A stretch of 64,000 nucleotides of DNA from an uncultured Schlesneria sp. Its GTDB lineage: Bacteria; Planctomycetota; Planctomycetia; Planctomycetales; Planctomycetaceae. Positions 1 through 64,000 of this stretch are shown piece after piece (the first letter of the stretch is position 1; each line of letters begins with the position of its first letter). The DNA is taken from the NCBI GenBank assembly GCA_903834925.1, contig CAILLA010000170.1, forward strand, positions 1 through 64,000, written 5' to 3'. The notes beneath the pieces were generated by a model that did not search any database, was not told the origin of the DNA, and was given only the letters and a program-made list of their open reading frames with translations. A program made the position numbers and the translations under genes.

Positions 1-104
1 ATACGTCCCGAGTAGAATAGAATTCGCTCGGTGAGAGTTGTTTTTCCCGAGTCGATGTGAGCCGAGATACCGATGTTGCGGACTTTTTCGAGGTTCATGG
101 TCAT
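1..104 (-). CDS. fusA: Elongation factor G, N-terminal fragment (runs off left edge)
   Basis: Reverse strand from ATG at 104 reads [35 protein letters not shown], the EF-G G1/P-loop N-terminus (AHIDSGKTT). Not in the ORF track because it is truncated. Confidence 0.93.
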
Positions 105-744
105 GCTATTGATACGCAGTCAGGAAACAGGGCGATCCCAGAGACGTTCTACCGGGACCTATCAGGAAAATGAGAGGTTCAACACGACCTGAGCCAGTAC
201 AGCCAAGGATCATGTCAATGAACCTGCATCAAAAAAGCGGCAGAGATAACGAGTAAACAGTGCCTCGTAAGACGCTCATACGAGAGAGTACGCCAACAGG
301 TTCATCACAGAGAGGCCGCTGCAATGAACCCTAGCGAACTGAGCGAATCGTGCATTCCCGGAGCATGAGCGAGTCCTTAAATTCCGTCGTTAAATCGCGA
401 TCAAATCGTATCAGTACGACGAACTTCCCTCTTCAATTCGAAGACAGCTAACTCGTAGATGCCACATCGGGTGAAACCTGCGACATCGCAGGTGTCTGCG
501 TACTTCATACTGCATTCGTGCAGAGCTCGACATTCATCCGTAAACGTTTCTTTATTCTAGCAGTCGACTTAAAAGACGGGAAGAGCGATTCACGTTCCTT
601 AACAGATTTTTCGCATCAGTCCCAAAATTGGTAAGTACGGCACAACGATCAACGATTTGCGAGATTTCGGTAATACCCCACGAAGGATCGACGCGAATCC
701 AAGCGACAAGTTGACGTTTGCCAGGCAAAATGCACCCGCAATAG

Positions 745-780
745 GAAAAACGCCTTCCGGTCGGGACAGAAGGCGTTTTC
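745..780 (-). terminator. Rho-independent terminator downstream of the RRM protein gene
   Basis: Inverted repeat AAAACGCCTTC...GAAGGCGTTTT with T/A runs, just 3' of the minus-strand gene ending at 808. Confidence 0.85.
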
Positions 781-807
781 CAGTTTTAAGTTGAGCTAAG
801 ACCCGGC

Positions 808-1209
808 TTAGTATCGTCCACCGCCGCCGCCACCGCCGTAGCCGCCGCCACCGCTGCCGCCGCGACCGCCACCACCACCACCGTAGCCGCCACCGCCGCC
901 GCTACGACCGCCACCGCCGTAGCCACCGCCACCGCTGCGACCGCCACCGCCACCACCGCCACCATTTTCACGAGGACGCGCTTCATTAACAGTTAGCGTA
1001 CGGCCTTGGAACTCCGCTCCGTTCAATGCACCGATCGCCGCTTCACCACCATCAGACATTTCCACAAAGCCGAAGCCTCGTGACCGGCCAGTTTCGCGAT
1101 CCGAAACTACTTGAGCCGAGGACACATTGCCATGCTGACTGAAAAGCTCGCGCAAATCATCAGCAGTGCAATTATAAGACAAATTACCTACATACAAATT
1201 CTTGCTCAT
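808..1209 (-). CDS. Glycine-rich RRM-domain RNA-binding protein
   Basis: [23 protein letters not shown]...[11 protein letters not shown]2/RNP1 motifs followed by a Gly/Arg/Tyr-rich tail. Confidence 0.95.
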
Positions 1210-1824
1210 CGTCGTCCTTTGCGAGCCGCTCAGGCTCTCTGAAACAGGTCATAGGCTGCCGCTACCGCGACAGGGAAGATCAAAGCCAAAACAGCGACTG
1301 CAAAACCGCGGCATCGAAAGCAACAACAAAAACTTCCCGACAGTTTTCTTGTTCCAACTGAAGCAAACGGACCTGACTGTAGCCGAGGAGCGTCACCGGA
1401 GTTGACTTACTTGGACGCGACGAGAGAGGACTCAGGACAGCGGCAAAGAAGGAATAACGGTGGGCGAACAGGCATTCATCTTCCTACTCCGGCAAGCCCC
1501 TGCCCGCCGGAGTGGAATGTGTTATTGCACGTTGCGTCAAAAAAGGAAACGCTGATTCATCAGATTTTCCTAGAAAAATTAGACGAAACGGACAAAAAGT
1601 TGCCAGACGACGTTCGACGTAACAGGCAGGAATGTCACTGGAATGAATCTCGACTCAATCAAGACCCTTGATTTTCTGTACAAATGAGGCAGAATACATC
1701 TGGTCACCACAGTGAAGTCACTTAATTGGAGTGAGAATTCAACTCTGGCGATGGAAACACTGCTCCCATCCGCGCTATCTCAGCTCAGCTGAGTATTTTT
1801 CTACCCCCCAAGGAGCTTCATGTC

Positions 1825-2253
1825 ATGAAAAAGTACGTCCTCAACGCGTTACTGTTGCTGATGGCCTCGGCACAGCTTGTTGGCCTGGCCCAGGATACGA
1901 CCAAGCCAGCCGGAGTAAAGCCGGCGGACAAGCCTGTAACTCCTGTCGTTAAGCCGACAGAAAAACCTGTAGAAAAGCCTGCGGAAGGCAAATCAACGGA
2001 AAAGGCAGAAGAAAAAAAAACCACGAATCGTTTGCCCAGTAACTATGGCAAACTTGCTCTTACAGACGCTCAGAAGTCAAAAATTTATGGTGTTCAAGAC
2101 AAACACGAAAAAGAAATCGACGGATTGAATGAAAAATTGAAAGCAGCGAAAGCAAAACGCGATGCAGAAATCGAAGCTGTTCTGACACCAGCCCAAAAGA
2201 AAGCTTTGAAGGAAATCATCGATGCAAAAGAGGATGCCAAAGACGGGAAATAA
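1825..2253 (+). CDS. Secreted Lys/Pro-rich hypothetical protein with LTPAQ-type motif
   Basis: N-terminal signal-like MKKYVLNALLLLMASAQLVGLAQ, a PxxKP-rich linker, and a helical C-terminus with LTPAQKKAL. Confidence 0.75.
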   Translation: MKKYVLNALLLLMASAQLVGLAQDTTKPAGVKPADKPVTPVVKPTEKPVEKPAEGKSTEKAEEKKTTNRLPSNYGKLALTDAQKSKIYGVQDKHEKEIDGLNEKLKAAKAKRDAEIEAVLTPAQKKALKEIIDAKEDAKDGK

Positions 2254-2583
2254 CCCCTTCTTTTTGCAACCACTACGTTAATTCGAGTTTGCGGGCCAGC
2301 GCAACCAGGGCGAGTCCGGTTAGCACAAAACTTTGGATTTTGATCAAAAGGAATCCAGGTGATGTTGCTGCCCGGCTCGCCTTTGGCATTCCTGGCAGGC
2401 GTGTTTTACACCCGGACGCTTGAAGTTCGCTCGTTTGATCGCTAATTTCCGGCCTCGTCAACGAGCGGGTTGCTTGAGCGCTGAATGTTCGCGCCGCAGT
2501 TGTCCCGTTCAGTCGTCTCGCTTCCGAGCCGGCTTGTTCTGTGTCAGTGGTCGCTACCGCGACCTGGTTTTGAAGGACTTCGC

Positions 2584-5322
2584 ATGTCGACCAAGTACGT
2601 GTATTTTTTCGGCGACGGTCAGGCCGACGGTGACGCAACAATGAAAAGCCTCCTCGGGGGCAAAGGTGCCAATCTCGCCGAAATGGTTCGAATTGGCCTG
2701 CCTGTTCCAGCGGGATTCACGCTGACAACAGAAGTCTGCACCTATTATTACGCAAACAACCGGACGTTCCCTCCGGAACTCAAGCAGCAAGTTTTCGACG
2801 CACTCAAGAAAGTCGAAAAGTCGATGGGGGCCGAGTTCGGCTCTGCAACCAATCCTTTGCTTTTCTCGTGCCGTTCAGGTGCTCGTGAATCGATGCCTGG
2901 TATGATGGACACGGTACTTAACATCGGGTTGAATGACACGACTGTTGTCGCACTTGCCAAGCAAACCGGAAATGAACGTTCTGCCTGGGACAGCTATCGC
3001 CGGTTCGTACAAATGTACGGCGACGTCGTTCTCGAGCTGAAGCCAAAAGACAAAACCGAAGGGGACCCATTCGAAGTTGCTCTCGAGCACAAGCGAGAAA
3101 AGGCCGGAGTCCAGGAAGATTCGCAATTGTCGGTGGCACAGTTGAAGGAACTGGTCACGGAGTTCAAGCAACTGATCAAGACTCGCGCCGGAAAAGACTT
3201 CCCAACCGATCCGATGGAACAGGTCTGGGGTGCAATCGGTGCCGTCTTCGGTAGCTGGATGAACGACCGAGCAATGGTCTATCGCCGAACTTACGGAATT
3301 CCTCACGAGTGGGGTACAGCCGCCAACGTTCAGGCGATGGTCTTCGGAAACCTGGGTGATGATTGTGCAACCGGGGTCGGACTGACCCGCGATTGTGCTC
3401 TGGGGACACCAGGCTTCTGCGGTGACTACCTGATCAACGCTCAGGGTGAAGACGTCGTTGCAGGGATCAGAACCCCGAAACGAATCGAAGAAACTCTTTC
3501 GAAGGATATGCCTGAATCGTATCAGCAACTGAACGATATCGGTAAGAAACTCGAAAAGCACTACAAAGAAGTTCAGGACATTGAATTCACCATTCAACGC
3601 GGCAAGGTCTACATGCTGCAAACCCGAAACGCCAAGCGGACCGGTTTTGCTGCAGTCCGAATCGCCGTTGATCTGGTCAACGAAGGCTTGATCACCGAAC
3701 AGGAAGCGCTACAGAAACGCCGTATTCCTGCGGACGATCTGGCTCAACTGCTGCAACCGATCTTCGACCCGGCTTCAAAAACCACGGCCACAAAGGAAGG
3801 CCGATTCCTTGCCAAGGGGATCAACGCCGGTCCAGGCGCCGCGTCGGGCGTGATCTGCCTGTTCGCCGACGAAGCAGAAAAGTTCCACGAAAAGAACCCT
3901 AACGTTGACATCGTTCTTGTTCGAAAAGAAACGAGCCCGGAAGACCTTCGCGGAATGAAAGCCGCCAAGGGGATTCTGACAGCAACCGGTGGTGCCAGCT
4001 CGCACGCGGCACTGGTCAGCCGTCAGATGGGTAAGGCTTGTATCGTTGGTTGCTCGGCAATTGACGTGGATTACACCACCAACACGGTTAAGGTTGCGGG
4101 GAAGACGCTCAAGTCAGGCGACTTCATTTCGATGGACGGTTTCACTGGCGAAGTCTTCGAAGGCAAGGTTCAAACCAAGGCTAGCGAAGTCATCCAGGTT
4201 CTGGTCCAGAAGACATTGAAACCAGAAGAGTCTGAAACCTTCCGACGCTATTCACAACTGATGGGTTGGGTCGACAAGTATCGCAAGCTGCGAGTGCGAA
4301 CCAACGCCGACACACCTGGACAAGCTGATGAAGCGGTCGCCTTTGGTGCTGAAGGGATCGGACTCTGCCGAACCGAGCACATGTTCTTCGATCATCTCGA
4401 CGAAATCCGTCATATGATCGTCTGTGAGACCAAGGAGACCCGTGAAAAGGCTCTTGCCAAGCTGCTCCCATTCCAGCGAGCTGACTTCGCAGGATTGTTC
4501 CGCAGCATGAACGGTCGTCCCGTGACGATCCGTCTGCTCGATCCACCCCTGCACGAGTTCCTCTCGGATCGCCATCTCGAAGAACAGCCCGATCTTGCTT
4601 CCAAGCTGGCCAGTTGGACCGGCAGTACGATCGACGCTGTAAAACGACGCGTCGAAGAACTGCACGAAGCGAATCCGATGCTTGGTCACCGCGGTTGCCG
4701 TCTCGGGATCGTTTATCCCGAAATCACGGCGATGCAGGCCCGAGCCATCTTCGAAGCCGCAGTGCTTGTGAAGAAGGAAGGGATCAGCGTTGTTCCTGAA
4801 GTGATGGTTCCTCTCGCCGGATTCTTGACCGAGTTCAAGAATCAGGAAAAGATCATTCGCGCAGAAGCGGAAGCGGTCTTCAAGGAAACTGGCGTTTCGC
4901 TGGAATATCTCGTCGGCACGATGATCGAAGTTCCTCGGGCTGCAGTCCGAGCCGACCAGATCGCAACGGCTGCTGAGTTCTTCAGCTTCGGCACCAACGA
5001 CTTGACCCAGACGACGCTCGCCATCAGCCGCGACGATTACGGGCCATTCATTGGTTTCTACCGTGAAAACGACATCATCCCGAACGATCCGTTCCAGACG
5101 ATCGATCAAGAAGGTGTCGGCGACATCATGCGGATCGGTGTCGATCGTGGCCGTTCCACTCGACCTGATCTGAAGATCGGGATTTGTGGCGAACACGGTG
5201 GAGATCCGGCATCGGTCATGTTCTGCCACGATATCGGGCTGAACTACGTCAGTTGCTCTCCACGCCGTGTCCCAGTAGCAAGGTTGGCAGCAGCCCAGCA
5301 AGCCCTAGCCAGCAGCAAATAA
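2584..5322 (+). CDS. ppdK: Pyruvate, phosphate dikinase
   Basis: [16 protein letters not shown]...[34 protein letters not shown] catalytic His region; C-terminal PEP-binding TIM barrel. Start at 2584 preferred over the ORF-track 2485. Confidence 0.97.
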
Positions 5323-5403
5323 CCGGCACAGCCGGTGTATGCGCGTCGCATGATGGGTTACACGCAGGGAAGTCATTCGCGCGATGACAGCTTTAAATTC
5401 TGA

Positions 5404-5438
5404 AGCCCGGCAATCTCAAGGATTGCCGGGCTTTTTTT
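5404..5438 (+). terminator. Rho-independent terminator of ppdK
   Basis: AGCCCGGCAATC-tcaag-GATTGCCGGGCT followed by TTTTTT. Confidence 0.92.
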
Positions 5439-5555
5439 ACGGCTCATGGGTCGAGTTGCGATGTATTAAATAAAGAAATGTGTTTCGTCAGATTCGAATT
5501 CGGGTTAGGATGAGAATCGTTTTATTCGACCGATACAACGAACGGGGTCACAGCC

Positions 5556-5792
5556 GTGCTCTGTCGTGAAACGTTGGAAATGTACCAGCGGATGACGCCC
5601 GGAGAGCGACTTAAGATTGCTCTTGAGATGATTCGTGAGAACACCCCCAGGCTTTTTCGCGGAACCGAGGCAGAGATTGACCGACGGTTTGAAATCCTCC
5701 GCTTGCAAAACGACGAACGCAATCGAAACATGCTCACGGCGATTGCTAAGACTCGTGACACGCCTGTTGACCCTCATGCGTCTGAGAAATAA
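5556..5792 (+). CDS. Small conserved hypothetical protein
   Basis: 78 aa; MLCRETLEMYQRMTPGERLKIALEMIRENTPRLFRGTEAEIDRRFEILRLQNDERNRNML; sensible composition, no overlapping stronger ORF. Confidence 0.65.
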   Translation: MLCRETLEMYQRMTPGERLKIALEMIRENTPRLFRGTEAEIDRRFEILRLQNDERNRNMLTAIAKTRDTPVDPHASEK

Positions 5793-5924
5793 GCAGATTC
5801 GGCTGAGATGACGTGCAAAGAGGGCATCCGTTCCAGATAGTATCGCTGACGTGATCGGAATTAGTGTTGATCGCGGCCGATCCCAAGCTACCCGATACGA
5901 CCTGAGTCAAATTGAACGAAAGTC

Positions 5925-7673
5925 GTGAAGATGTCGAATGACAAATCAGGGTATGCCATCGCTGTCTGCTTCCTGACATTTCTCCTGTCTATCCCTTCTG
6001 GATATTTCTTCTATCAAGTTGGTTTGAGTGTTTTCTGGACTGTTCAAGGGGGCGCGCCGCTTCTTCCTTCGATTCCTGGATCCGGTCAATACCATACCAG
6101 CTACAGCGATTTCAGTTATGCCGAGCTCTGGCGAGATCACTTTGTCCTAGTTCGACCCGATCGCGAAAAAATCATGGCCGAACTGGCGACGGGTGGCTTT
6201 CGCATCGCCTTTGATTGGAAAGTCACTTTGATTGACCCCGAATCGGGTACTTCAAAAGAATCCGGATGGGAATTGAGCGGAGACACTCACTACAGTACCA
6301 AAGTGGTCAGAGATCGCCTGCTGTTCTTCGGCAGCAAACAACAGTTTGAAGTGATCGATGATGTCGTTCAGCCCGCAGATTTCCCCTTTGAATATGATTC
6401 GGCAATCGTTCTGGATAACGAGATCGCTGGAATTCATTGGCACCCTCAACTGGAAAAACTCGTTGTCACCCGACGAAAACCGGAGGGATGGGTCGAGGAT
6501 AGTTTTGTTGTGCACCCAGCGGAAGATCGGGTTCAGCACCCGATCAACGCACCCGGAATACCAGTATTGAAATGCATTTGTCGCGACGATCAGATCTATG
6601 CGTTTCTGAAAACGCGCAATCACTTGTTCTTTCGCGAGGGGCTTCAGTTTCAAAAGATTGACGATCAGGGACAACCGATCCCTTTGGAAAGCGGCGAGTC
6701 TGAATCCAACTCGGACGACGAAGAATACGCAGGCTGGTCGCTCGTCCCAAAGGAAACTGTCGATCCGGATTCGGTAGAACATCAATATGGTACGCTGTTC
6801 GAAGGGAAACCTGCAGCGTTGATCGTCGATCAAGTGAGCACAGGCTATCCGGTTGGCCATTTTTTCAAATTCAACGGTAACGAATGGTCCGAGATCGCGT
6901 CCCTGCCGTTCCCGTTTGGATCGAATAATTTTCGAGTGCTCACCCGTTCCGGCGATCACCCCCCCTATGTTGTCGCCACAACATCGACTGGAACCGGGTT
7001 TGCCTATGTGGTCGAACCGCCGGGCTTTCGACGGATTGAACGAACAGGTCCCGGTGAAACCTGGAAATCCGTTCGTCGAGACCTGATCGTCCATTTCGCT
7101 GCACCAGCGATTGCAATCGTGCTGAGCCTGTTACCGGGATTCGCAATCTGGCTGCTCATGATGTGGATTACGGATCCCCATTATGAATTTGGAATTCAAT
7201 CCGTACGACTGGCGCCGCTTGGCCGTCGAGGGCTCGCACGGCTCATCGACTTTGCCTGGATTGTACTTTTACCCCTTGCCGTCGGTTCGATCTGGATGTG
7301 CGACTTCGATTGGCTTTCTTTAGCGGAATCAATCGAACTGAAACTCGACCATCCGACGTTACACACCGCTTACCATGTGCTGAACACTTTGGTGATTCTG
7401 CTGATTGTGGAAACCCTGTTTCTGGTCGTCATTCAGGGTTGCTGCGGAATTACCCCAGGGAAATGGCTTTGCGGTCTGCGCACCCTTCGAACCACTTTGC
7501 GCCCATGCGGCATAGCCCGCAGCCTTGTCCGAGAGGTGATGCTGGTCGCCGAAACATTCCAGTTGATCTGTTGGCTCCCCCCGATGTTGAGCATCGCGCT
7601 CACGAACCAACGACAACGCCTGGGAGATTTGGTGGCCGACACAATTGTCGTCGAAACCAAATCACGTACATGA
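5925..7673 (+). CDS. RDD-family membrane protein with large N-terminal extracytoplasmic domain
   Basis: C-terminal RDD-like region (RLAPLGRRGLARLIDFAWIVLLPLAV ... TPGKWLCGLRTL) with several TM segments. Confidence 0.78.
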   Translation: MKMSNDKSGYAIAVCFLTFLLSIPSGYFFYQVGLSVFWTVQGGAPLLPSIPGSGQYHTSYSDFSYAELWRDHFVLVRPDREKIMAELATGGFRIAFDWKVTLIDPESGTSKESGWELSGDTHYSTKVVRDRLLFFGSKQQFEVIDDVVQPADFPFEYDSAIVLDNEIAGIHWHPQLEKLVVTRRKPEGWVEDSFVVHPAEDRVQHPINAPGIPVLKCICRDDQIYAFLKTRNHLFFREGLQFQKIDDQGQPIPLESGESESNSDDEEYAGWSLVPKETVDPDSVEHQYGTLFEGKPAALIVDQVSTGYPVGHFFKFNGNEWSEIASLPFPFGSNNFRVLTRSGDHPPYVVATTSTGTGFAYVVEPPGFRRIERTGPGETWKSVRRDLIVHFAAPAIAIVLSLLPGFAIWLLMMWITDPHYEFGIQSVRLAPLGRRGLARLIDFAWIVLLPLAVGSIWMCDFDWLSLAESIELKLDHPTLHTAYHVLNTLVILLIVETLFLVVIQGCCGITPGKWLCGLRTLRTTLRPCGIARSLVREVMLVAETFQLICWLPPMLSIALTNQRQRLGDLVADTIVVETKSRT

Positions 7674-7934
7674 ATTGATTCGAAATAAGAAGCCGAGCAC
7701 TGGCAAATGATTGCCGGAATTCTCTCGTTTCAAAGCGTTTGACTTTACACGTCAATTATTTCGGTTTCCTTCACGATTTGTTCATCAATGGCGCATAGAC
7801 TCGACCAATGAATCATTTAACCAACGGCGACTTTGAAACGTGAGCACTGCCACGTTCGTTTGCGGATGGCGTCATTCAATCGTTCGTCGCTTTCAAGGGG
7901 CGTTCATAAAACTGATGATAAAGGAAGATCCTCA

Positions 7935-8747
7935 ATGAAACGTCGTCACATCATTTCTTGCGCTTTGCAGATTCTGGTCGCAGTTTCCAGCGGCGTTCTA
8001 CTGGCCGAGGACGAATTAAAGACACGGCAACTGCGCGTGATGACTTACAACATTCATCACGGCGAAGGGACTGACCGGCGGATCGATCTTGAGCGAATCG
8101 CTAAGGTCATTCGAGATGCAAAACCGGATCTCGTGGCACTTCAGGAGGTCGACAAAAATGTCAAACGATCAGGAGAGGTTGACCAAACCAGTGAATTGGC
8201 TCAACTGACACAAATGAACGGCCGGTTCGGAAAGCAGATTCCGTACGAAGGAGGTGATTACGGACAAGCAGTGCTCTCCCGCTTTCCGGTATCAGAGTTA
8301 ACGGTTCATTGGCTTCCGGGGGAGCCGGAACGGCAACGCCGGATTGCTGTGGCTGGGGTTGTTGATCTTGGCAACCGAAAAGTTGTTTTTGCGTCAACAC
8401 ATTTGCATCACAACAACGTCGAGTTTCGTGAGCAACAGGCGACTGCCTTGAATGATTTGTTTCGAGATTCCGAACATCCCGTCATTCTCGCCGGAGATCT
8501 TAACGCCTATCCCGAAAGCCGGGTGCTTGAGATCTTGGAACAACGCTGGACCAACACGACTGCGAAAACCACAAATTGCTTCACATTTCCCGCAGTGGTC
8601 CCAAAACATCAGATTGATTATGTCATGTACCAACCTCAACTCACCACCCGATTGATCTCCAGGAAAGCTGTCGTCATCAACGAATCCTTAGCGTCCGACC
8701 ATTGCCCTCTGTTAGTGGAATTCTCAGTTTCCGATTCCGTCGATTGA
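7935..8747 (+). CDS. Endonuclease/exonuclease/phosphatase family protein (secreted)
   Basis: RVMTYNIHHGEGTDRRIDLERIAKVIRDAKPDLVALQEVD ... AGDLNAYPES ... IDYVMY ... SDHCPLLVEF. Confidence 0.92.
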   Translation: MKRRHIISCALQILVAVSSGVLLAEDELKTRQLRVMTYNIHHGEGTDRRIDLERIAKVIRDAKPDLVALQEVDKNVKRSGEVDQTSELAQLTQMNGRFGKQIPYEGGDYGQAVLSRFPVSELTVHWLPGEPERQRRIAVAGVVDLGNRKVVFASTHLHHNNVEFREQQATALNDLFRDSEHPVILAGDLNAYPESRVLEILEQRWTNTTAKTTNCFTFPAVVPKHQIDYVMYQPQLTTRLISRKAVVINESLASDHCPLLVEFSVSDSVD

Positions 8748-8896
8748 ATAGTCACCCGATAAGAGAAGTGGATTGGTTCCGCACAGCTAGCCTCTTAAAA
8801 AACACAGCCTGTGGCTTTGTCGTCGTGAAAGGATATGACGATTCAAAGGCGTGCTTTCAAATACCGCCAACCGATTTCAGGATCAAAAACGGTATT

Positions 8897-9361
8897 CTAT
8901 TTCAAATCGATTGAAAGGTCCGTCGCACCGGACGGCGCGATTTCTAACGCCAGACCCGAGGTTTTGACGTTCGCGTATTTTGAATCAATCTTAATGGACG
9001 GCGGAGCAGGAGGCGTGTACCCGGAAACGGGTCCATCGTTTCCCGGATGATCTGCGGGATCTCCCACGTAGACGATCGCCACTTGATGCGTACCGGCGAC
9101 TGCACCGTCATCGGTATTATTCGTACCGAGTACGAAATGACCTTCTTCATCAGTCAGCCCGATCGCGGGCCGTTCATCTTCCGGAAAAACCTTGACTTCA
9201 TGGAAAGCCAAAGGCCTACCCTGGTAAGTCAGGATTCCGGCCGCAGCCACTGTAGGGACATGTTTGCCTGTCGGAACGCTTTCCCCGCAACCCGTGACAA
9301 CGACGACGAATGCCATACCGAGCGCCACAACGAATCTCGATGACACGCTTTGAATTCTCAT
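8897..9361 (-). CDS. Carboxypeptidase-regulatory-like lipoprotein
   Basis: Lipobox-like VVVVTGCGE; GILTYQGRPLAFHEVKVFPEDERPAIGLTDEEGHFVL beta-domain; next to a DUF1559 gene. Confidence 0.8.
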   Translation of the reverse strand: MRIQSVSSRFVVALGMAFVVVVTGCGESVPTGKHVPTVAAAGILTYQGRPLAFHEVKVFPEDERPAIGLTDEEGHFVLGTNNTDDGAVAGTHQVAIVYVGDPADHPGNDGPVSGYTPPAPPSIKIDSKYANVKTSGLALEIAPSGATDLSIDLK

Positions 9362-9518
9362 CTTTTATACTTTGCCTCTGGGCCGATCTGACACCAATAA
9401 TTTTTGAAGATTCGAAACGGTAGAGAACGACTGGCAGAAAGCAAGCAGCGCAAGTCTGGGAATCAATCCAAACTTGCGCCGTTCTTGCAGTCAATGCTAC
9501 TCGACCAATCGCTTAAGA

Positions 9519-10583
9519 TCAGTAGTCGCTGACCGTTTCGCCGTTCGCCTTGGTACCAACAGCACGCCACACATTGGTGTCGACGTTATTACTGACAAAT
9601 CGAATTGAACCATCAGCGAGAACGCAATTTACTCCACCAATATGGTAGCTACGGGCTGCAAAATGGCCTTGATACAAATTGGAGGCGATACAATCGCGAA
9701 AGGGAGCATTTGGAGGCAAAGTATGGTTATAGTAGGTTGCCACCATGAGAGCTCGATACCATTCCAATCCTCGATAAGCCCACGCTTTCGTGGCACGATT
9801 CTCGCAATCCGATGGCGGAAAAAGTTGATCGTTCCCCGACCAGACATTCGAGGACGCCGTCGCCACAGTGAAGTCCTTTGGGTCGCCCGCCGGGACTGTC
9901 AAAAAGGATGATGTATTGTTTGGTCCCGTCTTGATTTCAGCCATGAGTGCCGTGTTGCTCATCCCGTCAGTAATATCTCTGGTTTTTGTCCCAGAATTTC
10001 GAAAGAAGATCCCGTGCAATTGCGTTTCAGGTTGCAGGTTGGAACCCGCTGTGATCGGGGTGCCCGCTGTACTGCCTGTGCCTGCTGTAAGATACACGCC
10101 AGCATGAGTTGAAATCGACCCCAGACACTGCATGTAATTGCTTGACTCTGAGAGGATGTTGGCACCCGCAACGTTGTTGACCTGGGGGTTTGAATCCGAA
10201 GGGCAGTGAAACGCGGGGATGATTTTAACTTTCGCGTCTTTCGCAGCTGCGGTACTTGCGGCGTTGATTTGGGCCAGGAAATTCAGTTCATTGTAAAGGT
10301 TGGCTTGCTCGATGAATGGAAGCAAATAGCAATGCACCGTTGCCTGCGGAATTTCTCCGCTTCCGTAATTGCGAGTGCAGTCACCCATTGGAAACACGGC
10401 ATAAGTAGATTCGTAATTCAAGGCACCTAAGCCTAATTGTTTAAGATTGTTTTTGCACTGTGTTCGCCGGGCCGCTTCTCTGGCTTGCTGTACTGCGGGT
10501 AACAGCAGGGCAATCAGGACTGCGATCACCGCGATTACGACGAGCAACTCAATCAAAGTAAAACCACGCTTTTTCATTCGCAT
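9519..10583 (-). CDS. DUF1559 domain-containing prepilin-like protein
   Basis: RGFTLIELLVVIAVIAVLIALLLPAVQQAREAARRTQCKNNLKQLGLG N-methylation/pilin-like N-terminus; ..GGVNCVLADGSIRFVSN near the C-terminus. Confidence 0.96.
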   Translation of the reverse strand: MRMKKRGFTLIELLVVIAVIAVLIALLLPAVQQAREAARRTQCKNNLKQLGLGALNYESTYAVFPMGDCTRNYGSGEIPQATVHCYLLPFIEQANLYNELNFLAQINAASTAAAKDAKVKIIPAFHCPSDSNPQVNNVAGANILSESSNYMQCLGSISTHAGVYLTAGTGSTAGTPITAGSNLQPETQLHGIFFRNSGTKTRDITDGMSNTALMAEIKTGPNNTSSFLTVPAGDPKDFTVATASSNVWSGNDQLFPPSDCENRATKAWAYRGLEWYRALMVATYYNHTLPPNAPFRDCIASNLYQGHFAARSYHIGGVNCVLADGSIRFVSNNVDTNVWRAVGTKANGETVSDY

Positions 10584-10846
10584 TCCATCCTTCGTAAAGC
10601 GTCATAAACAAACCAATGTTTCATCGAAAAAAATGAAACCAGACAGATTTGTGAATCTCGAAAGCGGAAGGTATTCGCCGTTCATCAATAAACGATGAAG
10701 TATTCGTGAAAATTTCGGATAGGAAGGGAATCCGAAGATTCAGTGAGAATGGTCTATGTTTTGACAATTGAAACGAGCAGAAGAAAACAGCGCAGCCCTC
10801 GAATCAACCTTGAGAGCAAGAGTGAAATTCGTTTCACAATAGCAAC

Positions 10847-11132
10847 TTACGCCTTCACAACCCGGCTAGGATCGTTCAGGTTTCCGCCGACGGATTGTGG
10901 ATCATCGATCGGCCTCGGTTGCCGTGTCATCCCTTGGATGACATAGAAAAATACTGGCGTCAGGAAAATCCCGAACAGGGTGACGCCGAGCATGCCCGCA
11001 AAGCCCGCACCGCTACCGATCATCAGCGGAACGCCCCGCAGGATGAAGGCGAACGAAGTCATGATGATCGGCCTTAGTCGCTGAGGGCAGGCTTCCAGTG
11101 TTACTTTGCGACTCGGAAGACCGGCAAGTCTC
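10847..11132 (-). pseudogene. Remnant of the C-terminus of an RND (AcrB-like) permease
   Basis: Reverse strand reads LAGLPSRKVTLEACPQRLRPIIMTSFAFILRGVPLMIGSGAGF|AGMLGVTLFGIFLTPVFFYVIQGM, colinear with the C-terminus of the permease at 13617..16994 but lacking EMRKTLGVAVF and everything upstream. Confidence 0.88.
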
Positions 11133-11144
11133 GAAACGCACTCA

Positions 11145-12131
11145 TCAGGTCTTCATGGCACTTAGGATTCGTTTTGCGAGTATCTCGAAGTCGCGATACG
11201 CATCCGTTACTGCCGCCGCATGAGCTCCGATTGCTCCATCGGCAGAAGTCAGTTGGAAGATTGGCTTTCGGGCTTCTTGCGCCATCGGAACTAAGCTTCG
11301 ATAATGTTTCATAGTTGCCAGGCAATTTGGATCTTCATCCGGCTTAAGTTCAACAAAAGGCTCCCGCAAGACACTTTGTCGATATGTTCCCGGAACTCGG
11401 TTGACCCATCGATCATAAGCTTTGACTGGCCGACTGAGGCGAATACTGTACTGTTGCACAATATACCCGATTGGTTGCATTTTTCCTTCCGGGAGTTCGA
11501 ACGACGGCTCAATCCAGTTCTGTAGGCGTTTCTTCCAGAGGCCCCTCCACGACCGCAAAGTAGGACCGAGATTCTTCAATCCTTGGAGCGAAAACAAGTC
11601 TGCACCGAGCGGAACGACAACATAATCCGAACCAATTAATGCAGAACGATTAATTGCTCCTAGATTCGGCCCAACATCCACGAGGATCAAGTCGGCATTT
11701 ACGTTTTCTGCTGCAGCCTGTGCAACTTGCCAAAATGCCGTCTGAATTCGGAACGGTCGATAAAGATTTTTGTCACCCATACTTTCAGGCCAAGCACTCG
11801 ACAATTCTTCTTCAAAGCCCGCAAGCGCAACATCGCCGGGTATTAAATAGAGTCGACGATTGATAGCTCGAAGAGTGACCTTTTCAATATCTCCAACTTC
11901 CGTCAATGGATATACCGCACGATAAATTGTGTTTGGGCCTTTCTCTTTCTCCCAAAGACTGTCGATATCGTCCTCATCTAAAAACGCTGCGGTCAAGTTT
12001 GCCTGGGGATCAAGATCGAGAACGACGACGCGCTTACCTAGCCCAGAAAACATCCAAGATAAATGGTATACGAGCGAGGTTTTCCCAACCCCGCCCTTAT
12101 TGTTAAAAAATGTCAAAACCGGAGTCGTCAT
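11145..12131 (-). CDS. ParA/MinD-like ATPase
   Basis: MTTPVLTFFNNKGGVGKTSLVYHLSWMFSGLGKRVVVLDLDPQANLT deviant Walker A; LILVDVGPNLGAINRSAL. Confidence 0.93.
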   Translation of the reverse strand: MTTPVLTFFNNKGGVGKTSLVYHLSWMFSGLGKRVVVLDLDPQANLTAAFLDEDDIDSLWEKEKGPNTIYRAVYPLTEVGDIEKVTLRAINRRLYLIPGDVALAGFEEELSSAWPESMGDKNLYRPFRIQTAFWQVAQAAAENVNADLILVDVGPNLGAINRSALIGSDYVVVPLGADLFSLQGLKNLGPTLRSWRGLWKKRLQNWIEPSFELPEGKMQPIGYIVQQYSIRLSRPVKAYDRWVNRVPGTYRQSVLREPFVELKPDEDPNCLATMKHYRSLVPMAQEARKPIFQLTSADGAIGAHAAAVTDAYRDFEILAKRILSAMKT

Positions 12132-13300
12132 GGAATTTTCCGAATTGTCACAAGAACAGAGTTATGTTTCACGTCGAATTCTGCGGGAGGATTGCCGTTT
12201 TTCCGCAATTCCGATTGAGCAGTCGAGATACCAACGCCAAATCGTTGGACAAATCCTAATACCTTTAGGGCCTCAGCCAAATGCGGATTTCGGTAGTCAG
12301 TTACTCCTAGGGCTCCGAACGACTCCGCAGTGACAATTCCGTAAGGTCCGCCCGGGCTTTGAATCTCGATCCGGTCGTCGAACCATGTGATGCGGACAGG
12401 CGAATTCGTGTTTTCATAAGTTCTATGCATTACAGCGTTTCGGACAAATTGCTGCAGCGCAACTCGTGGATATGGCTCGGTTCTAATTTCTCTCGAACTT
12501 GTCGCATAATCGATTGCCGATCGATTATGCGATTCAAGCTTCTCATCAATTCGGCGAAGAATTTGAGATAGTGTTCCATCTAAATCTGCGGCATCTTCAA
12601 TTTGATCGGACAAATTTGTACCGCGAATTCTGAGGAACTGAACATATGCGCCGGGGAGCCAGTCGCGCGGTGACTTACCGATAACTAATAGCCCAAGAAT
12701 TGTTGGGATCGGATCGTCGGCGGATGCAATCATGCGACACGCAGAAAGGCGTTGTTCATAACTACGTTCATTTGCAGCAATAACATCGGGTGCGAATGCA
12801 CTTGGTAGATATTCATCGAGAAATACTAATCGGTTAAGTGCATCAAGTGAACACGAGCCGACGGGCTGGATGTCAAATGGCAAATCGCGATGCCGTCGTT
12901 TCTCGTTAAGAATTCGCTCTTCCTGGGCGTTAGCAATACCGCGTCTAGGACCAATGCGAACCCAAATACGCCCTCGATACCGCACTGGTGGCGCGTCTGC
13001 AGGTCTGACTGTGACCACAGCGACATCAACACCTTTCAATCTTCGTTTTTCCACTGTTAATGACGGCTGAGGCAAAGTCTGACCGTCCGACTTGATGTCC
13101 GCCAAGGTAAGTAACAAATCATCAGTAATTGGGAGATTCGTTGGAGTTCCACGATCATCCACGCCCACGAAAAGTACTCCAGACTTTCGATGGTCGGGAA
13201 GGTCATTCGCAAACGCACAGATGGCTTCTCGTCCCTTCTCAGGAGCATCACCCTTCCAGCTCTCTTTGCGTTCGACCTTGTCAGACTCGATTTCATCCAA
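12128..13300 (-). CDS. AlbA_2 (Schlafen-like) plus HATPase-like ATP-binding protein
   Basis: DKVERKESWKGDAPEKGREAICAFANDLPDHRKSGVLFVGVDDRGTPTNLPITDDLL (AlbA_2); VALQQFVRNAVMHRTYENTNSPVRITWFDDRIEIQSPGGPYG (HATPase_c_4 type). TTG start; overlaps the ParA start by 4 bp. In-frame codons upstream of the TTG (KKNERYSDADLESF) also look coding. Confidence 0.9.
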   Translation of the reverse strand: MDEIESDKVERKESWKGDAPEKGREAICAFANDLPDHRKSGVLFVGVDDRGTPTNLPITDDLLLTLADIKSDGQTLPQPSLTVEKRRLKGVDVAVVTVRPADAPPVRYRGRIWVRIGPRRGIANAQEERILNEKRRHRDLPFDIQPVGSCSLDALNRLVFLDEYLPSAFAPDVIAANERSYEQRLSACRMIASADDPIPTILGLLVIGKSPRDWLPGAYVQFLRIRGTNLSDQIEDAADLDGTLSQILRRIDEKLESHNRSAIDYATSSREIRTEPYPRVALQQFVRNAVMHRTYENTNSPVRITWFDDRIEIQSPGGPYGIVTAESFGALGVTDYRNPHLAEALKVLGFVQRFGVGISTAQSELRKNGNPPAEFDVKHNSVLVTIRKIP

Positions 13301-13616
13301 AAAGGACTCAAGATCGGCGTCACTGTACCGCTCGTTCTTTTTCTAGGTCACTTCGTTCCCTTCTGCACCGACATCGATTCTTTTTCAGTTAATGAGCAAT
13401 ATTGTTGCCAAGACACTTCATCCCGTTCGATTGTCGGTTGAATTATACTCGATTCGACGGTCGTACGTAGGCTTTTCAGCAACACGTTGTTGATAGCGCA
13501 CTAAAGATCATCGCAAATCGCAAAAAAAATGTGGTAGTGGCCCATCGTGGAATTGCAGATTAAAAAGAACTAAAGGTTTGCAACGCGAGTTAAAATAGGT
13601 TTCGGATGGTGAGTGA

Positions 13617-16600
13617 TCAAGCACCCTTTGCAAGATCCCTTGCTTGCGCATCGGGCTGGTGTTCGAAAGCCATCCCTTGGATGACATAAAAAAATACCGG
13701 TGTCAGTAAGATTCCGAACAGGGTGACGCCGAGCATACCCGCAAAAACTGCAACCCCCAGTGTCTTTCGCATTTCGAAACCCGCTCCACTACCGATCATC
13801 AGTGGAACAACCCCTAAAATGAAGGCGAACGAGGTCATGATGATTGGCCTGAGTCGCAGGCGGCAGGCTTCCAAAGTCGCTGCGCGACGGTCCAGACCCG
13901 CAAGACAGCGGGCGCGAGCGAATTCGACGATCAAAATTGCGTTCTTACAGGCCAGGCCGACCAGGACGACGAAGCCGATCTGAGTAAAGATGTTGATGTC
14001 CATTTGAGCCATCAACACACCGACGACCGAGCAAAGCAGACACATCGGCACGACCAGAATCACAGCCAATGGCAGCGACCAGCTTTCGTATTGTGCCGCG
14101 AGTACCAGGAACACGAGCACCACAGCTAACAGGAATGCAAACATCGCCGTACTTCCGGCTTCCAACTGAAGCAGCGCAAGTTCCGTCCACTCCGCTCGCA
14201 TCGAAGGCAATAAGACATCTTTGGAAAGTGCGTTCATTCGATCAATCACCTGCCCGGAACTTGTCCCTGCTGTCCCGTTCACGTTCACAACGGCCGACGG
14301 ATACAGGTTGTAGCGAATCACCATTACGGGGCCGGTCGTTTCTCGAAATGTGGCAACGGAGGCGAGCGGCACAAGTTCGTTGTTGTCACTGCGGACGAGG
14401 ACTCGTTTCAGATCTTTCTCAGCCATGCGAAAATGCGAGTCTGATTGAACATTCACCTGCCATGTTCGACCAAAACGATTGAAATCGTTGACATAGAGCG
14501 AGCCGAACCCGACTTGCAGCGACTCAAACAGCCCAGCCAGCGAAACACCCTTCATCCGTGCCGAGCGTCGATCGATGTCGATGTACAGCCACGGTGTGTC
14601 GGCTCGAAAACTTGAAAACAGGCCCGTCAATCCAGGAATCGACGATCCTTCGGCAACGATTTGCTCGCTGACGCTTTGTAGTGACGTCGCTCCGTTATCA
14701 CCACGATCCTCAACCACCATTTTGAAACCTCCAGCGGTTCCCAGTCCATCCACAGGAGGAGCTCCGAACAGTTTGATCGTTGCTTCAGGAACTTCACGTT
14801 CAAGCGTGGCTTCCAGAGATGCAGAAATCTGATCGGCGGTCAGATGGGTTCGATGATGGAAGTCATCGAGCATTAAGTAGACGGTTCCAAAATTTGGCGC
14901 GTTCGCGCCAAGCACGATCGATTGCCCCGCGATACCGACCGTGTGTTTCACTCCCGGAGTCGTCGCGGCGAGTTCCTCCACTCGTCGCATGACACGATTC
15001 GTCCGATCAAGCGAGGCCGAATCGGGCAACTGGACATTGACCAAAAGGTATCCCTTGTCCTGCGAGGGGATAAAACCCGATGGAGCCAGCTGAAACAAGT
15101 GATACGTCAAATAGACCAACCCGACATACCCCAGTAGAACGACAAAACTCCCTCGCAGAAACAGCCCGACAATCCCGACGTAAACGTCGGTCACCGCATT
15201 GAAACATCGATTGAACCAGCGAAAGAACAGGCCGAGAACATAGTTGATCAAGCTGCAAACGAATTGAGCCGTGACAAGACCGATGAAGGCACCCAACAAC
15301 TTCGACGAGACAATCGCCAACACCGGTTGCAGCGCATTCCCCCAATTCTGTTCCAACCACGGGCCCTCGATGTACCCCAGCCACACTCCTCCCAAAAGGA
15401 TAAGAAAACGGGGAAGGGCTTCTCCCGTTGCATGCGATGCTGCTGTTGCCTGACCCGCAGCATTAACGGCATGTTCATCGTTCGTGCCATGCCGAGGCTT
15501 TAACAGTAACACGGCCAGAGCAGGGCTCAGTGTCAAGGAGTTGAACGCGGAAATCACAGTGGAAATGGCGATTGTCAACGCAAACTGCTGAAAGAAGCGT
15601 CCCACGATCCCGGTGATAAAAACACAGGGGATAAAAACCGCGCTGAGCACGAGGCCGACGGCGATCACGGGGCCGGCAACTTCATCCATCGCGCGAATCG
15701 CCGATTCACGAGGAGTCGCTCCCCCCTCCAGATGGCGTTCGATCGCTTCCACCACGACGATCGCGTCATCGACGACGATTCCAATCGCCAGCACCAGACC
15801 GAACAGCGTCAGCGTATTCAGACTGAATCCAAACGCAATCATCGCTGCAAACGTACCGACGACGGCAACGGGCACCGCGACAAGCGGAATCACTGCAGCT
15901 CGCCAACCTTGCAGGAAGACCAGCACAACAACCGCGACGAGAAACACGGCGTCGCGCAATGCATTGAAGACTTCGTTGACAGACTCCTGAATGAATGGCG
16001 TCGTGTCATAGACGATGTCATAGTCGATCCCCCCCGGAAAACGCTCCTTCAACTCGTCCATCTTGCGTCGAACCAGTTGCGCAGTCCCCAATGCGTTTGA
16101 GCCGGGCAATTGATAAACCGATAAGGCAACCGAGGGCTGTGAATTCAAAGTACAGAGTTGGTCGTATCCGAGAGCCCCCAATTCTGTTCGAGCGACATCT
16201 TTCAATCGGACCAGAGATCCATCCGCTTCCGTTCGCAGCACCATGTCACCAAATTGCTCGTCGTCTGTGAGGCGTCCCAGCGTCGTCATCGTGAACTGGA
16301 ATACCTGGTCCTTCGGTGCCGGGGGTTGTCCAATCTGCCCTGTTGCGACCTGAACGTTTTGTTGTTCGATCGCGCGAACTACGTCCTCTGTTGTGAGACG
16401 ATTGACAGCTAAACGTTCGGGATCGAGCCAGACACGCATGCTGTAATCGCGTTGACCGAGAAACGTGATGTCGCCGACGCCCGGTAGTCGCGAAAGCTCA
16501 TCTCGCAATTGAATTGTCGCGTAGTTACTCAGATAAAGGTTGTCTCGGGTGTTATCGGGTGAAAACAAGTTCACGATCATCAGCACGCTGGGTGACTTTT

Positions 16601-16994
16601 TCTTCACTGTGACACCACGTCGCTGGACGAGACTGGGCAGGATCGGCTGAGCCAGTGCAACCCGGTTTTGAACCAGCACCTGAGCCAGGTTCAAATCGGT
16701 CCCCTGTCGAAACGTCACGGTTAATGCGTAGGCACCGTCGTTGGTGCATTGCGACGACATGTACATCATCCCTTCGACGCCATTGACCTGTTGTTCAATG
16801 GGTGCCGCGACGGTGTCCGAGACCACGCGAGCATTCGCACCAGGATAGATTGCCGACACTTCGACCGTAGGTGGCGTGATTTCCGGGTATTGTGTGACCG
16901 GCAGTGTGAATAGCGCAATCCCGCCGCACAGTGTGATCACGATCGACAGCACAGAGGCAAAAATCGGCCGGTCAATAAAAAAGCGAGAAAACAT
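13617..16994 (-). CDS. RND/HAE1 efflux permease (AcrB-like)
   Basis: MFSRFFIDRPIFASVLSIVITLCGGIALFTLPVTQYPEITPPTVEVSAIYPGA ... full-length 1125 aa with typical RND motifs. Confidence 0.96.
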   Translation of the reverse strand: MFSRFFIDRPIFASVLSIVITLCGGIALFTLPVTQYPEITPPTVEVSAIYPGANARVVSDTVAAPIEQQVNGVEGMMYMSSQCTNDGAYALTVTFRQGTDLNLAQVLVQNRVALAQPILPSLVQRRGVTVKKKSPSVLMIVNLFSPDNTRDNLYLSNYATIQLRDELSRLPGVGDITFLGQRDYSMRVWLDPERLAVNRLTTEDVVRAIEQQNVQVATGQIGQPPAPKDQVFQFTMTTLGRLTDDEQFGDMVLRTEADGSLVRLKDVARTELGALGYDQLCTLNSQPSVALSVYQLPGSNALGTAQLVRRKMDELKERFPGGIDYDIVYDTTPFIQESVNEVFNALRDAVFLVAVVVLVFLQGWRAAVIPLVAVPVAVVGTFAAMIAFGFSLNTLTLFGLVLAIGIVVDDAIVVVEAIERHLEGGATPRESAIRAMDEVAGPVIAVGLVLSAVFIPCVFITGIVGRFFQQFALTIAISTVISAFNSLTLSPALAVLLLKPRHGTNDEHAVNAAGQATAASHATGEALPRFLILLGGVWLGYIEGPWLEQNWGNALQPVLAIVSSKLLGAFIGLVTAQFVCSLINYVLGLFFRWFNRCFNAVTDVYVGIVGLFLRGSFVVLLGYVGLVYLTYHLFQLAPSGFIPSQDKGYLLVNVQLPDSASLDRTNRVMRRVEELAATTPGVKHTVGIAGQSIVLGANAPNFGTVYLMLDDFHHRTHLTADQISASLEATLEREVPEATIKLFGAPPVDGLGTAGGFKMVVEDRGDNGATSLQSVSEQIVAEGSSIPGLTGLFSSFRADTPWLYIDIDRRSARMKGVSLAGLFESLQVGFGSLYVNDFNRFGRTWQVNVQSDSHFRMAEKDLKRVLVRSDNNELVPLASVATFRETTGPVMVIRYNLYPSAVVNVNGTAGTSSGQVIDRMNALSKDVLLPSMRAEWTELALLQLEAGSTAMFAFLLAVVLVFLVLAAQYESWSLPLAVILVVPMCLLCSVVGVLMAQMDINIFTQIGFVVLVGLACKNAILIVEFARARCLAGLDRRAATLEACRLRLRPIIMTSFAFILGVVPLMIGSGAGFEMRKTLGVAVFAGMLGVTLFGILLTPVFFYVIQGMAFEHQPDAQARDLAKGA

Positions 16995-17182
16995 GCAGTG
17001 AGTACTTTAACAACAATGGAAACGAGCGCGCACATTATCGTCAGATCGAAGGCAAATTAACGTCGATCATCCCCGATGTTTTATCAGGAAATGCACGTTA
17101 CAGGATACCCGCAATTCATGGTTCTTTAGTAAATTCTGACTCGACTTGACCGAAACGCCCGTTCTCTCAAGCAAGGTAAGCT

Positions 17183-17421
17183 GTGTCTGAAACCGCTCAT
17201 GTTTCTGTTCCCAAAGCCATCTCACCACTGGCTCGGTCCGTCTGGTTGTTGAGTTGGGGCTCGTTCTTCGCCGACATATCGAGCGAAATGGTTTATCCAT
17301 TGCTGGACTGGCAGGCGCCGTCTGGGATCATTGTGGATCGACTCTAGCCTTGCTGATCGGTGCTGGTTTTGCGATCCTTACACTGGGTGCGCTACCTCTT
17401 GTTCGTCGTCAGCCCGCTTGA
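17183..17421 (+). pseudogene. MFS transporter with a large internal deletion
   Basis: GTG start reads VSETAHVSVPKAISPLARSVWLLSWGSFFADISSEMVYPLL (MFS N-terminus). It then switches frame to AGLAGAVWDHCGSTLALLIGAGFAILTLGALPLVRRQPA* (MFS C-terminus). The intervening helices are missing. Confidence 0.78.
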
Positions 17422-17477
17422 TCTTTTTCAACCGTCGCGCTGTCTCCCAGAATCTCCTGAAAAATTGTTGTTAAACT

Positions 17478-18374
17478 ATGACCGAAATCACTGCGGACAT
17501 CGTCCGTGCGCGCCGTCGTTTTCCCATGAGATTGTCACTGATTATACTCGGTGCATTAGTCACAGTTCTTGCGTGGATTGATCTGCCGTACTACCGCGAC
17601 TTGTGGGCGTTCGAATCACTGAAAAAAATCGGCGGACACGTTGCCGCCAAGACAGACGAAGCGTGGATCGCACGATGGAACGGGCGGATTCATACCGACG
17701 TGCGTGTGTTAATGGGGGATTCTTCGGTGCGCGACGAAGATCTGCAGCACTTGAAGAATATCTCGTCGATTAAGGCGATTAGTCTTCATGGAACACCCGT
17801 CACGAATGAGGGGCTCAAGCAACTCAGATCAATCATATCACCTGATTTACTGAAAATCCTGGATTTGTCAGAAACAAAAATCACCGGTAGGGGACTAATT
17901 CATCTGTCAGAAGTTAATGGTTTGGCGATGTTGGATTTGTCTGACACCGATTTTAGTGATGATGATGTCAAAGTCTTGGCGAAGATGAAGTCACTGGAAT
18001 ATGTTTCACTTGCAGGAACATCGATTTCGAATCGGGGACTTGAACAATTGAAGTTGCTTCCCAATTTGACATCGCTTTATCTCGGACGGACAAAAATCAC
18101 TGACGAGGGACTTCTCGTGATCGCCGAAATGAAGCCGCTCAGAGATTTATCGCTGGCCGAGACTTCGGTGACTGACGCAGGCTTGACTCAATTGATCACA
18201 GACTCAATGCTTGAGAAAATCGATTTAGGAAAGACAAGTGTCACGAACGTGTTGTTGGAACGACTGTTGGAACTGGAAAATCTCGAAGCAATCTCGCTGA
18301 AGGACACTCAATTTACACAGGATGACATTGACGAGATCAAACGCAGACGACCGAGATTGATGGTTCTGCGTTGA
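17478..18374 (+). CDS. Leucine-rich-repeat protein
   Basis: Repeated LxxLxLxxTxITDxGLxxL units after an N-terminal TM segment. Confidence 0.85.
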   Translation: MTEITADIVRARRRFPMRLSLIILGALVTVLAWIDLPYYRDLWAFESLKKIGGHVAAKTDEAWIARWNGRIHTDVRVLMGDSSVRDEDLQHLKNISSIKAISLHGTPVTNEGLKQLRSIISPDLLKILDLSETKITGRGLIHLSEVNGLAMLDLSDTDFSDDDVKVLAKMKSLEYVSLAGTSISNRGLEQLKLLPNLTSLYLGRTKITDEGLLVIAEMKPLRDLSLAETSVTDAGLTQLITDSMLEKIDLGKTSVTNVLLERLLELENLEAISLKDTQFTQDDIDEIKRRRPRLMVLR

Positions 18375-18450
18375 TGGATTTTTGAATCTGCGATGGTCGC
18401 TGGTTTATCGCAAAAGATGGCCGGATGAGACTCTGTTTTAACCAGGGATC

Positions 18451-19212
18451 GTGAGTCTAGTGAATAAGTTGTGGTTCCTTTTGCCGTTGGTCATTTGCGG
18501 TTGCAACGGTCAAAGTTTGAACCCGGAAATCTCGCCACAGCCTACTGTCAAACCTGAAGCTGTCGCCGGTACCAAAGATACTGTTCACGTTTTCGACGCT
18601 GAAACAACGTCAAAAGCCATTGAGTCGTGGCACCGTTTGCAACAGCCGGATGAAACGCTTCAAAGGATTGAGGTCTTTCCTGTCCCCAATTTACCGACCC
18701 TTTGTGTTGCGATCTGCGATTACGAAACCCGCTGGTGGGGATTCTTTGGTCTTTACGAACTTCAAGACGGGCATGTTTTATGGCAGGCAGACTGTGATGA
18801 ACCACCAGACGAAAATTCAATTCGATGGCTTCGGGCCTGCAATCTTTTGGGCTTCGCAGCACCAATCGTCGAAGTCTACGGAAAAACTCACATGGGTAAC
18901 GGCAATCTGTATCTGTTCGAGTTGCAGAACCGGAAACTTGTCCTGTTGCTGACGACCCGCGCAGTCGACAGCCACTGGGGGGACGGCTTCGTTTTTCGTG
19001 ACGGTCGGTTGCTGCCTGAGTACTCGGATTTAAATGGCGATGGTGTGTCAGATCTTGTGCTGAAAGGTGATGTCGAAGAACGAGAGGAAGATGGAAATCG
19101 ACTCGTCTCAACTCATCCGCGTCAGAAAGTTTTTCTTTGGAATAAAGAGACGCATCGGTTTGAGGAGGATCGTTTGCAGCGTATTGGATTTGACGGCGAC
19201 ATCGATTGGTGA
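18451..19212 (+). CDS. Hypothetical lipoprotein, VCBS/FG-GAP-like segment
   Basis: N-terminal LLPLVICGCNGQS lipobox; YSDLNGDGVSDLVLKGD. GTG start. Confidence 0.68.
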   Translation: MSLVNKLWFLLPLVICGCNGQSLNPEISPQPTVKPEAVAGTKDTVHVFDAETTSKAIESWHRLQQPDETLQRIEVFPVPNLPTLCVAICDYETRWWGFFGLYELQDGHVLWQADCDEPPDENSIRWLRACNLLGFAAPIVEVYGKTHMGNGNLYLFELQNRKLVLLLTTRAVDSHWGDGFVFRDGRLLPEYSDLNGDGVSDLVLKGDVEEREEDGNRLVSTHPRQKVFLWNKETHRFEEDRLQRIGFDGDIDW

Positions 19213-19296
19213 CGGAGTACTGATTGGAGACAGTTGAATTCGATTCTTTTAGCTAAAAGTCGATATTCGTTCGCGAAGCAGAGCTTCGAAGAGGTG

Positions 19297-19322
19297 CGTT
19301 CCCAAGCGGGAGCATGGGAACG
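19297..19322. repeat. Short palindromic REP-like element (CGTTCCCA-n10-TGGGAACG)
   Basis: CGTTCCCAagcgggagcaTGGGAACG in an intergenic region. Confidence 0.6.
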
Positions 19323-19450
19323 AGTGAACCGAATCAAAGGTTCGTTGGTTGAGTGCGCGTGTGTGAGCCGGTACGATCAGCAAATTGAATGGACGGACCT
19401 GACCACATCGTGCTGATGGTTTTTGACCAACCGCGCACGGAGGCTGTTAT

Positions 19451-20374
19451 ATGCTGGAATTGAACACGATTCACCGTCTTGATTGCATTGAAGCCATGCA
19501 GCAATTGGACGAGGGCTGTGTCGATCTCGTGTTCGCTGATCCTCCTTTTAACATCGGTTACAAATACGATGTCTACAAGGACCGTAAAGCTCCACAGGAA
19601 TATCTCGACTGGTCGCGTCAGTGGATCAGCGGAGTCCACCGTGTTTTGAAACCAACGGGGACGTTCTGGCTGGCGATTGGTGATGATTACGCGGCTGAAC
19701 TCAAGATTCTCAGCCAGGATATCGGTTTCTATTGTCGAAGCTGGGTGATCTGGTACTACACATTCGGTGTGAACTGCAAATACAAATTCAGCCGCTCGCA
19801 CACGCACATCTTCCACTTCGTGAAAGATTCTAAAAACTGCACGTTTAACGGCGCGGCCATCGCTGTTCCTTCGGCGCGACAAACAACCTATGCCGATGCC
19901 AGGGCGGCCAAGGGGGGGCGTCTTCCCGATGACACGTGGATTCTACGTCCGCAAGATCTGGTGGAAGGTCTAAATCCGGATGAAGACACGTGGTACTTCC
20001 CTCGTGTTGCAGGAACGTTCAAAGAGCGAGAAGGTTTTCACGGCTGCCAGATGCCGGAACAATTGCTGGGCCGTATCATCAGGGTCAGTTCGAATCCTGA
20101 CGAATTAGTTCTCGATCCCTTCAGCGGTAGTGCGACAACGGTATCCGTCGCCAAAAAGCTCGGTCGGCAATTTTTGGCGTTCGACATCAGCGACGAGTAT
20201 ATCACTCGAGGAATGGACCGGCTTTCAAAAATCAAACCAGGTGACGCTTTGGATGGTGCTCCAGAACCAAAGGTGAGTGCGCCCGCGACTCCGTCCAAGG
20301 GAGTCAAAAAGGGGAAGCTTTCTCAGCCAAAGAAAAAGGCGTCCGAAGTTTCGTTGTTGAACTGGGACAACTGA
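19451..20374 (+). CDS. DNA adenine/cytosine-N4 methyltransferase (D12/N6_N4 Mtase type), apparently orphan
   Basis: Motif [17 protein letters not shown], then motif [27 protein letters not shown] (beta-class order). Confidence 0.93.
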
Positions 20375-20503
20375 TCCGATCGCATCGGCTGCTGTACCGA
20401 GGATTCCGCCAAGGGACCGTTCATCCGCTTACGATGTGGAACTTTAAAATCAAGCGTTTCCAGCCTGTGGCTTGGGGACGAGAATTCTACGAAAGCCACC
20501 AAT

Positions 20504-21970
20504 ATGCCTGGCCGTAATGATCAATGTCCCTGTGGTAGTGGTCACAAATATAAACGGTGTTGCCTGTCGAAAGACCGAGATGCAAAAGATGCTCAAATCA
20601 AGGCAGACCAACTTGAACGGGAAGTGAAGGCGGCCGCAGTCGCACCTGCGGTTCTAGTGCCTCCTGTGAACCAGACCTCGAATTTGGTTTCCCCTCCGCC
20701 AATGCCCGTTGCCACACCGGCGTCAAAGGCCGTTGTTGCGACTCCACCTGACGACCCGCACATGGAGGCGATCTACGCTCGCTGGAATGAATTTGAGGAG
20801 GCGGACGAAGATCTTCAACCAGAGTTGTTCCTGAAAACTCTGGACGAACCGGAGTTAATGGATGACGAGATGGCTTTTGAAATGTTAAGCACGATCTTTC
20901 AAAGTGGTTGTAAATCACCCGAACGGAATCGTATTGAGGAGTTTGTCGGTTTATTGCGCGAGCGACTACCAGGCATTTATGCCGACAGCCGAAAATACTA
21001 TTTGCATTGGCTAATCTTGAATGCCAACGCGACTCACAAGCCAGAACGTCTACTCGAATTGGCTGGCGAGATCGCTGAAACCGCTGGCGAAGACGTTGAT
21101 ATCTACTCAAAAGTCATTCACCTTCTTGCTTACCACGGCTATCTGGAAGCGCTGTCGAAGGCGAGTCGTATCGCCTGGCCGCGGATCAAAGCTTCCAAGG
21201 ATATTATGTGGGGACAACAGGAGTACGCCATCTGGGGTGCCAAATGCGTCCTTTATGAGAGATTGGAGCAGACTCCGGACCTTGACGGTGGCGACCCTCA
21301 ATTGATCGAACAAACGACGTACTTCCTGGACGATTTACAACTCGACTGGCTCAAAGGGTACGTGGATCAAACCAGTGGTCGAACAAGTCGTAATTGGTCA
21401 CTCAGTGATTTTGACATCAAGCCAACGAAAAAAACAAAAGCAAAACGCACGGAGACCCGAGATATTCGTCAGGGATCGAATCCGACAACAGGCGAGGATG
21501 CACTCATTGAGTTTTCGTATGAATTCGTTGGCTATGCGCACCGCCATGACGGGTTTTCATACACCAAAGCAGAATTGGCTCGACAAAACATTGTTGGTTA
21601 CCTGATCGATCGGAAAGCAGGTCGTCTGGAGACGAAAGAATCAGCGAAAAATAAAGTGCAGTTCCCCGATCATCAGCTCTGTCCTGATCAAAACACACTT
21701 AGACGTTTCCTGACTGGCATGCTCACGATGTTGAATTTTCAAAGCTACGACGTCGCTGCGTGCATGGAGCTTATGCCATCATGGTTGCGATTCCTGGAAG
21801 CGCGGGGACTGATTGAACCAACTCAACGAGAGTCGACAATGTCGGACATCGGGATTTTGCATACGGAATTACTCAGCGCATTTGGACCGTCAAATGAAGA
21901 TCCTGTACTTGCTGAAAACTTCCGAAAATGGCCTGAGAATCCCGTGCGGAACGCAGGTCAAAGGTCGTAG
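20504..21970 (+). CDS. SEC-C metal-binding motif protein
   Basis: N-terminal MPGRNDQCPCGSGHKYKRCC SEC-C motif; remainder uncharacterised. Confidence 0.85.
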   Translation: MPGRNDQCPCGSGHKYKRCCLSKDRDAKDAQIKADQLEREVKAAAVAPAVLVPPVNQTSNLVSPPPMPVATPASKAVVATPPDDPHMEAIYARWNEFEEADEDLQPELFLKTLDEPELMDDEMAFEMLSTIFQSGCKSPERNRIEEFVGLLRERLPGIYADSRKYYLHWLILNANATHKPERLLELAGEIAETAGEDVDIYSKVIHLLAYHGYLEALSKASRIAWPRIKASKDIMWGQQEYAIWGAKCVLYERLEQTPDLDGGDPQLIEQTTYFLDDLQLDWLKGYVDQTSGRTSRNWSLSDFDIKPTKKTKAKRTETRDIRQGSNPTTGEDALIEFSYEFVGYAHRHDGFSYTKAELARQNIVGYLIDRKAGRLETKESAKNKVQFPDHQLCPDQNTLRRFLTGMLTMLNFQSYDVAACMELMPSWLRFLEARGLIEPTQRESTMSDIGILHTELLSAFGPSNEDPVLAENFRKWPENPVRNAGQRS

Positions 21971-21982
21971 CATCGGCTGTAG

Positions 21983-22000
21983 CATGGGCTTCAGCCCGTG
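21983..22000. repeat. Short REP-like hairpin CATGGGCT-TC-AGCCCGTG
   Basis: Inverted repeat in the spacer after the SEC-C gene. Confidence 0.45.
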
Positions 22001-22138
22001 CAAACCAAACCGAGTTTGGCCGACGACCAATTGTGTACCGTTCTTCAGTTTTCCTGAGATGTGGAGTTTTCCGTTCTGCGGAATTGCGGCTTCCGCATCA
22101 TTCATCGGCAAGACGATTGTCACTCAGACAATGGTCAC

Positions 22139-23737
22139 TCAGTCCGTTGGGCCAACATATCGCCCCATGAACAGAACACTTGCCGTTTCGCGGTCGCGAA
22201 TCAGAAAAATAAACGGCTTGTCGGCTTTGAAGATCGGATGAAACGGGCGGGTCTTTACTTCAACGACCTCGGCGCTTACATCAAAGCTGACAACCGTTGC
22301 CGCAGCCGCTTCCGTTCCAATCTCACTGACGTCGATAAATGTCTGATGTTGAACTTGAGTAATCCACAGGGGGTCTCCTGGTTGATTGCTCGTCGTCACG
22401 GCATCAAATCGCGATTCATCGGAGCCTTCGAAAGGGCGTACCATCCCCAGCGAACGGAGTGTCGCCGATAATTCTTTCGACCATTTGAGGCTGTATTTTG
22501 GGATCGAAATTTGGACCAGGCGCTGTTCTAATGAAACAATCCACTGTTCTAACTTTTCATGCGTCAATGATTTCTCAAGATCCAATAGCCCTTCAGCAGA
22601 TTGGGGAACGAGAAAGATCATCTGGATTTTGCGGCCCTGGTAATCGAGCGAGAGCATCGTATGCCCTTTTGAGTCAGGGTAAAGCGATGGATCGTCATCT
22701 TTGAGGTCAAACTTGATTTCGTGTGGGGTCGGAAAGAGTTCGCCATCTGATTGAAATGCACCATATCTGGCACTCAAACCATTCCACTGATGCATCATCG
22801 CGACTTCAGTCGAACGGTCGCTCGACTGCTGAAATTGTTCCGGACGAGTTTGAGAAATTTCAAACGGCTGGGCCCAGTCACCTTTGAAGAAGACGGCATT
22901 TGCAATAACGAGTCTCGTCAGGATATTGATGCTTAAAGGGGGGAGGATGTCCTGAATCCGATCGTTTGTCTGTTCCGCAACCCACTGATTAATCTGCAAA
23001 CGTGCAGGCTCGGGACTGGTTTTAAAATCAACGGGAAAAAGCACGGTTCCATAATTCGGTTCCAGCGCCGCGATAAAAGTTGGTGCAATCGGATAGGACT
23101 TCTCCAGCCACAGTGAATTCGCAACTCGCAATTCATAGGCTGACGTTTTGCTCGTAAGCAAATTGATTTCAGTTGCCAGTTTGCTCGCAACCTTCCACGA
23201 GGCGTCGGCGTCGTTCCATCGCTTTTTGCTCGTGAATTCCTCCGTGCGCTTGTTGGACGCCTTTAATTCGGCGCGAAGCCGGGCGAGTCTCGTCGCCACT
23301 TCGGGTGGCACGTCTGGAACAACTGCGGCTTGGAGCTCTCTTTGACCCTGATGCATTCTCGCTAAGTTGCCTCGAACATAACGCAGGACATCGGTCATCT
23401 GATCCCGAGTTTCATCAATAGCTCCCTCAGCGACCATCGAGAGTGCGAGAGAAATCGAAAATGGCGACAGGAGAAGGTTTCTACCTGGTTCGGTTTCAGC
23501 GAGTTGTCGATACAGGTCAACGGCGAATCGCCCATTCGCGATCGATGTAGCCGTCATCTCGTCTGTGACAACCACGATTTTCTCAGGCAAAGCCGCTCGA
23601 TCCTCTTCGATCCGCTCGCGAGCACGTTCTCCAGACGATGGCTTTATCACTGCGACGGTCGTGACAGCAAATACAAGTGAGCCAACCAAGATGCCGCCGA
23701 GAGTCAATCCAAGGGGATAGCTGGAAGTGCGCAACAT
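22139..23737 (-). CDS. Serpin-family protein with N-terminal membrane anchor
   Basis: GRNLLLSPFSISLALSMVAEGAIDETRDQM; LVIANAVFFKGDWAQPF; hinge GTEAAAATVV; C-terminal FKADKPFIFLIRDRETASVLFMGRYVGP. Confidence 0.93.
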   Translation of the reverse strand: MLRTSSYPLGLTLGGILVGSLVFAVTTVAVIKPSSGERARERIEEDRAALPEKIVVVTDEMTATSIANGRFAVDLYRQLAETEPGRNLLLSPFSISLALSMVAEGAIDETRDQMTDVLRYVRGNLARMHQGQRELQAAVVPDVPPEVATRLARLRAELKASNKRTEEFTSKKRWNDADASWKVASKLATEINLLTSKTSAYELRVANSLWLEKSYPIAPTFIAALEPNYGTVLFPVDFKTSPEPARLQINQWVAEQTNDRIQDILPPLSINILTRLVIANAVFFKGDWAQPFEISQTRPEQFQQSSDRSTEVAMMHQWNGLSARYGAFQSDGELFPTPHEIKFDLKDDDPSLYPDSKGHTMLSLDYQGRKIQMIFLVPQSAEGLLDLEKSLTHEKLEQWIVSLEQRLVQISIPKYSLKWSKELSATLRSLGMVRPFEGSDESRFDAVTTSNQPGDPLWITQVQHQTFIDVSEIGTEAAAATVVSFDVSAEVVEVKTRPFHPIFKADKPFIFLIRDRETASVLFMGRYVGPTD

Positions 23738-23949
23738 GGAATGCGTCTCCTATTACGGACAATTGACTCAGGTCCTGCACCAATCACACATTTAATTGGT
23801 GTAATTCAAGCACGGAGTCGGAGCATTCAAATTGAGAGATTTTGGATCGAGAGCAGAGAACTTAATTTGCCCGGCGAATTGAGCATGTTTGAAATTGATT
23901 AAGACAGATTGTCGCAAAAGTCACTGAGTGATTCAAGCTTCAATCGGTT

Positions 23950-25368
23950 TCATGGCGCTTCGTTTTTAGAAAAGTCGTGGCGCAGTGAGGTTGCAATTAC
24001 AGAATAGACCGCAATGCCACTGATGATCACGGCGGTGACAGCCCAAAGTAACTCCGTTCGAGTTCCACGCAGTACGAATAGCCAACCAACCAGAGCGATC
24101 AGGCTTGGTACAGGATACAGCCACATTCGGAATGGCATCACGATCTCGGGACGAGTTGTTCGCAACACGTGCAAGCCGATGATCTGAGCCACGAACTGCA
24201 CCAGAATTCGCACGGTCACCGCAGTTTCAATCACGATATCTAACGGAACATAACAGAAGACGGCGGTTAAAATCCCCAACGCCCAAAGTGAGACGACGGG
24301 GTATCGCTTAGTGGGATGAACGTACGCAAACGCGGGCAGAAAATCACCATTTAGTGCTGCAGCAAAGGGGATTCGCGAGTATCCGAGCGTGATGGAAAAC
24401 ATGCAGGCAAGAACGGTCCACAGGACAAGACCAGTGAAAATCATGGCGATTCTTCGACCGTAAAGAGTCTCCATAAATAATGCAGCGATCTGTTTGGATT
24501 CCATCGCCTGCTCCCACGGAACAACAGCAATGATCGACAAATTCATGGTCAAGTAAATCGCTGCAACAATGACGACTGACGCGATCACTGCACGGGGGAT
24601 AGTTCGGCCAGGATTTTGTACTTCATCGCCAAGGTGACAAATGTTGTAGTAGCCAAAGTAATCATAGATCGCGATCAGCATGGCAGCACCCAAACCGTTG
24701 AACCACGTCCCGTTGATTTGGAAAGCGTCCGGAGGAAACGTGATGAGAGAAGCGTTGAAATTCATCAGTCCTGAGATGATGACGGTCGCGACCGTGACCA
24801 GCGTTCCCGCACAGAGGACAAGCCCGACCCAGCCAACAACCTCAATCCGACGCGACAACATCCAGGTCACGAACAAGCAACCGACCGCCGCCAGCGTGTT
24901 TGCTCCGCCAGGAATTTGCCACTCGCTAAGCAGGTTGGACAGGTCCGGAAAAATGTATTGCAGATAGGGAACCGCACCGATGTACCCCGAAGCAATTTCC
25001 ATGGTGCCACTGACAAGAAACTGCCAGACGAACAGAAACGGCAACATCCGTCCCCATCGAGATGATTGCTTACCGAAGATCTCGCGCAAAAAGTGGTATG
25101 TTCCGCCACTTCCCGGTAACGCGGCTCCTAGTTCGCTCCAGACCAGCCCGTCACAGATTACGAGCACTGCGGCAATCACCCAGGCAATCAGAGCCTGTGG
25201 TCCGTGCATGGCCGCGAGAAACAAAGGGATCGTGATAAACGGGCCGATCCCCACCATGTTCGCGATATTCAACGCGATTGACTGCGACAATCCCAACCCA
25301 CGAACCAGCTTCGTTTCGCCCGGTGAATCATCTTGTAAAGTCGGAACTTCCGGATTGGGTGTACTCAA
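23950..25368 (-). CDS. APC-family amino acid permease
   Basis: LGLSQSIALNIANMVGIGPFITIPLFLAAMHGPQALIAWVIAAVLVICDGLVWSELGAALPGSGGTYHFLRE plus multiple TM helices. Confidence 0.93.
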   Translation of the reverse strand: MSTPNPEVPTLQDDSPGETKLVRGLGLSQSIALNIANMVGIGPFITIPLFLAAMHGPQALIAWVIAAVLVICDGLVWSELGAALPGSGGTYHFLREIFGKQSSRWGRMLPFLFVWQFLVSGTMEIASGYIGAVPYLQYIFPDLSNLLSEWQIPGGANTLAAVGCLFVTWMLSRRIEVVGWVGLVLCAGTLVTVATVIISGLMNFNASLITFPPDAFQINGTWFNGLGAAMLIAIYDYFGYYNICHLGDEVQNPGRTIPRAVIASVVIVAAIYLTMNLSIIAVVPWEQAMESKQIAALFMETLYGRRIAMIFTGLVLWTVLACMFSITLGYSRIPFAAALNGDFLPAFAYVHPTKRYPVVSLWALGILTAVFCYVPLDIVIETAVTVRILVQFVAQIIGLHVLRTTRPEIVMPFRMWLYPVPSLIALVGWLFVLRGTRTELLWAVTAVIISGIAVYSVIATSLRHDFSKNEAP

Positions 25369-25664
25369 GACTGAATGTTTCCCGCGAAGTGAGAATTGTC
25401 AATCCGCATTGTTGCGACAATGCTTCTCTCAAGTGATTTGTTGATCGGCTCGTTCGATTCGAGAAATCCACCGAATGTGGCGTTCATACCACCACATGGT
25501 CGAGCGGTCGAAGTTCTGACGGATCGAGCGGATTCGATTCTGTTTCGTTCACGGAATGCATTTCAATCGAAACGCGTCGTCGCGGCAACAATGGCTGAAT
25601 CATGTAATTCACGTACGAGTTGTGAGACGACTTGACTCAGTAAGTCAAGTTTTGGGATATCTTT

Positions 25665-25833
25665 AAAGTAGCCATCGTCGCGCCGCGTGATGAGCATGCG
25701 TCGGAAGCGATTCAATCGTTGCCAACGCATCGGGACAGATAATGCGTTTGATATCCTGATTTGAAAACACACTGATTGATATTAGCCGGGTTCTCGAACG
25801 ATGCTCATCACGCGGAGCGATGATGGCTACTTT
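25665..25833. mobile_element. MITE-like element, copy A (169 bp, 33-bp terminal inverted repeats)
   Basis: Left AAAGTAGCCATCGTCGCGCCGCGTGATGAGCAT (25665-25697); right ATGCTCATCACGCGGAGCGATGATGGCTACTTT (25801-25833), 31/33 matching. Same length as copy B. Confidence 0.85.
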
Positions 25834-25843
25834 GTTCGAAAAG

Positions 25844-25873
25844 CACTGCTTGACCGAAGACGGTTAAGCAGTG
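25844..25873. repeat. GAAGAC-loop CACTG hairpin, copy 1
   Basis: CACTGCTTGACC-GAAGAC-GGTTAAGCAGTG. Confidence 0.8.
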
Positions 25874-25915
25874 GCACATTCGTTTGAGAAACCAATTTAT
25901 CACAAAGAAAACGCT

Positions 25916-27715
25916 TCAAGGCATTGCCGTCCTCGGCTCGCGAAGCCATTGAATCAGCAGATCCAGCTCTTGCGATGAAAGAAGGTTCAACTCGGGATGC
26001 CCTTGATCGGCGACAAACTCGGGCATGCGATCGTTGCGGTCACCGTAGAATCTGGTATCGCTTGGCTTGGAAATCAGTTGTTTCAGCCAGCTTGATGACG
26101 CATAGCCAGTTAAATCAGGAGCCGTTCCGAGTTCGCCTTGATCGTGGAATCGATGGCAGTCAGTGCATCCCCCACTGGACTTGATCAGTTCTCGACCTTT
26201 GGCAGCATCCGGTGAATCGCTGCCTTCTGTTTGTGCTTCCACAGCGAGCGCAATCGCCATCGCATGGATTTTCTGATTCTTGACTGCGGAATCCTCTTTT
26301 CCATCATCTGCAAACAGGCCCTGAATATGCTGGACCATGTCTCCTTCGCGAAACTTTGTTCGGCCAAAATAATCGTCGGAGGCAATCCGTTCCGAATCCA
26401 GAAATCCCGTGATCCAATCCACCGTTCCAATTCCGTAAAGATTTGGTGCCGATGGCTCGGAGGCAACCAATACCGGGGTCTTAGGACCTGAATGAGAATG
26501 ACAGCTTAGACAATGGCGGGCGAACAATCGCGGGCCTTGTGTCTGAGGATCTCGCCGCAGTAACTCGATGGCTCCTTTTTCTGTAATCGGTTCGGTCTTT
26601 GCCAATTCCAAAGCTCTGGCAGAAAGCTTTTCGAATTCAGCAGTCTCGGCCAGGTATTCGGGATCTTGTCCGTCCTGAAGGAACGAGATCATCGTCAACC
26701 AGGACCATCCTCCAAGACAGGCCACAACGATGACGAGACGGCAAGCCACCGCCAGCCAGTGTGAACGAATGCGATCAACGAATGGTGCCGCCATAAATCC
26801 CAGAAGAAACGCCGTGGGAATGACCATCGTTGCAATGAATTCGGTATTCCCCGAAAAGTGTCGGCGCAACTCGAACAGCCAGCGGAAATACCATTCGGGT
26901 CGAGGGGAAAATGCCAGGTTGGGATCAGCCGGCGCATACAGCGGCGCTCCGTCTTTCCAGGCGAAGAAACTGATGATTCCAATGATGATCGCCAGACTGA
27001 TCATGTTTCTTACCGACTGATACGGCCAATACGTAAGAAGCTCTGGTGTTGACGTTGGTTCTGTGTCGTCAGGTAATCGAAATGGACTATGCTTGACCAC
27101 CTGCTGCAGGTGGATGAAGCACAGTCCTCCGACGAGGACGGGTAACAATCCCACGTGTAGAAAATACAGCCGGGTCAGGGTGAGACTGCCGATGTCCTCA
27201 CCGCCAAACAAGAGTCGGCGAAGAAAGGGCCCAAAGACAGGGGTCGATCCGAGGATATTTCCTTCAACCTGGATCTGCGCAATCCCCTTCTGACTGACAG
27301 AAAGAGGGTTACCCGTAACCGTCCAGACAATCATCATCGGAAACAGAAGCAGTCCGGTGATCCAGACCAGTTCCCTGGGTGCTCGGTAAGCACCGGTGCA
27401 AAGGACTCGCAAAACATGCACGCCGAAAAGAATAATCATGGCGTGCGACGCGTAATGATGAATTCCGCGAAGAAATCGGCCGGCGGACGACTGGTCAATG
27501 AAATGAACGCTGGCCCAGGCACTGGTCATTGACGGACAGTAGGTCGCCATCAACAGCAGTCCCGTGATGCACTGAATTACGAGCAACCACAACAGGCAAC
27601 TGGCACTGGTATAAACCCAGCCAGGACCGTTCGGGAGAATTCGATTACTTATTCGGCTACGGATGAGGCGATAATCCAGACGCAAATCGAGCCAGTCGAC
27701 CCAAGATTGCATCAC
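25916..27715 (-). CDS. Cytochrome b fused to C-terminal di-heme cytochrome c domain
   Basis: Cytochrome b core (RGIHHYASHAMIILFGVHVLRV...); C-terminal CLSCH and CTDCH heme c motifs. Confidence 0.93.
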   Translation of the reverse strand: MMQSWVDWLDLRLDYRLIRSRISNRILPNGPGWVYTSASCLLWLLVIQCITGLLLMATYCPSMTSAWASVHFIDQSSAGRFLRGIHHYASHAMIILFGVHVLRVLCTGAYRAPRELVWITGLLLFPMMIVWTVTGNPLSVSQKGIAQIQVEGNILGSTPVFGPFLRRLLFGGEDIGSLTLTRLYFLHVGLLPVLVGGLCFIHLQQVVKHSPFRLPDDTEPTSTPELLTYWPYQSVRNMISLAIIIGIISFFAWKDGAPLYAPADPNLAFSPRPEWYFRWLFELRRHFSGNTEFIATMVIPTAFLLGFMAAPFVDRIRSHWLAVACRLVIVVACLGGWSWLTMISFLQDGQDPEYLAETAEFEKLSARALELAKTEPITEKGAIELLRRDPQTQGPRLFARHCLSCHSHSGPKTPVLVASEPSAPNLYGIGTVDWITGFLDSERIASDDYFGRTKFREGDMVQHIQGLFADDGKEDSAVKNQKIHAMAIALAVEAQTEGSDSPDAAKGRELIKSSGGCTDCHRFHDQGELGTAPDLTGYASSSWLKQLISKPSDTRFYGDRNDRMPEFVADQGHPELNLLSSQELDLLIQWLREPRTAMP

Positions 27716-27733
27716 CAGCCTCCAATAAATATG

Positions 27734-28309
27734 TCAGACACCAGCGACTCGGTGATCCAGACCTGTTCGAAATTTCTCATATTTAATTTCCACCCAATTG
27801 TCGCCAGTTTCGTCATCGCAAACAAGTCGACATTCGAGTTCATCCAAATCACGCGGTGCGATATTCCGATCGCCGTTTTTTGGATCTGGAAGCTGTTGGC
27901 CACCAACGCCAAATGAGGCCCGGTGACAAGGACAAACAAAGTTCTTGCCGCCCGATTGTAACTGCACCTGACATCCCATATGGGGACAGATACTGCTTAA
28001 TGCTCTGACGGTTTGCTTAGCTGGACCGGTTTCTAACGAACCGTCTGCTTCTCGTACCAGCCATACTCGGCCAATCGCCTGCCGATCAGACAGAATCCAC
28101 GCATCCAACTTTTGCCCCATAACTGGAACCATTGTCGGACGACCTGGTATCAGATCCTTCACTTTAACCAGTCGTGAAAACTGCGATTCAGCGGATGATT
28201 GCTGTTGCGTCCCACCAAGAAAGAAAGAAATTCCCGGCAAACCAACCAAAGCTGCGACTCCTGCCGCAAGCCCACGACTGACCCATTCCAGCAATTCACG
28301 CCGATTCAT
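27734..28309 (-). CDS. Rieske 2Fe-2S protein
   Basis: CPHMGCQVQLQSGGKNFVCPCHRASFG Rieske motifs with an N-terminal TM/TAT-like segment. Confidence 0.95.
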   Translation of the reverse strand: MNRRELLEWVSRGLAAGVAALVGLPGISFFLGGTQQQSSAESQFSRLVKVKDLIPGRPTMVPVMGQKLDAWILSDRQAIGRVWLVREADGSLETGPAKQTVRALSSICPHMGCQVQLQSGGKNFVCPCHRASFGVGGQQLPDPKNGDRNIAPRDLDELECRLVCDDETGDNWVEIKYEKFRTGLDHRVAGV

Positions 28310-28370
28310 CGAGATTGACTTTTAAGGTGAGTTTTCAATTGATGAGTTCCGAACAATCTCGACATCATCT

Positions 28371-28955
28371 TCAGGCGATGTGATCAACAGGGTGGTCGAC
28401 CAGGGAGACCAAAGCGTCATCCAGACGTCGAACATCAGCATTGACCTGGCGTGATTCCAGGTGATGCCGAAACGCTTGTGAAACGGAACTTCCCAAACCC
28501 TGCACCCACTCGGGCGAATCGCCACCCAAGGTACAACGACCAATACATGATAATGGCCGGGCGATGGAACAGGCACACATTCCCGTCTGCGTCAGCATGG
28601 GACATGAGCAACCATGATTTCGTGAGCGTTCCATGACTCGCTGCATTTCCCCGTCACGGCGTTGTCGCAGTTCATCAGCGATGGCGATGGCCTCAACGTT
28701 AGTGACCACCGGGACGAAGGATTCGCAATCGCTGGATGCCAAGTGCAAGCTGTCAGAAACCCCGCCGGTCAGTCGAACCAAACTTGAAGCAATCTCAACA
28801 AAAGTCGGCTGATTTTGGAAAGTAGTGGCTTCGCCCCCAGTTGCATTGGATGCGACCCGAACTTCGCGAAACGCCACATCTGCAAAGGCCAAGGCCATTA
28901 ATCCGAAGACAAACAGGACAGACAGAGGCAACATCAAGAAAATTACGCTCGCCAT
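28371..28955 (-). CDS. Membrane-anchored Cys-cluster protein, first gene of the Rieske/cytochrome b operon
   Basis: N-terminal TM helix; CSCPMLTQTGMCACSIARPLSCIGRC cysteine cluster; same strand, 61-bp gap to the Rieske gene. Confidence 0.72.
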   Translation of the reverse strand: MASVIFLMLPLSVLFVFGLMALAFADVAFREVRVASNATGGEATTFQNQPTFVEIASSLVRLTGGVSDSLHLASSDCESFVPVVTNVEAIAIADELRQRRDGEMQRVMERSRNHGCSCPMLTQTGMCACSIARPLSCIGRCTLGGDSPEWVQGLGSSVSQAFRHHLESRQVNADVRRLDDALVSLVDHPVDHIA

Positions 28956-29021
28956 CGCTTTCTCCTCACTATGCGGACATGTGGATAACGATATCCAGTA
29001 TCGGCTGTGTTGAGACGAATG

Positions 29022-30005
29022 TCAACTCAAATTGACCACATTATTGGGCCGCTCACCACGAAGTACCTGAACCACCTGTTCTATGGCCTGGGTTCGCATC
29101 GCAATCAATGATTCGGTCGAAACGAATGCAGCATGAGGTGTGACGATGACTCGTTCATCGCAGTAAAGAGGGTCGCTCAAACTTGGCGGTTCCGGCTCGA
29201 ACACATCCAATGCAGCTCCGGCAATCTGATTCTTTTGTAACGCTTCCCACAGGGCGATTGGATCAACCAGTCCACCACGCGAGGTATTGATCAAGTACGC
29301 CGTTGGCTTCATCAGGCTGAGACGTTCGGCATTAATTAAATGCCTGGACTCCGCAACTAAAGGAGCATGGAGCGAAACGAAGTCACTGTTCTTCAACAAC
29401 TCGGGCAACGCGACCATCTCGCAGCCAGTCCCGTGATCAGAGCCCGAAGGAGTGTATGCCAATACGTTTAGCCCCAAGGCTCTCATTTTTGGAACCAGTT
29501 CGCGCGCGATGCGCCCCAGCCCAATCAACCCAACTGTCTGCCCCGATAATCTTCGCATGGTCGTGGCGGCACCGAGATTGTATTCGCCGCGCTTGGTCCG
29601 CCAGTGAAAGAAACCGATGCGGCGAGCACATGCCAGAATCAGGCCCAGCGCGTGGTCAGAGACTTCTGACACGCAGTAGTCCGGACAGTTGGTAACCGGA
29701 ATGCCAAGTTCCGTCGCAGTGGTCACCGCAATGTTGTCGAGGCCAATGCCGAAACGTGAGATGACTCGACAGCGCGGCGAACTTCGAATGACCAAATCAG
29801 TAACGCGAGCCCATGTCGTGGCGATTGCATCGACGTCCGCAGCCAAACGCACCAGCGTTGCCTCGTCTGTTGCAGGGGCTTCTATCAGTTCTGCGTCCGC
29901 AGCCTGCAAAATGGCCGTTTCAATTGCAGTATCAGGCCATGCACGATCAGTCATCAGCACACGAAACCGACGTGACATTGTTGTCTTACCTAATAAAACA
30001 TTCAC
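29022..30005 (-). CDS. D-isomer-specific 2-hydroxyacid dehydrogenase
   Basis: GQTVGLIGLGRIARELVPKMRALGLNVLAY NAD-binding; TAYLINTSRGGLVDPIALWEAL; ALDVFEPEPP. Confidence 0.94.
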   Translation of the reverse strand: MNVLLGKTTMSRRFRVLMTDRAWPDTAIETAILQAADAELIEAPATDEATLVRLAADVDAIATTWARVTDLVIRSSPRCRVISRFGIGLDNIAVTTATELGIPVTNCPDYCVSEVSDHALGLILACARRIGFFHWRTKRGEYNLGAATTMRRLSGQTVGLIGLGRIARELVPKMRALGLNVLAYTPSGSDHGTGCEMVALPELLKNSDFVSLHAPLVAESRHLINAERLSLMKPTAYLINTSRGGLVDPIALWEALQKNQIAGAALDVFEPEPPSLSDPLYCDERVIVTPHAAFVSTESLIAMRTQAIEQVVQVLRGERPNNVVNLS

Positions 30006-30095
30006 ATGAACAAAACTGTTGCAGGCTGTGCCCCTGCATCGGACTTCTTCAGGATTGAAACTTGACTCAATGAGTCAAGTTTCAGGAGTTCTTTC

Positions 30096-30264
30096 AAAGT
30101 AGCCATCATCGCTCCGCGTGATGAGCATGCGTCGGAAACGATACAATCGTTGCCTTATCCTCGGAATAGAAACTCCATTTGAATTCCTGATTTGAAAACA
30201 AGCTGATTGATATTCGCCTGATTCTCGAACAATGCTCATCACGCGGAGCGATGATGGCTACTTT
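30096..30264. mobile_element. MITE-like element, copy B (169 bp, perfect 33-bp terminal inverted repeats)
   Basis: Left AAAGTAGCCATCATCGCTCCGCGTGATGAGCAT (30096-30128); right (30232-30264) is its exact reverse complement. Confidence 0.88.
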
Positions 30265-30333
30265 TTTCTGAGGCGAAGCCTCTCTGGAGTCTTCTCCGAC
30301 GCAGTGTCTTCTTTTTTTGAGACACTCGAAGAG

Positions 30334-30363
30334 CACTGCGTGACCGAAGACGGTCATGCAGTG
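30334..30363. repeat. GAAGAC-loop CACTG hairpin, copy 2
   Basis: CACTGCGTGACC-GAAGAC-GGTCATGCAGTG. Confidence 0.8.
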
Positions 30364-30371
30364 GCACTAAG

Positions 30372-30962
30372 TCACCAGACACGCATTCCAGGACCATACA
30401 TCATGGGGCCTCCGAAGCCCGGAGCACCGAATCCGAAACCACCGTAATTCATTGCCCCATAACCCAGCCCACCGTAACCGAGCGTGCTATATCCGATGGA
30501 ACCGTTAGTCAGGTACATCATCCGCTGTGAATTCACTGCGTTCTGAAACACCAGATTCTGAGTCATATAACCTTGCAGGAGCGAACGATCGTACTCTCGT
30601 TTTAAATGATCGCGATAGGCTTCTGCCTGCTGCAGGTCGAGCTTCGCCTGATCCAAAGTCTGCTGCTGGGAAGTTTCCTTCTGCACGATTGAAGATTGAA
30701 CTTTTCGTTCCGACTTTTCTTTGTAGGCCGCGACCAAAGCTCGCATCTGTCGCTCATCCATCCGATTCAGCATCCGCTCGACCTCACCCGATTTCTGAAC
30801 ATCAAACGACATGTCCACAATCAGTCGAGCCAGCAGCCAGGTCCTGAGATCGTCGACGCTTTCGGTCGCGGATGGTGAGGGAACGATGGAGGCCGGAGCA
30901 GGTGGACTTGGAATCCCCGCCTGGCCGAACAACGCGAGACTGACGAGAAGGGAGTGCATCAC
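30372..30962 (-). CDS. Secreted hypothetical protein with Gly/Tyr-rich C-terminus
   Basis: Signal-like N-terminus; coiled-coil middle; GYGGLGYGAMNYGGFGFGAPGFGGPMMYGPG tail. Confidence 0.7.
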   Translation of the reverse strand: MMHSLLVSLALFGQAGIPSPPAPASIVPSPSATESVDDLRTWLLARLIVDMSFDVQKSGEVERMLNRMDERQMRALVAAYKEKSERKVQSSIVQKETSQQQTLDQAKLDLQQAEAYRDHLKREYDRSLLQGYMTQNLVFQNAVNSQRMMYLTNGSIGYSTLGYGGLGYGAMNYGGFGFGAPGFGGPMMYGPGMRVW

Positions 30963-31126
30963 AGTTCTCCATTTGATTGAGGTTCGGAATACGAGCCGCT
31001 CGCAAGGTCATTTCTTGGATACTATTGTACTCTTGGCGTCCCGACAAACAACGACGTTCCGCGCAGTCAGTAATTGATTTCCTATCTGACTGCGGGAATA
31101 CCAACACCGTGCAGGAACTTTTCAAC

Positions 31127-32905
31127 GTGAAAACAATCCAGTTGATTGGCGGGTTTATCGTTTTCATACTAGTCGCTGACTTGAACCGAGCAGTGAGATC
31201 GGACGACGTTTCTGCAATGCCAGGCCTGTTTGAAAACAGTTTCGACACCAGTAGTCCCGCAGTGGCTCCGCCGTGGTCGATGAGGCCGTGGATGTGGGAG
31301 GACGATGTCAATACGGCTGAGGCTGTGTGGGACCTGGTCGATGGATGCCACGATCATGATCTGCCACTGGGAGCGATTCTGATCGATAGTCCCTGGTCGA
31401 CCCGCTACAACAATTTTCGTTTTGACGAAAAACGATATCCCAACCCTCGCAAGATGATTGATTCGCTTCACGCTCGGGATGTCAGACTGGTCCTGTGGAT
31501 GACCAATTTCATCAATACCCCCGACAGTCTTGCCGATGCTCCGGGTGACGCAGAAGATTTGTATTCCGTCGGTAAAGCCAATGGCTATTTCGTAAACGAT
31601 GGTGCGCCGATTCGCTGGTGGAAAGGGAGCGGCGCGATGGTCGATTACACGAATCCAGCAGCCGTGGCATGGTGGCACCGAATCATGGACCGCACCCTGT
31701 CGCTGGGTGTCGACGGCTGGAAAATGGATGGGTCCGCAGAAATGTTTGTGCTCACTCCACGCAAAACCAAGCGAGGAACATTGACACTGCGCGATTATAT
31801 GGACCTCTACTATCGCGACACGCTGCACTACAGCCGCTCATGCAAAAGTGACTTTGTCACGATGGTCCGATCAGTCGACATCGCCAACACCCACAGCGAC
31901 CAGGCACATGCTCCGTTTGACGCCGCACCACTTACCTGGGTTGGCGACCAACGACATTCGTGGAAGGATAAAGGGCTGGATGAAGCGATCCGCAGTTCGT
32001 TCCGGGCACTCGCACTCGACTATCCCTCGGTCAGCTCCGACAGCGGTGGATATCAGACAGCCTCCAAACCGCAAGTCGGTATGCCGCGACTGTTATATCT
32101 GCGCTGGGCTCAATGGAACGCGATGACTCCATTCTTTCTGATCGGTGGACACGATGAACACCGCTCCTGGAAGTTCGATCCTGAATTCTTCCAAATCTTT
32201 CGGCGATTCATGTGGCTGCACCAGGAACTGGTGCCGTTCTTCTATTCGCAACACGTTCAAGCAAGCCTGCGCGAAGGAAAGTTGATGCATCCCGGCCCTG
32301 GCAAGCACGAATATCTGCTCGGCGACTCACTGCTCGTCGGCGTCATGTCCAATGAAGAACCTCGTCGCGAGATCGTCTTCCCGGACGGCGACTGGCTGAA
32401 CTACTGGGACAATCGCGTGGCATACCACGGCGGCGAAACGGTCACCGTGGATGTCCCGGAAAACCGCAGCCCGATTTTCGTGAGACTGGGTTCAATTATC
32501 CCGTTAGACGTCGTCAACAACGCCGTCGGCCATGGTAGTCAAGCTTCGAAAGGATGGAGAACCCTCGACATTTATCCCGCAAAGCAGAGCAGCTCTGCGG
32601 TCCTGTGGGATACGCGACAGTTTCCACCAAATGCATTTCGCGATCGAAGTTTCGTGGGAGTGAATCCGTTGGAAGTCGGATTGGAGATACACATGGAATC
32701 CGGCCCCGTGCGTGATACCATATTACGCGTCTGGCAGCCGCAAGCGCCCCGCGCGGTTCGAGTTGACGAAACGCCCTTGGACAAACGAGGCAATGTCGCG
32801 GATTGGGAAGCATCTGAACGGGCATGGTGGTACGACGACGTCGACCAACGTCTCTGGATTCGACTAGCTGGATCGCATCAAGCTAGCATAGCGATTGATA
32901 ACTAG
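31127..32905 (+). CDS. Glycoside hydrolase family 31 protein
   Basis: LPLGAILIDSPWSTRYNNFRFDEKRYPNPRKMIDSLHARDVRLVLWM ... GVDGWKMDGSAEM ... SDSGGYQ. GTG at 31127 gives a signal peptide (VKTIQLIGGFIVFILVADL). Confidence 0.92.
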   Translation: MKTIQLIGGFIVFILVADLNRAVRSDDVSAMPGLFENSFDTSSPAVAPPWSMRPWMWEDDVNTAEAVWDLVDGCHDHDLPLGAILIDSPWSTRYNNFRFDEKRYPNPRKMIDSLHARDVRLVLWMTNFINTPDSLADAPGDAEDLYSVGKANGYFVNDGAPIRWWKGSGAMVDYTNPAAVAWWHRIMDRTLSLGVDGWKMDGSAEMFVLTPRKTKRGTLTLRDYMDLYYRDTLHYSRSCKSDFVTMVRSVDIANTHSDQAHAPFDAAPLTWVGDQRHSWKDKGLDEAIRSSFRALALDYPSVSSDSGGYQTASKPQVGMPRLLYLRWAQWNAMTPFFLIGGHDEHRSWKFDPEFFQIFRRFMWLHQELVPFFYSQHVQASLREGKLMHPGPGKHEYLLGDSLLVGVMSNEEPRREIVFPDGDWLNYWDNRVAYHGGETVTVDVPENRSPIFVRLGSIIPLDVVNNAVGHGSQASKGWRTLDIYPAKQSSSAVLWDTRQFPPNAFRDRSFVGVNPLEVGLEIHMESGPVRDTILRVWQPQAPRAVRVDETPLDKRGNVADWEASERAWWYDDVDQRLWIRLAGSHQASIAIDN

Positions 32906-32941
32906 CGATTTTTGGATTCTTCGCTTCAAAGGAGATCGGAA

Positions 32942-34450
32942 GTGGTGTTTGAGAAACGCTTCAGAGGACGACTGTCAACGCTTGGTTACCTGACGATCGG
33001 GTTGCTGGCGATTCCGCTGGTTCCGACGTGGACATGGGGCGATAACGAACCACAGCCGATCCCTCAACGTAAAGATATGTGTGAATCAGAGCCTGGAAAT
33101 CAACCAAAGGCCGAAGCCAAGCCACCCAAAGACGCTCCCATCGCAAATCAAGATCGGGGTGCGACGGCAACAAAGGCGGATTCCACTCAGGAACGACCAA
33201 AAACAAGACCGGCACCGCGACTGATTCATCCTGGCCTGGCCTTGAACGAACCAGTGATGAAAGAACTTGGCCTGGAACAGGACTCAGCCGTCACTGCCGA
33301 AATTCACAAGATGAATCAAGACATTGTGAACGAGATCCAAAAAGGTCTGAGCGAATTGTCAAAAGCTGGGGGCTTGAAATCGGGCGCGACGATCGAGATC
33401 TACGCGAACGTCGTACCCAAGTATGTTGAAGCGCTCAAAAAACTTTTGACGCCCGAACAATTCACTCGATTACAACAGATCCACTGGCAGCAAGCGGGGC
33501 TGGACGCATTGCGCGATCCTGAGTTGGCGAAGGCGCTCAATATCACGGCCGACCAACAAGAGAGACTGGCAACCGCTGATGAAGACGTTGAAAAGCAGCA
33601 GGCGGAATTGAATGGTCAACAAAAGACTTTGGAAAAAGAACGTAAGGAATTGGCCGACAAAGGGGAGAATGTCGACGAGATCACAGTCAGGATTCAGGGT
33701 ATCTCGGAGAAGAAGCAAAATCTCGGAGCCGAGCGGAACACAAGATACCAGCAAGTTCTCACCGCCGAGCAACAAACAAAATTGGCAGAACTCAAAGGAA
33801 AACCTGTCGAATTTCCAAAGCGGTCGGTCCCCGTCGGAGGCCGACCGGGCACGCCAACCACCGCGCGACCGGGGGGCTTGATGGCCTTGGCGTTGAGGGA
33901 ACCAATCCTGAAGGAACTGGGCATCAATCAGGATGCCTCGGAGTTGGCCGAGATCCGCAGGTTATCCGAAGCCCATTCTCGAGAACTCCTACAGCAATTG
34001 CGAAATGAAGGGGCGGGCGGGGATCAAGAAAAAGTTCAGGAAATCGAAGGGAAGGTTCAAGCCAAATACAATGTTGATCTGAAGAAGCTGCTGACGCCAG
34101 TACAGTTCGTCAGATTGCAGCAGATCCAATGGCAGCAACTGGGCACATACGTTCTTTACGACGTCGATATTGTGAATGCATTGGGGATCACAAAAGAGCA
34201 AAAGGACAAAATATATGCATTGAACTACGAAATGTTTCAAATCAGAAGAAAACTTCTCAACCCCCCAGACGGCGGAAATGGTGGGGTCGTCAGCGATGAA
34301 GTTCAGAAAAAAGTCGATGAAACAAAAATGGAAACAGACAAGAAAATCAATCAGATTCTCTCAGAAGAGCAACAAAAAAAATTGGCCGAAATGAAAGGCA
34401 AGCCATTTGATATGGCACTGCTCCGCGTAAATCCAAGGAAGCAGGACTGA
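32942..34450 (+). CDS. Secreted hypothetical protein with internally duplicated LTP(E/V)Q domain
   Basis: Two homologous halves, each with LNEP/LREP...KELG, LKKLLTPxQFxRLQQIxWQQ and EEQxxKLAEMKGKP-type segments. Confidence 0.8.
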   Translation: MVFEKRFRGRLSTLGYLTIGLLAIPLVPTWTWGDNEPQPIPQRKDMCESEPGNQPKAEAKPPKDAPIANQDRGATATKADSTQERPKTRPAPRLIHPGLALNEPVMKELGLEQDSAVTAEIHKMNQDIVNEIQKGLSELSKAGGLKSGATIEIYANVVPKYVEALKKLLTPEQFTRLQQIHWQQAGLDALRDPELAKALNITADQQERLATADEDVEKQQAELNGQQKTLEKERKELADKGENVDEITVRIQGISEKKQNLGAERNTRYQQVLTAEQQTKLAELKGKPVEFPKRSVPVGGRPGTPTTARPGGLMALALREPILKELGINQDASELAEIRRLSEAHSRELLQQLRNEGAGGDQEKVQEIEGKVQAKYNVDLKKLLTPVQFVRLQQIQWQQLGTYVLYDVDIVNALGITKEQKDKIYALNYEMFQIRRKLLNPPDGGNGGVVSDEVQKKVDETKMETDKKINQILSEEQQKKLAEMKGKPFDMALLRVNPRKQD

Positions 34451-34489
34451 TTGACTGATATTACTGATTTCCGAACTCGAGGCGTAAAT

Positions 34490-35239
34490 TCAGGCAACGA
34501 CATCTTCGTTCTTATGCTTTCCTTTAATAACGTGTTTGTAGACGTGGTTAAGCTTTGAAACCAGTCCCTCGCACATTTTGATGCTCATGAACATGCCGGC
34601 CGGTTGGCGAGACTCGGTCCAGTCCAACATGCTAATCTGATGTTCGATGCGAAACTGCGCATACAGCGTATGATCGAATTCCGCTTCACTGTGAACTTTG
34701 CCATCGTGAATGTGGACAGTTGGAAAAAACAACTGAGTTCGATCGACGCGGGGAAATTCGAACGCCATCGGATGAATTTTAATTTGGCCTTTTTTAAGCT
34801 TAAAGACAGCAAAGCCAAAGTTTTTATATTGAGGAAGTTGTTCCCAGGCTCCGGGCGATAGGCGAAAACGCTCGTCCAAGCGTGAAAAGTCGTTGATCGC
34901 TGGCACGAACGATGCCTCGAATGATCCGACGTCGACGACTTTCAGTGGGCTTCCACCCATGGCTCCGCCGCCAAAGCCGCCCGCCGCGCCTCCTCGATCG
35001 GGCGCGAAACCAGATTCCATTTGAGAGAAAAAATTTGGATACTTGTCTAAATTGATAAAACGCACAGCTTTTTCCGCAGTTCGTTTGGGAACGGGAAGGG
35101 GTAGAATCATGGCCAAATCCTCGTTCGCCGAAAATTTCATTTCGTATACCAGGAATTGCATCATTGCCCTGGAATCGCGGGCAAAAATGCGAGTGTCAGT
35201 CACAGATTCGACGTTACGCGTAAAACAGCACATGTGCAT
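34490..35239 (-). CDS. Uncharacterised protein (249 aa) with internal Gly-rich stretch
   Basis: Long ORF with plausible composition, adjacent to and co-directional with the SGNH hydrolase gene. Confidence 0.65.
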   Translation of the reverse strand: MHMCCFTRNVESVTDTRIFARDSRAMMQFLVYEMKFSANEDLAMILPLPVPKRTAEKAVRFINLDKYPNFFSQMESGFAPDRGGAAGGFGGGAMGGSPLKVVDVGSFEASFVPAINDFSRLDERFRLSPGAWEQLPQYKNFGFAVFKLKKGQIKIHPMAFEFPRVDRTQLFFPTVHIHDGKVHSEAEFDHTLYAQFRIEHQISMLDWTESRQPAGMFMSIKMCEGLVSKLNHVYKHVIKGKHKNEDVVA

Positions 35240-35245
35240 GTCCTT

Positions 35246-35986
35246 TCATTCAATCAAAAGGGATTTCACCACATCAAACACTGTTGCTGCAATGATCTTG
35301 GCACCTTCAGCGTTCGGGTGCAAACTGTCGCTAAAATGATTGTCGTTCAATCGTGAGCAAACGTCGGCCAAGGGTATTCCGCGTTCGACACAAAACGCTT
35401 TCAGTCGTGGGTTGTGATAATCACGTTTGGCTCGAATTGTTGCCACGATCTGATCAGGGAGCACCGCTTCGTTAACATACGGCACATTGAACAAAATCGG
35501 CTGCATCCCGTGATCCAACACGGCCTGCACCATCCGGTCCAAGTTTTCGATGATTCTGCGGCTCGCGGTTTCCGTGTCAGGCACGACCGCAAGATCGTTC
35601 GTCCCCATTCCCATCACGACGTAACTTGCCATGGGGAATAATTTGAGATAGTCCTGAACCTGTTTTGGACCATTGTCGCTGACTTCACCCGCAATACCAC
35701 CATTTGCAACCCGCAACCCACGCGGTTCACAGAGTCTCTGCAGCTCGTCAGGATAAGTGGGAAATGGCCAGTATTGATGCGACCCGTTGTTATTCCAACC
35801 CGTCAGACTGTCGCCTGCACAGACGATCGATACCTCAAGTCGGCCATACTCGAACCCGATCGAACCTTGATCGATTGTACAAATGATCGAGGAGGTCGCC
35901 ATCAGAAAAACCTTGTCGGAAATGGACTCGAACAAATCATGTTTCCGATAATGTGGCAAATCTGGATGCCGAACACTATCGTCCAT
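35246..35986 (-). CDS. SGNH/GDSL-type hydrolase
   Basis: VCAGDSLTGW block I; GGIAGE; GMGTNDL; DSLHPNAEG catalytic D/H. Confidence 0.88.
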   Translation of the reverse strand: MDDSVRHPDLPHYRKHDLFESISDKVFLMATSSIICTIDQGSIGFEYGRLEVSIVCAGDSLTGWNNNGSHQYWPFPTYPDELQRLCEPRGLRVANGGIAGEVSDNGPKQVQDYLKLFPMASYVVMGMGTNDLAVVPDTETASRRIIENLDRMVQAVLDHGMQPILFNVPYVNEAVLPDQIVATIRAKRDYHNPRLKAFCVERGIPLADVCSRLNDNHFSDSLHPNAEGAKIIAATVFDVVKSLLIE

Positions 35987-36026
35987 TCCACGATTCGATG
36001 AACTTACTTGATTACGGAAGGTATGG

Positions 36027-37277
36027 ATGAATTCCTCGGCAGATTTTCCCGTCGAATGGTGTCGCGCTCAATTCCCCGCACTCGGGCGCGTTGTCGCTGG
36101 TCAACCAGTTGCGTTTTTTGATGGTCCAGGCGGAAGTCAGGTTCCGCAGCGAGTGATCGATGCAGTCGGACATTACCTTGCAAACACCAACGCCAATCGT
36201 GGAGGCCAATACGCTACGGCTCGTGAAAGCGACGAACTGCTGGAATCGGCTCATGTGACGATGGCTGAATTTCTTGGGACAGCAAACCCGGAATCGGTCA
36301 TCTTCGGTGCGAACATGACTACGCTGACGTTTGCACTCAGTCGAGCGATCAGCAAGTCATGGAAGCCGGGTGACGAAATTGTTGTCACTCGACTGGATCA
36401 TGATGGAAATGTGACTCCGTGGGTCCTGGCGGCAAGAGACGCCGGAGCGACCGTTCTCTATGTCGACTTTCACAAAACGGACTGCACTCTTGATTTACAG
36501 GATTTTTCGTCGAAGCTCTCGTCACGGACTCGGTTTGTCGCGGTTGGGTGTGCGTCGAATATTGTAGGGACGGTGAATCCCGTCGCTGAACTGTGCAGAC
36601 AGGCACATGCAGTCGGTGCGCAGGTCTTTCTGGATGCTGTACATTATACACCTCATTCGCTTCCCGACGTGACCGGGTGGGATTGTGACTGGCTGGCGTG
36701 CTCGGCTTACAAGTTTTTCGGGCCGCATGTCGGAATTCTTTGGGGGCGACCGGAACTGTTGAAATCTCTGACACCCTACAAACTGCGGCCTGTGACCGAG
36801 ACGTTACCAGGTCGCTGGATGACAGGGACCCAAAACTTCGAAGGGATTGCCGGGGCGAAAGCCGCTGTCGATTATCTCGACGATTTGGGTCGGCAAATAA
36901 GTCCGTCTTCGGCGCCGCTTCGAGATTCCTTGCGTACGGCCTACTCTGCGATCGGACAATATGAACGATACTTGATTTCGGCTTTGCTGACGGGATTGGA
37001 GGCCATTCCTCAAATCAAAATCCTTGGCCTGACAGATCGCAATCGCCTGAACGAGCGAACTCCCACCGTCAGCTTTACTCATGGACGGCTATCTGCAATC
37101 GAGATTGCCGATCGACTGGGGCAATTGGGATTGTTTGTTGGCCACGGCAATTTTTATGCGTTGCAGGTGTCCGAGGCGTTTGGATTGGAACCTCAGGGAG
37201 TCGTACGGGTTGGATTGATGCACTATAACACGTTGTCGGAAGTCGACCGACTTCTGGTGGCGCTGAGATCGTATTAA
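36027..37277 (+). CDS. Class V aminotransferase / cysteine desulfurase-like protein
   Basis: FDGPGGSQVPQRVIDAVGHYL; DAVHYTPHSLPDVTGWDCDWLACSAYKFFGPHVGILWG (PLP lysine region). Confidence 0.93.
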   Translation: MNSSADFPVEWCRAQFPALGRVVAGQPVAFFDGPGGSQVPQRVIDAVGHYLANTNANRGGQYATARESDELLESAHVTMAEFLGTANPESVIFGANMTTLTFALSRAISKSWKPGDEIVVTRLDHDGNVTPWVLAARDAGATVLYVDFHKTDCTLDLQDFSSKLSSRTRFVAVGCASNIVGTVNPVAELCRQAHAVGAQVFLDAVHYTPHSLPDVTGWDCDWLACSAYKFFGPHVGILWGRPELLKSLTPYKLRPVTETLPGRWMTGTQNFEGIAGAKAAVDYLDDLGRQISPSSAPLRDSLRTAYSAIGQYERYLISALLTGLEAIPQIKILGLTDRNRLNERTPTVSFTHGRLSAIEIADRLGQLGLFVGHGNFYALQVSEAFGLEPQGVVRVGLMHYNTLSEVDRLLVALRSY

Positions 37278-37363
37278 CGCAGATTTCATCATATCGGGTG
37301 ACGACTGATGGCAACCGATGCTACCATCCCGAAGGATGTTCCTTTTACTCACGGAATCGAATC

Positions 37364-38665
37364 ATGCTTCGTATTTGCCTGTGTCTGACAATTCTTGGTA
37401 CGACCGTCGTACATGCCGATGATTGGCCTCAATGGATGGGGCTGAAGCGAGACAACGTGTGGCGCGAAACGGGTTTGGTCGAGACTCTTCCTAAAGAACC
37501 AAAAATCGTCTGGCGTGCTCCTGTCGCTGGCGGGTATTCAGGCCCAGCCGTTGCTGCCGGCAAAGTCTATGTCACAGATTATGACACGAAAGACGAAGTC
37601 AAGGTCGGCAACTTCGAACGCAAGGCCTCGACCGGAACTGAACGCGTTCTGTGCCTCGACGAGAAAACCGGCAAAGAGATCTGGTCAGTCCCACATCCCG
37701 AAACCTACACGATTTCGTACCCAGCGGGACCTCGAAGCACGCCGATTGTCGACAACGGCAAGGTCTATGCCCAATTAGCTGAAGGACAGATTTATTGCCT
37801 CGACGCGAACTCGGGCAAAAAAATCTGGGAAAAAAATCTGAAGGAAGTTTACAAAACGAAAGCAGCTCTCTGGGGCTATTCGAGTCAACCACTGATCGAT
37901 GGAAACAAGTTAATCGTCATTGCGGGCGGCGATGGTTCACACTGCGTCGCTTTGAATAAAGAAAACGGCGACGAGATCTGGCGAACCGGAACGGCGTCAG
38001 AGCAGGGGTATTCACCGCCGTTAATTATTCAACAAGCGGGTATGCGACAACTGGTGCTGTGCAGCCCGGATGCCATCTATGCGGTTGATCCGGAAACCGG
38101 CAAACAATACTGGTCAGTGGATTACAAAGCAGACAATGGTTCGATCATCATGACGCCGATCCAACTGGGAAATTACCTGTTTGTGGGGGGCTATAACAAC
38201 AAGAACATCATGATTGAACTCGCGTCAGATAAGCCATCTGCAAAGACGCTATGGCGCGATCAGGCCAAGAAGGGAATTTCGTCGATCAATGTTCAGCCGT
38301 TCCTGATGGACGGCAAGGTCTACGGATATGATCAGGGGGGGGATCTGCGGTGCATCGATATCCCCAGCGGAGAAATCGTCTGGTCGACGCCTAAACCGCT
38401 CAGCGAACGAAAGATTAACAGCGGCACGGTATTTCTGACTCGTTCGGGATCAACCGACAAATTCTGGATGTTCGCCCAAACCGGTGATTTGATCATCGGC
38501 CAGTTAACACCAAAAGGCTTTAGCGAGTTGTCTCGGATGCACGTGATTGATCCGACGAATAACGCATTCGGGGTCGACGTGGTCTGGTGTGCTCCGGCGT
38601 TCGCCAATAAGCGAATGTACGTTCGCAACGACAAAGAACTGATTTGCGTCGATCTTGCAAAGTAG
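37364..38665 (+). CDS. PQQ-binding-like beta-propeller protein (secreted)
   Basis: MLRICLCLTILGTTVVHADDWPQWMG; repeated blades (KVYVTDYD, QIYCLDANSGKKIWEKNL). Confidence 0.92.
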   Translation: MLRICLCLTILGTTVVHADDWPQWMGLKRDNVWRETGLVETLPKEPKIVWRAPVAGGYSGPAVAAGKVYVTDYDTKDEVKVGNFERKASTGTERVLCLDEKTGKEIWSVPHPETYTISYPAGPRSTPIVDNGKVYAQLAEGQIYCLDANSGKKIWEKNLKEVYKTKAALWGYSSQPLIDGNKLIVIAGGDGSHCVALNKENGDEIWRTGTASEQGYSPPLIIQQAGMRQLVLCSPDAIYAVDPETGKQYWSVDYKADNGSIIMTPIQLGNYLFVGGYNNKNIMIELASDKPSAKTLWRDQAKKGISSINVQPFLMDGKVYGYDQGGDLRCIDIPSGEIVWSTPKPLSERKINSGTVFLTRSGSTDKFWMFAQTGDLIIGQLTPKGFSELSRMHVIDPTNNAFGVDVVWCAPAFANKRMYVRNDKELICVDLAK

Positions 38666-38704
38666 GTCGCGGATCAGGTTTTCTATCGAATGCTGCGCAT
38701 CATT

Positions 38705-38757
38705 GACGCGATTCCCTACAATCTATTGATTGTTTGGAATCGCGTCCTGATTTTTTT
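38705..38757 (+). terminator. Terminator-like hairpin plus T7 directly upstream of ribBA
   Basis: GACGCGATTCC ... GGAATCGCGTC, inner ACAATC-tatt-GATTGT, then ctgaTTTTTTT; 9 nt before the ATG at 38767. Confidence 0.65.
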
Positions 38758-38766
38758 AAATGGCGA

Positions 38767-40026
38767 ATGTCAAAAATGATTGTACCCCCAACGACTTCTG
38801 ACCCTCTCTCGACAATGGATGAAGCACTGGACGCGCTGAAAGCAGGGCGGATGGTGATTGTCATCGATGCGAAAGAGCGGGAAAACGAAGGGGACTTCGT
38901 TTGCGCTGCAGAGTCAGTGACACCGGAAATGATCAGCTTTATGCTGAGATACGGTGCCGGCGTGTTGTGTGTCCCACTGTTACAGGAAGCGGCGGATCGG
39001 CTTGGGTTGACGCCGATCGTCGACAGTCAACGGAATACCGCACCGAATCAGACATTGTTCATGACCCCCGTCGATCATCGCGATGCCGGCAGCGGAGTCA
39101 GTGCCGACAACCGCGCGAAAACGATCCTCGCCATGAGCGATCCGACAAGCAAGGCTTCCGACTTCGTCAGGCCAGGACACATCAATCCGCTGCTTGCGAA
39201 AGATGGAGGTGTGCTGCGACGAACCGGTCACACCGAAGCGACCGTTGATTTGATGAGACTTGCCGGCTTGAAACCCGTAGGAGTCTTGATTGAAATTCTC
39301 AGCGAGCAGGGCGGGGGGATGGCCGAGCTTGATGAACTTCGCGCGCTGGCCCAGAAGTACAGCATCCCTTTGATCTCGATCGATCAGATCATTCGTTATC
39401 GCCGACGAAGCGAACAACTCGTGACACGGGAAGTCGAGACCCCCTTTGAGACCCGTGACTATGGGAAATTCAAAGTCATCGCCTACAGTGTTCAATACGA
39501 GGATCAGCAACCTCTAGCGATCGTCTGGGGTGATCTGAGCTCGGTTGCTGCACCGTTGGTACGAGTCCATTCCTCTTGTTTCACCGGCGATGTACTCGAT
39601 TCACTGCGCTGCGACTGCGGCGATCAACTGCATATGGCCATGCGGATGATCAACGAAGCAGGGACCGGGGCCGTGGTCTATCTGCCTCAGGAAGGTCGTG
39701 GGATCGGACTGCTGGCAAAACTCAAGGCCTATCAACTGCAGGACCAGGGATACGACACTGTCGAAGCCAATCACAAACTGGGCTTCAAGGCAGACTCCCG
39801 CGATTATGGCGTTGGTCTGCAAATTCTGAAGGACCTGGGACTGTCATCGGTTAGGCTACTGACGAATAACCCTCAGAAGATCAACGCATTTCCCGGCTTC
39901 GATCTGAAGGTTGTGGAACAGATCCCCATTATCGCTCCTCCGGAAAAGCAGCGAGAATTCTATCTCGCGACCAAACGAGACAAGCTCGGGCACAAGTTTC
40001 CAGGTGGCGCTACCTCAGCAGAATAG
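38767..40026 (+). CDS. ribBA: Bifunctional 3,4-dihydroxy-2-butanone-4-phosphate synthase / GTP cyclohydrolase II
   Basis: VIDAKERENEGDFVCAAE (RibB); VRVHSSCFTGDVLDSLRCDCGDQL and YLPQEGRGIGLLAKLKAYQLQD (RibA). Confidence 0.96.
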   Translation: MSKMIVPPTTSDPLSTMDEALDALKAGRMVIVIDAKERENEGDFVCAAESVTPEMISFMLRYGAGVLCVPLLQEAADRLGLTPIVDSQRNTAPNQTLFMTPVDHRDAGSGVSADNRAKTILAMSDPTSKASDFVRPGHINPLLAKDGGVLRRTGHTEATVDLMRLAGLKPVGVLIEILSEQGGGMAELDELRALAQKYSIPLISIDQIIRYRRRSEQLVTREVETPFETRDYGKFKVIAYSVQYEDQQPLAIVWGDLSSVAAPLVRVHSSCFTGDVLDSLRCDCGDQLHMAMRMINEAGTGAVVYLPQEGRGIGLLAKLKAYQLQDQGYDTVEANHKLGFKADSRDYGVGLQILKDLGLSSVRLLTNNPQKINAFPGFDLKVVEQIPIIAPPEKQREFYLATKRDKLGHKFPGGATSAE

Positions 40027-40119
40027 ACCTGGGGACATTGATCTAACCTGAAAGAGATAATGTCGGAAAAACTGATTGCCGCATGTTTGCAGGGCAATCA
40101 CAGGCGTTTTGCTGCCGAT

Positions 40120-40863
40120 TCAGTCGTTTCGTCGAGCGGACCACGATTCACAATCGTAACGAACATTGATCAGGTCGAGCGAAAGCTGCCCGAGGTGTTC
40201 CGAGAGTTCATCAAAAAATGCTGCAAACCGAATCGGTCCAGCGATCGTATTCAGTCGGTTGTGACTTTTCCAAAGCTGTAGAAACCGTTCGCGGGACATG
40301 GGAATTGTGTGACTAACGGTCAGCTCATTTACGAAAGTAAAGTCGCCGGTTGATTCCAAAATCTTTTTCCAAGGGCGATTGCGATAGGCTTCATCGAATT
40401 CTGGAACATGTCGCCTGATCGCTGCCTCGGTCCAGTTCACGATGTCATTTTCGGCTTTGGCTCGATTATTCCACAAGACTGTGAAGAGGCAGCCTGGCTG
40501 TAAGATTCGACGAATTTCCGGCAGTGCTCGCAAAGGATCGGCCCAGTGAAACGCCTGGGCCGCAATCGCCCATCGCTGAGAACCAGTTTTCAATAAACTT
40601 TGGTCGAACGTCGAGTTCAACCAGCGAGCCTCGGGAACATTGTTTTGATTGCGCATGGATTCATTTGGTTCGATTGCCGAAACCGTAAATCCCCGGTCGA
40701 TCAGCATGCGAGTCAAGATCCCCGTCCCGGCACCGAAGTCTGCCACTGCATCGCCTGGCACGAGGCCAGCAGCGGCGACAAGGGTATCGATCAGTTCATC
40801 AGGATAGGCAGGACGAGATCTTCGATATGCATCGGCTTGTTGAGTGAAATCACCTAATTTCAC
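40120..40863 (-). CDS. Class I SAM-dependent methyltransferase
   Basis: AVADFGAGTGILTRMLIDRGFTVSAIEPNESM; AIAAQAFHWADPLRALPEIRRILQPGC. Confidence 0.92.
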   Translation of the reverse strand: MKLGDFTQQADAYRRSRPAYPDELIDTLVAAAGLVPGDAVADFGAGTGILTRMLIDRGFTVSAIEPNESMRNQNNVPEARWLNSTFDQSLLKTGSQRWAIAAQAFHWADPLRALPEIRRILQPGCLFTVLWNNRAKAENDIVNWTEAAIRRHVPEFDEAYRNRPWKKILESTGDFTFVNELTVSHTIPMSRERFLQLWKSHNRLNTIAGPIRFAAFFDELSEHLGQLSLDLINVRYDCESWSARRND

Positions 40864-41111
40864 GTTGTCGATCCTCGAAATAGACGGCTTTCAAAATGTC
40901 CTAACTTGGGATTCTCTCGTCACCTGAATGATGAACGCAAGCCATAAGCTGGTCATGACCGGATAAAAGCATTATCAACTCCTCTACGCCCTCGTTTCCG
41001 AGTTACAACACTTCGCTACAGTCCGTTGACTTGACGAAAAGTTTGCCATGCTACGCCGGAATCGTTAGCCTGATCCTGTCGAATGTTTGACGAACTCAAA
41101 GGAAAAACGCC

Positions 41112-43148
41112 GTGAGATCTGCGACAGGTTGCAATCTTGGTCAACAAATTCAGTGCCTGATGCCAGGTTGTCTTCAACCGGAACTGGATTCACGAGGCCG
41201 ATTCCCCGCACCAGTTCACTTGATTATCATGATGATCTTCGGCGGCCTGATGCTGTTCGCGACGAGTTCCGATTCAGCGCTTTTTGCCGATCAAACACAG
41301 CCACAAAAGAACGCTGATGCCGAACAGCCAAAGAATGATGGCGGAAAACAGATCGATTCACAGAGGTACATCGCACAACTGACGCCGGAACTTCGCGTTG
41401 AATTAATCGCCGTGACGACGCCGGAATTTACCGTAGACGCTGATGATTCCAAGCCGGGGGATGCCGCTCAGCACCGGTGGTGGCGGCCAGACGGCACGCC
41501 TTTGGCAGAAGCTCCTGCGGCACCAACCGGAAAGAAAGTCTCGCTACGCGCGACACGTGGCAGCGAACTGATTCGCGAGTTTCTCATTCGCATAGAAGGA
41601 CTCGATCATCCTCATTCTCTTTGGGGAATGGTGGTTCATGGTGGCATGGGGTTTACCGATGAGGGAAATGATTCCACGCAAGGGGCCGTGGTTGTCAGGC
41701 TCACTGATAAGGGATCGATTGAGGCGTTGAGCACAAACTTGGTCATCGGATTGGCCCATGAGGATTGGGGACCAATTCAGAAGATGACTCCTGATGCCAA
41801 ACTCATCGACCCGGTCAATCCGCCGGAAGGTTATCGAATCTTGTATGACGAATTTCGACCACGCCGCCACGACGATGGCGATCAACGCGCAGGCTTCTCG
41901 TTCAACACGCTTTCCATTTTTTGGGGACCGATCATTGATTATCGGATGGAAGGAATCGATTTAGGTGGAGTATCTCATCCCTTCAAGGCTGCCCCGCCGC
42001 GAGACGATTCCATGGCCAAGGCTCAGGTCCCACTGAAGCGAGTTGCACGTGTCGAATACAAGCTACGATCTTTTCGACATAAGGTGACGTTTCGGAACAT
42101 CTCGCTCGCATCCAGCCACAATACCGTTGTTGACATTGAAACGGACACTCTTGATGAGAACATGCGAGCATGGCCAAGCAAACCAGCCGAGCCGAAGCAC
42201 ACGGAAAATGAACGAAGATTCAACGACGTCCGTGTCGTTCAAGCTCAAGATTCCCTGACCGAGATCAATTGTGTTGACTTACCGATTCGCGAAACGCTGG
42301 AGTATCTCGGGGAGTTTCATAACATCACGATTGAACTCGATGCGACCGCAATAGAATTCCGTGAGAATCTCGATTCTCACGGGGTAACACTCAAATTGAA
42401 GAACCGGTCCCTGCGAGACGCTATGATGCTGATTCTCTATCCATTAAATCTGAGTTACCTTGTTCAGGATGGCAAACTCGTCATCGCAACTCCCCATGAG
42501 GTTCGGCGCCGAGGTGCCGATCTACCGCTTGACTTCAACAAAGTCCTGGCAAAGTTGTCCGCGTATCCAATGGTTGATTGGGAAGCGATTCTTCGGGGCG
42601 AGATTGACGATGCGGACGCCGAAACGATCTCGAATCTCGAAACAGCACTCCTCGACAATGATCCGGTCGTTCAACTTCAAGCGGCAACCGCTGCTTGCTG
42701 TGTCGCCAAGTCGGCCAAATCCTCAGTCCCCCACTTGAAGAAGTTAACGATCGTCAACGATTGGCGAGTTCGCGAAGCGGCATATAAGGCGCTGGCCGCC
42801 ATCGGAAGCGATGACTTGAGTACACTTTCGCTGCTCGTCGATGCATGGCCAAAGGATGAGGTTGTTCAATACGGCTTTGTAGAGTTCATCCGGGAATTCG
42901 ATGAACGAGCGGCTGTGGAATTGGCAAAGTATTATCCCTCCGGTTCGCCAGAGTTCCGACTGGCGCTACTCCGCAGCGTTAGAGGTCGTGCCAAGTTAGC
43001 CGAAAAACTGGTCCTGCTTGGCTTGGCCGATGCCGATGAGCGAATGCGCAAATTCAGCCTTTTTTTGTCTACAGAACTCGAAAATTCGTCGGACGCCGTT
43101 GCGGAAGCGCTTCGGAACTATTCCAAGAATCCAGAAACGAATAAGTGA
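41112..43148 (+). CDS. Hypothetical protein with STN-like segment and HEAT-like repeats
   Basis: ITIELDATAIEFRENLDSHGVTLKLKNRSLRDAMMLILYPLNLSYLVQDGKLVIAT (STN-like); C-terminal alpha-helical repeats. Confidence 0.75.
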   Translation: MRSATGCNLGQQIQCLMPGCLQPELDSRGRFPAPVHLIIMMIFGGLMLFATSSDSALFADQTQPQKNADAEQPKNDGGKQIDSQRYIAQLTPELRVELIAVTTPEFTVDADDSKPGDAAQHRWWRPDGTPLAEAPAAPTGKKVSLRATRGSELIREFLIRIEGLDHPHSLWGMVVHGGMGFTDEGNDSTQGAVVVRLTDKGSIEALSTNLVIGLAHEDWGPIQKMTPDAKLIDPVNPPEGYRILYDEFRPRRHDDGDQRAGFSFNTLSIFWGPIIDYRMEGIDLGGVSHPFKAAPPRDDSMAKAQVPLKRVARVEYKLRSFRHKVTFRNISLASSHNTVVDIETDTLDENMRAWPSKPAEPKHTENERRFNDVRVVQAQDSLTEINCVDLPIRETLEYLGEFHNITIELDATAIEFRENLDSHGVTLKLKNRSLRDAMMLILYPLNLSYLVQDGKLVIATPHEVRRRGADLPLDFNKVLAKLSAYPMVDWEAILRGEIDDADAETISNLETALLDNDPVVQLQAATAACCVAKSAKSSVPHLKKLTIVNDWRVREAAYKALAAIGSDDLSTLSLLVDAWPKDEVVQYGFVEFIREFDERAAVELAKYYPSGSPEFRLALLRSVRGRAKLAEKLVLLGLADADERMRKFSLFLSTELENSSDAVAEALRNYSKNPETNK

Positions 43149-43267
43149 GTGTGTACCGATCAAATAAAGAATCCGAGGACGGGCCGAAGCGGCAGAAAGT
43201 AGTCATGAGAGAGTAGTGAGTAGAGAATGCTGCAAGAGTCCGAGGGCTGACGCACCTCGGCTCGCAT

Positions 43268-43403
43268 CGGTCAACGTGCGAACGATATCCCTGTTCTGAT
43301 CCTGTTGTCCGACGCGCGTGAACCGGCTTTGCTGTTCGACTACTCGCGGTCAACACGCGAATGATATTCCTATTTTGAACCCTTCATCTGACGCGCATCA
43401 AGA
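43268..43403. repeat. Degenerate direct repeat, two ~55-bp units 79 bp apart
   Basis: CGGTCAACGTGCGAACGATATCCCTGTTCTGATCC...GACGCGCGT versus CGGTCAACACGCGAATGATATTCCTATTTTGAACC...GACGCGCAT. Confidence 0.65.
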
Positions 43404-43404
43404 A

Positions 43405-44442
43405 CTAGGCTAACCCTCGGCGTTTTAGTTCGGCGACGACTGCTTGGACGATGGTGGAAACTTCTTGCGGCTTGCTTGATCCGCCGATTCCGGTTGGACA
43501 GCCGCTAATCGGTTCGTCGGTGAAACCGTGCTGCGAGAGCATGCATTGCAGTTTGTTGGCCAGTTTTGCCAGGTCCGTTTGTTGATCGTCGGAAAGTGGT
43601 TGTCGGCCGACTCCTGTGTCGAAACCACGAAGACGGACTGCCGTTCGGAAGCCGTCGGGAAACTCGGCGGATAAAAGCATCGCGTCGAAGAGAGTGACGA
43701 TGTCGTATTGCAGCGATCGTGCTTCATCGATTCGATAAGCAACCGTCAAATCGTAAAGCTTTCGTGTCAATTCGGGGACGACGCCCGAGCTGGCGTTTGT
43801 TCCGCCGTCGCAACCGATCAACAGCATCGGCATCAATGCGGCATCCCAACCGGTTAGAAAGCTGAAGTCTGGTCGCGATGGACGAACTGCCTGAATCATG
43901 CGGATCATGTTCGGGATGTCCCCCGACGAATCTTTGATTCCGACTACTTTCGGACATTCTTCTGCCAGGCGCTTGACGGTCGGAACATCGATCGGGCTGG
44001 CGAACATCGGGATGTTGTACAGCGTCACGTCGATCGGAGTGTTGTCGGCGATCTCTTTGAAGTAGGCGTAAACCGCTCGCGGGCTGAGCTTGTAGTAATA
44101 CGGTGCGACGATGGCGACGGCCGTTGCACCCATCTCATAATATTTTTCGCAAGCGCGCACGGTTTCTTTGACGTTGGCTTCGGCGGCGCCGGCAAGGACT
44201 GGCACCCGGCCTCGAACCTGGTGACAGATGATCTCCATGATCCGAATACGTTCTTCGACTGTGAAGCGGGTAAACTCACCGGTTGAGCCGTTCGGGTACA
44301 GACCATGCACACCCTTGGCGATCAGCCAATCGACATACCGCCGCAGTTCGCTCTCATGGATCTCGCCTTTGGCGTTGAGCGGAACAATATTCGGTGTGTA
44401 GATGCCTTGCAGTTTGCCGCGTGGTGGCATTGGAGAACTCAC
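43405..44442 (-). CDS. Dihydrodipicolinate synthase family protein
   Basis: [53 protein letters not shown]. Confidence 0.93.
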
Positions 44443-44742
44443 AGTTTGTCAATTTGGCTAGTTTTGGAAAAGTTTGTCGTTCGCAGTGAATTTATCGTTT
44501 TCCAGCGCAACGTTCACCTGCGACGCCATCGAATTTTAAGATCGGTCCCACAACAGGCAATTCGCCAGTCGTTTCCAGCGATCGACATCACAATGGATTC
44601 GACACGGACCAACCAAAGCATACAGTCCAAAACTTCAGACCTTCGTGGCAGAAATCGGGTCGGAACCAACATCAGTCCCATGGGTCCTAAGCTACCGATA
44701 AGTCCTATCACCCGCACGATGGAAATTCACAGAAACACGCGG

Positions 44743-45474
44743 CTAAGAAGCCAATGGCCAAACAATTTTCACATTCGTCGGCCCAGAAGGTGCCGACTGG
44801 ATCTCGATCTGACCGGAATGTTGATCAACAATTCGCCAGCACTTTGGCAAACCGAAACCCAAACCGCGACCCGCCTGGCGACCCGAAAAAAATGGATCAA
44901 ATGCGTGTTCCCTTTCATTTTCGGTGAATCCAACGCCTGGGTCTGATACTTCGATAACTGCGTTTCTCGATTCAGCCTTCGCCGAGATCAGGATTTCGCC
45001 TCCGCCAGGCTGCAAGGCCTGAATGCTGTTTCGAAGTAATTCGCTGAAGACAATCGAAAGTTGGGCAGGGTCAGCACGGAGAAGGATGGATTCAGGAACG
45101 CCAACGGAAACCGTCGAGCTACCGTTTTCTAAATCTGTTTTGTGTTTGGCGAGAACCCGGTCAACGATTTCAGCCAAGTTAACATCCTGAAATTCGGGGC
45201 AGGGAGGTCGCCCAAACAGCATCGCATCGCCGATCATGTCACGAATGCGGTAAGCTTGAGTTCCAATCGACATCAACATCTGGCGTCGCTGAGGTTCAGT
45301 CTCATCTTTCAGCAACATTTGAGCACGGCCTATGATTGTGGCCAAGGGGTTATTGATCTCATGTCCCGCGCCAGCCGCAAATTCCGCCAGCGCTTCGAGT
45401 TTGTCACGATCTGGCGAAATAATAAAACTCACGCCGTGGCGTGAGTCAGAGCAACCTTCAGTTATGTCTGGCAT
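44743..45474 (-). CDS. Soluble sensor histidine kinase
   Basis: AEFAAGAGHEINNPLATIIGRAQML H-box; IEVSDPGVGFTENEREHAFDPFFSGRQAGRGLGFGLPKCWRIV. Confidence 0.93.
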   Translation of the reverse strand: MPDITEGCSDSRHGVSFIISPDRDKLEALAEFAAGAGHEINNPLATIIGRAQMLLKDETEPQRRQMLMSIGTQAYRIRDMIGDAMLFGRPPCPEFQDVNLAEIVDRVLAKHKTDLENGSSTVSVGVPESILLRADPAQLSIVFSELLRNSIQALQPGGGEILISAKAESRNAVIEVSDPGVGFTENEREHAFDPFFSGRQAGRGLGFGLPKCWRIVDQHSGQIEIQSAPSGPTNVKIVWPLAS

Positions 45475-45478
45475 ATTT

Positions 45479-45640
45479 CAATGCCTCATTCCACGTCCCG
45501 ACCACCAAAAACCCACCTGACCCGCAGCTTTTGACATTGAAGGATGCCCCATTCTCCGTCGCGAGCACGAAAACCCACGTTGCCCGCGGCGTTTGACAAT
45601 GAACAATGCCTCGTTCTCCGTCGCGAGCACGAAACCTAGG
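45479..45640. repeat. ~62-63 bp tandem repeat, about 2.5 copies, between response regulator and histidine kinase genes
   Basis: Units starting at 45479, 45542 and 45604: (CA/GG)ATGCC(T/C)C(A/G)TTC...CGAAAACCCAC...CCCGC.G..TTTGACA.TGAA. Confidence 0.8.
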
Positions 45641-46214
45641 ATTGGACGGGTTCGACGTCTAGTAGTTTGCACATGCGTTCGACTAGCGATTCGATTTCGA
45701 AGGGCTTTTGCATGAAATCGTTGGCACCTGAAGCTTTCAGATCCGCGATCTTGTCTTGTTCGACCATACCGCTGATGCAGATGATCTGTGTGCCATCAAG
45801 TGCGGAATCCATCCGGACTCGCTGACAGACTTCTTTACCATTGATATCCGGTAACATGACGTCGAGTACGATGATGTCAGGTCGGTATTCTTTGACCATC
45901 ATTCCGGCGTCGAAACCGTTGTTTGCGACTCGGACTTCGAATCGGCCATCGGCTTCGAGAGCGTCTCGGATCAATTCGACCAGTTCTTCGTCATCGTCGA
46001 CGATCAATGCCTTACGGCGACCACTTTCGAGTGCGTCCGTGGGAATGCCGTTTTCTTTCATGAACCGATAGAGGATGTCTCGCGGAATCCGACGGAACCG
46101 AGAACCCGGTACGCGAAATCCACGAAGCTGCCCCGAGTCAAAGCAACGGATGATCGTTTGCTGACTGACTTTGCAGATCTTGGCGGCTTCGCCTGTAGTA
46201 AAGACCGTTTTCAT
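45636..46214 (-). CDS. Response regulator with N-terminal excisionase/MerR-like HTH
   Basis: FTTGEAAKICKVSQQTIIRCFDSGQLRGFRVPGSRFRRIPRDIL; REC domain KALIVDDDEELVELI...PDIIVLDVMLPDINGKEV...ANDFMQKPF. Confidence 0.93.
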   Translation of the reverse strand: MKTVFTTGEAAKICKVSQQTIIRCFDSGQLRGFRVPGSRFRRIPRDILYRFMKENGIPTDALESGRRKALIVDDDEELVELIRDALEADGRFEVRVANNGFDAGMMVKEYRPDIIVLDVMLPDINGKEVCQRVRMDSALDGTQIICISGMVEQDKIADLKASGANDFMQKPFEIESLVERMCKLLDVEPVQS

Positions 46215-46535
46215 ACGACAGCTCCTCCATCCTTTGCAGGGGCCCACCCGCGGAATCCTCCACGGGCTGAAAGACGATCCCGCAGTCTTGCGACATCATT
46301 CTTTCACAGTTTGTCGAACTTGAAGGGAGCGAATTTGCAATCCATAAACTCGCCAGATCACCATCCACTATGCCGAGACTTCGTCAACCACGGCAACGGT
46401 CGATAGTGCGGAACCTTCCGAATCTTCCGTGCGTACCGATTGTAACCATTCTGACAAATCGGTCAACGTTCGTTTGCCTGTTTATAACACCAGGTAGGAA
46501 AACTCGACCAAGATTACCCAATGGCTCAGGGCGCA

Positions 46536-48398
46536 TCAAATGTCGCTGGCAAGACGATCAGGCTCTTTTAAATAGAGCAGGAGGATTGTCAGGTCAGCGG
46601 GGGTAATTCCGCTGATCCGACTGGCTTGCCCCAGATCTGAAGGGCGAACCTTTGACAGTTTTTCCTTCGCTTCGCGACGTAACTGTGCGACCGCCTGGAA
46701 GTTAAACGTTTCCGGAATACGCACAAATTGGATTTTATGTTGCCGTTCGATATCTGCCGTCTGGCGTCGAATATACCCGGCATACTTGGTCTCGATCTCG
46801 ACCTGTTGCTTTGCAAGGCCACCAATCGTCAACGAAGCGAGTTCTGAGGACATCCCTTCCAGTTCGGTCCAGGTAATTTCCGGTCGACGGAGCCATTCTT
46901 CAAACGTGGAACCCTGGTGTCGCAATTGTTCAATCATTTCTGCCGCGCGTGCGATGTCCAATTCGTGTTTTTCGAACCGGCCCCAGCGGTCGTCACCCAC
47001 TAGACCAATACGGTGGCCAACCGGAGTCAAGCGACGATCGGCATTATCCTGTCGCAAAAGCAACCGGTACTCAGATCTCGATGTGAACATTCGATACGGC
47101 TCATCAACCCCCTTGGTAACAAGGTCATCGATCAACACTCCCAAATATCCTTGGCTGCGGTCGATGACTAAAGGGGTCTGGCTCGCCAATTTCAAAGCGG
47201 CGTTAATCCCGGCCAACAGTCCTTGGCCTGCGGCTTCTTCATAGCCCGTTGTCCCGTTGATCTGACCGGCAAAGTATAGGCCCTCAACACGCTTCGTTTC
47301 CAGCGACGTTTTTAGCTGTGTCGGTGGGGCGAAGTCGTATTCGACCGCGTAGCCATACCGCATGATTTCAGCTCGTTCCAGTCCCTTGATCGAACGGACC
47401 AGTTCATCTTGAACATCCCGGGGGAGACTGGTTGAGATTCCGTTGCAATAAAACTCCCATGTATTTCGACCTTCCGGTTCAAGAAAAATGTGATGAGACG
47501 ACTTATCTGCGAATCGAACGACCTTATCCTCAATCGAAGGGCAGTATCTCGGTCCGGTCGATTGAATCTGGCCGCTGTACATGGGTGCCCTGTGGAGATT
47601 TGCACGAATCAATTCATGAACGTGATCGTTCGTCTCTGTCAGCCAGCAGGGCATTTGAGGCTGCGAAAGTCGATCGGTGAGAAACGAAAACGGTTGTGGA
47701 TCGGGGTCACCCGGCTGTTCGGCGCAGGCCGAAAAGTCTATTGTCCGTCCGTTGAGACGACATGGTGTACCGGTCTTAAATCGTTGTAACTCAAAACCAA
47801 GTCGTCTGAGGCAATCCGACAATGTTCCGGTGGTTCCGTCGCCCGCTCGACCTCCTGCCGTCTGAGCCTCGCCGGTATGCATGATCGCCTGAAGGAATGT
47901 TCCGGTGGTAATCACGACAGCGCGACAGCGATAGACCCCTGCACCACGCACGCGAACTCCGGAAACGCGATTCAAAGGGTTCTCGCTCGACGAACGGTCA
48001 CCTTCGACCAGGATTTCCTCGACCAGTTCTTGGCGTAACGTCAGACCCGGCTGAGATTCAATCCGGTATTTCATCTCGAACTGATAGGCTTTTTTATCAG
48101 CTTGGGCGCGGGGGCTGTGCATTGCCGCTCCTTTGCTTCGATTGAGCATGCGAAACTGAATGCCCGTTGCATCAATGACTCGGCCCATTTCGCCGCCAAG
48201 CGCATCAATTTCGCGAACAATCTGCCCCTTGGCGACTCCGCCGATCGCAGGGTTACAGCTCATTTGCCCCACGCTGTCGCAGTTCATTGTCAGCAGGACC
48301 GTTTTTGCGCCAAGTCGTGCCGAGGCCAACGCGGCTTCGCAGCCTGCGTGTCCCGCGCCAATGACGGCCACATCGAAATCATAAAAGCTTGTCTTCAT
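46536..48398 (-). CDS. mnmG: tRNA uridine-5-carboxymethylaminomethyl modification enzyme MnmG/GidA
   Basis: [58 protein letters not shown]; full length. Confidence 0.97.
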
Positions 48399-48572
48399 TG
48401 CAGTAAGTTACCAGATCTTTGGCGGGACTTCAGCCTTCGAGATCGTTTTAAGACGAGCTAGCCGACGCGGCTGAAACGAGGTAAATTATTTGCAGATGGA
48501 AATTGCCGAGTTTCCATTACCTCACTTCATCTCGGTTCCCCCTCTCGATCATCATTTAAGAAGGATCGAATC

Positions 48573-49079
48573 ATGTCATTACGGTCAAACGAACGTCAAC
48601 TCGTCTGGTTATTGTTCGGAGTCATTGGCGGACTTTGTCTTGCCTATTTCTGGCCGCATGAGCATGTCCAGGCAAGTGCGACCGACCGCGATGCGAAATT
48701 CGCAATCTGTACAGTTGAAGTCGGGCCTGGGAGTCCAGACGCGGTGTTTGTCCTCGACTTTTTGACAGGTCGGCTTCAAGGAGGCTTGCTCAACCCGCAA
48801 GCTCAAGCATTTACGAATTTCTGGTTCGCCAACGTCGCCCAGGATTTCAAGGTCGGCAAGAATGGAAAGTACACCATGATTCCAGGGAGCGGATTCTTAA
48901 ATGCTCCGGCAGGAGCAGGCGGCGGTGGTCAGGCGATTGCGACAGGCGTGATCTACATCGCAGAATCCTCTACTGGAATGGTCGGCTGCTATCGGTTCAG
49001 CTATGTAAATGCCCCTCAGCCATTGCCACCAACACCATTGCAGCCAGTGGATGTTTTCCCATTCCGCGAAGGTAAGTAA
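48573..49079 (+). CDS. Small conserved hypothetical protein with N-terminal TM segment
   Basis: MSLRSNERQLVWLLFGVIGGLCLAYFWP; compact ORF with RBS-like GAAGGA upstream. Confidence 0.75.
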   Translation: MSLRSNERQLVWLLFGVIGGLCLAYFWPHEHVQASATDRDAKFAICTVEVGPGSPDAVFVLDFLTGRLQGGLLNPQAQAFTNFWFANVAQDFKVGKNGKYTMIPGSGFLNAPAGAGGGGQAIATGVIYIAESSTGMVGCYRFSYVNAPQPLPPTPLQPVDVFPFREGK

Positions 49080-49086
49080 ATCCGTG

Positions 49087-49120
49087 TCCACTGGATCGGA
49101 GAAGACTCCGATCCAGTGGA
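49087..49120. repeat. GAAGAC-loop CACTG hairpin, copy 3 (14-bp perfect stem)
   Basis: TCCACTGGATCGGA-GAAGAC-TCCGATCCAGTGGA, 7 nt after the stop codon at 49079. Confidence 0.88.
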
Positions 49121-49335
49121 GATCGTGTTGGCCTCTAACGGAATCGCATGTCATCGTCTAACCGCGCCTCGAGCAGAAGCGAGTCAACCGGTCGCCATGA
49201 CAAGCCCGAGGTGTCATCGCTCGTTTGAACATTACGATTGCCGTTTCCCGCCGATGACCAACTGTCCGGAACGACGCGCAGCGACGCTCGATGAGATCGG
49301 ACTGAACGTCGATCCGCCTGCACCTCTGGATTTGA

Positions 49336-49379
49336 AAATTCAATCGGGTCGCTGGTCTTCCAGCGACCCGATTGAATTT
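49336..49379 (-). terminator. Long perfect hairpin at the 3' end of the M56/WD40 gene
   Basis: AAATTCAATCGGGTCGCTGG-TCTT-CCAGCGACCCGATTGAATTT (20-bp stem); right arm touches the stop codon at 49379. Confidence 0.75.
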
Positions 49380-51475
49380 CACTTCGAAGCTGGTTGCGGC
49401 GAACTCGTCGGGCTTGAAGCTGGCTTCAAACCCCACAGACTAAGGAACCAACGAGCCCGAGCGGGCATGTCAGGTTCTGCCCATTTTGAGTCCGGAGGCA
49501 AATCGGGGATCTCGATTTCTGAAAGTGAAGATCCAGTTGATGAAAACTCTGCAGCCGCCATCAAATCTTGATGTCCTTCGCTAAGTCCCAATAGGTCCCC
49601 ACTGGAAACGCTCCAACGAGCAACCCGCCCTTGCCGATCTCCGCTAATCAATGACTCACCATCAGGCCGAAAAGCAACTGCTGCTGCGGGTGAATTCCAA
49701 TTCATGGAAACTCGCTCAATTCCTGTATGGAACTGAACCAGAGCAATTCGACCGGATTCAGGCGTCAACCAATCACCAGTCGCCACGGCAAGTATGTCTC
49801 CATCAGGGGAAAACCTGACACAGTTTATTGGCCCCAATTCGCGAGGGAACTCACGGACAGGTTGATCGCTCGTCCGATTCCAGATTCGGACGATGCCGTC
49901 TCGACCACCAGTAGCAATCCAGTTACCGTCAGGAGAAATATCGACCGATTTTGGCGAACCGCCAGGTATCCGCCAGTTGCAAGCAACTTGACACGCCTCC
50001 GCATCCCAAAGCCGAAGCGCCCCATCAACTCCGATCGTCGCCATGTGGTGCGTTTCCTGGGCAAATGCTACGGCTTGAATGTCAACCGTACTTAAATCAA
50101 ATTCACGACCCGTTTCCAGGTCAAATAAACATTGATTTGACTTGTTTCCAATAACAACAAACCGCCCATCCATCGATTGCGATCGGATTTCCGCTCCGCT
50201 CCACGAGGATTGCATTTTCGCGTTTTCAAGTGAAATCGGCGGCTCACCCAGTAAGATTTCAGAGGAACCGCTTTGCTCGGAAGAGTGGGCGACAGACAAC
50301 AACACAACAGGGGACTCCTGAGGTCGTTGCTTCGGTGGCTTCATTTGGGGAATGGATTGAACCACAGGAGGTCGAGCAGCGAGCCATGACGGCTGAAGGG
50401 GCAGAAGACATGCCAGTACAAGGCAGAGAATTCGGCCGCAATAACCGAAGTCCTGTCGCCGAGGACCACGCATGATCCACGTCAAACGCTGTCGAAGGAA
50501 TGGGACTTGACCCAAGCCCGTTGCCAGTGCTGGCATTCGTAATGGGCGGTCGGCGATGAAGTCCACCACTTCGAGAATGGCTTCGGCATAACGTTTCGGG
50601 ACTTCAGTCGAGGCTGCAACGACCATGGCGTCACAACATTCTTCCTCGACGGACTCAATTTCGCGACGAGCCCACCAGACGACAGGATGCCACCAGAAGA
50701 ATCCGGTTACAAGCAGTTCGATCACCCGGACCAAATGGTCTCGCCGACGAAAATGTGCCAGTTCATGCATGAGCAACGTCCCCGTCGCCGTTTCGTCAAG
50801 CCGATCGAGTAACCGTTCAGGAAAGATGAGAAATAACGACTGGCCACTGCCCCACAGCATCGGGGACATGACTCCAGGCATCATCCAGACGGTCGGGGAA
50901 TAAGACAAACCCATTCGACGCGCCAATCGGTCTGCGAATCGTTGAAGTTCAAGCCCCGCAGCATCACCATGCCGTAGTGACAAGCGAAATCTGATGCATC
51001 GGATTCCTTGAATAACAAACCAGACCAAAGCACCCATCGCCCAGATCACCAGAACAATGGCCACCACGAGTTGGCGAAAGTTTTCACTCCGAAGCCAACT
51101 TGCGGCGATCGCGGTCAGCGAGCTTTTAGAAGCGTTTAACTGCTTATCCATTTCAGCCAGCGTTCGCGGTCGCGATTTCGATTTCGCCGAGTTTTGTGGC
51201 TCATCAGAAATGAATGGACGACGTGAACCAAGCTCTATCTGATCAACTTCGAAGATAACTTGGGGAAGCAATTGTCGCGACGTGGATGTCACCCAGTCCC
51301 GATCAATTAACGGGATCTGGCAAATTGGAGGTGTCACAAGTTTGACAAGAATTAGAACCCACAAAAGATGCGTCAGTGCCGGGCGACGAAACACTCGACC
51401 CGCCGCCTCAGCGACAAATGCGAGCGGGATGATCATCAGCGCATTGATGAGTGCAATCTCGAGGTACGAAAGCAC
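49379..51475 (-). CDS. M56-family (BlaR1-type) membrane metallopeptidase with C-terminal WD40 repeats
   Basis: LLMHELAHFRRRDHLVRVIELL zinc motif; TM helices; C-terminal WD repeats (DGALRLWDAE, DGIVRIWNRT, GRVARWSVSSG). Confidence 0.93.
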   Translation of the reverse strand: MLSYLEIALINALMIIPLAFVAEAAGRVFRRPALTHLLWVLILVKLVTPPICQIPLIDRDWVTSTSRQLLPQVIFEVDQIELGSRRPFISDEPQNSAKSKSRPRTLAEMDKQLNASKSSLTAIAASWLRSENFRQLVVAIVLVIWAMGALVWFVIQGIRCIRFRLSLRHGDAAGLELQRFADRLARRMGLSYSPTVWMMPGVMSPMLWGSGQSLFLIFPERLLDRLDETATGTLLMHELAHFRRRDHLVRVIELLVTGFFWWHPVVWWARREIESVEEECCDAMVVAASTEVPKRYAEAILEVVDFIADRPLRMPALATGLGQVPFLRQRLTWIMRGPRRQDFGYCGRILCLVLACLLPLQPSWLAARPPVVQSIPQMKPPKQRPQESPVVLLSVAHSSEQSGSSEILLGEPPISLENAKMQSSWSGAEIRSQSMDGRFVVIGNKSNQCLFDLETGREFDLSTVDIQAVAFAQETHHMATIGVDGALRLWDAEACQVACNWRIPGGSPKSVDISPDGNWIATGGRDGIVRIWNRTSDQPVREFPRELGPINCVRFSPDGDILAVATGDWLTPESGRIALVQFHTGIERVSMNWNSPAAAVAFRPDGESLISGDRQGRVARWSVSSGDLLGLSEGHQDLMAAAEFSSTGSSLSEIEIPDLPPDSKWAEPDMPARARWFLSLWGLKPASSPTSSPQPASK

Positions 51476-51561
51476 AGCGCCCTCCAGCCCGAAGGTCAGC
51501 GGTGTGGATTATGAACGGGGCCGGGAACAACTTTGCACCCGGCCCGAGACTGAAGATTTGA

Positions 51562-51951
51562 TTATCGACCTTTTTCTCGATCCAGATCATCGAGCAAATC
51601 ACGCAGTGAACCGAGTTGATCTTCGCTGAGTTTGGCTTTGACGAGATGAGACAGCAAAGGTGCCAGTGAACCTTCACACAACTTGTCAGCCGTGGCCTGG
51701 AGCCGCCGACCGATCAGTTCTTCACGATCAATCTTAGGTTCGAACATGTGAGGCCAGGGCTTGCGGTCACGTTTGACGAACTTTTTCAGTTCGAGCCGCT
51801 CTAATAACTTTTGTACGGTGGCGTAATGAGCGCCCGTACCTCCAGGGTACAGCGTGTCTGTCAGATCGCGGACAGTCGTTCGACCTCGCTCCCACAGCAG
51901 GTTGATGACCGCCAACTCCGCGTCCGTGATGTCTTGCGGTGTTCGTGCCAT
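51562..51951 (-). CDS. BlaI/MecI/CopY-family transcriptional regulator
   Basis: MARTPQDITDAELAVINLLWERGRTTVRDLTDTLYPGGTGAHYATVQKLLERLELKKFVKRD; directly upstream of the M56 gene. Confidence 0.94.
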   Translation of the reverse strand: MARTPQDITDAELAVINLLWERGRTTVRDLTDTLYPGGTGAHYATVQKLLERLELKKFVKRDRKPWPHMFEPKIDREELIGRRLQATADKLCEGSLAPLLSHLVKAKLSEDQLGSLRDLLDDLDREKGR

Positions 51952-52088
51952 AAGTTTTTCACCCCAAAAAAATATACCAAACAATATCACCCGATAGGAT
52001 AAGACGCGATGTCTCCTAAAGTCAATCGTTTCCCCGAAAAGCTTTTGACGTTCTTCGGGAAATCGTTGGAGCACGCAGCGGGCCGACT

Positions 52089-52623
52089 AAACCCCACCTC
52101 CCCTGCGGGGGTGGAAACGGGCCTTTGCCCTAGAAATTTCCATTGCGTCGTTCGGTGAATAAGGACTTCTGCTGGTGCAAAGGCCCGTTAACCGGCTTTG
52201 CCCGTTTAATAGGGCGTGCCCGAATATTCTAAATCTTGCCCGCTTATTCAGAATGACAATTATCGACGATGGTTTTCGGTTTCGCAACTCGCGGTTTAAC
52301 CAGTAGCAGGTACGCCGAGAGCAGAGTGAGTGGGACGGCGAGGAACCAAAAGAAGATTTCCTCGGAATCTTGCAACGGAATTGATATCACCTCTCGAACC
52401 GTCAGGCTCCTTACCCATCCCCCCGTGACAAGGGACGCAAACACCAGCGTCACCACGCCGATCTTTCGTCGCCACGGCTTGAAGAAGTCGCCCATGATGT
52501 TGATTCCGTTAGTAGTCTGTTACGGGCCTTTGCATCAACTCGTGCCACCATTCATCAATACGCTGTAATGCAAATTGCTAGGGCAAAGGCCCGTTAACCA
52601 CCCCCGCAGGGGGGGTGGGGTTT
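52089..52623. mobile_element. ~535-bp element with ~100-bp imperfect terminal inverted repeats
   Basis: Left AAACCCCACCTCCCCTGCGGGGGTGGAAACGGGCCTTTGCCCTAGAAATTT; reverse complement of right end AAACCCCACCCCCCCTGCGGGGGTGGTTAACGGGCCTTTGCCCTAGCAATTT. Similarity continues to ...TGCAAAGGCCCGT in both arms (52089-52190 / 52521-52623). Confidence 0.82.
52244..52495 (-). CDS. 83-aa membrane protein carried within the inverted-repeat element
   Basis: MGDFFKPWRRKIGVVTLVFASLVTGGWVRSL...EEIFFWFLAVPLTLLSAYLLLVKPR: two TM helices with positive-inside flanks. Confidence 0.75.
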   Translation of the reverse strand: MGDFFKPWRRKIGVVTLVFASLVTGGWVRSLTVREVISIPLQDSEEIFFWFLAVPLTLLSAYLLLVKPRVAKPKTIVDNCHSE

Positions 52624-53759
52624 GTCTCTACGTTGCCTGGCCACAAGGTAATCGGCCAGGTTGTGACGCTTGCCAGCGACTTTGCTGATTCAAAATCTGG
52701 TACGAACAGGATCACGTCGTCTGACGTCAGTTCGTTCAGGCTGACGTCTCCGACCGCTCGCCATTCTTGTTCGATCGTCCAGTCGATCCCCGATTCTCCG
52801 ACCGCCAATTGAAAAAACGGACGCTCGTCCTCGGTCAGCGATTGCCAGAGGGCCTCGTCACCATAACGGACAGGCCGAACACCGCGACTCTGCAACCACG
52901 AACGCTTTAAACAGAGACCGTACGGTTCAAAATCCCACCGGACCCGATGAGTGCGATATCGATGAAGTGCCGGAAGATTTTCGAGTGGACAGGCGGTGAA
53001 GCTGACTGTTGGGCATCCACCCCGAATCGTTTTCCCCGAAGCAATCAATCGTTTTTGGACCACAATTCGACGCAAGGTACTTAAGGTGGAGTGGTCGGCA
53101 TCGGGCCGAGATTCGACCAGGCTATCGGCATATTGTTCAAACGATTCGTCAGGCCACGGACCGGGACACGCTCGGGTAGAATGGGCTAAAAACTCCCATC
53201 CCTCGGCGGATGGAAACGGGACAATTTCGTAAACATGAGGAAGAATCGAAGGATATTTGTTGTCAGGTTCCTCGACATTCCGCGAAACGAACTCAATTGG
53301 CCGACATTCTTCCGTCGTCGGTCGCCAGATCTCAGCACCGGCTTTGTAAAGTTCGTCCTTGATGACATCGGGCTGCAAGCCAGGAAGATCAACAAGAACA
53401 ATGCCGCCGCGCCGTTGCTCGATCCGTTCTCTGAGCAATCGATACAGATTCCCTTCCGGCCTCAATTGAAGGACATAAACAAGATCCGCAGCGGCGATCA
53501 ACGCTCGATCACGTGGGGGGATATCGTTGCCACTCGATTGATCGATATAAGGAACCTCAATCGTCTGGCAGTCCACATTCAGTCGCCGCGCAAAATGTCG
53601 GACAAAATCGGTTCCTGCGGTTCCGTCAGCCACAACCAGATTCGATCGATCAATGGCGATTTTTCGTAAGGTTCCACGCAATGCCGCCATCCACGGCTCG
53701 TCAGGAACTACGAGTCGCCTCAGTCGTGACATGACGACGGCAACCGTTGGCGACCTCAT
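52578..53759 (-). CDS. Uncharacterised protein (393 aa), C-terminus encoded by the adjacent element's terminal repeat
   Basis: Long ORF; last residues (N)PTPPAGVVNGPLP* are translated from the right inverted repeat at 52578-52623. Confidence 0.75.
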   Translation of the reverse strand: MRSPTVAVVMSRLRRLVVPDEPWMAALRGTLRKIAIDRSNLVVADGTAGTDFVRHFARRLNVDCQTIEVPYIDQSSGNDIPPRDRALIAAADLVYVLQLRPEGNLYRLLRERIEQRRGGIVLVDLPGLQPDVIKDELYKAGAEIWRPTTEECRPIEFVSRNVEEPDNKYPSILPHVYEIVPFPSAEGWEFLAHSTRACPGPWPDESFEQYADSLVESRPDADHSTLSTLRRIVVQKRLIASGKTIRGGCPTVSFTACPLENLPALHRYRTHRVRWDFEPYGLCLKRSWLQSRGVRPVRYGDEALWQSLTEDERPFFQLAVGESGIDWTIEQEWRAVGDVSLNELTSDDVILFVPDFESAKSLASVTTWPITLWPGNVETNPTPPAGVVNGPLP

Positions 53760-53844
53760 TCACAGATTCCATTTGACAATGATGAAACACGTTTTTTGAA
53801 AAAACTTCGCGGTGTTATCCAAATTGTATTTGAAGAGAAATGCG

Positions 53845-53966
53845 GTTTTGGAACACTAATCTTCACTAATTTTCGCTAATAAGAAAACCCAAGATCTTGC
53901 TGTGAGCATCCTTGTTTTGTGTCTTTCCTGATTTGCGCAAATTTGCGAGGATTAGTGTTTCAAAAC
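53845..53966. repeat. ~122-bp element with ~40-nt imperfect inverted repeats
   Basis: Left GTTTTGGAACACTAATCTTCACTAATTTTCGCTAAT versus reverse complement of right GTTTTGAAACACTAATCCTCGCAAATTTGCGCAAAT. Confidence 0.72.
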
Positions 53967-53997
53967 TCTTTCTTCCCCTTCCGGCCTCTTTCAAATG

Positions 53998-55443
53998 TCA
54001 TTTCAATCCGAAACAATAAAGTCCATTCGCCGTACGCAGATAAATCCGGCCATCCACGATTGCTGGGGTTGCGTAGACTTCTTCTTTCATTTCAGACGTA
54101 TGCAGTAACTTCAATTCTTCCGTGGCAGAGACAACCGTCAGTCGGCCTGTTTCATCCGCCAGATAAACCTTGCCGTCGCCAGCGACTGGCGATGCGTAAT
54201 AACTTCCGTTCGCTTCCAGACGCAACGGCTTTGCTACCTTGCCAGTATTCGCGTTCAGACACTGCAAGATGCCGCCGTCTTTAATCGTGAACAGCAACCC
54301 GTTGTACAACAGAGGCGAAGCGCAAAACGGAACTTGTTTGGGATACGTCCATCGGACATGCGTTTCCGTTGCGTCTCCGACGGCACCCGGCTTGATACTC
54401 AGCAGAAGATTTTTTCCCTGATCGAAGAGACTGCGGAACAGTTCGTATTCTGTCCGGGTCAAATGTCCGTCCTTATTCCGATCGGCCTGCGAGTACCGTT
54501 GATAGACAGGACCTTCACTCAGTTCGGCCTCTTCAATCGTTCCGTTCTTATCTTTGTCTTTCAGAAGGACAACATCATCAAACGGTTCGACTCGGATTCG
54601 CTCAGCCTCATCCCCCCCGGCGGCCCAACCTGCCAGATACAGATTTCCGTCGACGCCGACAGTGGGAGAACTGACAACCGTGCGCGAGATGCCGCGTACG
54701 GTCCAGGCTTCCTTGCCGGTCTCGAGATCGTATCCAACAACCCGCAGTGTCGCCGCTACCACGATTTGTGGGTGGCCTTCATTATTCCACAAAACCGGAG
54801 TACAGGAATTCCGCAGGAATTCGGTTCGGTTCGTCTTCCAGATCGGTTCGCCAGTCCGTCGGTCGACGCACAAAAGGAATGAATCGAGATCATGATCCTG
54901 GCAGAGAATCAGTCGCTCACCGACGAGAATCGGTGAGCTGGCCGCACCAAAATCATTGACGAACGGCCCCATCAGCCGCTTCCAGATCAGCTTGCCGCTG
55001 TGGTCGTGACAATACAGGCCACTCGAACCAAAAAAACTGAACACGAAATCGGCGTCAGCACAGGGAGTGCTCTGGGCATAACTGCCGATCCGATGAATCG
55101 CTTCCAGACGTTCGTAGGGGGCTTCGGATTCCCATTGCTGTTTGCCAGTCTGTCGATCCAGCCCGATGGTCAACAATTTTTTGTCACGAATTCCGGTTAC
55201 AAAAATTCGGCTACCGACCACGATCGGGGACGAATGTCCTGGCGGTAGCGACGTTTTCCAAAGCGGATTTAGATCGGGACCGATTTCAGCAGGCAATTTA
55301 TCGCCGGAAGGATCGAAGACTGAACCATGCAGCCCACGAAACTGAGGCCAGTCGGTCGCGTCCACTTGGGCAATCGCCAAGCCACTAAACAGGAACAAAA
55401 AAATCTCGGCGAGGAATCGACCGCGCAAAAGAATCCGGGACAT
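53998..55443 (-). CDS. PQQ-binding-like beta-propeller protein with embedded EF-hands
   Basis: Propeller blades (GLYCHDHSGKLIWKRL, KQQWESEAPY) with KDKDKNGTIEEAELSEGPVYQRYSQADRNKDGHLTRTEYELF inserted. Confidence 0.92.
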   Translation of the reverse strand: MSRILLRGRFLAEIFLFLFSGLAIAQVDATDWPQFRGLHGSVFDPSGDKLPAEIGPDLNPLWKTSLPPGHSSPIVVGSRIFVTGIRDKKLLTIGLDRQTGKQQWESEAPYERLEAIHRIGSYAQSTPCADADFVFSFFGSSGLYCHDHSGKLIWKRLMGPFVNDFGAASSPILVGERLILCQDHDLDSFLLCVDRRTGEPIWKTNRTEFLRNSCTPVLWNNEGHPQIVVAATLRVVGYDLETGKEAWTVRGISRTVVSSPTVGVDGNLYLAGWAAGGDEAERIRVEPFDDVVLLKDKDKNGTIEEAELSEGPVYQRYSQADRNKDGHLTRTEYELFRSLFDQGKNLLLSIKPGAVGDATETHVRWTYPKQVPFCASPLLYNGLLFTIKDGGILQCLNANTGKVAKPLRLEANGSYYASPVAGDGKVYLADETGRLTVVSATEELKLLHTSEMKEEVYATPAIVDGRIYLRTANGLYCFGLK

Positions 55444-55673
55444 GAACCGACTCCATGAAGAATGATTTCAAGAGAAAAGTCGTCGAAACCAGATCTTACC
55501 GAGTCTATTTTGACAGGGACAGTAATAGGTGGCCCATCGTCTTTCAAGCTTCGAGTTTCGTTTCGCTCTTGTTCGAATGATCCCACTTTAGTGTTCTGAA
55601 CTGTCAATCTGGACGGTGTCGCCTTAAGATCAGTTGGCAATTCCGGGTCGAATTTCCTTTATCACGGCGAACA

Positions 55674-56636
55674 ATGCGGATGGTCGATCAGTCACGACGC
55701 GATCGAGTTGGGCTTGGCCTGATTGGGCTTGGTCCGAGCTGGGAACAGCGTTATCTCGATGCGCTTGTTCGCCTGCAAAGCCGTTTGACGGTTCGACTTG
55801 TCTATGATCCTGTCGAGGCACGAGCGAAATCGATTGCCAGCGAATTCGATGCTGAAGTTACAGGTAGCCTGAGGCAGATGCTCGCCCGACCAAAATTGCA
55901 GGGATTGCTGGTACTCGATCCCGGCTGGTTAGGAGCCGGCGCTTTGAGCCTGATCGCCGGCAGCGGCAAGCCTGTTTTTCTGGCCAGACCCGTCTTGCGA
56001 CAACCAACGGCACTACGAGCACTCCTTCAACCGTGCCCAACTTCGAATACTGAAGCGAAGCAAGCGAACTCTGCGAATGATCTTTGTATGCCGGAACTTG
56101 GATTACGATTCACTCCATCAACATGTCGTTTACGTGAATTAATCGCGACAAAGCTGGGTCGAATCAAGCGCATCGTGATTGCATGTGATCTTTCCGGCGA
56201 AAAGACCGAGACGGCACATCTTGTCGATTGGTGTCACCATCTGATGGGGCAACCGCCGACTGTCGTTTCAAACCCAAACGGTCAGTCGATCTCAAATCAT
56301 GCAATTGATTTTGAGTTCAATTCGGGGTTGCCCCCATTCAATACCAGGACTGCAAGGTTGCAGCAGGGATCCAACGGTAATGAAGTTGCCAGGTTTTCAA
56401 TCGAATGTGAACGAGGCCACGCGACACTGTCTGATCGCACGCACATTCGCTGGGAAACCTCCACTGAGTCGGCAGATGAATCGCTCGTCGACGAACGCTC
56501 AGAAACCGAGATCCTGATTGATCAATTCTGTCGTCGGGCACTTGGTGGGCTGAACCCCGTCGGTCGATTGAGCGAATATCTCAGCGCGATCGAAGTTGTC
56601 GAATCACTGTCCGGCAGGGGAGTCTCCGGCAAGTAA
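55674..56636 (+). CDS. Gfo/Idh/MocA-like oxidoreductase family protein
   Basis: GLGLIGLGPSWEQRYLDALVRLQSRLTVRLVYDPVEARAKSIASEFDAEVTGSLRQMLARPKLQGLLVL Rossmann fold. Confidence 0.75.
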   Translation: MRMVDQSRRDRVGLGLIGLGPSWEQRYLDALVRLQSRLTVRLVYDPVEARAKSIASEFDAEVTGSLRQMLARPKLQGLLVLDPGWLGAGALSLIAGSGKPVFLARPVLRQPTALRALLQPCPTSNTEAKQANSANDLCMPELGLRFTPSTCRLRELIATKLGRIKRIVIACDLSGEKTETAHLVDWCHHLMGQPPTVVSNPNGQSISNHAIDFEFNSGLPPFNTRTARLQQGSNGNEVARFSIECERGHATLSDRTHIRWETSTESADESLVDERSETEILIDQFCRRALGGLNPVGRLSEYLSAIEVVESLSGRGVSGK

Positions 56637-56649
56637 TACGCCTTCAAAA

Positions 56650-59600
56650 TCATTCCTCTTCCTCTTCGGCTTGCGGGGCGAAGCCTCGACGAAGAGTGTT
56701 TTCGGTCACGTTGATCGGTATCAAAAAATGCTTCAGGTAGTCTGGTCCGCCGGCCTTACTGCCAATTCCGCTGAGTTTGAATCCTCCGAACGGCTGACGC
56801 CCAACTAATGCACCGGTGATTGGACGGTTCAAGTACAGATTGCCCACTGAGAATTCCTGGCGAACTCGCTTCAAGTTTGCCGGACTGCGACTGTAGCAGC
56901 CACCGGTCAGTGCGTAATCCGTGCCATTGGCGATCGTAAGTGCCTCGGTTAAATCCTTGGCTTTGAAGACGACCAGAACCGGACCGAAGATTTCCTGCTG
57001 GGCAATTTTCGCATCGGGCGGAACATCCACAAAAATGTGAGGTCCGACAAAATAGCCTTTTGCGGCCAAGTCTGGATCGACACCACCTAAGACCAGTCGA
57101 CCTTCCGTTTCTCCGATTTCAATGAATTTCAAAATTCGTGTCGCTGCATCTTCATCGATGACTGGGCCAATATCGGTCGAAGGATCTTCCGCAGGTCCGA
57201 CCTTCAATGACTTCGCGGCCTCGATCAGTCGAGCGAGGAATTCATCGTAAGCGTCTTCTAACACGATTACACGTGAACAAGCTGAGCATTTCTGGCCTGA
57301 ATATCCGAATGCACTTTGGATAACGCCAACAACAGCTTCATCGAGATCCGCATCGTTATCAACGATGATGGCATTCTTACCACCCATTTCGGCAATGACG
57401 TGTTTGACCCCCAATTGTGAAATATGCGATGCCGCTGCTTGCTCGTTGATTGACAGGCCAACTTGGCGCGAACCGGTAAAGGCAATGCAATCAACATCCG
57501 GACTTCCGACAAGTTCCGGTCCGACTTCTTCCCCGATCCCTGGTAAAAAACTGACAACACCATCCGGGATTCCAGAAGCTTGAATGACTTCCAGAAACTT
57601 GGTTGCGACGACCGAAGATTGCTCTGCCGGCTTCAGCACGACAGTGTTTCCAGTCACCAGAGCGGCTGCTGTCATGCCTGCCAGGATCGCCAGTGGGAAA
57701 TTCCATGGTGCGATCACCACGACGACACCGCGCGCTCGATAAAAATAGGAGTTTTCTTCACCAGGCAAGTCAACATGTTGTGGATTGTCGAGTTCTCGCA
57801 TCTGCTGAGCGTAGTACATGCAAAAGTCGATTGCCTCACAAACATCGCCATCTGCTTCCGCCCAAGGCTTGCCACATTCAATCACCTGCCATGCGGCCAG
57901 CTCATAACGACGCTGTCGCATCTCATTCGCCATCAGTTCCAGATATTCCGCACGATATTGGACTTCCATCCGTGACCAGGACGGGAATGAACGCCGAGCG
58001 GTATCGATTGCCAGGACAGCATCGTCGGCTGATGCCGACGCAATTTTGCCTACGATCTGCTGTTTATGCGAAGGATTTCTCGAAATCATCATCGGACGTG
58101 CATGCATGGCCTTCCCGCCGATGACGATCGGATATTCTTCACCCAAGTCGTCCGACGCCGCTTCGAGTGCGGTAGCCATCGCCTCGCGAACCTCAATTCG
58201 AGAAAAGTCGGCAATCGCTTCGTTCACGAATTCCGGCTTTGGTGGCTGCTTTTTCGGTGGAATCTTTTTGGCGAGATTGGCGGGTTTCATGAGCAAGTCC
58301 TCGATCTTCACATTTTCGTCATAGCTGTGTCGCAGGAACGAATCGTTCGACGTATTTTCCAAAAGACGCCGGACGAGATACGCCATCCCCGGCATGAGTT
58401 GCCCGAAGGGCGTATAGATCCTGACCCGGTGCCCTAATTCGCTGAATGCTCGTGCCTGTTCCTCGGCCATTCCATACAGCATTTGCAGTTCGAATGCTCC
58501 TTCGGGAACATTCAGTTGTTTTGCACAGGCCACCGCGTGAGACAGGCTTCGCAGGTTGTGGCTACCGAATGCGGGTCGTAAGACCGTGTAATTCTCCAGT
58601 AAGATTCTTGTCAACCGTTCATAGCTGTCGTCCGATTGCCACTTTTCCTGGAACACTGGTGAGGGCCAGTTTCGGCTCTGCGAGATCACTGTCTCGTAAT
58701 CCCAGTAAGCCCCTTTGACAAGTCGAATCCAAACGGGTGCCCCTCGCTGGCGAGACCATTCCAATAATCCGGCAAGGTCACGTTCGGCGTCTGGCAGATA
58801 TGCCTGCACCACGATGCCGACATCCGACCAGTCGCGGAATTCCTCTTCCATTAGCGTTTGTTTGAAAATCTCGATCGTCAGATCTTTATACGCGTATTGT
58901 TCCATATCGACATGCACGTAGGCATGCCGTTCGCGAGCCTTTCTCAATAGCGGGCGTAATCGCTGTTTTACGGCTAAGGCGGTTCCCACTGCGTCCATTG
59001 GTCGAAAGTGGCTGACGAGCGCCGAAAGTTTGACTGACACGTTGACACGGGGAATCGCTCCTTCGTGGTCATAGTCTGTCTGGGCATTTTCGGGCCACGC
59101 ATTGACCACTGGGGCAAGGCCTTCCAACAAATCAAGGTACGCATGTTGGTACGTTTCAGCTTCCGATTCGCTGATAACGGCCTCACCCAACAGATCCAGC
59201 GTGAATGCGAAACCCTGTTTTCGAAGAGCGGTAACAGATGACAAAACTTCGCTGACGTTGGAACCTGCGATAAACCGGCGGGCCATTCGCGCGGCGTTTC
59301 CTCGTGCGTTATGGGCCAATGCTCGGGAAAGTACGGAATCGGGGGACAGATGTTCGACCCCGAATCGAACCATCTCGATCGCGAACGGGAGATGTTCTTT
59401 CACCTCCAGAAAATATTCCTGTAGATGCCGGGTCACATCGCGATGCGTCCTTAACCGGGGAAGCACATCGACGAACCGAAACATCTGGACCTTCAAAGAT
59501 TCGTCCGCCATGGCGGCACCAAGAATGCGATCATCCCACCATCGTCGCTCAAACATGGAAGGTCGTCGGCGAGACAGGTGGTGCCAGATTTCGGTTCCCA

Positions 59601-59742
59601 GTTGGTGCGTATCCGCCTCAAGCTGTTCTTCATCCCAGACGATCGGCGCAGCAGTAACCGAATTCGGTTGAGTCGATGGTTTCGGCACCGATGGTTTCGG
59701 TATCTCGGTGTCGATCGATTTTCGAGCGGACTTCTTGGCCAA
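56650..59742 (-). CDS. putA: Bifunctional proline dehydrogenase / L-glutamate-gamma-semialdehyde dehydrogenase
   Basis: PRODH barrel ([25 protein letters not shown]) followed by ALDH domain ([47 protein letters not shown]). Confidence 0.95.
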   Translation of the reverse strand: [1030 protein letters not shown]

Positions 59743-59927
59743 GGTCGCATCCGTGCAGAGCGGGAGGAATACTTGAGTTGAATTGCGATTTTGATCGAGA
59801 CTCGAAGACTCGAACGATCAAAACAACAATTCGTTGATCCGGGATTCTATGCGAGGGTCGACTCTGTTGGGTAGAGTGCGTCAAAATGACGATCAAAAAA
59901 CAATGACCCATCTCTGAAAGTTGATGA

Positions 59928-60671
59928 ATGCCCCCGATTCCAAAACCCTTTTCCAGTCAGCCGATTTCGGATTGGATTGCTCAGTTGCAAAAGAACGATT
60001 CCACTGAGCAACGCTTGCGAGCACTCCAGGCGATCGGCCTGCTGGCACCCCCCGACGAAATCGCTCGCTGGTCAGCTCATGCTCTTTGCGACAACGATTC
60101 AACGATCAGAGCATTCGCCGCCAAGCTGATCGGTGGCCTTCGCACACCCGTATCTGATCAGACAGCAACATTGCTCGCCTCACTTTTGCAAGATAGTGAC
60201 CCCGATACGCGATTTGAATCCGCACGAGCATTACTTCGAACAAAATCAAATCAAACGGATCTCGTTACTCCGACCCTTTTCGCGTTTCTGGACGAAGAAG
60301 AGACCCAACCGCTGATGGTGGCATCGATTCTCAATACATTCGCGGAAGCGGATGCGTTTCCCGGTCGAAACGAATCCGAGCTGCTGCCCCGGCTGCTGCG
60401 TTTCCTGGATCACGATCGTGCTGAAGTCCGCGAGGCGAATACCGCAATATTTGCAAAATGGCCATCGTTGTGCCAATCATGCGAGGACCAGCTACTGCCG
60501 TTGCTTGACGATAGTGAACCGGTTGTCCGCGAGCAAATCGCGCTGGCATTCGGACAATCGGGGATTAAGTGCGAAAAAGTCCGTGAAGGACTTCGGGCAG
60601 CGAGTCAAGATGAGGATACCGAGGTCGCACGCGTGGCAACCGAAGCATTGCAGCATTTGGGACAGAGTTAA
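59928..60671 (+). CDS. HEAT-repeat protein
   Basis: Repeated alpha-helical units (DNDSTIRAFAAKLIGGL, DHDRAEVREANTAIFAKWPSL, DDSEPVVREQIALAFGQSG). Confidence 0.85.
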   Translation: MPPIPKPFSSQPISDWIAQLQKNDSTEQRLRALQAIGLLAPPDEIARWSAHALCDNDSTIRAFAAKLIGGLRTPVSDQTATLLASLLQDSDPDTRFESARALLRTKSNQTDLVTPTLFAFLDEEETQPLMVASILNTFAEADAFPGRNESELLPRLLRFLDHDRAEVREANTAIFAKWPSLCQSCEDQLLPLLDDSEPVVREQIALAFGQSGIKCEKVREGLRAASQDEDTEVARVATEALQHLGQS

Positions 60672-60702
60672 TCGAATGAGGTTTAGAAAAACAAAAATGA
60701 GT

Positions 60703-60734
60703 GCCACTGGCGGCTGCTTTGAGACGCCAGTGGC
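60703..60734. terminator. Hairpin in the convergent intergenic region
   Basis: GCCACTGGCG ... CGCCAGTGGC, 10-bp perfect stem. Confidence 0.6.
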
Positions 60735-60767
60735 TTCGTCATTTCATTAGCGGAACACAAGAGCGCT

Positions 60768-60787
60768 GGCGTGCGATGTCGCACGCC
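60768..60787. terminator. Second hairpin in the convergent intergenic region
   Basis: GGCGTGCGA-TG-TCGCACGCC immediately 3' of the minus-strand gene ending at 60796. Confidence 0.6.
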
Positions 60788-60795
60788 ACTCTTTA

Positions 60796-61428
60796 TCACT
60801 TCTTTCTTGTCGCCGCTTCTTTCCCTGTTGCTTTGGCTTCAACCGGAGCGGGAACTAGATCACCATCCTTTTCGTAGTCGATCAGCTTCGAAATCAAGAC
60901 ACCATCTTCCATGATCACCATCTGGTATTTGGACTTTTGATGAACGACATCCAAAACGAAGTGTGCTCGTTTTCCTTCGACGACTTTTTCCACCGATTCG
61001 ATCTTGGCCCCTTTGGCCTCTTCATTAAGTGTCTTAACGACCGGGGCAGGGCAGTCCTCAATCGTCGCTTCGCTGTTGACCATCTGCAGGATTTTTTCCA
61101 GCAGCAGACCATTCTCGCCGACGGCAACTTCGTAATTGTGCCCTCCCGAACCGATCAGAGCTTTGTAGAAGACACCCTTATCGTTTTCCCCTTTACCAAG
61201 CAGCTCGATCTTGCCCCCTTTGACTTCTTCCTTGAACGTCTTCTGAACAGCGGCAGGAGCTGAGGTGAATTTGACAATTCCGGGATCTAATTTCTCTTCG
61301 GCGGGTTGAGCCGGTTTCGTCTCTTTGGCCTTAGCTTTCGGCTTGTCATCGGCTGCTCGTAGAGCCACAAAAGTGGAAACAGACAAAGCCGCCAGCAACA
61401 CTGACATTCCCAGAAAACGGAGTTTCAT
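60796..61428 (-). CDS. Secreted PepSY-like protein
   Basis: MKLRFLGMSVLLAALSVSTFVALRAADD signal; two PepSY-like units (AAVQKTFKEEVKGGKIELLGKGE; APVVKTLNEEAKGAKIESVEKV). Confidence 0.8.
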   Translation of the reverse strand: MKLRFLGMSVLLAALSVSTFVALRAADDKPKAKAKETKPAQPAEEKLDPGIVKFTSAPAAVQKTFKEEVKGGKIELLGKGENDKGVFYKALIGSGGHNYEVAVGENGLLLEKILQMVNSEATIEDCPAPVVKTLNEEAKGAKIESVEKVVEGKRAHFVLDVVHQKSKYQMVIMEDGVLISKLIDYEKDGDLVPAPVEAKATGKEAATRKK

Positions 61429-61595
61429 CGCAAATCCTTTCGTGACGACCGTAACTTTTTGGGGGAGGCGGTCGGCTGCTCGACAGCCGACCGCGCGTGT
61501 AATCCCTCTCATTCCAAAAATCTACTCGAAGTTGATCACTCTGGAAATACAGGTTCGGAAGCCTTCTGTTCACCCCATGACGACACCGAAGGCAA

Positions 61596-61682
61596 CGTGG
61601 CAGACGCTGCTAGCGGCTGTCTTCCGTGGCAGACGCTGATGGCGTCCATCTTCCGTGGCAAACGCTGCTAGCGGGTTGTCCA
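61596..61682. repeat. 29-bp tandem repeat, three units
   Basis: CGTGGCAGACGCTGCTAGCGGCTGTCTTC / CGTGGCAGACGCTGATGGCGTCCATCTTC / CGTGGCAAACGCTGCTAGCGGGTTGTCCA. Confidence 0.88.
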
Positions 61683-61701
61683 CTCTAAATAATTCGGGTG
61701 C

Positions 61702-61731
61702 CACTGGATGACCGTCTTCGGTCAACCAGTG
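61702..61731. repeat. GAAGAC-loop CACTG hairpin, copy 4 (opposite orientation)
   Basis: CACTGGATGACC-GTCTTC-GGTCAACCAGTG. Confidence 0.78.
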
Positions 61732-61760
61732 CTCTTCGATTGGCTCGAAAATACGGAAGA

Positions 61761-61790
61761 CACTGCGTCGAAGACGACTCCGATGCAGTG
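61761..61790. repeat. CACTG hairpin, copy 5 (diverged loop)
   Basis: CACTGCGTCGAA-GACGAC-TCCGATGCAGTG. Confidence 0.65.
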
Positions 61791-61859
61791 GCACTCAACC
61801 CGAACTTTAAGTCTTGACAACGCACTAGCATCCACCGTGATTTTCGGAATTCCTTAATC

Positions 61860-62372
61860 TCAACCCTTGGCAGCGGCTAAAGCGGCTTCGTAGTTCGGAT
61901 GATCCGCAATTTCACCGACGTATTCGACGTATGTAATCTTTCCAGCAGGGTTTACAACAAAAATCGCTCGTGAGAAGCAACGATCAAGCGGTCCGCCGCT
62001 GATCAGTACACCGTAATCGTTACCGAAGTCGTTGCAGCGATGGGCGCTCAGCGTTTTCACGGTATCGACACCTTCGGTACCGCACCATCTCTTGGCACCG
62101 AATGGCAGGTCCATGCTGACAACCAGAACTTCAGTGTTCGACAGCTTCTTGGCTTCGTCATTGAACCTCTTCGTTTCCTGGTGGCAAACGGGTGTATCGA
62201 GCGATGGAATCGTCGCAATGATCCGAGTCTTACCCGCACTGGAAGCGAGGGTCACATCGGCCAGGCCATTGTCTTGCAGGTTAAAGTCAGGCGCATCATC
62301 GCCCACGTTCAGAGCTCGCCCCTTCAGATCGACAGGATTCCCCTTCAGCTTCGTTGCACCGGTACGCTTCAT
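61860..62372 (-). CDS. tpx: Thiol peroxidase
   Basis: GDDAPDFNLQDNGLADVTLASSAGKTRIIATIPSLDTPVCHQETKRFNDEA peroxidatic Cys motif (DTPVC). Confidence 0.95.
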   Translation of the reverse strand: MKRTGATKLKGNPVDLKGRALNVGDDAPDFNLQDNGLADVTLASSAGKTRIIATIPSLDTPVCHQETKRFNDEAKKLSNTEVLVVSMDLPFGAKRWCGTEGVDTVKTLSAHRCNDFGNDYGVLISGGPLDRCFSRAIFVVNPAGKITYVEYVGEIADHPNYEAALAAAKG

Positions 62373-62652
62373 TTTGTTTCCTCATTTATTGGTGACTCAA
62401 TTGTCAAAAAACCGCGTCAGCAGTATTGCAACTATGGCAAGAGTTTCAAGCAGGTCACAACGGAACAATTGTCGAACGGAAGAAGTGAATTTATGCCTTG
62501 CTCCCGACTGTTTTCCGCAGGGAGCTTGTTTTCATACCCGAAACCTTCATAATTGCGTCATCGAATAACTCAAGAATGAGAAATAGATGAAGCCCAGCTG
62601 GAGACTCCTCACGTTGGATTCTTATTGATTTTTCCGTCAAGAATTGACGTAA

Positions 62653-62726
62653 GCTCTCGTAGCTCAATTGGATAGAGCGTCGGCCTCCGAAGCCGAAGGT
62701 TGCTGGTTCGACTCCAGCCGGGGGCA
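62653..62726 (+). tRNA. tRNA-Arg (anticodon CCG)
   Basis: GCTCTCG-TA-GCTC-AATTGGATA-GAGC-G-TCGGC-CTCCGAA-GCCGA-AGGTT-GCTGG-TTCGACT-CCAGC-CGGGGGC-A cloverleaf; CCA not encoded. Confidence 0.95.
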
Positions 62727-63103
62727 TTTTTTCACGCGCGTCGGGAGATGGGTTCAGAATAGGTTTGTTGCTTTCGCGTTGATGATTGCGATGACACCAC
62801 AGATGATGTTCAGTTTGATCCGTTCGCCGATTTTCTTCGAAAATGCATTCTTTACAGCTTTTTGACTTTTGATCGAAATGACGGTCGATTGAGCAACACG
62901 ATGATTGTTCAAGTGACGCCTCGGACGCAATTTTCCCGGTCGGAACCAACTCAGATTTTTGTTGAGGCTTCATCGTGAGTTGGCCCACAAGTTTGGGTTT
63001 CTGACACGTCTTGTCCGAAAAATGATTTGGAGCGATAACACCGATGCTGTCTGAGGTCGCTCACTGCCGTGAATGCCCCGATTCAATTCAAGAGGCGCGT
63101 CGA

Positions 63104-64000
63104 ATGAAACTCTTCGTCAGAATTCTGCTCGGTGCTTGGGCGTTTGCATTGACAATTCCCGTCGGACACAGCGTCGTCTGGATCGAAGCGAGTGAACCAG
63201 CTGATGCGAGGATCTCGCAGCCTGATGCAGATGATTGCCAGGAAAATCGTGATGCTGACGATTCATGGGCCGATCGTGAGACACCAGGATATCAGTTATT
63301 TCCGGCGAGCGCAGGGCACGTCGGAATTGGCGGAAAGATTCTGAATTTCGACAACCTGGTCATTTCATCGAATGACCAGGCCGTACCATCCGACGCGACG
63401 CGATCGATCATTCGTGGCCACATTGAAGAGTTTTCTCGGAACGAGGCGTTTTCCCGCTTTCACAACAGATTCATATTCGGATTCACGAGGGAAGGGTTTG
63501 ATGGAACCAGTTGGTCATCACTGTTTCGGCACCGAAATTACAGGGAATTCGATCAATTGGCTTTCTGGAGCATCGAGCGTTGGTACATCATCGAATGGTC
63601 TGGAAATCTCTGGATCGAGCCGAAACAGTTCCTGTCCGTTGACGAATTTCATTCCGTCAAAGTTGATCTGATCTCGAAAACATACCGCTTTCTGCGAACC
63701 ACTAAGCCCCTCGTTTCGAGGAACCCAGAAACGTTCGGCAACCCTGAAGAAGATCTTGAGCGGTCAATCGTGACGTACGATCCACTCGTCCGACTGCTCG
63801 AAGCGTCGAACGAGCGAGCTGTCAGAACCGAGTGGAAAATCGCTCGACTGCAATTGATCAGCCTGATGAAACAGACAGCATCGGATTCTGTCAGCAACCA
63901 TCGCAAGCTAACGGCTTGCGAAACTTACGAATCTTCCCCAGAAACAATGAACGCTTTCGAACAGCGTGCTGTAGCCCAGTTAGAGACGAATCCAGCAGAG
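63104..64000 (+). CDS. Secreted hypothetical protein, truncated by right edge
   Basis: ATG at 63104 opens a stop-free frame to 64000: MKLFVRILLGAWAFALTIPVGHSVVWIEASEPADARIS... Not in ORF track because no stop is reached. Confidence 0.82.
   Translation, partial: MKLFVRILLGAWAFALTIPVGHSVVWIEASEPADARISQPDADDCQENRDADDSWADRETPGYQLFPASAGHVGIGGKILNFDNLVISSNDQAVPSDATRSIIRGHIEEFSRNEAFSRFHNRFIFGFTREGFDGTSWSSLFRHRNYREFDQLAFWSIERWYIIEWSGNLWIEPKQFLSVDEFHSVKVDLISKTYRFLRTTKPLVSRNPETFGNPEEDLERSIVTYDPLVRLLEASNERAVRTEWKIARLQLISLMKQTASDSVSNHRKLTACETYESSPETMNAFEQRAVAQLETNPAE

What the first reader, a model, noticed from the sequence alone, without database searches (positions are those of the whole stretch)
25665..25833. 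MITE-like element copy A: inverted repeats conserved despite a diverged core
Copies A and B are both exactly 169 bp. By hand count the 103-bp cores differ at about 21 positions, while the 66 bp of inverted repeats differ at only 2. Such unequal conservation suggests recent or selected function of the ends (transposase recognition or a long hairpin).
Basis: seen in the sequence. Interest (0 to 1): 0.66.

Follow-up and report, generated by a model that had tools for sequence, protein, structure and literature searches.

The report
REP-doublet mobile repeat with matching transposase
The 169-base element is one of about 90 copies of a tiny hitch-hiking DNA element (a REPIN: two back-to-back hairpin tags around a drifting spacer) in a Schlesneria-like planctomycete, and sister genomes carry the transposase gene that probably copies it, sitting directly between two such elements.

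Summary
The genome holds 177 half-sites (reversed-pattern control: 0). Each arm is a GTAG-tagged imperfect hairpin, that is, a REP, and the two REPs face each other with GTAG outward. That is the layout of a REPIN. In other Planctomycetes/Verrucomicrobia-labelled genomes one stem pair of the arm hairpin occurs as A-T, G-C or T-A, so each arm's own hairpin is maintained. A full-length partner exists. In two sister species, one other planctomycete and one Verrucomicrobia-labelled MAG, a REP-associated tyrosine transposase (RAYT) lies next to REPs of this family, between complete doublets in three of them (169-bp doublets in the sister species). In the window's own genome no RAYT was found beside 159 of the 177 half-sites, so its source there is lost, elsewhere or unassembled. 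Around the 169 bp lie further palindromes (composite about 340 bp), and a second miniature element inserts in the REP loop. Verdict: a new, well-supported member of a known kind (REPIN/RAYT). Mobility is inferred, not shown.

The parts
25665..25833 (+). REPIN copy A (169 bp)
25665..25697 (+). REP arm A-left: GTAG tag plus imperfect hairpin, 2 mismatches to consensus
25698..25800 (+). core/spacer A, diverged (21/103 differences from B)
25801..25833 (-). REP arm A-right, exact consensus
25630..25650 (+). flanking hairpin hp1 (ACTTGACTCA..TGAGTCAAGT type) of A's composite
25843..25877 (+). outer palindrome module (GCACTGC..GCAGTGGCAC) abutting A, ending 39 bp from the stop of the cytochrome b-like gene 25916-27715 (-)
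30096..30264 (+). REPIN copy B (169 bp), both arms exact consensus
30096..30128 (+). REP arm B-left
30232..30264 (-). REP arm B-right
30028..30367 (+). composite B (about 340 bp): outer palindrome half, hp1, REPIN, hp2, outer palindrome hairpin. Absent from G001 and G005; G002 keeps only a 38-bp outer palindrome at this place
30057..30083 (+). hp1 of B (GAAACTTGACTCAATGAGTCAAGTTTC)
30270..30282 (+). hp2 of B (GAGGCGAAGCCTC)
30333..30367 (+). outer palindrome hairpin of B, ending 4 bp from the stop of gene 30372-30962 (-)
61698..61794 (-). short form of the outer palindrome element without a REPIN; an abundant repeat of its own in relatives, and absent at this site in G001, G002 and G005

Best explanation
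The 169-bp element is a REPIN, a non-autonomous miniature mobile element made of two inverted GTAG-tagged REP hairpins around a weakly constrained spacer. SHOWN: copy number, layout, arm-over-core conservation, covariation in the arm hairpin, intergenic placement, presence/absence at orthologous sites between sister species, and a RAYT (Y1/HUH REP-associated tyrosine transposase) located between copies of the same doublet in sister genomes. INFERRED: the RAYT binds the single-stranded GTAG hairpins at both ends, nicks near them and inserts the excised or copied single strand elsewhere. Copies with intact arms are the ones that get propagated, so arms are held to one sequence while the spacer drifts. 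In the window's genome the copies are either no longer moved or are served by a RAYT that I did not find. The REPIN is often nested in other palindromic repeats, giving mosaic blocks of about 340 bp.
For: 177 half-sites, control 0. Arms 97/95% vs core 70% over 72 copies; unselected arm 0.8-3.4% vs core 15-18% divergence in G000/G002. Arm folds as GTAG plus hairpin with one bulged base (z -3.3 for B; A's left arm alone is weak, z -1.0); whole A folds as a long DNA hairpin (z -7.9). GTAG positions about 99% invariant in 138 arms. Arm stem pair 7-24 occurs as G-C 19, A-T 16, T-A 6 in other genomes, 22 double changes vs 8.6 expected; elsewhere A-type and G-type arms face each other. 52 of 54 scorable copies intergenic. 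A and B sites lack the REPIN in three sister genomes. REPIN-RAYT-REPIN: G001 (doublet, 14 bp, RAYT ATG..stop, 19 bp, doublet), G002 (degenerate doublet, 15 bp, RAYT, 19 bp, doublet, plus a further complete doublet upstream), G307 (between two doublets), G313 (one doublet at the 3' end, a degenerate REP upstream). The RAYT hits NCBIfam REP_Tyr_transpos at 6.5e-14; its best PDB match is TnpA-REP 4er8 (weak, E 0.005); NHVH and YIADNP motifs in G002. Literature: REPIN definition and less conserved spacer PMC3116915; GTAG REPs in Planctomycetes PMC3733652; GTAG and bulge needed by E. coli TnpA-REP PMC8266576.
Against: No movement or excision was observed. No RAYT lies beside 159 of 177 half-sites in the window's own genome, and none is in the roughly 1.9 Mb of it (with overlaps) read here. 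About 150 other Y1 transposase loci in REP-bearing genomes are not flanked on both sides by the REP, many having their own terminal repeats. No target duplication was found for the REPIN. The G001 RAYT has NHVQ instead of NHVH, so that copy may be inactive. The RAYT misses NCBIfam's trusted cut-off (52 vs 80 bits) and G002's scores below the Pfam Y1_Tnp cut-off (20.4 vs 23 bits). The RAYT-REPIN block of G001 and G002 is one orthologous locus, so those two are not independent events.
Confidence: 0.88

Rival explanations
1. The mobile unit is the larger composite of about 340 bp with GTGCCACTGC/GCAGTGGCAC ends, and the 169-bp REPIN is an internal passenger.
For: Many G000 and G002 copies match the composite end to end; the outer ends vary together between copies (CACTGCAT vs CACGGTTTT types); a short form without the REPIN is abundant and also varies in presence between species.
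Against: The REPIN also sits inside a different outer palindrome (AACGCAAAGACGCCAAGG type: L015, L022, L023, L116) and in A, L053, L105 and L107 the flank on at least one side differs right at the arm boundary. At B, G002 has the outer palindrome without the REPIN. In the RAYT loci doublets lie 14-19 bp from the gene without the outer modules in between.
Confidence: 0.25
2. Classical MITE of a DDE transposon whose transposase binds the 33-bp terminal inverted repeats.
For: Perfect long terminal inverted repeats, short length, no coding capacity.
Against: The full-length relatives carry a Y1/HUH RAYT, not a DDE enzyme. In other genomes the two arms differ (A-type facing G-type) while each keeps its own hairpin, which a terminal-repeat-only model does not predict. 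No target duplication seen.
Confidence: 0.04
3. A host-selected RNA structure (terminator, attenuator or mRNA stabiliser at gene ends), with arms kept by selection at each site.
For: Very stable fold (z -10.8); mostly intergenic, with convergent 15 vs divergent 5; A and B lie 39 and 4 bp after stop codons.
Against: No Rfam family matches; A and B sites are empty in sister species with the genes intact; copies occur on either strand relative to tandem genes (20 vs 12); the same arms flank RAYT genes.
Confidence: 0.1
4. Arms are uniform through gene conversion between copies rather than through recognition.
For: Repeats recombine: the RAYT block is inverted relative to its flanking gene between G001 and G002, with REPINs nearby.
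Against: Conversion would also homogenise the core, which lies between the arms yet differs by 24% between copies while arms differ by 2-4%. It does not explain compensatory changes inside the arm hairpin.
Confidence: 0.05

Closest known systems
REPINs (REP doublets forming hairpins), Bertels and Rainey 2011, PMC3116915
   Same: Two inverted REPs with highly conserved ends, less conserved spacer, extragenic, many copies, RAYT nearby.
   Different: Spacing between arm starts about 135 bp against 71 and 110 bp in P. fluorescens SBW25; arms pair over 33 bp; often embedded in other palindromes.
GTAG-tagged REP superfamily, PMC3733652 (includes R. baltica, Planctomycetes)
   Same: GTAG tag, short imperfect stem-loop, head-head dimers, RAYT flanked by REPs in some genomes; other RAYT-like genes flanked by long inverted repeats (TIRYTs), as also seen here.
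   Different: Whether this arm sequence equals one of its 24 families could not be checked (consensus list is in a figure that is not held).
E. coli REP/BIME with TnpA-REP (group 2 REPtron), PMC8266576
   Same: GTAG, bulged stem, Y1 RAYT, REPs mixed with other palindromic motifs into mosaics.
   Different: RAYT only distantly similar (best PDB match 4er8, E 0.005); different arm sequence.
Insertion sequences that target REPs, PMC1525189
   Same: A second element (M, 117 bp) is inserted in the REP arm at one fixed point.
   Different: M is miniature with no gene seen, and leaves an apparent CGGAG duplication at the hairpin loop.

Membership tests
REPIN | GTAG (or related) tetranucleotide 5' of each palindrome | tested here: met
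   GTAG positions about 99% in 138 arms
REPIN | Each end is a short palindrome that can fold | tested here: met
   (stem pair 7-24 as G-C/A-T/T-A); A's left arm alone is weak (z -1.0)
REPIN | Two REPs in inverted orientation, less conserved spacer, whole forms a hairpin | tested here: met
REPIN | Many extragenic copies, mostly doublets | tested here: met
   177 half-sites and about 90 doublets; 52/54 intergenic
REPIN | RAYT gene flanked by the same REPs | tested here: met
   met in G001, G002, G307 and, in degenerate form upstream, G313
REPIN | Cognate RAYT in the same genome | tested here: inconclusive
   not found next to 159 of 177 half-sites in the window's genome; rest not searched with this protein
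REPIN | Excision or transposition observed | not testable with these tools
   needs population sequencing or assays
Classical MITE of a DDE transposon | Autonomous DDE element with the same ends | tested here: not met
   partner found is a Y1/HUH RAYT
Classical MITE of a DDE transposon | Target-site duplication | tested here: inconclusive
   empty-site alignments show none, but flanks are themselves repeats
Known structured RNA (Rfam) | Match to a curated family | tested here: not met
GTAG-REP superfamily | GTAG plus stem 5-13 bp | tested here: met
   ranges from PMC3733652

The most novel reading that the evidence does not exclude
One REP/RAYT lineage keeps a letter-for-letter identical 28-nt recognition hairpin in planctomycete and Verrucomicrobia-labelled genomes although the RAYT itself has diverged to 54-67% identity. 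This would mean transfer between phyla or unusually rigid protein-hairpin co-constraint, with the hairpins also serving as landing sites for other palindromic elements, so that nested mosaics build up.
Probability: 0.35. Interest if true: 0.6.

Novelty: new member of a known kind. Interest (0 to 1): 0.42.

Why it matters
It adds a well-documented REPIN population with its likely RAYT in environmental Planctomycetes, a phylum where such repeats have been mentioned but hardly described. Because the same arm works as a tag in genomes of two named phyla, with RAYTs of 54-100% identity, the pair is a natural series for asking which RAYT residues read which hairpin bases. It also warns that these hairpins coincide with contig ends in many MAGs (many copies lie at contig ends).

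Tried and rejected
Pfam Y1_Tnp searches first suggested that no transposase was linked; the cognate RAYT scores below or near the Pfam cut-off and was missed until G307 was searched. A RAYT in G265 with a REP pair 40 bp from its stop was rejected as cognate because its 81-84% relatives carry their own terminal repeats and no REP. An IS200-like gene with an outer palindrome upstream (L063) was not supported by its relatives. Ribosomal, riboswitch or other Rfam identity was rejected. Divergence at orthologous copies favours arms over core but those loci were partly chosen by their arms, so I rely instead. Literature searches for REPINs in Planctomycetes found only the two papers already in hand.

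Full report
WHAT WAS CLAIMED AND CHECKED. A is 25665-25833 and B is 30096-30264, both 169 bp; arms differ at 2/66 and cores at 21/103 positions, p = 0.001. The genome (9.02 Mb, 307 contigs; sister genomes are MAGs named uncultured Schlesneria, Planctomycetaceae) has 177 arm half-sites within 3 mismatches, and none for the reversed pattern. 72 copies of exactly 169 bp give 97/95% consensus identity in the arms and 70% in the core. To avoid the bias of picking copies by their arms, I took copies with one exact arm and measured the other: it diverges by 0.8-3.4%, the core by 15-18%, in G000 and G002. Mean pairwise difference in G000 is 1.8% for arms and 24% for cores.

ANATOMY. Each arm reads GTAGCCATCATCGCTCCGCGTGATGAGC: a GTAG tag, then a stem CATCA(t)CGC / GCGTGATG with one unpaired base and a TCC loop (z -3.3 for B's arm, only -1.0 for A's mutated left arm). 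The two arms face each other with GTAG outward. In other genomes the pair inside the stem at positions 7 and 24 is G-C (19), A-T (16) or T-A (6) among 50 distinct arms, 22 double changes against 8.6 expected from the columns (sequences, not events, are counted). There an A-type arm usually faces a G-type arm, so arm-to-arm pairing is imperfect while each arm's own hairpin is intact. This points to the single arm as the recognised unit.

SURROUNDINGS. 52 of 54 scorable copies are intergenic: tandem 32, convergent 15, divergent 5 (simple ORF calls, not curated genes). A lies after the stop of a cytochrome b-like gene and before an amino-acid-permease-like gene; B lies between a short hypothetical gene and a dehydrogenase-like gene (names from reading the translations). 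Both sites lack the element in G001, G002 and G005; at B, G002 keeps a 38-bp palindrome GTGCCACTGCATCGGAGTCTTCTCCGACGCAGTGGCAC. Other copies are shared between species, so the family is older than the species and is still turning over.

COMPOSITE. Many copies sit in a block of about 340 bp: outer palindrome half, hairpin GAAACTTGACTCA..TGAGTCAAGTTTC, REPIN, hairpin GAGGCAAAGCCTC, outer palindrome hairpin. Both small hairpins show some double changes (14 and 15). The outer palindrome also exists without a REPIN (window 61698-61794) and is abundant in relatives. REPINs occur inside at least two kinds of outer palindrome, and in A, L053, L105 and L107 the flank on at least one side changes right at the arm. 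I therefore favour the 169 bp as a unit that became part of mosaics, but the alternative that the whole block moves is open.

THE TRANSPOSASE. Pfam searches for Y1 transposases found 10 in the own genome and many in relatives, none bracketed by the arms. In G307 (Planctomycetaceae AM_0621) a 220-residue RAYT lies between two doublets of this family. Its relatives among loci in hand are in G001 and G002 (67% identity) and in a MAG labelled Prosthecobacter (54%). In G001 the order is 169-bp doublet, 14 bp, RAYT, 19 bp, 169-bp doublet. In G002 it is doublet, degenerate doublet, 15 bp, RAYT, 19 bp, doublet. The verrucomicrobial-labelled gene has a REP at its very 3' end and a degenerate one upstream. 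The protein matches NCBIfam REP_Tyr_transpos (6.5e-14, below its trusted cut-off) and, weakly, the solved TnpA-REP 4er8. G002 keeps the NHVH and YIADNP motifs; G001 has NHVQ. The G001/G002 locus is orthologous, with the RAYT block inverted relative to a neighbouring gene. In the window's genome 159 of 177 half-sites were examined with flanks and none adjoins this RAYT.

MECHANISM. Known: E. coli TnpA-REP needs GTAG and an unpaired position in the stem and cuts single-stranded DNA beside the REP (PMC8266576); REPINs have conserved ends and less conserved spacers and lie near RAYTs (PMC3116915). The present element has the same parts in the same order, and its likely RAYT is identified in relatives. 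That this enzyme acts on these arms, and that copies move as 169 bp, is inference.

STATUS. It is a new member of a known kind. GTAG REPs were reported in Planctomycetes before (PMC3733652); whether this exact arm is among the published families could not be checked. The unusual side is the identity of the 28-nt arm across genomes labelled Planctomycetes and Verrucomicrobia despite RAYT divergence; MAG labels were not verified.

Noticed in passing
G000 loci L382-L411 (e.g. L384, L401), also L021, L047, L115, L119: A 117-bp element M (ends AGGTTGTCAGTTTTTGTA..TACAAAAACTGACAACCT) is inserted in the loop of this REP in about 20 of 30 listed copies, and in loops of other GTAG-type hairpins in about 5 more, with an apparent CGGAG duplication. 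No gene for it was sought.
   Followed up: partly
window 61698-61794 and relatives G001, G002, G005: Outer palindrome element (GTGCCACTGC..GCAGTGGCAC) is itself an abundant, species-variable repeat without any REPIN; ends vary together between copies.
   Followed up: partly
L015, L022, L023, L116: Another palindromic repeat (AACGCAAAGACGCCAAGG..CCTTGGCGTCTTTGCGTT type) hosts REPINs in its centre.
   Followed up: no
L286 4694-5618 vs L083 611-1534: The REPIN-RAYT-REPIN block is inverted relative to the neighbouring gene between two sister species, as if REPINs served as inversion end points.
   Followed up: no
L065, L172, L185, L203-L214, L353-L355: Many planctomycete RAYT-like genes have their own long inverted repeats with GGGGA-type motifs (e.g. 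AAAAGGGGATAAGTCCAA), like the TIRYTs of PMC3733652.
   Followed up: partly
window 61596-61682: Three tandem 29-bp units CGTGGCAGACGCTGCTAGCGGCTGTCTTC, apparently part of the stretch absent in relatives.
   Followed up: no
window 52072-52639: Inverted pair of about 80 bp (AAACCCCACCTCCCC..) with TGCAAAGGCCCGTTAACC units; similar sequence flanks REPIN copy L027, so probably another dispersed palindrome.
   Followed up: no
window 10928-11128 and 13671-13904: Two pairs of 78-88% similar coding-like stretches about 2.7 kb apart, suggesting tandem duplicated genes.
   Followed up: no
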